DNA from: Bacilli bacterium
GTDB taxonomy: Bacteria > Bacillota_I > Bacilli_A > RF39 > UBA660
Assembly: GCA_017544165.1 (NCBI GenBank)
Contig: JAFYER010000007.1
Coordinates: forward strand, 1-38,379
DNA: 38,379 bases
Direction of reading: 5' to 3'
In this document: piece after piece, positions 1-38,379 of the stretch
Layout: every line of letters starts with the position of its first letter
How positions within the stretch are numbered: the stretch's first letter is position 1
Program-made: the position numbers and the translations under genes
Notes under the pieces: model-generated
What the model was told of the DNA's origin: nothing
The model's database searches: none
Seen by the model: only the letters and a program-made list of their open reading frames with translations

Positions 1-62
1 ACTCATATTGATTTTCTTTTTTACGATATTAATCATACCACATCACACCCTTTCTTTGCAAT

Positions 63-92
63 AGCAACAAAAAAATCAACTTGCGTTGATTT
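63..92 (-). terminator. Terminator after tRNA-Gly
   Basis: Read on the minus strand, an AATCAAC / GTTGATT stem with a GCAA loop is followed by a T run, about 40 bases past the tRNA 3' end. It fits an intrinsic terminator for the tRNA transcript. Confidence 0.7.
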
Positions 93-129
93 AATCATTA
101 ACATCGCTTGGTGCGACGATTTTATCTTT

Positions 130-204
130 TGGAGCAAGTGAGCAGAATCGAACTGCCGTCTCAGCCTTGGCAAGGCCGCATACTAACCGCTGTACTACAC
201 CTGC
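130..204 (-). tRNA. tRNA-Gly (anticodon GCC)
   Basis: The reverse complement folds as a full cloverleaf. The acceptor arm GCAGGTG pairs with CACTTGC, the anticodon stem CGGCC/GGCTG encloses loop TTGCCAA with anticodon GCC, and the T arm carries TTCGATT. The discriminator is T and CCA is encoded in the DNA. The GCC anticodon reads GGC and GGT glycine codons. Its own promoter lies just upstream and a terminator downstream, so it is probably a single-gene unit. Confidence 0.95.
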
Positions 205-214
205 ACTTGAAGAC

Positions 215-243
215 ATTGTAGCAAAAAAGTGTCTAAAATGCAA
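215..243 (-). promoter_or_regulatory. Promoter of tRNA-Gly
   Basis: On the minus strand TTGCAT, a 17-base spacer and TACAAT precede the tRNA, with an extended TG two bases before the -10. The expected start is a few bases before the tRNA 5' end. It sits back to back with the ltaS promoter. Confidence 0.7.
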
Positions 244-249
244 CAATAA

Positions 250-278
250 TTGATAAAAAGCTAAGTTATTGATATAAT
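250..278 (+). promoter_or_regulatory. Promoter of the ltaS operon
   Basis: TTGATA, a 17-base spacer and TATAAT, with an extended TG (TGATATAAT). It is a near-consensus housekeeping promoter 25 bases before the ltaS start codon. Confidence 0.8.
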
Positions 279-302
279 CTTGTTATAGAAAGGGTTATTC
301 GA

Positions 303-2324
303 TTGAAGAAGTTTCTGAATATTTTAAATAGATTTAAGCGTAAAATAATTGAATATGTGATAACCAATAGACTTTTTTTAACGTATCTATTGATGTCTTT
401 GTGTGGGATGATTCTCGTTAGACACGTTACAATCGGTCACGTTTCAAATTTATATCCATTTATAACAGATTTTGGTATTATTCTTGTAATTGGGGCATTA
501 GGTTACTTTATTAAACCTAAAAATCAATTCAAGTACTTCTTTTCATTTGTATGCCTTTTTTGCTTGATGGAAATAGTTAATTGTGTTTATTATGTATTTT
601 ATACTTCTTTTGCTTCTTTTGGCGAACTTGCAAGTGTTTCCCAAGCTGAAACAGTTACTGGATCAATAATGGAAAAAATGAGTTTTGCATATTTAGTGTA
701 CATAGCCTTTCCAATAATATTTTATTATGTTCATCGAAAATTATCATCTTCCTCATATTATATTTTTATGAGTAAGATTGAAAAGGGCAAGAAAATGGCC
801 TTGTTTACTCTAGTATGCGGAATTGTTTTTGTAATCATTTCATTTGCCTGTGCTACTAAAACAGATTATTCAAGATTGTCAAAACAATGGAATCGGAACT
901 ATATTGTTGAAAGATTTGGGTTAATTTTATACCAATGTAATGATTTGTTTCAAACATTAAGACCAAAATTTAGCAGTTTATTTGGTTACGAAGATGCTCG
1001 CATTATCTTTGATAATTATTTTTCTAATGAAGATAATTCTAAATATAAAGAGAATAATAAATTTACTGGTATTTTAAAAGATAAGAATATTATTTTTGTT
1101 CATATGGAAAGTATCCAAGACTTTGTAATGGATTTAGAGTTTAATGGTGTTGAAATAGCTCCGAATATCAAACGATTAGCAAACGAGGGAATGTATTTTT
1201 CTAATTTTTATCCCCAAGTATCAACAGGAACTTCTTCGGATACAGAGTTTACTTTATTAACTAGTTTAATGCCGGCTTCATCAGGCATTGTATTTGTAAG
1301 TTATTATAATCGTAATTATATTACTATACCTAAATTATTAAATAATGAGGATTATTATACTTTTAGTATGCATGGTAATTTAGTTTCAATGTGGAATAGG
1401 GCAAAAGCTCATCCATCTTTGGGATATCAACATCTTTTCTTTGAGGAATCTTTTGATTATACTGAGGATGATGTAATAAATTTAGGCATAAATGATAAAT
1501 TGTTTTTTGAGGAGGCTATTCCTATTTTAGAGAACATTGAACAAGAGAATAATAATTATATGGGAACAATTATTACACTTTCGAATCATTCACCATTTAC
1601 ATTTATTGACAAATATGGTGAAGTTGATTTCTCTCAAACAATTATAAAATCAGATGAAAAAACAGGAATTACAAGTGAACTTATAACTAACTATTTGGAT
1701 GGAACTGCTGTTGGTAATTATTTGACAAGTGTTCATTATGCTGATGATGCTTTAGGTGAGTTTATTGATTATATTAATAATTCCCCAGCATTTGATGATA
1801 CTATATTTGTATTTTATGGTGATCATGATGCTAAATTATCAAGAAAGGAACTTAATTATTTATACAATTACAATCCTGAAGATGGAAGCACTTATACAGC
1901 TGAGGATGAAGAATATACCCTTTATGATACTTTTGCTCATGATTTAAATAAAAAAACACCATTAATTATTTGGACTAAAAACAAATCTTTAAAATATACA
2001 TTTACAGGCGAAGTTGATTATTATATGGGCATGATTGATGTAGCTCCGACTATTTTGAATATGTTTGGACTTCAAAACCCATATGCTCTTGGTCATGATA
2101 TTTTCAACATTAGAGATAATAATATTGTTGCTTTTCCTAATGGTAATTTTGTTACTAATATGTTATACTATAATAACTCAATAGGAGAGTATAAAGTTAT
2201 TAATGAAAATACAATAATTGATGAAAACTACATTTCTGAAAAGAAAAAATATGTAGAGAATTTATTAGATGTTTCTAATTCGATAATTGTATATGATTTA
2301 CTAAGTGTTAAGGAGAATAAATGA
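303..2324 (+). CDS. ltaS: Lipoteichoic acid synthase-type phosphoglycerol transferase
   Basis: A polytopic membrane enzyme of the LtaS/alkaline-phosphatase superfamily, 673 residues against about 650 for the family. Such enzymes transfer glycerol phosphate from phosphatidylglycerol onto a growing polymer outside the membrane. The N-terminal ~180 residues hold about five membrane segments; the rest is an extracytoplasmic sulfatase-fold domain. Visible active-site pieces are HMES (Glu269), GTSSDTEF (Thr310/Ser311, the nucleophile region) and GDHD (Asp507-His508). The start is TTG, chosen because AAAGGG lies about eight bases upstream and the membrane helices follow. The nucleophile region is unusual: aligned on the S-D-x-E-F core, the position normally Thr falls on Ser311, with Thr310 beside it. 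It is the first gene of a three-gene operon joined by ATGA overlaps. The assignment to the family is firm; the exact polymer made is inference. Confidence 0.9.
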   Translation: MKKFLNILNRFKRKIIEYVITNRLFLTYLLMSLCGMILVRHVTIGHVSNLYPFITDFGIILVIGALGYFIKPKNQFKYFFSFVCLFCLMEIVNCVYYVFYTSFASFGELASVSQAETVTGSIMEKMSFAYLVYIAFPIIFYYVHRKLSSSSYYIFMSKIEKGKKMALFTLVCGIVFVIISFACATKTDYSRLSKQWNRNYIVERFGLILYQCNDLFQTLRPKFSSLFGYEDARIIFDNYFSNEDNSKYKENNKFTGILKDKNIIFVHMESIQDFVMDLEFNGVEIAPNIKRLANEGMYFSNFYPQVSTGTSSDTEFTLLTSLMPASSGIVFVSYYNRNYITIPKLLNNEDYYTFSMHGNLVSMWNRAKAHPSLGYQHLFFEESFDYTEDDVINLGINDKLFFEEAIPILENIEQENNNYMGTIITLSNHSPFTFIDKYGEVDFSQTIIKSDEKTGITSELITNYLDGTAVGNYLTSVHYADDALGEFIDYINNSPAFDDTIFVFYGDHDAKLSRKELNYLYNYNPEDGSTYTAEDEEYTLYDTFAHDLNKKTPLIIWTKNKSLKYTFTGEVDYYMGMIDVAPTILNMFGLQNPYALGHDIFNIRDNNIVAFPNGNFVTNMLYYNNSIGEYKVINENTIIDENYISEKKKYVENLLDVSNSIIVYDLLSVKENK

Positions 2325-2941
2325 CAAGAAGAAAGAAAAAGAGGGTTGTCAATTTCTTTAAAATAATAGTGACTATTGTAATTGTAGGCGTAATTATATT
2401 TATTTTTTATACAAAATATCCATTTAAAAATAATCATAAAGTTGATGATATAAGAGGATATCATTATGCAATAGAAAATAGAGATTCCAAATTGATGAAG
2501 GATAACTTTGCGTTGTTAAAAGATGTTTTATTGTCACAAGAAATTGATTATGAAAAATATGCTGAATATCTCAGCAAATTATTTGTTATTGATTTATATA
2601 CATTAAGCAATAAGAATAATAAATATGATATTGGTGGTACAGAATATGTTTATCCAGATAATGTAAATAGTTATAAGCTTAAGGCACAAGATACTTTATA
2701 TAAGTATTTAGAAAATAAAGATGAAAGAAAACAGAATTTGCCGACAGTTTCAGAAATTTCTTTAGATAGTATTGAAGAAACTACCTATAAATATAAAGAT
2801 AAGGAATATGCTGCATATAGAATAACTCTTTCATGGAAATACACTAAAGATTACGGCTATGATACCCAAGCTGATTTAGTTATAATGAAAGATAATAAAT
2901 TTTTATATGTTGTTGAATTTAACACCGAGGTGGAATCATGA
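2321..2941 (+). CDS. Membrane-anchored protein of unknown function
   Basis: A 206-residue protein I do not recognise. The N-terminus is very basic (MTRRKKKR) and is followed by one hydrophobic helix at about residues 11-30, so the remaining ~175 residues should lie outside the cell. That part has a helical first half and a strand-rich end with alternating Tyr/Lys/Glu, and no cysteine or known catalytic motif. It starts inside the ltaS stop (ATGA) with AAGGAG upstream, and its own stop overlaps the next start, so it is translationally coupled to both. The position between a teichoic-acid synthase and an LCP ligase suggests an accessory role in envelope polymer assembly. That is inference from context only. 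Confidence 0.75.
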   Translation: MTRRKKKRVVNFFKIIVTIVIVGVIIFIFYTKYPFKNNHKVDDIRGYHYAIENRDSKLMKDNFALLKDVLLSQEIDYEKYAEYLSKLFVIDLYTLSNKNNKYDIGGTEYVYPDNVNSYKLKAQDTLYKYLENKDERKQNLPTVSEISLDSIEETTYKYKDKEYAAYRITLSWKYTKDYGYDTQADLVIMKDNKFLYVVEFNTEVES

Positions 2942-4869
2942 AAAGGTTGTTTAGAAAAATAAGAAAGGTTAATGGCTTTGCTCGTTTTGTTTTAATTATT
3001 TTTTCTTTAGGATATCTTGTTGGTTTTACTTTCTTTATAAAAAACATATTAGATTTAAAGGGTATTGAAACTTTATTGAGGTACTGTGTAATTGGTTTTT
3101 TTGCCTTATATTTATTATTCTATTTTTTTGTTTCTTTGAAAAAGTTATTAAAGAAGAAATATGTATTTTTTATCTTGACTTCTATTTTAACCTTAATTTT
3201 TATAGCAGCTTTTTCTATTAGTTCTTATGCAATTGATATGTTGGTCGATAAAATTTCAAATATTAATGAAAAAGATAAAATAGAATATACGTCTTATTTG
3301 ATAACCTTAAATGATCATACTTTAGATGATGATAGCATATTGGGAATGATTGATGATGAAACAAATATAGAAGGTAATATTTTAGCAAAAAAAATAATTG
3401 CTGAGAACAACCTTTCTCAAGAGATTAAAGAATACGATTCAAAAAATAGTGATGCTTTTTTAGATATGTTATATGACTTATATAGTGAGAAAATAGATGG
3501 ACTATTTATTTCCAACAATTATGTAACTTTATATAGTAACGAAGAGGACTTTGGCAATATTGCTAATGAAACAAGCGTACTTTATAAAATAAGTGGTCTT
3601 TATGTTAACAAAGATGCTGGTATAGATAGTAATAAATCATTGGAAAATCCTTTTACGGTTTTAGTATTAGGTGTCGATTCAGAATATGATGGTTTAAATG
3701 CTAATGCAGCGTTTAATGGTGATACATTAATATTAGCTACTTTTAACCCTAAAACTTTGACGGCAACTCTGCTAAGCTTACCTAGAGATATTTATGTACC
3801 AATTTCATGTCGGAATAATAATTATGCTAAAATTAATTCTTCGGCTGCGTATGGAACATCATGCGTTATTGATACAATTGAAAATTTAACTGATATTACC
3901 ATAGATTATTATTTGAAGATTAATTTTAAAGGCGTAGTTGATTTAGTTGAAGCTGTTGGGGGAGTGACTGTTGATGTTGAAACTCCTAATTATGAATATA
4001 ATCATGGTGTTTATTGTAATGGTAAGTTTTGTGAACAAAATAGTGATCGACAATGGGGTTCTAAAACGATTTACATTAATCCTGGACTACAAACTTTAAA
4101 TGGAGAGCAAGCACTTGCATATGCAAGGTGTCGTGGTTTATATACAGAGGGTGATATTGCTCGTAATCGTCACCAACAAGAAATTATTATGGCATTAGCT
4201 AAGAAAGCTTTACAAATTAAAAGTTATAATCACTTTAAAAAGATATTAGATGCAGTAAGTAATAATATTGCAACAAATATGAGCACAAACCAAATACTAT
4301 CAAGCTATAACATTTTTAAGGACATGGTTAGTAAAGCTTTAAAAGATGAGGACTTTATTAACATTCAAAAAACAAAACTAGAAGTTTATAATTTGCCAGT
4401 TTATTTACCGTCAGGGAATATAACATCTGCTCTTGGTTATTATGAATCAAGTTTGAATGATATTATTAAAGCATTGAAGATAAATCTTGAAATTGAAAAG
4501 CCGGAAATAATTAAATCATTTAGTTATTCTTTAAATGAGGAATATACATCAAAAGCAATAGGCGAAGGTCTTAGAACTGGCTCAAGTAATTCAGTTCTTG
4601 CTGATTTTGTAGGTAAAACAAAAGAAGATGCCGAAGCCTATTGTCATGAAAAAAACTTGGATTGTTCATTTAAATACGTTGATGAAAATAGCAAGTATTT
4701 TGACGAAGAACTCGATGAAGACTTAATTGCAACGCAAGTACCACATGGAAATACATTAATGAAAAACGTTGATGATGTTGTTTTCTATATCAATGGAAAA
4801 TCTGCAAAAAAAGATAGTAAATCTGTTGATAAAGATATTGATGATAATAAACAATTATCCGATGAATAA
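2938..4869 (+). CDS. LCP (LytR-CpsA-Psr) family protein with PASTA-like C-terminus
   Basis: LCP enzymes attach lipid-linked polymers such as teichoic acid or capsule to peptidoglycan at the outer membrane face. This 643-residue protein has about three N-terminal membrane segments (residues ~15-115), a variable linker, then the LCP domain from about 240 to 440. Typical LCP pieces are visible: LVLGVDS (Asp247), LLSLPRDIYV (Arg283), AVGGVTVDVE, LNGEQALAYAR and ARNRHQQ (Arg409, Arg411). Residues ~554-620 read like one PASTA repeat, with DFVGKTKEDAEAYC near its start and a strand-rich end. The tail is hydrophilic. The LCP domain has paired cysteines, and so does the PASTA-like part. It is the last gene of the ltaS operon and ends at a bidirectional terminator. 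The LCP assignment is firm; the PASTA call is moderate. Confidence 0.92.
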   Translation: MKRLFRKIRKVNGFARFVLIIFSLGYLVGFTFFIKNILDLKGIETLLRYCVIGFFALYLLFYFFVSLKKLLKKKYVFFILTSILTLIFIAAFSISSYAIDMLVDKISNINEKDKIEYTSYLITLNDHTLDDDSILGMIDDETNIEGNILAKKIIAENNLSQEIKEYDSKNSDAFLDMLYDLYSEKIDGLFISNNYVTLYSNEEDFGNIANETSVLYKISGLYVNKDAGIDSNKSLENPFTVLVLGVDSEYDGLNANAAFNGDTLILATFNPKTLTATLLSLPRDIYVPISCRNNNYAKINSSAAYGTSCVIDTIENLTDITIDYYLKINFKGVVDLVEAVGGVTVDVETPNYEYNHGVYCNGKFCEQNSDRQWGSKTIYINPGLQTLNGEQALAYARCRGLYTEGDIARNRHQQEIIMALAKKALQIKSYNHFKKILDAVSNNIATNMSTNQILSSYNIFKDMVSKALKDEDFINIQKTKLEVYNLPVYLPSGNITSALGYYESSLNDIIKALKINLEIEKPEIIKSFSYSLNEEYTSKAIGEGLRTGSSNSVLADFVGKTKEDAEAYCHEKNLDCSFKYVDENSKYFDEELDEDLIATQVPHGNTLMKNVDDVVFYINGKSAKKDSKSVDKDIDDNKQLSDE

Positions 4870-4900
4870 AAAAAAGGAATTACTTCTTCCTTTTTTTATT
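4868..4900. terminator. Bidirectional terminator between convergent genes
   Basis: An A7-GGAA arm and a TTCC-T7 arm flank a short loop directly at the LCP stop codon. T runs occur on both strands, so it can end both the ltaS operon and the convergent Lys-rich gene, whose stop codon lies in the loop. Confidence 0.75.
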
Positions 4901-5437
4901 TTTGCCATTAGTTTTTGGTGTTTTCTTTCTTGGTTGGGTCTTCTTTTTAGTAGGACCTTTACCTTTATATCTATTGGTTTGGTTGTTGTTTGTTTGCTTT
5001 TTCTTGGATTTATTTGTTGTTTTATTATCCGTTTTAGGCTTGCTTTGAGTTGTTTTAACATTTTTCTTTTTAGAATTATTAACTGGAATGTTTTGAACTT
5101 TTTTCTTTGGTACAATATTATCTTTCTTCTTTTCTTCTTTCTTCGCAGGAATAATATTGATAATTTTGTTTTTAGTTTTCTTAATAACTTTGATAATTTT
5201 ATTTTTAGTTTTTTGTGAAATAACGTTAGTGATTTTGTTTTTCTTTTTAGGTTTAACAACTTCAACAATTTTGTGTTTAACTTCTTTCACAGGAATAACT
5301 TTAAGAATTTTATATCTAATTGGCTGTTTTTCTTTTTTACCATAGACTAGTATTAGGACGATTGCAAATAGTGCTGCTAAGTATATGCTTATCAAAACTA
5401 TAAAAATAATATCAATTTTGTCAAAAGTTCTTCCCAT
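4880..5437 (-). CDS. Single-pass membrane protein with extremely Lys-rich tail
   Basis: A 185-residue protein with one hydrophobic helix at about residues 9-33 and then ~150 residues dominated by Lys, Asn, Thr and Ile. Between about residues 60 and 105 a short unit of the form KNKI-xx-VI recurs (KNKITNVI, KNKIIKVI, KNKIINII), an amphipathic repeat. The tail then becomes a Lys/Asn/Thr low-complexity stretch. The positive-inside rule puts the tail in the cytoplasm, where nucleic acid, ribosomes or membrane phosphate are possible partners; this is inference. I know no family for it. The frame was chosen because AAAGGAT lies six bases before the ATG, a promoter precedes it, and the predicted helix makes sense. 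The overlapping frames on both strands give only low-complexity products. Confidence 0.7.
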   Translation of the reverse strand: MGRTFDKIDIIFIVLISIYLAALFAIVLILVYGKKEKQPIRYKILKVIPVKEVKHKIVEVVKPKKKNKITNVISQKTKNKIIKVIKKTKNKIINIIPAKKEEKKKDNIVPKKKVQNIPVNNSKKKNVKTTQSKPKTDNKTTNKSKKKQTNNNQTNRYKGKGPTKKKTQPRKKTPKTNGKNKKRKK

Positions 5438-5469
5438 AATATCATCCTTTATAATACACGTACTAATAC

Positions 5470-5498
5470 TATTTAACCATATATAAGTTGATAGTCAA
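5470..5498 (-). promoter_or_regulatory. Promoter of the Lys-rich membrane protein gene
   Basis: On the minus strand TTGACT, a 17-base spacer and TAAATA lie about 30 bases before the start codon. Confidence 0.6.
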
Positions 5499-5526
5499 GT
5501 TATAATATTAAATTTATTAATAATTT

Positions 5527-5555
5527 TTGCTAATATGATTTTATCGTGATAAAAT
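5527..5555 (+). promoter_or_regulatory. Putative promoter of the suf operon
   Basis: TTGCTA, a 17-base spacer and TAAAAT, with TG before the -10 (TGATAAAAT). It would place the transcript start only about ten bases before the ATG at 5573, so the leader would be very short. A TATGAT about 15 bases further upstream is an alternative -10. Confidence 0.45.
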
Positions 5556-5572
5556 ATGCCTAGGTGAGTTTT

Positions 5573-6328
5573 ATGTTTAAAATTATGGGATTAACGGCAA
5601 AAGTAGATAATAATATCATTCTTAATGATTTTAATATGGAAATAAATGATGGAGAAATTCATGTAATAATGGGGCATAATGGGGTTGGAAAATCAACATT
5701 ATGTAAAATTATTATGAATGACGAAAATTACGATATTTTAAATGGTAAAATTCTTTTTAATGGCAAAAATCTACGCGATTTGAAAACATATGAGATTGCC
5801 CGCGAAGGCATAATGCTTATTTCACAAAATCCCATAGCAATCGAAGGTGTAACAAATGCCGAGGTATTAAGAACTGCTTTAAGAGAAACTCGCAATGATA
5901 AGATTAATATTTTTGATTTTAATAAAAAAATGGAAGAGGTATGTGATAAATTAAAGCTTTCTCGTGATTTTATCCATAAAGACATCAATGTTGGGGCTTC
6001 TGGAGGAGAAAGAAAGAAAATTGAATTATTACATATGGCTATTTTAGAGCCAAAATTTATTATGCTTGATGAAATTGATTCAGGTCTTGATGTCGATGCA
6101 ATCAAAGATGTAGCAAGTTTTATAAATGAGTATCATAAAGAGACTAAGTGTAGCATTTTAATAATTACTCACCATCCCAATATTATCGACTATATTAAAC
6201 CAAATTATGTTCATATATTAGATGAGGGACACATTGTAAAAACCGGTGACTATTTGCTTGCCAAACAAATTGAAAAATATGGTTTTGTTAGTACTAATGC
6301 TATGACTGAAGATGGTAATCATGAATAA
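5573..6328 (+). CDS. sufC: SUF system ABC-type ATPase SufC
   Basis: SufC is the cytoplasmic ATPase that drives iron-sulfur cluster assembly on the SufB/SufD scaffold. The 251-residue protein has Walker A GHNGVGKST (residues 34-42), the SufC-type signature ASGGERKK, Walker B FIMLDEIDSGLD and a late LIITHH switch His. Length matches the family (~250). I use the ATG at 5573 because AGGTGA sits a few bases upstream; a GTG at 5564 would overlap that ribosome site. It is the first gene of a tightly packed operon with overlaps into the next two genes. The assignment is firm. Confidence 0.95.
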   Translation: MFKIMGLTAKVDNNIILNDFNMEINDGEIHVIMGHNGVGKSTLCKIIMNDENYDILNGKILFNGKNLRDLKTYEIAREGIMLISQNPIAIEGVTNAEVLRTALRETRNDKINIFDFNKKMEEVCDKLKLSRDFIHKDINVGASGGERKKIELLHMAILEPKFIMLDEIDSGLDVDAIKDVASFINEYHKETKCSILIITHHPNIIDYIKPNYVHILDEGHIVKTGDYLLAKQIEKYGFVSTNAMTEDGNHE

Positions 6329-6908
6329 ATTATATAAAGATAGAAAAGTAATAAATATTATCGATGATAATACCAATTTAAAAATTGAAGTAGAAAAAGA
6401 TAATATGATTATTATTAATTGTTTTTTTGATAATATTCAGGATATGCAAATAGATGTAAAACAATTTGACGATAGTTATTTAGTAATTAATTATGCTGGT
6501 TTTATTCGGGAAAATGCTAATGTAAATATTAATGTTGATGTAATCGGAAACAATAATAAAACAGTTGTCAACACTAGAACAATTTCTCAAAAAAATCATG
6601 CAACGTTTGAGGTTAAAATAAAAGCAAATGAAAGTACACAAAACAATGATATTATCGAAGATTTAAAGGCTATTAATGAGGAAGGGACAGTTACTTTTTT
6701 ACCTGTATTGCAAGTTGACACCAAGGAAGTAAATGCCTCACATTTTGCTACCATCGGTGGTTTTGATAAAAATGAATTATTCTATCTTGAGTCAAAGGGT
6801 TTAAGTACCAATAAAGCAAAAGATATTTTAAAAAGAAGTTTTATAGAAAATTTATTTAGTGATAATTTTTTAAAAATGCTAAATGATAGAAAGGAAGAAC
6901 ATGAATAG
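6321..6908 (+). CDS. sufD: Short SufB/SufD-like Fe-S scaffold protein
   Basis: A 195-residue protein (198 if the ATG at 6312 is used) matching only the C-terminal core of SufB/SufD. Full SufD is about 420-440 residues and SufB about 465-495. The recognisable part is the strand-rich middle followed by ASHFATIGGFDKNELFYL and a helix ending in LKRSFIENLF, which parallels the SufD sequence around Cys358/His360 of E. coli. The His is kept (His141) but the Cys two residues before it is Ala. It overlaps the end of sufC by eight bases and the start of sufS by eight bases. The start at 6321 has a weak GATGG upstream. With no sufB in the operon this may be the only scaffold here, perhaps as a homodimer with SufC. 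The family is fairly sure; the function in this form is inference. Confidence 0.8.
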   Translation: MNKLYKDRKVINIIDDNTNLKIEVEKDNMIIINCFFDNIQDMQIDVKQFDDSYLVINYAGFIRENANVNINVDVIGNNNKTVVNTRTISQKNHATFEVKIKANESTQNNDIIEDLKAINEEGTVTFLPVLQVDTKEVNASHFATIGGFDKNELFYLESKGLSTNKAKDILKRSFIENLFSDNFLKMLNDRKEEHE

Positions 6909-8097
6909 AGAAGATTTTCCCATGTTAAATAATGATATTATTTATTTAGATAATGCTGCGACTAGTTTAAAACCCAATAGTGTTATTAATAAGATGGTTG
7001 ATTATTATGAAAATTATAGTGCCAATGCTCATCGGGGTGATTATGATATTTCCTATAAAGTTGACTTAGAATATGAAAATACTAGGGAGCTTGTTAGGGG
7101 TTATATTAATGCCAAAGACACGGAAGAAATAGTCTTTACAAGTGGAACAACTGAGTCGCTAAATATGATAGCAAGTGGTTTTTTTGCAAACATTATTGAA
7201 CCCGATGATGAGATATTAATAACCACATCAGAGCACGCTTCAAATGTACTTCCTTGGTTTAGATTAGAAAAAGAATATGGTTGTCATGTCAATTATATTC
7301 CACTTGATCAAAACTATCATGTTACTTTGGATAATGTAAAAAAAGCTATTACTCCGAAGACTAAAATAATCGCATTAGCTGAAGTTAGTAATGTTATTGG
7401 TGATGTAAGACCAATCAAGGAAATATGTAAATTTGCTCACGAAAATGATATTTTTGTAGTGGTCGATGGCGCTCAAAGTCTTCCTCATATGAAAGTCGAT
7501 GTACAAGATTTAGATTGCGATTTTTTAGCTTTTTCTGCCCATAAAATGTATGGACCTACCGGATTAGGCGTTTTATATGGCAAAAGGGAATTACTAGAAA
7601 ATCTTGAACCAATTAATCTAGGTGGTGGAATGAATGAATCATTTGATAATCCTGATGCTATAATACTAAAGGATTTACCAACAAGACTTGAAGCAGGAAC
7701 ACCAAATATTGCTTCGGTAATTGCTTTTTCAGAAAGTATTAAGTATATTCAAAAAATAGGTATTGATAAAATTAATGAGAAAGAACAACAACTCCGCAAG
7801 TATTTAATTGAAAAGTTAGTTAGGATACCTCACATTGATATCATTAATTTAGAGGCTGATTCAGGTATTGTAACATTTAATGTAAATAATATTTTTGCTC
7901 AAGATGTTGCTTATTATTTAAATAAATATAATATTTGTGTAAGAGCAGGAAATCACTGTGCTAAAATATTAAAAAATGCAACAAATGTTACAAACACAAT
8001 TCGCGTTAGTTTAGCATTTTATAATACGGAAAGTGAAATTGATACTTTGGTTGAACTTTTAAAAGATAAAGACAAAATAATGAAAGAGATGATTTAA
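6901..8097 (+). CDS. sufS: Cysteine desulfurase SufS
   Basis: A PLP-dependent group II cysteine desulfurase that takes sulfur from cysteine and passes it as a persulfide to SufU. The 398-residue length is normal. Visible are LDNAATSLKP near the N-terminus, NAHRGDYDIS, EHASNVLPW, the PLP lysine in FSAHKMYGPTG (Lys215) and the catalytic cysteine in VRAGNHCAKIL (Cys353). The start at 6901 is preferred to 6883 because AAGGAAG lies four bases before it and the protein then begins at the usual place. It overlaps the sufD-like gene by eight bases and abuts sufU with no gap. Confidence 0.95.
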   Translation: MNREDFPMLNNDIIYLDNAATSLKPNSVINKMVDYYENYSANAHRGDYDISYKVDLEYENTRELVRGYINAKDTEEIVFTSGTTESLNMIASGFFANIIEPDDEILITTSEHASNVLPWFRLEKEYGCHVNYIPLDQNYHVTLDNVKKAITPKTKIIALAEVSNVIGDVRPIKEICKFAHENDIFVVVDGAQSLPHMKVDVQDLDCDFLAFSAHKMYGPTGLGVLYGKRELLENLEPINLGGGMNESFDNPDAIILKDLPTRLEAGTPNIASVIAFSESIKYIQKIGIDKINEKEQQLRKYLIEKLVRIPHIDIINLEADSGIVTFNVNNIFAQDVAYYLNKYNICVRAGNHCAKILKNATNVTNTIRVSLAFYNTESEIDTLVELLKDKDKIMKEMI

Positions 8098-8523
8098 ATG
8101 GATGAAGAAGTAAAAAGAGAAATTATCTTGGAACATTATCAAAATCCCTTACACAGACATTTACCTGAAAAAGAAGGATATGACAAAGTTAACACTGCTA
8201 ATCAATCTTGTATTGATAATTTAGATATTTACGTCGATATTAAAGAAGGCATAATAAAAGATATTACATTTACGGGTGAAGCTTGTGCAATAAGTATATC
8301 GTCGACATCGATAATGATTCAAAATCTTATTGGTAAAAAAATTGAGGAAGCCATAAAATATATCGATAATTTTGATAATATGATTAATGAAAAAGAGTAT
8401 GATTCATCACTTTTAAAAGAGGCTAATGTTTATGATAACATTTATAAGCAAAATTCGAGAAAGTCATGTGCTTTTTTACCATATCGAGGAATTAGAGAAA
8501 TTCTTGCCAAATATCAAAAGTGA
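8098..8523 (+). CDS. sufU: Zinc-dependent sulfurtransferase SufU
   Basis: SufU accepts sulfur from SufS in Gram-positive bacteria. The 141-residue protein keeps the expected zinc and transfer residues: Cys38 and Asp40 in QSCIDN, Cys63 in GEACAIS and Cys124 in RKSCAFL. The N-terminal IILEHYQNPLH is also typical. It begins at the base after the sufS stop and ends with TGA. The usual next gene, sufB, is absent; a T-box and valS follow instead. A promoter for that T-box is embedded in the last codons. Confidence 0.93.
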   Translation: MDEEVKREIILEHYQNPLHRHLPEKEGYDKVNTANQSCIDNLDIYVDIKEGIIKDITFTGEACAISISSTSIMIQNLIGKKIEEAIKYIDNFDNMINEKEYDSSLLKEANVYDNIYKQNSRKSCAFLPYRGIREILAKYQK

Positions 8524-8532
8524 TAGTATAAT
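8504..8532 (+). promoter_or_regulatory. Promoter of the valS T-box transcript
   Basis: TTGCCA, a 17-base spacer and TATAAT. The -35 lies inside the end of sufU and the -10 runs just past its stop, so valS has its own promoter. Confidence 0.75.
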
Positions 8533-8539
8533 GTTTGGT

Positions 8540-8750
8540 GAAAAAACGAAGACCAAGAGGAGTAATCTACATTTGTTTGAAAGAGAGGAAAAGTTATTAG
8601 CTGGAAGCTTTTCTTAAATAAAGTAGATGAAGGTAGCTTGAACAGTTGCATATCTAAGTAAATAGGATATGATGTTAGTCGCATTAAGACATTGAGAACA
8701 AATTAAGGTGGTACCGCGGATTATTCGCCCTTAGGTAGCATCTTTTTTTT
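8540..8750 (+). promoter_or_regulatory. T-box riboswitch, valine specifier (GUA)
   Basis: A leader that senses uncharged tRNA-Val and controls read-through into valS. Stem I is bounded by CAAG (8554-8557) with CTTG (8637-8640) and by ATCTAC (8565-8570) with GTAGAT (8623-8628). Between them the loop-E pieces AGTA (8561-8564) and GAA (8629-8631) are present, followed by the specifier codon GTA at 8633-8635 and a purine. The T-box core AAGGTGGTACCGCG is at 8705-8718, and its UGGU fits a tRNA with discriminator A. A GCG/CGC stem and a T8 run at 8743-8750 form the terminator. Confidence 0.93.
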
Positions 8751-8771
8751 ATGAAATAAGAGGTGTAGAAA

Positions 8772-11297
8772 ATGTTAGATTCAAAATATGATCACAAAAA
8801 AGTTGAGGAAGGAAAATATGAAACGTGGAAAAAAGCGGGTTATTTCACTGCCGGTGATACTTCGAAAAAACCATATTCCATTGTTATCCCACCTCCAAAT
8901 GTAACGGGTGTATTACATTTAGGTCATGCCATGGATACAACTTTGCAAGATATTATTATTCGTTATAAAAAAATGCAAGGTTATGATGTTTTATGGCTTC
9001 CTGGAATGGATCATGCCGCAATTGCAACGGAGGCAAAAGTTGTTCAAAGACTAAAAGATAAAGGGATCAATAAATATGAATATGGCCGGGATAAGTTCCT
9101 TGAAGCTTGTTGGGATTGGACAAATGAACATGCCGATACTATTCGAAGCCAATGGGCTAAACTTGGTTTAGCTCTTGATTATTCAAGAGAAAGATTTACT
9201 TTAGATGAAGGTCTTAACAAAGCTGTTACCAAAGTTTTTGTCGATTTCTATAACAAGGGACTTATTTATCGTGGCGAAAAAATAATTAACTGGGATCCAG
9301 AAGCTCAAACAGCTCTTTCCAATGAGGAAGTTATTTACCAAGATGATAAAGGAGCTTTTTACCATTTAAAATATTTTATCGAAGGTACTGATGAGTATTT
9401 AGATGTTGCTACAACAAGACCAGAAACTCTTTTTGGTGATACCGCAGTAGCAGTTAATCCTGAAGATGAAAGATATAAGCATTTAATTGGTAAGAATTGT
9501 ATTTTGCCAGTTTTAAATAAAAAAATTCCGATTATTGGAGATGAACATGCTGATCCAACTTTTGGAACAGGTATAGTTAAAATTACACCAGCTCATGATC
9601 CAAATGACTTTGAAGTAGGAGAAAGACATCATTTAGAAAGAGTTATTGTCATGAATCCTGATGCCACGATGAATGAAAATGCTGGAAAATATGTAGGCCT
9701 CACAAGAGAAGAGTGCCGTGAAAAATTAGTTGAGGATTTAAAAAATGATGGCATTTTAATCAGTATCGAAGAGATTACTCACTCAGTTGGCCACTCTGAA
9801 AGAACAGGTGTAATGGTTGAACCATATTTATCTAAGCAATGGTTTGTTAAAATGGAATCACTTGCAAAAAGAGTTCTTGAATTTCAAAAAGATAAGGATA
9901 AAAAGGTTAATTTTGTTCCTTCGAGATTTGAAAAACACTTAAATCACTGGATGGAAATTCAACATGATTGGTGTATATCAAGACAATTATGGTGGGGACA
10001 CCGAATTCCTGCTTGGTATAAGGGTGATGAAGTTTACGTTGGGGAAACTGCACCACAAGGGGAAGGCTGGATTCAAGATAATGACGTACTTGATACATGG
10101 TTCTCTTCAGCTTTATGGCCTTTTTCAACACTAGGATGGCCAGAAAAAACAAATGACTTTGAAAGATACTTTCCAAACGATTGCTTAGTAACAGGTTTTG
10201 ACATTATATTCTTCTGGGTTGCCAGAATGGTTTTCCAATCTGAGGAAATTAATGGAGTAAGACCATTTAAAGATTGCGTAATTCATGGATTAATTCGTGA
10301 TAAGATTGGCCGTAAGATGTCAAAATCTTTGGGTAATGGTATTGACCCAATGGATATGATTGAGGAATATGGAGCAGATGCATTAAGAAATTATTTGACT
10401 ACTGATGTAGCGGCCGGAACCGATTTGCGTTTTGATACAGAAAAAGTTAAAGCTAATTGGAACTATATCAATAAAATTTGGAACGCTTCGAGATTTGTCC
10501 TTATGAATATATCTGATTTAAAAGAAATTAAATTAGAAAACTTAAAACCGGAAGATAAGTGGATTTTAACTAAATTTAATAAAGTTATTAAATCAGTAAC
10601 AAAACATATGGATAAATATGAATTTAATATCGTAGGAACCGAGCTTTATAATTTCGTTTATGATGATTTTTGTTCAAATTACATCGAAATGGCTAAGTAT
10701 ACTATCGATGATGATTCGACAAAATCTGTATTATGCTATGTATTAACTGGCATTTTAAAAATGCTTCATCCATTTATGCCATTTGTTACCGAAGAAATTT
10801 ATCAAATGCTTCCTATCAAAGAGCAAGAAAGCATTATGCTTTCTAAATATCCAGAATATAACAAAAAACAAATTTTTGAGATTGAAGAGGATGCTGTTAA
10901 CGATGCTATTGATTTTATAAAATCTTTTAGAAATATTAAAGCTGAAAATAATATGACAAAAGATTTAAAGGTAATGTTTGATACCGAAGATAATAATGAA
11001 TTAATTGTAAAAATGTTAAAACTTGAAGATAATCTAATTAAAGAACCTTTAGGTATCAAAGCATATAAAGTTTTTTCAAGTAAAGTTAAGGCAACAATAT
11101 TCTTTGAAAAAATAGAAACAAGTGCTGATAAAGCCTTTAAGGAAGCTCAAATTAAGTTATTAACAGATTCAATTAATCGTCGTGAAAAACTGCTTGCCAA
11201 TGAAAACTATGTCAATAAAGCTCCAAAAAATATAGTAGAATTAGATAGAAAAAAGCTTGAAGAAGAAAAAATAAAATTAAATGAATTATTAAAATAA
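8772..11297 (+). CDS. valS: Valyl-tRNA synthetase
   Basis: A class I aminoacyl-tRNA synthetase charging tRNA-Val in the cytoplasm. The 841-residue protein has the HIGH-type motif HLGH at 49-52 ([16 protein letters not shown]), a CP1 editing insertion with [17 protein letters not shown] at 515-519, an anticodon-binding helical domain and a Lys/Glu-rich C-terminal coiled coil typical of ValRS. Length is slightly under the usual ~880. AGGTG lies ten bases before the ATG. It is controlled by the T-box just upstream, whose GUA specifier agrees with the product. Confidence 0.97.
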
Positions 11298-11304
11298 AAA
11301 AGCA

Positions 11305-11333
11305 TTGCTAAAAATAATTCTTGATAGTAAAAT
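11305..11333 (+). promoter_or_regulatory. Promoter for the 170-residue membrane protein
   Basis: TTGCTA, a 17-base spacer and TAAAAT in the short gap after valS, with the same two hexamers as the suf promoter candidate. No clear terminator separates it from valS, so read-through is also possible. Confidence 0.5.
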
Positions 11334-11359
11334 TGATTATAGAGAAAGGATGATTAAAA

Positions 11360-11872
11360 ATGGAAGATAGTAAGAAGTACACAAAATTATTTTCGTTGAT
11401 ATTGTTAGTATCTATTTTTGCTGGTTGGCAAGTAATGCTATTAGTTGCAGTACTGGTTTTATTATTTGGCAAAGTAGAGGAACCTGTTAAAAAGATGGCA
11501 ATTGCTGTAATAACTTTTGCTGCGGGTCTTGCATTATTCAGCTTATTTTGGGAATTAATTTCAAGTGGTATAGCACTTGTTATTGATGGTATTACATCAC
11601 TTATTACATTCTTTAATTCTTATCTAGATAATCCTATAAGTATTTTGAACTTACAAAGATATCTATTTAATCCAATTGAAGTTGTTGTAGCATTCCTAGA
11701 TTCAGCAATAAAATATGCAATCACATTTATGAAATTCTGTTTTATAGTTGCTATGCTTGCTGGAAAAGAAATGAAGTCAAACTTTATCTTTGATAAAATT
11801 AAAGGCTTTGTTACAAAATTCACTGACTTTGTTAGTGAAAAAGCACCAGTTGATCAATCAACAGAAAACTAA
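11360..11872 (+). CDS. Small polytopic membrane protein, unknown
   Basis: A 170-residue protein I do not recognise. It has about three to four membrane segments: residues ~10-37, ~45-78 and ~107-133. Between the second and third is a loop with Asn, Tyr and Asp, and the C-terminal ~35 residues are hydrophilic. There are no charged residues within the helices that would suggest transport chemistry. GAAAGGATG precedes the ATG. It is followed by a strong terminator and so is likely monocistronic or co-transcribed only with valS. Confidence 0.75.
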   Translation: MEDSKKYTKLFSLILLVSIFAGWQVMLLVAVLVLLFGKVEEPVKKMAIAVITFAAGLALFSLFWELISSGIALVIDGITSLITFFNSYLDNPISILNLQRYLFNPIEVVVAFLDSAIKYAITFMKFCFIVAMLAGKEMKSNFIFDKIKGFVTKFTDFVSEKAPVDQSTEN

Positions 11873-11888
11873 ATAGTTGACGAAAAAA

Positions 11889-11915
11889 AGTCCTACAATT
11901 GTAGGATTTTTTTTT
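11889..11915 (+). terminator. Intrinsic terminator after the 170-residue membrane protein
   Basis: TCCTAC-AATT-GTAGGA hairpin followed by nine T; an A run before the stem makes it partly symmetrical. Confidence 0.88.
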
Positions 11916-11935
11916 ATAATTTTTTCATCCGTTTG

Positions 11936-11964
11936 TTGACTATTTTTTTAATTAATTGTAAAAT
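11936..11964 (+). promoter_or_regulatory. Promoter of the tandem-repeat protein operon
   Basis: TTGACT, a 17-base spacer and TAAAAT, 25 bases before the start codon at 11990. Confidence 0.7.
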
Positions 11965-11989
11965 TGTATTATCGAGTGGGTGATTTAGT

Positions 11990-13309
11990 ATGGATAAAAA
12001 AGAAATGATAGAAAAGGTTAAAGAAGCTTTAGATATTATTAGACAAAATAGCCAAAAATCTTATGATAGTGTGTTCTTTACTTCTTCGGATGGAAGGCAT
12101 ATAATGAAAGAATTTGAAAGTATTTATAACGATTTTTTGGCTACTTATCAACTTTTAATTAATAATGACATTGCGCAAGAAGATGATATGAAATCACCAG
12201 TTTTAGAATCTGCTGGTGACTTATCTTCTGAAGAACCAAAGGTTGAATTACCCGTAGTTGGATTATCATCAACCCAAAGTTTATTTGAACCGGCAGGTGA
12301 CTTGTCTTCTGAGCAGCCAAAGGTCGAATTACCCGTAGTTGGACTGTCATCAACCCAAAGTTTATTTGAACCGGCAGGTGACTTGTCTTCTGAGCAGCCA
12401 AAGGCTGAATTACCAGTAGTTGGACTGTCATCAACCCAAAGTTTATTTGAACCGGCAGGTGACTTGTCTTCTGAGCAGCCAAAGGCTGAATTACCAGTAG
12501 TTGGACTGTCATCAACCCAAAGTTTATTTGAACCAGCAGGTGACTTGTCTTCTGAGCAGCCAAAGGCTGATTCGACTGTAGTTGAATCAACTTCATCTCC
12601 TAGTTTATTTGAACCAGCAGGTGATTTAAGTGAAGATACTTCCAAAAAAGCATCAACTGATAATGGAACAAAATTACCTGTAGTAGATCCAGAAGATTTT
12701 ACATTTCATATGAAAAAAGATTCTATAATCCCTGATTTACCAATTAGTGAAGATGCGAGTCAAAATTTTACAGCACCCTCTATGACAGAAGAACAAATTA
12801 AGGCTTCTCAAAGATTATTAGATTCAGTTCCAGCAGTAAAGGAAACTATTGATGTTGATCCAATTCAAGCCGAGATTAATCGTTTATATGATGATTTTAA
12901 ATCACCAGCAATGTCACAAGACAAAAGTGTTTCAGAACAACCTAAACCAACTAGTAATAGAAAAAAGGTTGTAAAAAAGAGTCCATACACATGGAAAGAA
13001 AAAATTGGAAATAGTGTAAGTAAATTACGTGGTATTTTATATAAAGAAGGCTTTGGAAATCGTTCTAAAAGTTATATGAGAGTATGCCAATTAATTGCTA
13101 ATTTCAGAGTTAATTATCGAAATATATCACTTGAAGAAGCTGATAAAGGTTTAGAGACAATAGATAAAGCTATATCAAGTTTAGGCGATTTATCTTTTGA
13201 AGAGAAGAAAAGATTATATCGTAAATTAACTAGACTTGTAAAAGCAGTTGAAAGATTTAATATTCAAAAAGAAAACAAAGCTAGTGCTGCACCAAGTGTA
13301 GGAATGTAA
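11990..13309 (+). CDS. Tandem-repeat protein with basic helical C-terminus, unknown
   Basis: A 439-residue protein with no signal peptide or membrane helix, so probably cytoplasmic. Residues ~1-70 are a helical head. From residue 73 five 27-residue repeats follow (unit begins EPAGDLSSEQPK and ends STQSLF), then the start of a sixth. Residues ~210-330 are acidic and disordered-looking. The last ~110 residues are basic and helical (beginning near YTWKEKIGNSVSK), the most domain-like part. The repeats are acidic and Pro/Ser-rich, as in flexible spacers. I know no family. GGGTGA lies before the ATG. The DUF1292 gene follows after 13 bases in the same operon. The near-identity of the repeats at DNA level suggests copy number can vary. 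Confidence 0.8.
   Translation: MDKKEMIEKVKEALDIIRQNSQKSYDSVFFTSSDGRHIMKEFESIYNDFLATYQLLINNDIAQEDDMKSPVLESAGDLSSEEPKVELPVVGLSSTQSLFEPAGDLSSEQPKVELPVVGLSSTQSLFEPAGDLSSEQPKAELPVVGLSSTQSLFEPAGDLSSEQPKAELPVVGLSSTQSLFEPAGDLSSEQPKADSTVVESTSSPSLFEPAGDLSEDTSKKASTDNGTKLPVVDPEDFTFHMKKDSIIPDLPISEDASQNFTAPSMTEEQIKASQRLLDSVPAVKETIDVDPIQAEINRLYDDFKSPAMSQDKSVSEQPKPTSNRKKVVKKSPYTWKEKIGNSVSKLRGILYKEGFGNRSKSYMRVCQLIANFRVNYRNISLEEADKGLETIDKAISSLGDLSFEEKKRLYRKLTRLVKAVERFNIQKENKASAAPSVGM
12206..12634 (+). repeat. 81-bp direct repeats, five copies plus a partial sixth
   Basis: In-frame units start at 12206, 12287, 12368, 12449 and 12530; a 24-base partial copy starts at 12611. The copies at 12368 and 12449 are identical over all 81 bases. 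The first copy differs at several sites and the fifth diverges in its second half. Each unit codes for 27 residues. Confidence 0.95.
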
Positions 13310-13322
13310 AAGGAGAACAAAT

Positions 13323-13571
13323 ATGAATGTTGATGATCTAATTACTTTAGATGATGGAAAAGAATATATTCTTTTATTTAAAAGTGTTGATGGAAATGAT
13401 AATTATTTTTTAGGCGTTGAAGCCATTAATAATGAACCAACTGAAAATTACGAAGTTTTTAAGGAAATTGTCGAAAATGGCGAAAGCTCTGTTGAAGAAG
13501 TAACTGATGAAGCTTTATTAGAAAAGCTATTAGACGATTTTGAAGACCAGTTTGATAACGAAGAAGAGTAA
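13323..13571 (+). CDS. DUF1292 family protein
   Basis: An 82-residue acidic protein resembling the DUF1292/YrzB family, which is widespread in Firmicutes and of unknown function. The family pattern is visible as ITLDDGKEYILLF at the start, a central YFLGVEAI strand and an acidic C-terminus (LLDDFEDQFDNEEE). It has no signal peptide and should be cytoplasmic. AAAAGGAG precedes the ATG and it follows the repeat protein in one operon. In many Firmicutes this gene sits near yrrK/yrzL; here it does not. Confidence 0.8.
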   Translation: MNVDDLITLDDGKEYILLFKSVDGNDNYFLGVEAINNEPTENYEVFKEIVENGESSVEEVTDEALLEKLLDDFEDQFDNEEE

Positions 13572-13586
13572 TTCTTCTTTTTTTTT
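13560..13586 (+). terminator. Terminator after the DUF1292 gene
   Basis: GAAGAA and TTCTTC pair around the stop codon and are followed by a run of nine T. Confidence 0.75.
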
Positions 13587-13593
13587 ATAATTA

Positions 13594-13602
13594 TGATATA
13601 AT
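13594..13602 (+). promoter_or_regulatory. Extended -10 promoter of the duplicated-domain protein
   Basis: TGATATAAT gives an extended -10 with a poor -35. It directly follows the DUF1292 terminator. Confidence 0.6.
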
Positions 13603-13624
13603 AAAAAGGAGAGGATGATGGAAA

Positions 13625-14434
13625 ATGAATAAAGATGTTCAAGAAGAATTACAACCAAGACGCTGGTTACTAGTTGTTTTGATACTTATTGCAATAGTAA
13701 TATCAGTGGTTTTAATCAATAAAGTTGTAATGGATAAAAAAGCTGAAAAAAATGAAGAGGGAGGTATTTTTGATATTTTTAAGGATACAACCTCTAAAAT
13801 AAATACGTCATCATTTAATAGTGATTTTGAGATGTATAAGGGAACAGAATATGGCTCAAGTGTATCTAGACTACTTGATGAAGTAATAACAAATAATAAA
13901 AAGAATAAGGAAAGACTTGTAAAAGTAGTTTATGAAAATACTGAAACGACAGACCCTACAGAAATTAAAGATTTGAAAAAGAAATTTGATACTTGGGATA
14001 AGCTTGAAGTATCACTTGATTATGATGATGAAGGTTTTGTTTACTTAATAACTATTGAAAACTATGATACTCAGGCAGTTGATGAAGATAATTCTAGTGC
14101 TGAAAGTAATGTTGTAAATAATTCAGGTAATAGTGGGGTATCAACACCAGTAATCGATAATAATGATGATTTTGAAAAAACTTCTTTTAATAGCTTTGCA
14201 ACATTTCATAGTGGTACAAAATCCGGTTTCTTTGTTAAAAGTATGATTGACTACGTAATTAATAATAATAGTTCTAATTCTGAACATATTTTATTTGTAA
14301 GTTATAAGGGTACTAATACGACTGATGTAAGTAGCTTAAAAAAATTAAAGGAAAGTTTTAGTGATTTTACAGATTATGAAGTAACTGTTAGTTATGCAGA
14401 TGATGGTTATGCAAGTGGGTTTAATGTTAATTAG
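13625..14434 (+). CDS. Membrane-anchored protein with two copies of an unknown domain
   Basis: A 269-residue protein with one membrane helix (residues ~14-33) after a short basic N-terminus, so the rest should be extracytoplasmic. It carries two related ~83-residue domains, at about 63-146 and 187-269. Both begin FNS and share a GT-x-x-G (GTEYG; GTKSG), a helix ending in VI-x-NN, a V-x-Y strand, a T-T-D turn, a LKK helix and a final strand with a D-D-G or D-E-G turn (YDDEGF; YADDGY). A Ser/Asn-rich linker separates them. I do not recognise the fold. AAGGAGAGG lies about ten bases before the ATG; a five-codon reading frame (13615-13632) overlaps the start in another frame. The lemA gene follows after ten bases. 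Confidence 0.8.
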   Translation: MNKDVQEELQPRRWLLVVLILIAIVISVVLINKVVMDKKAEKNEEGGIFDIFKDTTSKINTSSFNSDFEMYKGTEYGSSVSRLLDEVITNNKKNKERLVKVVYENTETTDPTEIKDLKKKFDTWDKLEVSLDYDDEGFVYLITIENYDTQAVDEDNSSAESNVVNNSGNSGVSTPVIDNNDDFEKTSFNSFATFHSGTKSGFFVKSMIDYVINNNSSNSEHILFVSYKGTNTTDVSSLKKLKESFSDFTDYEVTVSYADDGYASGFNVN

Positions 14435-14444
14435 GAGGTAAATT

Positions 14445-14999
14445 ATGGATAAAATGGATATTGTATATATTATACTTGCAGTATTACTTGTAATTATTAT
14501 TGTAATACTCGCTTTATATAATCGCCTTGTGCGTCTACAAAATAAAGTTAAAAGAGCAAAAGCTAACATTGAAATTATTTTGAATAAAAGATTTGATTTA
14601 ATACCAAATATTGTTGAATGTGTTAAGGGTTATTCTAAACATGAAAGTAGCACTCTAAAAGACATTGTTTCTTTGAGAAATGAATACAATAATCAAAAAA
14701 ATATGAATATTCATAAAGCCCAAGAAATGAACGATAATTTAACTAAATATTTAGCAATTATTGAAAATTATCCAAATCTTAAGGCAAATGAAGAGTTTAT
14801 GTCTTTACAACAAAAACTTACAAGAATTGAAGATGAACTTGAATATGAAAGAAAACGTTATAATAGCGATGTAACGAATTATAATATAGCAATTGAATCT
14901 GTCCCAAGTAATATTGTTGCTTCAATGTTTGCTTTTAAAAAATCAGAGTTATTTCAAATTGAAGCTGAAAAAAGAGAAAATATTAATGTAAAATTGTAA
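14445..14999 (+). CDS. lemA: LemA family protein
   Basis: A 184-residue membrane-anchored protein of the LemA family, whose molecular role is unknown. A single N-terminal helix (residues ~6-25) is followed by the conserved LemA helical pattern: YNRLVRLQNKVKRA, then NKRFDLIPNIVECVKGY, EFMSLQQKLTRIEDE and RYNSDVTNYNI. Length is standard. A full AGGAGGT lies before the ATG. It forms an operon with the duplicated-domain protein, a different partner from the TPM-domain protein often next to lemA. Confidence 0.92.
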   Translation: MDKMDIVYIILAVLLVIIIVILALYNRLVRLQNKVKRAKANIEIILNKRFDLIPNIVECVKGYSKHESSTLKDIVSLRNEYNNQKNMNIHKAQEMNDNLTKYLAIIENYPNLKANEEFMSLQQKLTRIEDELEYERKRYNSDVTNYNIAIESVPSNIVASMFAFKKSELFQIEAEKRENINVKL

Positions 15000-15023
15000 G
15001 GTTGCCATTTGGCAATCTTTTTT
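15000..15023 (+). terminator. Terminator after lemA
   Basis: GGTTGCC-ATTT-GGCAATC hairpin (one G-T pair) followed by T6, directly after the stop codon. Confidence 0.85.
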
Positions 15024-15037
15024 ATTTGTTTGTTTTT

Positions 15038-15046
15038 TGATATAAT
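15038..15046 (+). promoter_or_regulatory. Extended -10 promoter of the 84-residue gene
   Basis: TGATATAAT, an extended -10, 24 bases before the start codon; no good -35 is visible. Confidence 0.6.
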
Positions 15047-15069
15047 TTTTATTAAAGAAGGTATTTAAG

Positions 15070-15324
15070 ATGTTAAAAGAAAACTACAAAAATTTACTTC
15101 CTGATATGGATTCTTGGTTAATACCTAGGGAAAATGGCATGCTTCTTAGTGATTATCATATAAGCATTCTTCAGAGAAATGGCATTAATTATCTAGAATA
15201 TGGCAGTATAAAAGAATTACTATTTGCAATTAATGATATTTTAGAGGAAGATGATAATGATGAACTTGAAGAAGTAGCTAAAGATTTAGATGAAAAAAAT
15301 TATTATAAAAATGTTAACAAGTAG
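15070..15324 (+). CDS. Small acidic protein, unknown
   Basis: An 84-residue cytoplasmic-looking protein. The first 55 residues look folded (DMDSWLIPRENGMLLSDY, then LQRNGINYLEY), and the last 30 are a charged Asp/Glu/Lys tail. I cannot assign a family. AGAAGG lies before the ATG, and the nuclease gene starts five bases after its stop, so the two are very likely co-transcribed. Confidence 0.75.
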   Translation: MLKENYKNLLPDMDSWLIPRENGMLLSDYHISILQRNGINYLEYGSIKELLFAINDILEEDDNDELEEVAKDLDEKNYYKNVNK

Positions 15325-15329
15325 GTAAT

Positions 15330-16064
15330 ATGAAAAAAATAGGACTATTTATAATTTGTTTATTAATTACAATGCATGTTAATGCTGAAACTACCATTAA
15401 AAAGGCTCAATTTGTTCGTTGCGTCGATGGTGATACAGCAGTTTTTAATGTGGATGGGCAGGAAACAAAATACCGTTTTTTAGCTATTGATACGCCAGAA
15501 AGTGTCAAACCTAATACAGCAGTCGAGGAATTCGGTAAGGATGCAAGTGAATATACATGTAATAAACTTACAAATGCTAAAGAAATTGTAATCGAATATG
15601 AAAATAGTAATAAAACTGATAAATATGGCCGATATTTGGGATGGATATGGGTCGATGGTAGTTTGCTTCAAAAAGAACTAATTACTGTTGGCTATGCGAA
15701 AGTGGCGTATATTTATGGCAAATATCGGTATACGGAAAGTTTATGTTTAATTCAAAGCTTAGCTAAAAAAGAAGAATATGGATTATGGGGAAGTGAAACA
15801 GAAGACGGATATTGTTCAACTGTAGATTTAACCGGTGTTGATGATATTATTGATTACTCGAAAATTAATGATAATAATTCTAATAACGAAACATTGTCTA
15901 ATAGTGAACAAAAAGCATATGATATGTTTGAAAAAATAGAGAATATTCAAAATAAAGTTGAAAAATATGTTGGCAAAAATGAAGACAAACTAACAAATGT
16001 TGGATTTATCATTTTTATAATAATAGGCGTAGTTTATCTAATAATAAATGAATTTAAAAAATAA
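15330..16064 (+). CDS. Secreted, membrane-anchored thermonuclease-type nuclease
   Basis: A staphylococcal-nuclease (SNase) family phosphodiesterase, 244 residues. A signal peptide ends near residue 19 (VNA-ET). The active site is recognisable: VDGDT (Asp33), YRFLAIDTPE (Arg49, Asp54, Thr55, Glu57) and KYGRYLGW (Arg101), matching the family's Asp21, Arg35, Asp40/Thr41/Glu43 and Arg87. After the domain comes a linker and a C-terminal membrane helix (~residues 221-240) with a short basic tail. The enzyme should therefore be tethered on the outer face of the membrane, where it could degrade external DNA or RNA for nucleotides. AGGTA lies before the ATG. Four cysteines are in the exported part. 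Confidence 0.9.
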   Translation: MKKIGLFIICLLITMHVNAETTIKKAQFVRCVDGDTAVFNVDGQETKYRFLAIDTPESVKPNTAVEEFGKDASEYTCNKLTNAKEIVIEYENSNKTDKYGRYLGWIWVDGSLLQKELITVGYAKVAYIYGKYRYTESLCLIQSLAKKEEYGLWGSETEDGYCSTVDLTGVDDIIDYSKINDNNSNNETLSNSEQKAYDMFEKIENIQNKVEKYVGKNEDKLTNVGFIIFIIIGVVYLIINEFKK

Positions 16065-16106
16065 GCATTATTTTAAATCGGTCATATTATATATAGGAGA
16101 TTTAAT

Positions 16107-16898
16107 ATGATTGATTTTTTTTTAAAACTTTCACCAGTCATTCAAGCATTAATAGCCGGTTTTTTTACTTTTTTTGTTACTGCTTTAGGCTCTTCGATAG
16201 TCTATCTTTTTAAAGGTATAAATCGAACTTTTTTAGATGGTATGCTTGGCTTTTCAGCAGGAGTTATGATAGCAGCATCTTTTTTCTCACTTTTAAATCC
16301 GGCGATTATCTTATGTGAAAAAATAAAAATGATTCCATGGCTTATGGTTGGTATAGGTTTTTTATTTGGGGGATTATTGCTATTTATTGGGGATAAAATT
16401 TTTACTAAACTTTTAAAAAAAAGAGGCAATAGCAAGATTAAACGCTCATTGATGTTAGTGATCTCGATAACAATTCATAATATTCCGGAAGGACTAGCAG
16501 TTGGGGTAGCATTTGGTTCAGTTAAATACCATATTGACGGAGCTACAATAATCGCGGCATGTATTTTAACACTTGGAATAGCTCTTCAGAATTTCCCAGA
16601 AGGATCGGCGGTTAGCCTTCCTTTGAAAAGGGAAGGATTTAGCACAAGAAAAGCGTTTATCATTGGAAGTTTAAGCGCTATTGTTGAACCAATGTCATCG
16701 GTAATCGGAGCATTAATTGTTTTAAAGGTTAGATTTCTATTACCATTTCTTTTAGCTTTTGCGGCCGGAGCAATGATCTATGTTGTTATCGAAGAAATCA
16801 TTCCTGAAAGCCAAACGAATAAATCGAAGGATTTAATGGCGCTTTTTTCCATTATGGGCTTTTTACTTATGATGATTTTAGATGTTGCTCTTGGTTAA
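16107..16898 (+). CDS. ZIP family divalent metal transporter (GufA type)
   Basis: A 263-residue polytopic protein of the ZIP family, which imports zinc and related metals. About eight membrane segments fit. The metal-site motifs are HNIPEG (His124-Gly129) in the fourth helix and QNFPEG (Asn162-Gly166) in the fifth; Gln in place of His in the second motif is normal for the GufA-like branch. The loop with SKIKRS is short, without a His-rich stretch. AGGAG precedes the ATG. No convincing promoter was seen, so it may be read from the nuclease transcript 42 bases upstream. The specific metal cannot be told from sequence. Confidence 0.92.
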   Translation: MIDFFLKLSPVIQALIAGFFTFFVTALGSSIVYLFKGINRTFLDGMLGFSAGVMIAASFFSLLNPAIILCEKIKMIPWLMVGIGFLFGGLLLFIGDKIFTKLLKKRGNSKIKRSLMLVISITIHNIPEGLAVGVAFGSVKYHIDGATIIAACILTLGIALQNFPEGSAVSLPLKREGFSTRKAFIIGSLSAIVEPMSSVIGALIVLKVRFLLPFLLAFAAGAMIYVVIEEIIPESQTNKSKDLMALFSIMGFLLMMILDVALG

Positions 16899-16932
16899 CT
16901 TGACATAATTCGACGTTTTTTTTACCGGATGC

Positions 16933-16961
16933 TTGGTAATATATATAGCAAGTGATATAAT
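16933..16961 (+). promoter_or_regulatory. Promoter of the dockerin-cohesin operon
   Basis: TTGGTA, a 17-base spacer and TATAAT with extended TG (TGATATAAT), 25 bases before the ATG at 16987. Confidence 0.72.
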
Positions 16962-16986
16962 AATTATGATAGAAAGGAGGATGAAT

Positions 16987-18936
16987 ATGTGTAAAGTAAA
17001 TAAAATTTTATTTACATTATTTGTCTTCCTTTTTTTGACTTTTAATGTTAACGCGGAAACCATAATTAAAGTTAGAGTTACTTATAGCGATGTTAATATG
17101 CGTAGTGGTCCTGGAACTAGCTATAGTATTGTAAAAAAAGTTGCTGTAAATGCCTCATATAACATGGCAAGTCAGACTAAGATTGCTGATGAGGGAGGAT
17201 GTTCTGATGGATGGTATGAAGTTTACTATAATGATACGGATGTAGGTTATATATGTTCAAGTTATGCTGTTTTGGATAGTTATGAAATTGCTAATGAAGT
17301 TGCGACAACTGAATGTGAAATTGATTTATCCGGTAAAGGCTTTCCTCAAAGTTACTGGACAGGATTATGTAATTTAAAAAATCGTTTTCCTAACTGGAAT
17401 TTTGTTGCGGACAAAACTAATCTTGATTTTCCAACAGCTGTTTCAAAGGAATCTGTTGGGAAAATGTCATTAATTCAAACACCAAATGAAGGCTTTTTAT
17501 CAACAAGTAGTGATTCATACGATTATTTAACCGATACTTTTATAGTCAAGGAGGGAAGTAATTGGTATTCTGCTAATCAGGCAGTAGTAGCTTATTACAT
17601 GGATCCTCGTAACTTTTTTGATGAATCTTCAATTTTTATGTTTGAAAAATTATCTTTTGATAGTGGCTATCAAACAGTAGAGGCTATTCAAAGCGTTTTA
17701 GATGGAAGAGATATCAATGAACACGCACAAACAATTTATTCTGCAGCCGAAGAGTTTAATGTCAATGCCATTTATTTGGCTAGTAGAATTCGCCAAGAAA
17801 CAGGCGGTAGTTATAGTGGTTATGCATTAGGTGGCTATTCTGTAACAAATGATGAAGGCGTATTTTTCGAACATATTTATAATCCATACAACATAGGTGC
17901 TTACACTGGTGTTGGAGATGGCCTTGTTTGGGCTGCTACTGGTACTTATTATTTAAAACCTTGGATTACGATTCCGATTGCTATTCGTGGTGGTGCCTCT
18001 TTTATATCTTCCTCATATATTGGCCAAGGCCAAGATACAAGTTATTATCAAAAATTCAATACGGGTTCTTATTCAACAGCTTCAGCATATTCTCATCAAT
18101 ATATGACAAATATTCGGGGAGCAGCTTCAGAAGCCTCAATCACATATAATGGCTATGCTGATATGGACATACTTGATAATACCAGTTTTACATTTGTAAT
18201 ACCAGTTTATGACAATATGGCAAGTAGTAGTTATGAACTTCCTAATATTGGTAATCCTAACAATCATTTAAAAAATATTTCAATAAATGATAAAACAATA
18301 AATAATTTTAGCCATGATAATTATGAGTATACTTATTATACGTCAAGTGCAGTTAATAAAGTAAAAATAAGTGCTACTACTATTAATTCGTCGGCTACAG
18401 TTCAAGGAACAGGAGATATATCACTTACTAGTGATGAAACAGTTGCAACACTAACTGTCACTGCCCAAAATGGTTTAGTTCAAAAATATACAATTAAAAT
18501 TATCAAAACGGATGGTATTGATATTTCTGTCAAAGATATTGTTGATAATATGGAAATCACTGTAAATGATAATTTAATGACTTTTGGTGTCGGGATTGAT
18601 GTTGCTAAAATAACTTCTCTTGTTCATTCAATATCTGCTACTGCGGAAGTTACTGTGTCAAATAAAAATCAAGGCATTCTTGTAACCGGTGATGTCATTA
18701 CTATTAAAAATGGGACGGAATCTTTAAGCTATAATGCTGTAATAAAGGGTGACCCAACTGGTGATGGTAATATTAATATACAAGATTTACTTAGACTTCA
18801 AAAATATATTTTAGGTTATGTTTCATTAGAGGGGAGTTATTTAAAAGCTTGTGATACCAATCAAGATGGGGTAGTAAATATCGTTGATTTACTTAGAATT
18901 CAAAAACATATTTTAGGATATGTAACGATAAGTTAA
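16987..18936 (+). CDS. Secreted SH3-glucosaminidase autolysin ending in a type I dockerin
   Basis: A 649-residue exported peptidoglycan hydrolase. Domains in order: signal peptide (cut after VNA, ~residue 22); bacterial SH3 (~25-95, with VNMRSGPGTSYS); a LytD/GH73-type glucosaminidase (~140-400), with probable catalytic Glu271 in RIRQETGGSYS, followed by GGYSV and a FEHIYNPYNIG loop; a cadherin-like beta-sandwich (~425-510); and a dockerin (588-649). The dockerin has two calcium loops, GDPTGDGNINIQD (from Gly588) and DTNQDGVVNIVD (from Asp623), each followed by LLR-x-QK-x-ILGY. The start at 16987 is set by AAAGGAGG six bases upstream; the ATG at 16981 is too close to it. It is operonic with the cohesin gene 14 bases downstream, its probable receptor. 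Confidence 0.92.
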   Translation: MCKVNKILFTLFVFLFLTFNVNAETIIKVRVTYSDVNMRSGPGTSYSIVKKVAVNASYNMASQTKIADEGGCSDGWYEVYYNDTDVGYICSSYAVLDSYEIANEVATTECEIDLSGKGFPQSYWTGLCNLKNRFPNWNFVADKTNLDFPTAVSKESVGKMSLIQTPNEGFLSTSSDSYDYLTDTFIVKEGSNWYSANQAVVAYYMDPRNFFDESSIFMFEKLSFDSGYQTVEAIQSVLDGRDINEHAQTIYSAAEEFNVNAIYLASRIRQETGGSYSGYALGGYSVTNDEGVFFEHIYNPYNIGAYTGVGDGLVWAATGTYYLKPWITIPIAIRGGASFISSSYIGQGQDTSYYQKFNTGSYSTASAYSHQYMTNIRGAASEASITYNGYADMDILDNTSFTFVIPVYDNMASSSYELPNIGNPNNHLKNISINDKTINNFSHDNYEYTYYTSSAVNKVKISATTINSSATVQGTGDISLTSDETVATLTVTAQNGLVQKYTIKIIKTDGIDISVKDIVDNMEITVNDNLMTFGVGIDVAKITSLVHSISATAEVTVSNKNQGILVTGDVITIKNGTESLSYNAVIKGDPTGDGNINIQDLLRLQKYILGYVSLEGSYLKACDTNQDGVVNIVDLLRIQKHILGYVTIS

Positions 18937-18950
18937 AAAGGAGTGAAAGA

Positions 18951-20351
18951 ATGAAAAAATTATTATCTAAAACACTATTATTAGTCTTGCCATTTTTGTT
19001 TATGCAAAATGTGCATGCAGCCAGTGCTACAATTGCGGTTTCCTCAAGTGCTAATCAAATAATTGTCGGAAATAATGTAGTAGTTTATGTAACTATTTCT
19101 TCAGCATCACCATTAGGCTCATGGGAATATACCTTAAACTATGATAATTCAGTATTTAAATTAGTATCTTCAGATGTCGATTTACATTATGCATCATATG
19201 CTAGCAACGATAATACTAAATCAGTTACTTATAAATATACCTTTACAGCTTTAAGAAGTGGTAGTTCAAAATTTTATATTGATTCTTCAGCGGTAATAGG
19301 TTGGGATGAATCATATTATTCTACAACTGATGGCAGTAAAGTGGTAAGTGCCATAACATATGCCGAATATCAAGCAAGTTTATCAACAAATAATAATCTT
19401 GATCGTATTGAAATTGATGGTTATGAAATTACACCAGAATTTGATAAAGATACTTTAGAATATAGTGTAAAAGTTAACGAAGATGAAACGCTTATTAATG
19501 TTGCTGCATATGCTGAAGATTATCGGGCAACGGTAACTGGTGATGGAGAAATTGAAGTATCAGCTGGTAACAATGTTGTCAATATTGTCGTAATTGCTCA
19601 AAATGGTAGTGAAAAAACTTATAAACTTACTATCGAAGTCATTGATAAAGATCCAATAGAAGTTAAAATAGATAATAAAAACTATACAGTTGTTAAAATT
19701 GCTAGTAATTTAACAAAACCAAAGAGTTATGTCGAAAAGACTATTACTATCGATGAAAAAGAAATTCCTGCTTTTTATAGCGAAATAACTGAATATACAC
19801 TTGTGGGTTTAAAGGATGAAAAAGGGGAAATTGGTTTATACATTTATGAAGATGGTAAATATACTAAATATATTGAACTTAGTTTTGGAAATATAACAAT
19901 TTATCCACTTCCAATGAATGAAAAAATGAATAATTACCAAAAATATAACATTAAGATTCAAAAAAATGATATTGAATGCTTAGCTACTAACTCATCATCA
20001 AGATATAAACTAATTTATGGAATGAATGTTGAAACAAAAGAAAAAGGTTTATTTATTTATGATAGTAAAGATAATACAATAATGAAGTATGATGCAGATA
20101 GTTTTGCAGTTATAAATGATAAATTAAAAAAAGTCACTTATGTAGCAATTGCTTTCGGAGTTACAACATTTGTTTCATTAATTACTCTTATTATTGCTAG
20201 CAGCAAGAAAAAAGGTAATAAAAAGATTGAAAAAGTAGATAATAAACCAAAAGAAAAAGATAAAAATAAAGAAGTTGAAGCAAAAGAAGAGCAAGAAGAA
20301 GTCTATGATATTTTTGCGGATGATCATAAAAAAAAGAAAAAAAAGAAATAA
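18951..20351 (+). CDS. Membrane-anchored single-cohesin protein
   Basis: A 466-residue exported protein. A signal peptide (to ~residue 24) is followed by a cohesin-like domain (~25-140; key strands VVVYVTISS, WEYTLNYDNSVFKLV and a late SKFYIDSSAVIGW), a cadherin-like beta-sandwich (~150-232; DRIEIDGYEITPEF to YKLTIEV), an unknown strand-rich domain (~235-385), a membrane helix (~396-416) and a Lys/Glu-rich cytoplasmic tail. Cohesins bind dockerins; the gene before it encodes a dockerin enzyme, so this is probably its membrane receptor. Having only one cohesin and a transmembrane anchor makes it unlike cellulosomal scaffoldins. AAGGAG precedes the ATG. The cohesin call rests on pattern, with moderate to good confidence. 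Confidence 0.82.
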   Translation: MKKLLSKTLLLVLPFLFMQNVHAASATIAVSSSANQIIVGNNVVVYVTISSASPLGSWEYTLNYDNSVFKLVSSDVDLHYASYASNDNTKSVTYKYTFTALRSGSSKFYIDSSAVIGWDESYYSTTDGSKVVSAITYAEYQASLSTNNNLDRIEIDGYEITPEFDKDTLEYSVKVNEDETLINVAAYAEDYRATVTGDGEIEVSAGNNVVNIVVIAQNGSEKTYKLTIEVIDKDPIEVKIDNKNYTVVKIASNLTKPKSYVEKTITIDEKEIPAFYSEITEYTLVGLKDEKGEIGLYIYEDGKYTKYIELSFGNITIYPLPMNEKMNNYQKYNIKIQKNDIECLATNSSSRYKLIYGMNVETKEKGLFIYDSKDNTIMKYDADSFAVINDKLKKVTYVAIAFGVTTFVSLITLIIASSKKKGNKKIEKVDNKPKEKDKNKEVEAKEEQEEVYDIFADDHKKKKKKK

Positions 20352-20375
20352 TCAGCCTTAGGGGTTGATTTTTTT
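20350..20375 (+). terminator. Terminator after the cohesin gene
   Basis: AATCAGCC pairs with GGTTGATT (one G-T pair) around a five-base loop, followed by T7. Confidence 0.82.
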
Positions 20376-20381
20376 ATTTGT

Positions 20382-20412
20382 TTGCTGTAAGTTGTAATTA
20401 CAACGATATTAT
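20382..20412 (+). promoter_or_regulatory. Promoter with 19-bp spacer centred on a perfect palindrome
   Basis: TTGCTG (20382-20387) and TATTAT (20407-20412) are 19 bases apart. The perfect 14-base palindrome GTTGTAATTACAAC (20391-20404) fills the spacer almost centrally. A long spacer with a central dyad is the layout of MerR-family-activated promoters. Simple repression by another dimeric regulator is also possible. It drives the NBD-FtsX ABC operon. Confidence 0.6.
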
Positions 20413-20430
20413 GGAGGAAAGGATTTATTT

Positions 20431-22653
20431 ATGAAAAATACACCATTATTAAAACTAAAAAATGTCAGTAAATTCTATTATAACAAAGGAGTTGTCGCTA
20501 GTGGTTTTTCCAAAGTTTCTCTAGAGTTTAACCTTGGAGAATTTGCGGTAATCACTGGTGAAAGTGGTTCAGGTAAATCGACTCTTTTAAATGTGCTTTC
20601 CGGTCTTGATTCTTATGAAGAAGGTGAAATGTACATTAATGGAAAGGAAACAAGCCATTATAGTGAGGAAGACTTTGAAAACTATCGTAAAACTTATATT
20701 GGAAATATATTTCAAAGTTTCAACTTAGTAGGTAGTTATACCGTTTATCAAAATATCGAATTAGTTCTTTTGCTAAATGGTTATAACAAAAGTAGTATTA
20801 AAACAAAAATAATTGAATTAATAAAAAAAGTTGATTTATATAAGTATCGTAATACCAAAGTATCTCGCCTTTCTGGTGGCCAAAAGCAAAGAGTAGCAAT
20901 TGCTAGAGCTCTTGCTAAAGAAACACCTATTATTATTGCTGATGAGCCTACTGGTAATCTCGATAGTAAGAGTGCCAAAAGTGTTATTAAATTACTATCC
21001 GAAATTGCTAAAGATAAACTAGTAGTTATTGTTACTCATAACTATGATCAAGTTGAAGAATATGCCACTAGAAAGATTGAAATGCATGATGGCAAAGTAA
21101 GAGAGGATATCGACTTAAAAGCATACAAATCAAAAGAACCTGAATTGAAAGAATATAATAATATTACTTTCTTTAATAAAATAAGAATTGGCATTCGTAA
21201 TACATTTAATATTGTACCAAAATTTGTTTTGACATTTATTGTCTTCCTTTTCGTCGTAGTAGCTTTTCTAGGAGAATATTCCGGTTTTAGACAAGCTGAA
21301 TATGAAGAAAAAAAGGGTGGATATAGTGATTATTTTCAAAATATTGATGATAAAAGAATTGTAATAAAAAAGAAGGATAAATCTTACTTTACTGATACTG
21401 ATTATGAAAGTATTAAAAAAATCGAGAATATAGATTATATTGTCAAAGATGATGCTATTTTAGATACTGAATATCTAGTTGTAAGTGGCAATTACAATTT
21501 TTATGGCAATATAGCAGGTAATAATAAAATAACTAAAGTAGATAAAGGAAGACTCCCCAAAGAAGATAATGAAATAGTCATTCAAGGACCTAAATATGAT
21601 TATTATTTAGGTCAAATGGCTAATGAAATATTAGATTCATCATTTGAATTACAAACTATCTTTGATACAAAAATAAAAGATAATCTAAAAGTAGTTGGAA
21701 TTATTTATAATGATGATTATTCTGGCTATATTCATAAGTTTTATGTTGCGGATGCTATTTTAAAAGAAATTCGCACGAGTACAAACGAACAGTATTCGAA
21801 GATGATTGTTACTATTAATGATAAAAAGTATGAAATAGGTCAGTATGACGCATATATGCGCATTACGCCAAATAAAGCAGTTCAAAAAGGTGAAGCAATC
21901 ATGTCTTATGATTTAAACTACTTATGTAAATACGATTGGTGTGGTAATAGCGTTATCAAGGTGGATGTGGAAAATCTTTATTATAAGGATAGTAAGGAAC
22001 TAAAAGTTACCTACTTATATACAAAATATACCTTTAAAAATTTACTCGAAGGCGTTTATGATGAATATAACCCACGAATCTATATTTCGGAAGAGGATTA
22101 TAATGATCTTTATAATAAAGAACCATATCAAAGTAGCATTTTTGTTAAAGATGTTAAGAAGATATATGATGCTCAAAAAGCATTAAACTCTAAAGGATAT
22201 AGTACTTTAGTGATTAAGGATACGCTTAATAATGAAGCAGCTGAAGTTTTAAAAGTAATTAATATTTTTAAGATTATTTTAACAACAGTATTGTTTGTAG
22301 TATTATTCTTCATTGCATATTTTGTTATCCGTTTAATCCAAAAATCAAAGAATGTTTATTATTCGACAGTTAGAATCTTAGGTGGTAGTAAAAGAGTAAT
22401 TCGTGATTTTATTAGTATTGAATTATTAACTGATTTTAATATGGCTTTTTTAATAACGGTTTTCTTTGTTATTTTGAATAAAAATAATATTATTAAAAGT
22501 AATTTTATTAGTGATATTACATCATATCTAACACTAAAAGATTTTATTATAATTTATATTATTTTAACAGTAATGAGTTATTTTATTTCTCTAAGATATG
22601 CTCGGAAACTATTTAAGTCCTCAGCGATGAAGACATATAATGAGGAGGTTTAA
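20431..22653 (+). CDS. ABC transporter, fused ATPase and FtsX-type permease (subunit 1)
   Basis: A 740-residue protein of the MacB/LolD-FtsX mechanotransmission class. The N-terminal ATPase (~1-225) has Walker A GESGSGKS (43-50), Q-loop IFQSFNLV, signature LSGGQKQR and IIIADEPTGNLDS. A first membrane helix follows at ~267-285, then a ~320-residue extracytoplasmic domain containing GRLPKEDNEIVI, and three C-terminal membrane helices (~610-735). In Firmicutes such pairs export or sense peptides and antibiotics; the substrate here is unknown. AGGAAAGG precedes the ATG. The next gene, of the same build, starts two bases after the stop, so the two very likely form a heterodimer. Confidence 0.9.
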   Translation: MKNTPLLKLKNVSKFYYNKGVVASGFSKVSLEFNLGEFAVITGESGSGKSTLLNVLSGLDSYEEGEMYINGKETSHYSEEDFENYRKTYIGNIFQSFNLVGSYTVYQNIELVLLLNGYNKSSIKTKIIELIKKVDLYKYRNTKVSRLSGGQKQRVAIARALAKETPIIIADEPTGNLDSKSAKSVIKLLSEIAKDKLVVIVTHNYDQVEEYATRKIEMHDGKVREDIDLKAYKSKEPELKEYNNITFFNKIRIGIRNTFNIVPKFVLTFIVFLFVVVAFLGEYSGFRQAEYEEKKGGYSDYFQNIDDKRIVIKKKDKSYFTDTDYESIKKIENIDYIVKDDAILDTEYLVVSGNYNFYGNIAGNNKITKVDKGRLPKEDNEIVIQGPKYDYYLGQMANEILDSSFELQTIFDTKIKDNLKVVGIIYNDDYSGYIHKFYVADAILKEIRTSTNEQYSKMIVTINDKKYEIGQYDAYMRITPNKAVQKGEAIMSYDLNYLCKYDWCGNSVIKVDVENLYYKDSKELKVTYLYTKYTFKNLLEGVYDEYNPRIYISEEDYNDLYNKEPYQSSIFVKDVKKIYDAQKALNSKGYSTLVIKDTLNNEAAEVLKVINIFKIILTTVLFVVLFFIAYFVIRLIQKSKNVYYSTVRILGGSKRVIRDFISIELLTDFNMAFLITVFFVILNKNNIIKSNFISDITSYLTLKDFIIIYIILTVMSYFISLRYARKLFKSSAMKTYNEEV

Positions 22654-22654
22654 A

Positions 22655-25093
22655 ATGATAAAACTTGAAAATGTAAATAAATACTTTAATCATCATAAGA
22701 AAAACGAAATACATGTTATTAACAATACTTCATTAGACCTTCCGGAAAAAGGTTTAGTAGCTCTTTTAGGACCATCGGGGTGTGGTAAAACAACCCTTTT
22801 AAATGTAGTTGGCGGTCTTGATAAAGTTAAAAGTGGTAAGATTTATGTCAATGGTAAAAGAATTACCAAAAGAACGATGCATTATGTCGATAAAGTACGT
22901 AATTTAAACGTTGGTTATATCTTCCAAAACTATTATTTAGTGGATAATATGAGTGTTTATGATAACGTTGCTTTATCACTTAAAATGATTGGCATCAAAG
23001 ATAAAGAAGAAATCCGCAAAAGAGTTAGTTTTATTTTAGAAACAATGGGTATTTATCTGTATCGCAATCGTCCTGCGAATATGCTTTCTGGTGGAGAAAG
23101 ACAAAGAGTTGGGATTGCAAGAGCAATTGTTAAAAATCCAAATATTATTATTGCTGATGAACCAACTGGTAATCTAGATTCGGGAAATACCATTGAAATA
23201 ATGAATATTATTAAATCTATTTCTAAAGAGAGATTAGTTATTTTAGTAACTCATGAAAATGACTTAGCAAAGTTTTATGCAGACCGTATTTTAGAAATCG
23301 AAGATGGCGTTATTACTAAAGATTATATTAATAAAAATAATGAAAATCTTGATTATCGTCAAGATAATAAGTTCTATCTAAAAGATTTTAAACATATTTC
23401 TCACTTTGAAAATGAAGATAATGAAATTAATATTTATAATGATTTAAAAAATGATATAAAACTGCAAATAGTTGTTAAGGATAATAATATTTATATCAAA
23501 GGTGGTAAAAATCAAAAAATAGAAGTAGTAGATAATGATTCTAATATTGAGTTTATCAATGATCATTATAAACAAATTGATAAATCTGTTTATGAAAAAT
23601 ATGAATTTGCTTTTAGTAAAATAATTGATGAAACAAAAAAGAAAAGATATAGTTCAATATTAAATCCTTTTACGCTTATTATTAATGGTTTTAAAAAATT
23701 ACTAGATTATTCATTCATAAAGAAAATATTATTACTTGGTTTCTTGGGATCAGGTGCTTTTGTTACATATGCTGTATCTAATGCCTTTGGTATTACGAGA
23801 ATTGAAGATAAATACTTCGTTAGTCAACCAAAAGAGTATTATAAAGTTTCAACTGGAATGTTAAAATACGATGATTATTTACGTTATGAAAAAATAGAAA
23901 GTGTTGATTATTTAATCCCTGGTAAAGGTGAAGTAACACTTCAGATGCCAGTCGATGATTTTTATCAAAGCTATGGTAGATCAATTGGTTTTTCTGGTGT
24001 TCTTATTAGTAACAAATATTTAAAAGAAGAAGATCTTACCGAAGGAAGACTACCGGAAAATGATTATGAAATAGTTTTAGATGAACTTGTTTTAAATAAT
24101 CTTGTTAAAAAACATACTAAAAATGTTGGTATAATTAAAAATAAAGACTTTATTGGAAGAACTGTCAAAATTAATAATATGCCTGATTTTAAAATCGTGG
24201 GTATTGCTTCCCTTACTAACAGAGGTATCTATACATCAGAAAAGTTATTTATTAATATGCTTGCTAATACTAAAGATAACGATGATGAAGATTATTACTA
24301 TTATGAAAAACTGACTATGGAAGAGGAAACCATTAATTTCTTAGATTATAATTTGGTAGAGAATATTAATCTAAAAAAGGGAAGACTACCAGAAAATGAT
24401 TATGAAGTTATTTTACCTATCTCTAAAGAGGGAGAATATACTTTAAATAAACAAATAAAAGAAAAAATAAACGATACTAAATTAACGGTCGTAGGATTTT
24501 ACGATAATAATAATGTATCTAGTTATTTAGTAAATAGTAATACTATTAAGATAAATCTAATTACCACTTCGAAAAATATTATTGTTATGCCAAAAGACGA
24601 AAATAGAATTATTGATGATTTTAATAATGAAAATCTCAACATTATTTCCACATATGATGAAGCAAAGCAAGCTTATCAAAATGAACGAAAAGCAATTATT
24701 AAAGCTGGTATGACAGTATGTATAATAATCCTTGGTATTTCTTTCGTCGAAATCTATTTGATGATTAGAGCATCATTCTTATCAAGAATTAAAGAAATTG
24801 GTATTTATCGAGCTATCGGTGTTAAACGAATTGATATTTATAAGATGTTTTTTGGTGAGATTTTTGCTATTACGACAATAGCATGTGTACCAGGCTCATT
24901 ATTTACAAGTTATGCTCTTCATAGTTTAAATGTTATATCTTACTTTGCTGAAAACTATATGGTTAATCTATTTACAATCATTTTAAGTATTATTTTAATA
25001 TATGCTTTTAACTTATTTGTAGGATTATTACCAGTTATTATGGTCGTTAAAGATCCACCAGCTAAGATACTAGCAAGAAAAGATATTGATTAA
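22655..25093 (+). CDS. ABC transporter, fused ATPase and FtsX-type permease (subunit 2)
   Basis: The partner of the preceding subunit, 812 residues. The ATPase (~1-225) has GPSGCGKTT (39-47), LSGGERQR and IIIADEPTGNLDS. A longer ~130-residue cytoplasmic linker precedes the first membrane helix (~365-380). The extracytoplasmic domain contains the phrase GRLPENDYE twice, about 110-120 residues apart, so it is probably internally duplicated. Three C-terminal membrane helices follow (~685-800), with the FtsX-type KEIGIYRAIGVKRIDIY. I start at 22655 because GAGGAGG lies six bases upstream; an in-frame ATG at 22640 overlaps the previous gene and has no ribosome site. Confidence 0.9.
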   Translation: MIKLENVNKYFNHHKKNEIHVINNTSLDLPEKGLVALLGPSGCGKTTLLNVVGGLDKVKSGKIYVNGKRITKRTMHYVDKVRNLNVGYIFQNYYLVDNMSVYDNVALSLKMIGIKDKEEIRKRVSFILETMGIYLYRNRPANMLSGGERQRVGIARAIVKNPNIIIADEPTGNLDSGNTIEIMNIIKSISKERLVILVTHENDLAKFYADRILEIEDGVITKDYINKNNENLDYRQDNKFYLKDFKHISHFENEDNEINIYNDLKNDIKLQIVVKDNNIYIKGGKNQKIEVVDNDSNIEFINDHYKQIDKSVYEKYEFAFSKIIDETKKKRYSSILNPFTLIINGFKKLLDYSFIKKILLLGFLGSGAFVTYAVSNAFGITRIEDKYFVSQPKEYYKVSTGMLKYDDYLRYEKIESVDYLIPGKGEVTLQMPVDDFYQSYGRSIGFSGVLISNKYLKEEDLTEGRLPENDYEIVLDELVLNNLVKKHTKNVGIIKNKDFIGRTVKINNMPDFKIVGIASLTNRGIYTSEKLFINMLANTKDNDDEDYYYYEKLTMEEETINFLDYNLVENINLKKGRLPENDYEVILPISKEGEYTLNKQIKEKINDTKLTVVGFYDNNNVSSYLVNSNTIKINLITTSKNIIVMPKDENRIIDDFNNENLNIISTYDEAKQAYQNERKAIIKAGMTVCIIILGISFVEIYLMIRASFLSRIKEIGIYRAIGVKRIDIYKMFFGEIFAITTIACVPGSLFTSYALHSLNVISYFAENYMVNLFTIILSIILIYAFNLFVGLLPVIMVVKDPPAKILARKDID

Positions 25094-25099
25094 TTGTCA

Positions 25100-25131
25100 A
25101 ATCAAGTGTCAAATAGATGCTTGATTTTTTT
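25100..25131 (+). terminator. Terminator after the FtsX-type ABC operon
   Basis: AATCAAG pairs with CTTGATT across a 13-base loop and is followed by T runs. Confidence 0.75.
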
Positions 25132-25172
25132 ATTTATTTACTTTTGTTAGGTATAATGGTTATGGAGGATGT

Positions 25173-26360
25173 ATGAGAAGTGTAGGAACAATTGTAAGGG
25201 GTATAAGAACTCCGATTATTAAAGAAAATGATGATTTAAAACAAATTGTCGTTGATAGTTTAATGAAAGCAAAAGAAAGTGAAGGATTTGAGTTTAGAGA
25301 CCGCGATATTGTAGCAATTACTGAGGCTGTCGTAGGAATTGCCCAAGGAAATTATGTTACAGTGGATCAAATTGCTAAAGATATTAAAACTAAGTTTGGT
25401 GTTAACCACATAGGTGTATTATTTCCAATTCTAAGCCGTAACCGTTTTGCGGTACTTTTAAGTGCTATAGCAAGAGCAATGGATAAAATAACATTACAAA
25501 TATCTTATCCGTCAGATGAAGTAGGGAATGATATTTTAGACCGTGATAGGATGAAGTCCCTTGGAATAAATCCATATACAGATGTTTTATCCGAGGAAGA
25601 ATATCACGAAAAATTTGGTGATTGGAAACATATTTTTACAGGCGTCAATATGGTTGATTTCTATAAGGATATAATTGAAAAAGAAGGTTGTGAAGCCGAA
25701 ATAATTCTTGCTAATAATCCAACCGAAATATTAAATCATGTAAATGACGTTTTAGTTTGTGATATTCATACTCGCGAGGAAACAAAAGAACTTGTTAAAG
25801 CCAAAGCAACAGGTAAAGTGCTTGGTATGGATGAAATATGTAATGAGCCAGTTGATGGGAGCGGTTGCAATCATAAATATGGACTATATGGTTCAAATAG
25901 ATCTACCGAAGAAAGGGTTAAATTATTCCCTGAAAATGGTGAAGAACTTGTTTATGGTATTCAAGACGAACTTAGAAAACTAACAGGCAAAGAAATAGAA
26001 GTTATGATTTATGGTGATGGTGCTTTTAAAGACCCCGTTGGAAAAATATGGGAATTAGCTGATCCTGTTGTATCTCCAGCATACACTAAGGGCCTTGAGG
26101 GAAGTCCTAACGAATTAAAACTTAAATATTTATCCGATAATAAATTTAGTGATTTAAAAGGCGAAGAACTTGCTGAGGCGATGCGTCAAGCTATCAAAGA
26201 AAAAGATCAAAATTTAAAGGGTAAAATTGAAACGCAAGGTACAACTCCACGAAGATATTCTGACCTTATCGGTTCGCTTTGCGATTTAACATCAGGATCA
26301 GGTGACAAAGGAACACCAGTAGTATTTATTCAAGGCTATTTTGATAATTATTCAAATTAA
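25173..26360 (+). CDS. Coenzyme F420-0:L-glutamate ligase (CofE)-like protein
   Basis: A 395-residue cytoplasmic protein of the CofE/F420_ligase family, which adds glutamate to F420-0 in archaea and actinobacteria. Family features are IVRGIRTPII at the start, RDIVAITEAVVGIAQG, a central DEICNEPVDGSGCNHKYGLYGSN segment, YGDGAFKDPVGKIWEL and a C-terminal TTPRRYSDLIGSL. It is longer than archaeal CofE (~250) and resembles the long form found in many Firmicutes, where F420 is not made and the role is unknown. No other F420 gene is in the window. GGAGG precedes the ATG and TATAAT (25152-25157) lies upstream with a poor -35. The family call is good; the substrate is unknown. Confidence 0.85.
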   Translation: MRSVGTIVRGIRTPIIKENDDLKQIVVDSLMKAKESEGFEFRDRDIVAITEAVVGIAQGNYVTVDQIAKDIKTKFGVNHIGVLFPILSRNRFAVLLSAIARAMDKITLQISYPSDEVGNDILDRDRMKSLGINPYTDVLSEEEYHEKFGDWKHIFTGVNMVDFYKDIIEKEGCEAEIILANNPTEILNHVNDVLVCDIHTREETKELVKAKATGKVLGMDEICNEPVDGSGCNHKYGLYGSNRSTEERVKLFPENGEELVYGIQDELRKLTGKEIEVMIYGDGAFKDPVGKIWELADPVVSPAYTKGLEGSPNELKLKYLSDNKFSDLKGEELAEAMRQAIKEKDQNLKGKIETQGTTPRRYSDLIGSLCDLTSGSGDKGTPVVFIQGYFDNYSN

Positions 26361-26361
26361 A

Positions 26362-26385
26362 AGTTTTCTTCGGAAAGCTTTTTTT
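26362..26385 (+). terminator. Terminator with UUCG tetraloop
   Basis: AGTTTTC-TTCG-GAAAGCT followed by T7, two bases after the stop codon. The C(UUCG)G loop is especially stable. Confidence 0.88.
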
Positions 26386-26413
26386 ATGGTATACTACTTA
26401 TGATGGTGGTAGT

Positions 26414-27589
26414 ATGAAAAAAGTAATTTTTTTCTTTTTATTATTAATTCCTTTGAATATCCTGGCAATTGATTACCCAAAACTTAATTCAAAATATGCA
26501 ATTGTATATAACTTAAGTGATGATGAAATGTTGTATGAAATGGATTCTGATAAAGTAATATCTATTGCTTCACTTACTAAAATTGCTACTACAATAACGG
26601 CTATCGAAGAAATAAAGGATTTAAATGAAAAGGTTACTATTACTCAAAAAATACTAAATACAGTAGATCCTGTTTTAAGCAAAGCTGGTTTAAAAGCAGG
26701 CGATGAAGTAACATATCAAGATTTACTTTATGCATCAATGCTACCAAGTGGAGCAGATGCTACGAACTCTCTTGCGATTCTTAGTAGTGGGTCTATTGAT
26801 AGTTTTGTTTCTAAGATGAATGATTTAGCAAAAAGAATAGGTCTTAAAGATACACATTTTGTCAATGTTACAGGCCTTGATGAAGAAGGGCACTATTCTA
26901 GTACAAAAGATGTTTTAAACTTGCTCAAGTATGCTTTAAATAATAAAACTTTCAGAGAAGTATTTACTACTAAAAAATATACTTTATCAAATGGGTTAGT
27001 TGTTAAATCAACACTAGATAAGTATAATGCTTCATTAAACCTTGATTTATCAAAAGTATTAGGAAGTAAAACAGGTTTTACCTATGATGCAGGTTATTGC
27101 ATGGCATCCCTTTCAAAAATTGATAATCATGAAATAATTATTATAAATTTAGATGCTCCTTATGAAAGCGGTATATCATATCATTTAATTGATAATGCTA
27201 ATCTAATAGATTTTGTCGAAGATAATTATGATAATATTACTTTAGTAGCTAAAAATGACGTTATAAAAAAAATAAATGTGTCATTAAGTAACATAAGTAC
27301 ATATTCTATAAGAGCAAATGATGATATAATAAAATTGTTACCAATTGATTATGATAAGAACTTATTAGAAATAAAATATGAAGGAAAGGAAAAATTAAAT
27401 TTTATCGATAAAAAGGGTAATAAGATAGGAACAATTACTTATAAATATAATGGTAAAGAGATTCTTACTGAAGATGAAATAATTGATACAGATATTAAAA
27501 TAAATATTGTTAAGATTATTAAAAGTTATTTCTATATTCCTTTGATAATCATTATATTGCCATTAATTTTAAAAAAGAAACATAGATAA
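26414..27589 (+). CDS. D-alanyl-D-alanine carboxypeptidase (S11 family)
   Basis: A penicillin-binding D,D-carboxypeptidase of the DacA/PBP5 type, 391 residues, acting outside the membrane to remove the terminal D-Ala of peptidoglycan stems. A signal peptide ends near residue 18 (ILA-ID). Active-site motifs are SLTK (Ser53-Lys56), SGAD (Ser112-Asp115) where most relatives have SxN, and KTG (Lys219-Gly221). The C-terminal ~20 residues form a membrane helix (IPLIIIILPLIL) with a KKKHR tail in place of the amphipathic anchor of PBP5. TATACT (26390-26395) is a likely -10. The L,D-transpeptidase follows nine bases downstream, and the tetrapeptides made by this enzyme are that enzyme's donor substrates. 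Confidence 0.93.
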   Translation: MKKVIFFFLLLIPLNILAIDYPKLNSKYAIVYNLSDDEMLYEMDSDKVISIASLTKIATTITAIEEIKDLNEKVTITQKILNTVDPVLSKAGLKAGDEVTYQDLLYASMLPSGADATNSLAILSSGSIDSFVSKMNDLAKRIGLKDTHFVNVTGLDEEGHYSSTKDVLNLLKYALNNKTFREVFTTKKYTLSNGLVVKSTLDKYNASLNLDLSKVLGSKTGFTYDAGYCMASLSKIDNHEIIIINLDAPYESGISYHLIDNANLIDFVEDNYDNITLVAKNDVIKKINVSLSNISTYSIRANDDIIKLLPIDYDKNLLEIKYEGKEKLNFIDKKGNKIGTITYKYNGKEILTEDEIIDTDIKINIVKIIKSYFYIPLIIIILPLILKKKHR

Positions 27590-27598
27590 GGAGTTTTT

Positions 27599-28681
27599 AT
27601 GAAAAAAAGAGTAAATAAAAAAAGATTATTGATATTAATTTTAGGTTTTCTTATTTTGCTATGTATTGTTATTTTTTTATTAATAAAATTTTGCTTTACC
27701 AAAATAACTTTCCAAAATAGGAGGATTGCCTCAGTTAATACTACTTATAAGTTGAAAGAATATGTTGTAAAGGTTAGAAATGGTAAAGTAACTAACTTAG
27801 ATGAAGAGATTTATTTTGATAAACTAGGTGTTCAAAAAGTTGATGTCTATTATAAGAATCGATTTGGCATCAAAAGAAAAACTATTTTAAAAATAAATGT
27901 AGTTGATGCTGACGCTCCAGTTTTGGAAGCTCCAAGTAAGATCACTATTGTCGAAGGAGACGATGATGATTTACTTGAAAATGTTCAAGTAACAGATAAT
28001 TATGATAAAAATATTAAAGTTACTATCGAAGGCGATTATTCCAAGGATAAAGCTGGAGTATATGAACTTTTCTTTGTAGCTAAGGATAAAAGTGGTAATG
28101 AAGCAAAAGAACCCTTTACTTTAGAGGTAACTGAAAAAAAACAAGTTGTTGTTAATCAAAATACAAGCGCATATTATGTAAAAGTAAACAAAACTCATAA
28201 TGTTGCTGTAGTATATGGCAAAGATAGTAATGGTGAATATACTAAAATTATTAGAACTTTTTTAGTTTCAACTGGTGGGGATAATACCCCAAATGGGGTT
28301 TGGACGACCACTGATAGATATGAAACCCTTTCTTTGGTTGGGGGAGTATGGGGACACTATACTTTAAGAATAACTGGTCCTATTTGGTTTCATTCAGTTC
28401 CATATTTTAGTAAACCAGCCGATGGCCATTGGAATGATTTAGAATATGAGGAGTTTAATAAACTTGGAACAACTGCTTCGCTTGGTTGTGTAAGGCTTTC
28501 AACCGCTGATGCTAAATGGATATATGATAATTTACCTTGGCATACACAGGTTGAAATCTATGAGAGTAGTGATCTTCCAGATGGAGTAGTAAAACCTGCT
28601 GGTGTTAAAATAGATGTTGATAGTGAATATAGAGGTTGGGATCCAACTGATCCAGATCCTGATAATCCATGGAATTTATAA
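27599..28681 (+). CDS. YkuD-type L,D-transpeptidase with Ig-like domain
   Basis: A 360-residue signal-anchored enzyme that cross-links peptidoglycan by 3-3 bonds. A basic N-terminus and membrane helix (~10-30) are followed by a linker, a DUF5011/Ig-like domain (~102-178, starting near DADAPVLEAPSKI and ending in NEAKEPFTLEV) and the YkuD domain (~190-325). The catalytic motif is present: His265 in IWFHSVPY, and SLGCVRLS with Cys297 and Arg299. A short Asp/Pro-rich tail ends the protein. AAGGAG precedes the ATG and it forms a two-gene operon with the carboxypeptidase. Such enzymes usually resist most beta-lactams other than carbapenems. Confidence 0.94.
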   Translation: MKKRVNKKRLLILILGFLILLCIVIFLLIKFCFTKITFQNRRIASVNTTYKLKEYVVKVRNGKVTNLDEEIYFDKLGVQKVDVYYKNRFGIKRKTILKINVVDADAPVLEAPSKITIVEGDDDDLLENVQVTDNYDKNIKVTIEGDYSKDKAGVYELFFVAKDKSGNEAKEPFTLEVTEKKQVVVNQNTSAYYVKVNKTHNVAVVYGKDSNGEYTKIIRTFLVSTGGDNTPNGVWTTTDRYETLSLVGGVWGHYTLRITGPIWFHSVPYFSKPADGHWNDLEYEEFNKLGTTASLGCVRLSTADAKWIYDNLPWHTQVEIYESSDLPDGVVKPAGVKIDVDSEYRGWDPTDPDPDNPWNL

Positions 28682-28710
28682 TTTACAAATAATAATTAAA
28701 ATGCTACAAT
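28682..28710 (+). promoter_or_regulatory. Promoter of the proS T-box transcript
   Basis: TTTACA, a 17-base spacer and TACAAT with extended TG. It begins one base after the L,D-transpeptidase stop codon. Confidence 0.75.
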
Positions 28711-28715
28711 GATAG

Positions 28716-28912
28716 GGAAATCAAAGAAGAGGCCATGACTTATAAGTGATTTTTAAAGAGAGTTAGCGCTTGGTGCAAGCTAATAAAATAATTATAAGTT
28801 CCTACCTTGGAGTGAAATGCAAACATTTCCGGTTAAAAACCGTTATCAGTAGTTAAGTTAAATAAAAGGATGGTACCGTCTATTAAGACTCCTTATGGTA
28901 GCATCTTTTTTT
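28716..28912 (+). promoter_or_regulatory. T-box riboswitch, proline specifier (CCU)
   Basis: The leader of proS. Stem I arms ACTTATAA (28738-28745) and TTATAAGT (28792-28799) pair, and the specifier CCT at 28801-28803 follows, with a purine after it. The antiterminator core TGGTACCG is at 28871-28878. A GTCT/AGAC stem, the TCCTT pairing partner of AAGGA, and a T7 run form the terminator. The proline codon agrees with the gene controlled. Confidence 0.9.
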
Positions 28913-28931
28913 GCTTTTATGGAGGTGTTTT

Positions 28932-30356
28932 ATGGATAATAAAGCAATTGTAAAAAAAGAAGAGGATTTTGCTAAATGGTATACAAGTATTGTAAGAGCT
29001 GCTCATTTATGTGATTATTCCTCAGTCAAAGGATGTATGGTAATTGAACCAAACGGTTATGCTATTTGGGAAAAAATGCAAGAAATACTCGACAAAAAAT
29101 TTAAAGAACTTGGTCATGTCAATGTACAAATGCCACTTTTGATACCTGAAAATTTACTAAAAAAAGAAAGTGATTTAGTCGAAGGGTTTGCCCCAGAAGT
29201 TGCTTGGGTAACTTTAGGTGGTTCAAAAGAACTTGAGGAAAGACTTGCTATTAGACCGACAAGTGAAACTATGTTTAGTGATTACTATCATACCCATATT
29301 AATAGTTATAAGGATTTACCTAAACTATATAATCAGTGGTGTAATGTCATGCGCTGGGAAAAAGAAACTAGGCCATTTCTTCGCAGTAGAGAGTTTTTAT
29401 GGCAAGAAGGTCATACTATTCATGCCAGTGAAAAAGAAGCTGAAAACGAAACGAAACAAATGATTGAGGTATATCGTTGGTTTCATAATGAAATTCTAGC
29501 TATTCCTTCGATAACTGGTTTAAAAACCCCAAAAGAAACTTTTGCAGGCGCAGAGTATACTCTTACTAATGAGGCCTTAATGTATAATGGTGTAGCCCTT
29601 CAATCAGGAACTAGTCATTATTTTGGTCAAAAATTTAGTAAAGCATATGATATTAAATATACAAATAAGGATAATAAACTTGATTATGTTTATCAAACAT
29701 CATGGGGAACTACGACGAGAATGATAGGCGGACTTATCATGGTTCATAGTGACAATTATGGTCTTGTTTTACCACCGAGAATTGCTCCTAAACAAGTTGT
29801 AATTGTTTTAATAACTGGTAATGAAGAAGAAACCAATTTAGCAAATAAATATAAAGATGAACTATTAAAAGATGGCATATCTGTTTATATTGATGATACA
29901 GATAAGTCGCCAGGATTTAAATTTGCCGAAGCTGAAGTAAATGGTATTCCGGTTAGAATCGAAATAGGGGCTCGCGATTTAAAAGATGGTAAAATAACAA
30001 TAGCAAGACGTGATACAAGAGAAAAAACTATCATACCTAGTGATATAGATATTGCAAGCTATGTTAAAGAACTTCTTGAAATTATTCAAAATGATATGTA
30101 TCAAAGAGCAGTAGAAAGAAGAGATTCACTTACTTTCAAAGCTCATAACATGAAAGAAATGAAAGAAATACTTGATAAACAACCAGGATTTATTCATGCT
30201 ATGTGGTGTGGTAATGAAGAGTGTGAAAATAAAATTAAAGAATTAAAAGGCTGCAAATCACGCTGTATCATTCAAGATGGTGAGAGAATTGATTATAACT
30301 GTGTTTGCTGTGGAAAACCAGGCAAATATCATGTTATATGGGGAATTCAATATTAA
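28932..30356 (+). CDS. proS: Prolyl-tRNA synthetase, archaeal/eukaryotic-type short form
   Basis: A class II synthetase of 474 residues charging tRNA-Pro. It lacks the ~180-residue editing insertion of classical bacterial ProRS and has the archaeal-type layout: KKEEDFAKWYTSIVRAA near the start, GCMVIEPNGYAIWE, RPTSETMFSDYY (motif 2 region), FLWQEGHTIHA, an anticodon-binding domain, and a C-terminal zinc-binding domain with CGNEECENK and CVCCGKPGKYH. The ATG at 28932 is preferred because GGAGG lies six bases before it; a TTG at 28911 would fall in the T-box terminator. Regulated by the upstream proline T-box. Confidence 0.95.
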   Translation: MDNKAIVKKEEDFAKWYTSIVRAAHLCDYSSVKGCMVIEPNGYAIWEKMQEILDKKFKELGHVNVQMPLLIPENLLKKESDLVEGFAPEVAWVTLGGSKELEERLAIRPTSETMFSDYYHTHINSYKDLPKLYNQWCNVMRWEKETRPFLRSREFLWQEGHTIHASEKEAENETKQMIEVYRWFHNEILAIPSITGLKTPKETFAGAEYTLTNEALMYNGVALQSGTSHYFGQKFSKAYDIKYTNKDNKLDYVYQTSWGTTTRMIGGLIMVHSDNYGLVLPPRIAPKQVVIVLITGNEEETNLANKYKDELLKDGISVYIDDTDKSPGFKFAEAEVNGIPVRIEIGARDLKDGKITIARRDTREKTIIPSDIDIASYVKELLEIIQNDMYQRAVERRDSLTFKAHNMKEMKEILDKQPGFIHAMWCGNEECENKIKELKGCKSRCIIQDGERIDYNCVCCGKPGKYHVIWGIQY

Positions 30357-30357
30357 C

Positions 30358-30397
30358 AAAAAAAGAACGTATATTTAATATATTTAAGCGTTCTTTT
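30358..30397. terminator. Bidirectional terminator between proS and the methyltransferase
   Basis: AAAAAGAACG pairs with CGTTCTTTTT across a ~19-base AT-rich loop, with A and T runs on both sides. The methyltransferase stop codon lies in the loop. Confidence 0.75.
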
Positions 30398-30962
30398 TTA
30401 TTACAATAATACTATTAAGACCTAACTCGAATTTTCGATACTTTATTAAGGTAGCTTTGTTTGATAACTTCTTAACTAATTTTTTTATATCTTTTTTTGA
30501 ATAATAATGGACATGATCTTGTATTTCTAATTCATTTATGATGTGCAGTTTATAAGCCATAAATTCTAAAAGGGGTTTAGAACATGGAGCGGGTGTGGTT
30601 AAGACAATTAAACCATTTGGTTTTAAAAGTTTTAAACAATCTTTTAATATTTTTCTTGGATCATGTAAATGTTCTAACACAGCATTTAAAAAAACAACAT
30701 CAATTGATTCTTTTTTAATTGGAAATTTTTTCATATCAACATTGTTAATAAATTCAATATTATCAATAGTTTTATTATCTATTTTTAAGTCAATACCATA
30801 TCCCTTACGTATCTTTTTTTTGCTGCGCATTAAAAAATCGCCTTTTTGGCCACAGCCAATATCTACGATTATTCCATCAAAAGGAATATATTTTTTTACT
30901 TTACTATATCTAATACTAGCAATAATATTATCTAATCTATTCCATTCATTTGTTACTTTCAT
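30384..30962 (-). CDS. Class I SAM-dependent methyltransferase
   Basis: A 192-residue cytoplasmic methyltransferase of the Methyltransf_11 type. Motif I is IVDIGCGQKGDF (residues ~31-42), an acidic end of strand 2 appears in GYGIDLK, and the later motifs are IDVVFLNAVLEHLHDP and LKPNGLIVLTTPAP. The Glu-His (EH) dyad is typical of this branch. The substrate cannot be told; such small enzymes act on lipids, sugars or other small molecules. On the minus strand GGGGAG precedes the ATG. It is a single gene, convergent with proS and divergent from tRNA-Glu. Confidence 0.88.
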   Translation of the reverse strand: MKVTNEWNRLDNIIASIRYSKVKKYIPFDGIIVDIGCGQKGDFLMRSKKKIRKGYGIDLKIDNKTIDNIEFINNVDMKKFPIKKESIDVVFLNAVLEHLHDPRKILKDCLKLLKPNGLIVLTTPAPCSKPLLEFMAYKLHIINELEIQDHVHYYSKKDIKKLVKKLSNKATLIKYRKFELGLNSIIVIKKNA

Positions 30963-31039
30963 TTTGACTCCCCAAAACTATAACCCTAATTTAATAATAC
31001 ATGTTTTTTGGTTAAAAAGCTATTGTAATAGTAAATATA

Positions 31040-31068
31040 TAGACAAAAATGTCATTTTATGTTATCTT
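31040..31068 (+). promoter_or_regulatory. Promoter of tRNA-Glu
   Basis: TAGACA, a 17-base spacer and TATCTT with TG before the -10, placing the start about five bases before the tRNA. Confidence 0.55.
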
Positions 31069-31079
31069 ATTAGTGTCTT

Positions 31080-31156
31080 AGCCCGTTGGTGAAGTGGCCT
31101 AACACACTGCGTTCTCAGCGCAGCATTCAGGGGTTCGAACCCCCTACGGGTTACCA
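31080..31156 (+). tRNA. tRNA-Glu (anticodon CUC)
   Basis: A full cloverleaf of 77 bases. The acceptor arm AGCCCGT pairs with ACGGGTT, including one G-T pair. The anticodon stem CTGCG/CGCAG encloses TTCTCAG with anticodon CTC, and the T arm has GGGGG-TTCGAAC-CCCCT. CCA is encoded. CUC reads GAG, a minor glutamate codon in a genome this AT-rich, so a UUC isoacceptor must exist elsewhere. The first pair is A-T where most tRNA-Glu have G-C. Confidence 0.92.
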
Positions 31157-31165
31157 ATAATTATG

Positions 31166-31190
31166 ACAGTTCTATTATGGAACTGTTTTT
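31166..31190 (+). terminator. Terminator after tRNA-Glu
   Basis: ACAGTTC-TATTATG-GAACTGT followed by T5. Confidence 0.85.
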
Positions 31191-31202
31191 ATTTACACAA
31201 AA

Positions 31203-31231
31203 TTGACATTTTTGCTAATTTATGTTATAAT
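31203..31231 (+). promoter_or_regulatory. Full-consensus promoter
   Basis: TTGACA, a 17-base spacer and TATAAT, all consensus, with extended TG (TGTTATAAT). It is the best promoter in the window and precedes the unknown 171-residue membrane protein. Confidence 0.9.
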
Positions 31232-31257
31232 TAAAGTACTTTTCAGGGGGTTTTAGT

Positions 31258-31773
31258 GTGAAAAGGATTAATAGGTTAAAAGTATTTTTATATAAAGATA
31301 TACTATTTACAGTTTTTTTAGTTATTATTAGTATTCCAATTTGGCTTTCTTTTGATGTTTCAGAACTTAACGAAGCTAAAAAGTATGATGATTATAATTA
31401 TATCAACTATGAGTTTTTAAATAATCCAACATATACGCTTGCTTCAGTAAGTGATGATTATGCACTAAAAAATATCGAAACACAAGATTTAATAGTTTAT
31501 AATTATACAAAAGCTGATGCAAATTATTCATTAGTATTAAAAATTAACAAACAATCAACAGCAGTAATTGATGATATTAAATTAAATGTTAATTATGATG
31601 TTAATTATTTAAAAGATTTTAAATATTATGAAGATAATAATTATTATTACTATATTATCGATTCTGATCATCTTCAAGGGGATAGTCAAAAGTATATTTT
31701 AAGTATGTGGAATGATGAAGAAAATATCCAAGAAGCAAATAATACATTTGATTATGAGTTTGTAATTTTATAA
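31258..31773 (+). CDS. Signal-anchored extracytoplasmic protein, unknown
   Basis: A 171-residue protein that I cannot assign. A basic N-terminus and hydrophobic helix (~14-31) are followed by an exported part rich in Tyr, Asn and Asp, mostly strand-like, with runs such as YYEDNNYYYYIID. No cysteine or catalytic motif is seen. The start is GTG at 31258, supported by AGGGGG seven bases upstream. A full-consensus promoter and a terminator frame it as a single highly expressed gene. It lies next to the large variable-region surface protein, so a structural role or a role in surface assembly is possible; this is inference. Confidence 0.78.
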   Translation: MKRINRLKVFLYKDILFTVFLVIISIPIWLSFDVSELNEAKKYDDYNYINYEFLNNPTYTLASVSDDYALKNIETQDLIVYNYTKADANYSLVLKINKQSTAVIDDIKLNVNYDVNYLKDFKYYEDNNYYYYIIDSDHLQGDSQKYILSMWNDEENIQEANNTFDYEFVIL

Positions 31774-31795
31774 TCCAGTTTAACTGGATTTTTTT
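31772..31795 (+). terminator. Terminator after the 171-residue protein
   Basis: ATCCAG-TTTAA-CTGGAT followed by T7, overlapping the stop codon. Confidence 0.85.
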
Positions 31796-31818
31796 GTATT
31801 TATTATTGATATTTTATA

Positions 31819-31827
31819 TGGTATACT
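31819..31827 (+). promoter_or_regulatory. Extended -10 promoter of the variable surface protein
   Basis: TGGTATACT is an extended -10 about 20 bases before the ATG; no good -35 is visible. Confidence 0.45.
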
Positions 31828-31848
31828 TATATATGGTAGAGGTATCAT

Positions 31849-34092
31849 ATGAAAAAGAAAAGTACGATAATAGTAATAATTTCAATGATAATACTTTTAA
31901 CAATAATTGCTTTAGCATCCTATTCTTTTTTTGGCTTATCTAATTTAAACATTACGAATGCGGTTAATTTAAATACCACTACGGAAAGAAATAATATGGT
32001 ATTTGATACTTTAGGTGGTAGTTTTAACTTACATGTAGATGCTGGTGATATGACTGAATATTTAAGTGGAAATATAGCAGCAGAGAACAATACTACCTTA
32101 ACAGTTAATTTCCAAGCAAATACTAGTTATGCATCAGTATGCACATATGATATAGTTTATGAATGGACAAGCACTAATAAATATCAAGCTCACACTACTG
32201 GTGTAACAGAAAAAGAATTTACTATACAGGCTGAGCTAACTTCAAACACACATGTATCACAAGGAATAAATTATATTCAGGGTGAAACTGACTTATCAGT
32301 AGTGGTTGGAAGCCAAAATAGTGCTACTGTTGTATCTGGCGCTCAAATAGATAGTACTGGAACTACAATGAATACAGCTGTTTGGACTTTAACAACTAGA
32401 TTTCACAATGCAAATGGAGATCAAACATCACTAGCAGGTAAAACATATTCTGGTAGGTTTAAAGTAGCTAATGTTTCATGCGTGGGAGGAACAAGACAAC
32501 TAACCTTAACTGAATATTTAATTAATGATGCTCCAAAAAGCGGAACAGATGCAGTATCAAGTAGTCCTTGGATATTAACATCAGATCATACAGGAGAATG
32601 GCGTTATGTAGGCAAAAATCCAAATAATTATATTCAATTTAATGGCGAATTGTGGCGAATAATAGGGGTAATGCCTGGCATGACTTATTGTACTGGAGAA
32701 TATGGAAATGCAAATGAATGTGACACTACCTCCACTGGTAGTTTAGTTAAAATAATACGAAATCAATCAATTAGCAGTAGCGCGTTGCGTTGGGATTATA
32801 AACAAACAGGAGTAGGCTCATCAACATCAAAGTATGGTTCAAACGACTGGAGTGATAGTCAGATAATGCTTATGCTAAATGGAACAAATTATTTAAAAAC
32901 AGGATATGATGTAAATGGAACTAAGCTGCATACAAGTTATACGATAACGAGCAATGTGGTCGCTGGGAATGGATATAACTATTATAATGCAACATATAGC
33001 TATCTCGATGGTAACGGAACAGCAGTATATACGCCAAGTAGTGCTACAACAAGCAGTTATACAGCCACAAGTGGAAGTGTTTATAAAAAAATTGAAAGTA
33101 GTGCACTATCACAAATAGCAACAGTCAAATGGGATTTATATGGATCGGGTAGTTATTTTAATTCCCTTATACCAAGTCTGGGAAGTCCAATCGACTTTTA
33201 TAATAAAGAAAGAAATATAAATGATCTAGGATCAGTATATGAAAATAGACCAGTGTATTGGTATGGAAAAATAGGACTTATGTATCCAAGTGATTATGGG
33301 TATGCTACTAATGGTGGAAACACATACGATAGAAATACTTGTTTAGGATATAAAATGTTTGGATGGAGTAGTGGTGATTATAAAACGGATTGTGCAACAA
33401 ATAGTTATCTATGGTATAACAACATAACATCGACAGCGCCAACAAGTGGTGCGAATCAATGGACAATGACACCGCGCTCTGGTTACGCGTTCTATGTGTT
33501 CTTTGTCCTTAGCAGCGGCTACTTGATCGACTATAACACCTACATCGCCGATGCGGTCCGCCCCGTATTATATTTAAAAGCTGATACAAAAATAATTGGT
33601 GGAAATGGTTCTTGGAGTAATCCCTATACAATTGAAGAAAAACAATATTGGTTTCCAAATAGATTTTCATACGGATATACTTATCCAGAAATTGGGGGAG
33701 AAGTTCAAACTCGTGGAACTCAATCAGGATATAATGTTTATGTAGGTCAAGATAGTTATAATTATTATAATTGTGCAACAATATATGGAAATGAAATATG
33801 TTTAAGCCAACCATATACGCAATATGGGTTATCCGGACATACAATAAATAGTAATTTTACAGCAGAACAACAAACAAGTGTTAAGCAAGCGATATATCAA
33901 ATAATTATTAATGCCGGACTTAACATTAATATTAATGAAGACTGTTCTGCATCATCAATGGATGGTTATTGCGCCGCTGGCGATTTTGAAATAGAAATTG
34001 ATAATGAAGGAAGTATTACAATTCTTGATTATGCCAATAACAAACATTGCGTTTTAACACCTGATGTTGTTTATTGTGAAAGTACCGGTTAA
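31849..34092 (+). CDS. Large signal-anchored surface protein with lectin-like variable region
   Basis: A 747-residue exported protein. An N-terminal membrane helix (~6-28) acts as anchor or signal. Residues ~30-210 are strand-rich and resemble a secreted fibre or adhesin head. From ~215 a long domain begins (LTEYLINDAP, then WRIIGVMPGM), and its end has the phrase WTMTPRSGY, a diversified stretch, and then AVRPVLYLKAD (residues ~538-577). This order matches the C-type-lectin/sulfatase-modifying-like fold of DUF6273-type and DGR target proteins. The last ~150 residues include NGSWSNPYTIE and a Cys-rich tail. Twelve cysteines in total, often close in pairs, suggest disulfides. AGAGGT precedes the ATG. 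The ligand is unknown; ligand binding and display are inferred from fold and from the variable region. Confidence 0.85.
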   Translation: MKKKSTIIVIISMIILLTIIALASYSFFGLSNLNITNAVNLNTTTERNNMVFDTLGGSFNLHVDAGDMTEYLSGNIAAENNTTLTVNFQANTSYASVCTYDIVYEWTSTNKYQAHTTGVTEKEFTIQAELTSNTHVSQGINYIQGETDLSVVVGSQNSATVVSGAQIDSTGTTMNTAVWTLTTRFHNANGDQTSLAGKTYSGRFKVANVSCVGGTRQLTLTEYLINDAPKSGTDAVSSSPWILTSDHTGEWRYVGKNPNNYIQFNGELWRIIGVMPGMTYCTGEYGNANECDTTSTGSLVKIIRNQSISSSALRWDYKQTGVGSSTSKYGSNDWSDSQIMLMLNGTNYLKTGYDVNGTKLHTSYTITSNVVAGNGYNYYNATYSYLDGNGTAVYTPSSATTSSYTATSGSVYKKIESSALSQIATVKWDLYGSGSYFNSLIPSLGSPIDFYNKERNINDLGSVYENRPVYWYGKIGLMYPSDYGYATNGGNTYDRNTCLGYKMFGWSSGDYKTDCATNSYLWYNNITSTAPTSGANQWTMTPRSGYAFYVFFVLSSGYLIDYNTYIADAVRPVLYLKADTKIIGGNGSWSNPYTIEEKQYWFPNRFSYGYTYPEIGGEVQTRGTQSGYNVYVGQDSYNYYNCATIYGNEICLSQPYTQYGLSGHTINSNFTAEQQTSVKQAIYQIIINAGLNININEDCSASSMDGYCAAGDFEIEIDNEGSITILDYANNKHCVLTPDVVYCESTG
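33471..33567 (+). other. Candidate DGR variable region (VR)
   Basis: This 97-base block has 53 G or C (55%, counted by eye), while the gene around it is about 35% and the window about 28-30%. In frame, 19 of the 30 codons from 33475 to 33564 end in C, and most are of the type NNC (TAC, TTC, GTC, AGC, GGC, ATC, GAC, AAC, ACC, GCC). This is what adenine-directed mutagenesis of AAC codons produces. The 3' end is a G/C-rich run (GCGGTCCGCCCCGT), comparable to the G/C element next to the initiation site of known DGRs. The encoded part lies between TPRS and VRPVLYL of the lectin-like fold. No template repeat or reverse transcriptase is in the window. Confidence 0.65.
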
Positions 34093-34175
34093 TATAGTTT
34101 TATTGTTGGTTGAAAAATAATGTTGAAGATTAGATTACACTTCTAGGATGATAAATAATTAATATACGATTAAAG

Positions 34176-34200
34176 AGCTTATTTTAAAAATAGGCTTTTT
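34176..34200 (+). terminator. Terminator after the surface protein
   Basis: AGCTTATT and AATAGGCT pair (one G-T) and are followed by T5. It lies about 85 bases after the stop codon, and the stretch between holds nothing else I recognise. Confidence 0.7.
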
Positions 34201-34206
34201 CTTTGA

Positions 34207-34241
34207 TTGAAAAAAAGTAGTTTATATCATATAATGATATA
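34207..34241 (+). promoter_or_regulatory. Promoter with palindromic operator over the -10
   Basis: TTGAAA (34207-34212), a 17-base spacer and TATAAT (34230-34235). A perfect inverted repeat TATATCAT-ATA-ATGATATA (34223-34241) covers the -10, the position expected for a repressor operator of the MarR, PadR or GntR kind. It drives the heterodimeric ABC exporter. Confidence 0.65.
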
Positions 34242-34262
34242 GTTAAAAAGATGGAGGTTTTT

Positions 34263-35996
34263 ATGGTTAAGAAAATCCTTAAATCAGTTCGTGAATATAA
34301 AAAAGCTTCTATTCTAACACCAGTATGTATGTTAGGAGAGGTTTTAATGGAGGTTATTATACCTATTTTAATGGCTAAGTTATTAGATTCAGGCATTGAA
34401 ACAGGTAATCTAAATAATATTTTATCTATCGGAGTATTACTTGTAATGTGTGCTATTTTTTCATTATGTTTTGGTATGCTATCTGGTAGATTTGCTTCGA
34501 TTGCCTCTAATGGGTTTGCTAAAAACTTAAGACATGATTTATATTATAAAGTACAAGATTATTCTTTTAAAAATATCGACAAATATTCAACGTCAAGTAT
34601 TATTACAAGACTTACTACCGATGTAACTAATGTGCAAAATGCTTATCAAATGATTATTAGAATTGCTGTAAGAGCTCCACTTATGTTTGTTTTTTCTTTT
34701 CTAATGGTTTTTATTATCAATAAGAAAATATCTATTGTCTTTTTAATTGTGGTTCCTATATTATTTGGTTTATTAATTCTAATTGCTAAAATAGCTCATC
34801 CTTATTTTGAAAAAGTATTTAAAACATATGATGAACTCAATAATGTTGTCAAAGAAAATGTTGGGGGAATAAGAGTTGTTAAATCTTATGTTAGGGAAGA
34901 TTATGAAACAAAAAAATTTGATAAAGTATCTAATAAGATTTATAAACTATTTACTAAAGCAGAGAAAATTGTTGCTTCAAATAGTGCACTTATGGATAGT
35001 GCTATTTATACAACTATCTTGTTAGTTTCGTATATCGGAGCAAGATCAATTGTAAATGGAAATCTTACAACTGGACAGCTTGCATCATTATTTACATACT
35101 CAATGAGTATATTAACTAGTTTAATGATGGTATCAATGATTTATGTTATGATTATCATTTCTCTTCCTTCGATGAAAAGAGTAGTGGAACTACTTGATGA
35201 AAATCCTGATATTAAAGATAGTGATAAAGTAATTGATATTATACCTAATGGAAGTATTGAATTTAAAAATGTTGACTTTTCATATAATAATGATAAGAAA
35301 AAACTTGCTTTAAATAATATAAATATCAAGATAAAATCGGGAGAGACAATAGGTATTATTGGTTCGACTGGTTCCGGTAAATCAACACTTGTTAATTTAA
35401 TACCAAGACTATATGATCCAACTTCTGGAGAGGTTTTAGTTGGAGGCAAAAATGTTAAAGATTATAGTTTATATGCTCTTCGTAATGAAGTATCAATGGT
35501 TTTGCAAAAAAATGTTTTATTCTCTGGGACTATTAGAGATAATCTTTGCTGGGGTGATGCTAAAGCTTCTGATGAAGAAATTAACAAAGCATGTGATTTA
35601 GCATGTGCAACTGAATTTATTTCTAAATTTGAAAATGGTCTTGATTATTATATAGAGCAAGGTGCTACGAATGTAAGTGGTGGTCAAAAACAAAGACTAG
35701 CTATAGCAAGAGCTTTATTGAAAAAACCAAAAATAATTATTTTTGATGATTCAACAAGTGCTTGCGATACCATGACTGATGCCAAAATTAGAAATAATTT
35801 AAAAACTTTTATGCCAGATGTTACGAAACTAATTATTGCTCAAAGAATATCTTCGGTCGAAGATGCTGATAAGGTTATTGTCATCGATGAGGGTAAAATC
35901 GTGGATTTTGATACACCAGAGCATTTAATGAAGACTTCAAAAATTTATAAAGAGATAAATGACTCTCAAAAAAAGGGGGTGACTCTAAATGAATAA
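34263..35996 (+). CDS. Heterodimeric ABC exporter subunit with degenerate ATPase site
   Basis: A 577-residue half-transporter of the LmrCD/BmrCD/TM287-288 type. Six membrane helices (~15-310) precede an ATPase domain with Walker A GSTGSGKST (367-375), signature VSGGQKQR and Walker B IIIFDDSTSACD. The catalytic Glu is Asp496 and the switch His is Gln527 (IIAQRISS), so this is the non-hydrolysing (degenerate) member of the pair. The start at 34263 follows GGAGG; the in-frame ATG at 34251 overlaps that site. The second subunit begins inside its stop region. The substrate is unknown; drugs, lipids or peptides are typical. Confidence 0.93.
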   Translation: MVKKILKSVREYKKASILTPVCMLGEVLMEVIIPILMAKLLDSGIETGNLNNILSIGVLLVMCAIFSLCFGMLSGRFASIASNGFAKNLRHDLYYKVQDYSFKNIDKYSTSSIITRLTTDVTNVQNAYQMIIRIAVRAPLMFVFSFLMVFIINKKISIVFLIVVPILFGLLILIAKIAHPYFEKVFKTYDELNNVVKENVGGIRVVKSYVREDYETKKFDKVSNKIYKLFTKAEKIVASNSALMDSAIYTTILLVSYIGARSIVNGNLTTGQLASLFTYSMSILTSLMMVSMIYVMIIISLPSMKRVVELLDENPDIKDSDKVIDIIPNGSIEFKNVDFSYNNDKKKLALNNINIKIKSGETIGIIGSTGSGKSTLVNLIPRLYDPTSGEVLVGGKNVKDYSLYALRNEVSMVLQKNVLFSGTIRDNLCWGDAKASDEEINKACDLACATEFISKFENGLDYYIEQGATNVSGGQKQRLAIARALLKKPKIIIFDDSTSACDTMTDAKIRNNLKTFMPDVTKLIIAQRISSVEDADKVIVIDEGKIVDFDTPEHLMKTSKIYKEINDSQKKGVTLNE

Positions 35997-37875
35997 TAAA
36001 GTAAAAATGGCCCAAGGTATAAAAAAACAACCTATTAAAAAGGGCACTATTAAAAGATTATTTAAATATATTTTTAAATATAAGATTACTATTTTTATAG
36101 TTATAACATGTATTATTATTAATTCAGTTGCGGAAGTTTATGGCCAATTGTTTTTGAAGACCCTTATTGATAAGTATATCGTTCCTCTTGTAAATAGTAG
36201 TCATCCTAATTTTACCCCTCTTATCAATGCACTTTTGATGATGGCTGGTATCTATTTAATGGCTATCATTACGATGTATATTTATAACCGTCTTATGGTC
36301 AACATTACTCAAGGGGTGTTAAAAAGTATTCGGGATGATATGTTCCAAAAAATGGAAAAACTACCAATTAGATATTTTGATAATAATTCGCATGGTGATA
36401 TTATGAGTCATTATACTAATGATACAGATACATTAAGACAAATGATATCTCAAAGTTTACCAAATACTTTTGCTAGTTTAATAGCTATTATATCAACATT
36501 TATTTCGATGATATATCTAAACTTTTTATTAACAATAGTTTTAGTAATATGTATTTTCTTAATGCTTTTGATATCATCAAAATTTGCTAAGAAAAGTGGT
36601 AAATACTTTGTTGCTCAACAACAATCACTTGGTAAAGTAAATGGTTTTATCGAGGAAATGATTGATGGTCAAAAGGTTATTAAAGTCTTTACTCATGAAG
36701 ATGTCGTTAAAAAAGATTTTGATAAGATTAATAATGAACTATGCAGTAATAGTACAAAAGCAAATGTCTATGCCAATATGTTAATGCCAATGATGGCTAA
36801 TTTAGGAAATATTACATATGTCATTATAGCTATTTTCGGAGGCTTATTTGCAATATTTTTACCTAACGGTCATTTAATTACTTTAGGAACAATTGCGGCC
36901 TTCTTGACGCTAACAAAGAGTTTTACATTCCCAATTACAAGAATATCTCAACAATTTAATTTCATTATTATGGCCTTATCGGGTGCTGCCAGAATATTTG
37001 ATTTAATGGATCAAACCCCTGAAGAAAATAATGGTAAAGTTAAACTAGTTAATGTCGAAATAAAAGATGGTAAATTAACTGAAGTTGACAAAACAACCTC
37101 AAAATGGGCTTGGAAAATGGAAAGTGGTAAGCTTATAGAACTTAAAGGTGATGTAAGATTTAATAATGTAAACTTTGGCTATGTCAAAGAAAAAGAAGTG
37201 TTGCATGATATTTCTTTGTATGCAAAACCTGGTCAAAAAATTGCTTTTGTGGGTTCCACTGGGGCAGGTAAAACCACAATTACTAATTTAATTAATGCTT
37301 TTTATGATGTGGAAGATGGAAGTATCACATATGATGGCATTGATATTAGACTAATTGATAAAAATGATTTGCGTAAATCATTTGGGATGGTTTTACAAGA
37401 TACTAATTTATTTACTGGAACAATTATGGATAATATCCGTTATAGTAGGTTAGATGCTACGGATGAAGAGTGTATAAAGGCTGCTAAACTTGCTAATGCC
37501 GATTACTTTATTCGTAATTTACCTGATGGTTATGATACCGTTATTACCTCAAATGGGGCTAGTTTATCGCAAGGGCAAAGACAACTTTTAGCAATTGCTA
37601 GATGTGCGCTATTAAATCCACCAGTTATGATTCTAGATGAAGCCACATCTTCGATTGATACAAGAACCGAAAAAATAGTTCAAGATGGTATGGATAAACT
37701 AATGGATGGAAGAACCGTTTTTGTAATAGCACATAGACTTTCTACTATTCAAAATGCCAAAGCAATAATGGTTATGGAAAACGGTAAAATAATTGAACGT
37801 GGTACTCATGAAGATCTTTTAAAAGAAAAAGGAGAGTACTACAATTTATACACTGGAAAATTAGAATTAGATTAA
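35989..37875 (+). CDS. Heterodimeric ABC exporter subunit with canonical ATPase site
   Basis: The 628-residue partner of the preceding subunit. Six membrane helices (~30-335) are followed by an insertion of about 30 residues (TSKWAWKMESGKL), common in LmrD-like subunits, and an ATPase with Walker A GSTGAGKTT (422-430), signature LSQGQRQL, Walker B MILDEATSSID (Asp550, Glu551) and switch His582 (AHRLST). It supplies the catalytic Glu and His missing in the first subunit. The gene overlaps its partner by eight bases, and GGGGGTG lies before the ATG. Confidence 0.94.
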   Translation: MNNKVKMAQGIKKQPIKKGTIKRLFKYIFKYKITIFIVITCIIINSVAEVYGQLFLKTLIDKYIVPLVNSSHPNFTPLINALLMMAGIYLMAIITMYIYNRLMVNITQGVLKSIRDDMFQKMEKLPIRYFDNNSHGDIMSHYTNDTDTLRQMISQSLPNTFASLIAIISTFISMIYLNFLLTIVLVICIFLMLLISSKFAKKSGKYFVAQQQSLGKVNGFIEEMIDGQKVIKVFTHEDVVKKDFDKINNELCSNSTKANVYANMLMPMMANLGNITYVIIAIFGGLFAIFLPNGHLITLGTIAAFLTLTKSFTFPITRISQQFNFIIMALSGAARIFDLMDQTPEENNGKVKLVNVEIKDGKLTEVDKTTSKWAWKMESGKLIELKGDVRFNNVNFGYVKEKEVLHDISLYAKPGQKIAFVGSTGAGKTTITNLINAFYDVEDGSITYDGIDIRLIDKNDLRKSFGMVLQDTNLFTGTIMDNIRYSRLDATDEECIKAAKLANADYFIRNLPDGYDTVITSNGASLSQGQRQLLAIARCALLNPPVMILDEATSSIDTRTEKIVQDGMDKLMDGRTVFVIAHRLSTIQNAKAIMVMENGKIIERGTHEDLLKEKGEYYNLYTGKLELD

Positions 37876-37887
37876 AGCAAAACAATC

Positions 37888-37918
37888 AAAAAAGTAACAT
37901 CAAAATGTTACTTTTTTT
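37888..37918. terminator. Bidirectional terminator between exporter and nuclease genes
   Basis: AAAAAAGTAACA-TCAAAA-TGTTACTTTTTTT, symmetrical with runs on both strands. The convergent nuclease gene's stop codon lies in the right arm. Confidence 0.88.
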
Positions 37919-38379
37919 CTTTAATAATCCTATTATATTCATCTTCGTCGATATCAAGACATTTTAATATTTGTTCTTTAGTAAAATTAGCATTTTGCAT
38001 GTTTTGTATTATTTGAAATCTTTCTTGCTCAATGCCTTGTTCTTTTCCTTCAATATAACCTTTTTCTTTTCCTTCAGCAAATCCTTGTTCAACTGCCATT
38101 TGCTTTTGAGTATTCATAAGCATAATATAATCTTCTTCAGCTGATATCGGAGCGACGAAATCTAAATCTTCATTCAATTTACACACCTTACCTTTGTATT
38201 CATCTATGATATCCTTATTGGAACTTATTTCTTTGAGCTCATTAAGTTCATTAGGTTGTAAGTCAAGCATCATAATCAAATCATATTTTTTGATTGATTT
38301 CTTATCGTTATCATACCAAAACTTCATAATCTTGTCCATGTTGATAACAATTATTTTAAAATTGTTAATATATAAGTCA
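37908..38379 (-). CDS. Rpn-family PD-(D/E)XK nuclease/putative transposase, C-terminal part
   Basis: The reading frame stays open to the window edge, so only the C-terminal ~157 residues are seen and the start is outside; the Met at 38339 is internal. The visible part resembles the C-terminal half of Rpn (recombination-promoting nuclease, PDDEXK_2) proteins: INMDKIMKFWYDNDKKSIKKYD, a helical LDLQPNELNELKEI region, then the Gly-Glu-Lys repeat QGFAEGKEKGYIEGKEQG and a short helical tail. The catalytic nuclease domain should be further right. Rpn proteins are multi-copy accessory genes in gut Firmicutes. Confidence 0.78.
   Translation of the reverse strand, partial: DLYINNFKIIVINMDKIMKFWYDNDKKSIKKYDLIMMLDLQPNELNELKEISSNKDIIDEYKGKVCKLNEDLDFVAPISAEEDYIMLMNTQKQMAVEQGFAEGKEKGYIEGKEQGIEQERFQIIQNMQNANFTKEQILKCLDIDEDEYNRIIKEKK

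Follow-up and report, generated by a model that had tools for sequence, protein, structure and literature searches.

A probable DGR variable region located away from the DGR core, with fixed bases that suggest a sister template unseen in the assembly

In Treponema denticola one DGR core serves targets spread over the whole chromosome, and the remote variable region (VR) of strain SP32 fits the template repeat (TR) of another strain better, for which either a leftover or an acquisition has been proposed (PMC4891356). Remote or incomplete loci are also present in Thiohalocapsa PB-PSB1, where most of them are diversified, apparently in trans, as argued from population data (PMC10907252). The remote variable proteins of cyanobacteria are dispersed, paralogous lectin-type targets, often with kinase or protease domains (PMC7517822). 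In the Bordetella phage BPP-1, which has one target, transfer from TR to VR is accompanied by mutagenesis of adenines (A), the homing end is G/C-rich and efficient retrohoming needs a hairpin after the VR; these hairpins lie 4-34 bases from the VR and have 4-base GRNA loops (PMC3240598). The VR regions annotated so far are tied to lectin folds, and Roux et al. state of their own catalogue that targets remote from the reverse transcriptase (RT) were missed (PMC8144416).

The window analysed here is the whole of contig C3 (38,379 bases) of an assembly of 1.05 Mb which was judged 88 % complete. It contains a gene for a putative variable protein with the following features:

31849..34092, + strand: variable (target) protein gene, 747 aa (translation; frame intact)
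31849..31935, + strand: N-terminal membrane anchor, MKKKSTIIVIISMIILLTIIALASYSFFG (read from the sequence)
32494..33633, + strand: domain holding the variable region, with a predicted C-type-lectin-like fold (AlphaFold2 model, structural matches)
33472..33564, + strand: probable DGR VR of 31 codons, including 19 NNC codons (aligns with the TR without gaps; A-site statistics)
33553..33564, + strand: G/C-rich 3' end of the VR, GCGGTCCGCCCC (comparison with the C10 target and the TR)
33646..34089, + strand: C-terminal Cys-rich module, AT-rich in this gene (homology to modules of the related genome G003)

The product is laid out as an N-terminal hydrophobic anchor, which suggests surface display, followed by the lectin-like variable domain and the Cys-rich module. 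About 20 paralogous matches to the gene were found within its own genome, and no Pfam or NCBIfam match was obtained for the 747-aa protein. As in cyanobacteria, the predicted lectin-type targets are dispersed paralogues, although the cyanobacterial proteins often carry kinase or protease domains in place of the anchor and Cys-rich module seen here (PMC7517822).

A preliminary description had reported a sharply bounded G/C-rich block, rich in NNC codons, which interrupts the gene without breaking its frame, and these statements were borne out. The G+C content of positions 33471-33567 was 54.6 %, that of the in-frame block (33472-33564, 93 bases) was 56 %, and the 747-aa open reading frame was intact. 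Among 10,693 other 31-codon windows in the main genes of contig C3, which served as background, the mean G+C content was 30 % and the number of NNC codons averaged 2.6 (sd 1.5) and never exceeded 9, compared with 19 of 31 in the block. In the protein the block is placed between WTMT and VLYLK; the flanks quoted previously, WTMTPRS and VRPVLYLK, were correct to within about one residue. The edge of the block coincides with the end of homology to the TR, at GCGGTCCGCCCC|GTATTATATT. By analogy with BPP-1, GCGGTCCGCCCC is likely to be the initiation-of-mutagenic-homing site of the window VR; it is identical in the C10 target gene, whereas the present TR reads GGCGTCCGGCCC there.

The fold of the variable domain was modelled with AlphaFold2 from residues 216-595 of the protein and 20 aligned relatives (pLDDT 82.6, pTM 0.89). 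At Z 15.2, an IgA peptidase gave the top structural match with its N-terminal part, followed by the Lcl C-terminal domain (Z 5.0), CLEC9A (Z 3.9) and Mtd of BPP-1 (Z 3.7), with a fimbrial protein and formylglycine-enzyme-type proteins also at Z 3 to 5. Below the top match most hits were lectin-type or formylglycine-enzyme-type folds, all at low Z. The model moderately supports a C-type-lectin-like fold, although Z values of this size can also reflect a common arrangement. A sequence search of the PDB with a profile of the variable domain gave no match.

Genome-wide profile searches gave a single match each for RVT_1 and bAvd, both on contig C1. In the sequence of this contig a target gene, a hairpin, the TR, a small ORF, a MutS-domain-I-like ORF, an Avd-like ORF and the RT gene follow one another on one strand:

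C1:3806-5569: target gene of the cassette
C1:5645-5737: template repeat (TR)
C1:7080-7748: RT, RVT_1 match of 67.9 bits (profile search)

The RT (354 aa) contains YMDD and IGNMSSQ, the latter of which we take as the variant of the RT motif typical of DGRs. Between the VR of the C1 target and the TR there are 17 differences, each of which falls on a TR adenine (p = 3e-10), while 61 of 61 non-A sites are identical. The Avd-like ORF scored 31.8 bits against bAvd (cut-off 40) and 43.7 bits against DivGenRetAVD (cut-off 80), and the MutS-I-like ORF 19.1 bits against MutS_I (cut-off 20.6). Both accessories were accepted although they scored below the curated cut-offs; the gene order is the one expected for a DGR. 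On this sequence evidence the C1 locus is judged a complete DGR. Accessories known from DGRs include HRDC and MSL (PF01624) (PMC10053308). T. denticola likewise has one core with chromosome-wide targets, but its accessory is HRDC and it belongs to another phylum (PMC4891356).

The window VR aligned with the TR at C1:5645-5737 without gaps, which identifies the block as a remote (trans) variable region; since the contigs are unordered, its distance from the RT can only be given as at least about 10 kb. At 48 of the 61 non-A sites the two sequences match, and they differ at 19 A sites and 13 non-A sites. Because of these 13 mismatches, which are more than noise, the present TR would not have written the window block. 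The same letter as in the window is found at 11 of the 13 sites in the VR of a target gene on contig C10, and at 9 of those 11 also in the VR of one on contig C4:

C10:27367-29181: C10 target gene
C4:24012-25784: C4 target gene

Compared with each other, the window and C10 VRs differ at 23 positions, of which 20 are TR-A sites (p = 2e-9), and the window and C4 VRs at 34, of which 27 are TR-A sites (p = 3e-12). Third codon positions within the VR are identical at 30/31 (C10) and 29/31 (C4) positions, or 94-97 %, against 272/395 and 233/385 (61-69 %) in the 5' flank. A common AAC-rich template would be expected to leave this trace, with third positions constant and the first two random. We therefore consider it very probable that the window block is the VR of a DGR target gene located away from the DGR core. 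The preliminary description had proposed such a target, diversified in trans, and had suggested searching the genome for a near-copy beside a DGR-type RT; both were found on a different contig, the near-copy being gapless and AAC-rich. Its remark that RT, Avd and template were absent holds for the 38-kb window but not for the genome, since all three are on C1, and its expectation of a copy differing mainly at A agrees with the 19 A-site differences, with the refinement that the present TR also departs from the block at 13 non-A sites. The case for diversification in trans is comparable to that of Thiohalocapsa PB-PSB1, except that there it was made from population data and here from the comparison of paralogues only (PMC10907252).

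In the mechanism proposed here, the RT together with Avd would copy a G/C-rich, AAC-rich template RNA, random bases would be inserted opposite template adenines during copying, and the resulting cDNA would replace the VR, so that NNC codons remain. The window protein would be anchored at the surface and would bind varied ligands, and the window copy, which has no downstream hairpin, would now be weakly active or retired.

As the window, C10 and C4 VRs agree at the sites where they mismatch the present TR and differ from each other mainly at TR-A sites, we infer that the most recent writing of all three used a sister template, unseen in the assembly. This template would have GCG, AGCAGCGGC and GCGGTCCGCCCC as its fixed bases. 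It may be a second TR within the 12 % of the genome that the assembly lacks, the C1 TR in a former state or part of a lost cassette. A pattern search for a second TR fitting the window VR in the genus, in 193 genomes of the family and in IMG/VR gave none. The remote VR of T. denticola SP32 fits the TR of another strain, whereas no genome is known to carry the template of these three VRs, and three VRs with a common unseen template set the present case apart from T. denticola (PMC4891356).

On C10 the TR leader and hairpin occur once more (L009/L028, C10:29175-29432), followed there by a chimera with a TR-like 5' half and a 3' half which resembles the VR of another gene. This copy was rejected as the missing template, as its bases fit the C1 TR (GCC) and not the window type (GCG), and because of its VR-like 3' half. 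It is possibly a scar left when TR-VR recombination deleted a second cassette. Another G/C-rich NNC block was observed on the same contig (L012:3139-3234), in a 757-aa paralogue at C10:68755-70983 with a 3' extension like that of the window gene; its fixed bases fit the C1 TR in part, and it has a 3-base insertion.

The targets on C1, C10 and C4 share a hairpin, CCTGCCGG-(8-9 bases)-CCGGCAGG, which a direct inverted-repeat scan located 97 bases after the VR. These targets resemble BPP-1 in TR-to-VR transfer, A mutagenesis, the G/C-rich homing end and the presence of a hairpin, but differ from it in the distance of the hairpin and the size of its loop (PMC3240598). In the 220 bases 3' of the window VR, the scan revealed no hairpin of at least 8 bp, and in its place the gene runs on into the C-terminal module; in this the window VR differs from that of BPP-1, where efficient retrohoming depends on the hairpin (PMC3240598).

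The missing hairpin suggests that the window VR may be retired, i.e. written earlier by the DGR from a template which has since vanished, diversification having ended when the hairpin and the matching template were lost. This is a sub-case of the preferred explanation, from which it differs in present activity only, and we give it slightly less than an even chance. Besides the absent hairpin, the 13 non-A sites at which the window VR departs from the present TR argue for it, and the leftover proposed for T. denticola SP32 provides a precedent (PMC4891356). The blocks of the paralogues also form a graded series, from G/C-rich and TR-like to AT-rich and unlike the TR (Spearman 0.78, p = 0.002), which is the pattern expected if retired VRs drifted towards the AT-rich background. 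The window VR itself shows no AT drift, and its third positions are 97 % identical to those of C10, so any retirement would be recent. Retention of a G/C-rich block by the C10:68755 gene, which has a similar 3' extension, also speaks against retirement.

Gene conversion from a C10-type gene, in which case the window block would never have been written by the DGR directly, is improbable. In its favour, the window protein shares 73 % identity with that of C10, and two upstream stretches of 60 bases reach 94-95 % DNA identity, but conversion would have homogenised the A sites too, of which 20 of 32 differ. Moreover, the block stops precisely where TR homology stops, and the bases flanking it on the 3' side differ. 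A scenario of plain duplication in which diversifying (positive) selection then acted on a ligand-binding loop, with no retroelement involved, is less probable still, even though the genome holds about 20 paralogous matches and the block corresponds to a predicted loop and strand region of the lectin-like domain. Selection would not conserve third codon positions above the level of the flanks, limit changes to the sites at which an unlinked sequence has A, or yield a G/C-rich NNC block, and a DGR core exists in the genome. A horizontally gained G/C-rich insertion with no relation to a DGR, to which only the abrupt change in composition would point, can be set aside, given the gapless match to the TR and to the paralogue VRs at the equivalent position of the protein.

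Remote DGR variable regions, the explanation preferred for the window block, were also found in relatives of the same genus. The genomes G005, G006 and G009 have the identical cassette order, and across the aligned core of the repeats their TR-VR changes are A-only. One VR of G005, about 33 kb away from the RT, agrees with the cassette TR for about 75 bases, apart from two non-A mismatches, up to an indel. Such VRs in relatives indicate that remote targets are recurrent in the genus. Two remote lectin-domain targets of G005 (L077, L078) have a hairpin, CCTCGCGA...TCGCGAGG, 117-118 bases after the VR. A second TR/VR pair with an RT and a different target was observed on another contig of G006 (L075, G006:C42), the RT match being in two pieces. 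G002 (L079, L080), a genome which is 71 % complete, likewise contains several G/C-rich NNC blocks of this type. No RT was detected in G002 or G003, both assemblies having been searched.

In G003 the family of the window gene is very large (96 matches), and many of the copies have at their end a Cys-rich module with homology to window positions 33646-34089. At least 12 genes (among L081-L100, e.g. L094:852-1334) show, within this module, an NNC block of DGR-like character in which Cys codons are fixed. Pairwise identity among 12 copies at codon positions 1, 2 and 3 was 0.64, 0.62 and 0.79 in the block, and 0.82, 0.86 and 0.64 in the flank. Behind many of the blocks lies a common tail that contains a hairpin with a GACA or GATA loop, which fits, by analogy, the GRNA rule of BPP-1-type targets. 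The Cys-rich module of G003 would accordingly appear, from these sequence patterns, to carry a DGR-diversified block; no template for it was seen in the assembly. Its model reached a pLDDT of 88.8, and the structural matches listed included no lectin chain and none above Z 5.2. The module is apparently non-lectin, though it may still be related to lectins.

One G003 contig breaks off within the gene orthologous to the C1 cassette target, in a region syntenic with C1:410-3800 (L120, C20:49500-54067), and the DGR core of G003 may probably be placed just past this break. Four further contig ends, on C13, C16 and C17 (L108, L109, L111, L112), stop in one VR sequence, which reflects a VR that several genes have in identical form, or else a branch point of the assembly. 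These identical sequences were also considered as the TR of G003 and rejected, as they resemble VR copies.

The type of DGR system described here is already known, and the point of interest is the unseen template of the window VR. Surveys of VRs which are restricted to the neighbourhood of the RT overlook targets such as the window gene, whereas the NNC block is a marker by which remote VRs can be detected from sequence alone. The fixed bases of old VRs preserve a record of vanished templates, and G003 suggests that DGRs can also randomise a Cys-rich module. Tentatively, and with somewhat more doubt than confidence, we propose for this genus a network of trans diversification spanning the genome, in which one conserved chromosomal DGR locus would write many dispersed genes for anchored surface proteins. 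Its templates would be replaced over time, and all that survives of the old ones would be the fixed bases in retired VRs. In a sibling species the writing would have shifted from the lectin-like domain to a disulfide-rich, non-lectin C-terminal module in at least a dozen genes.
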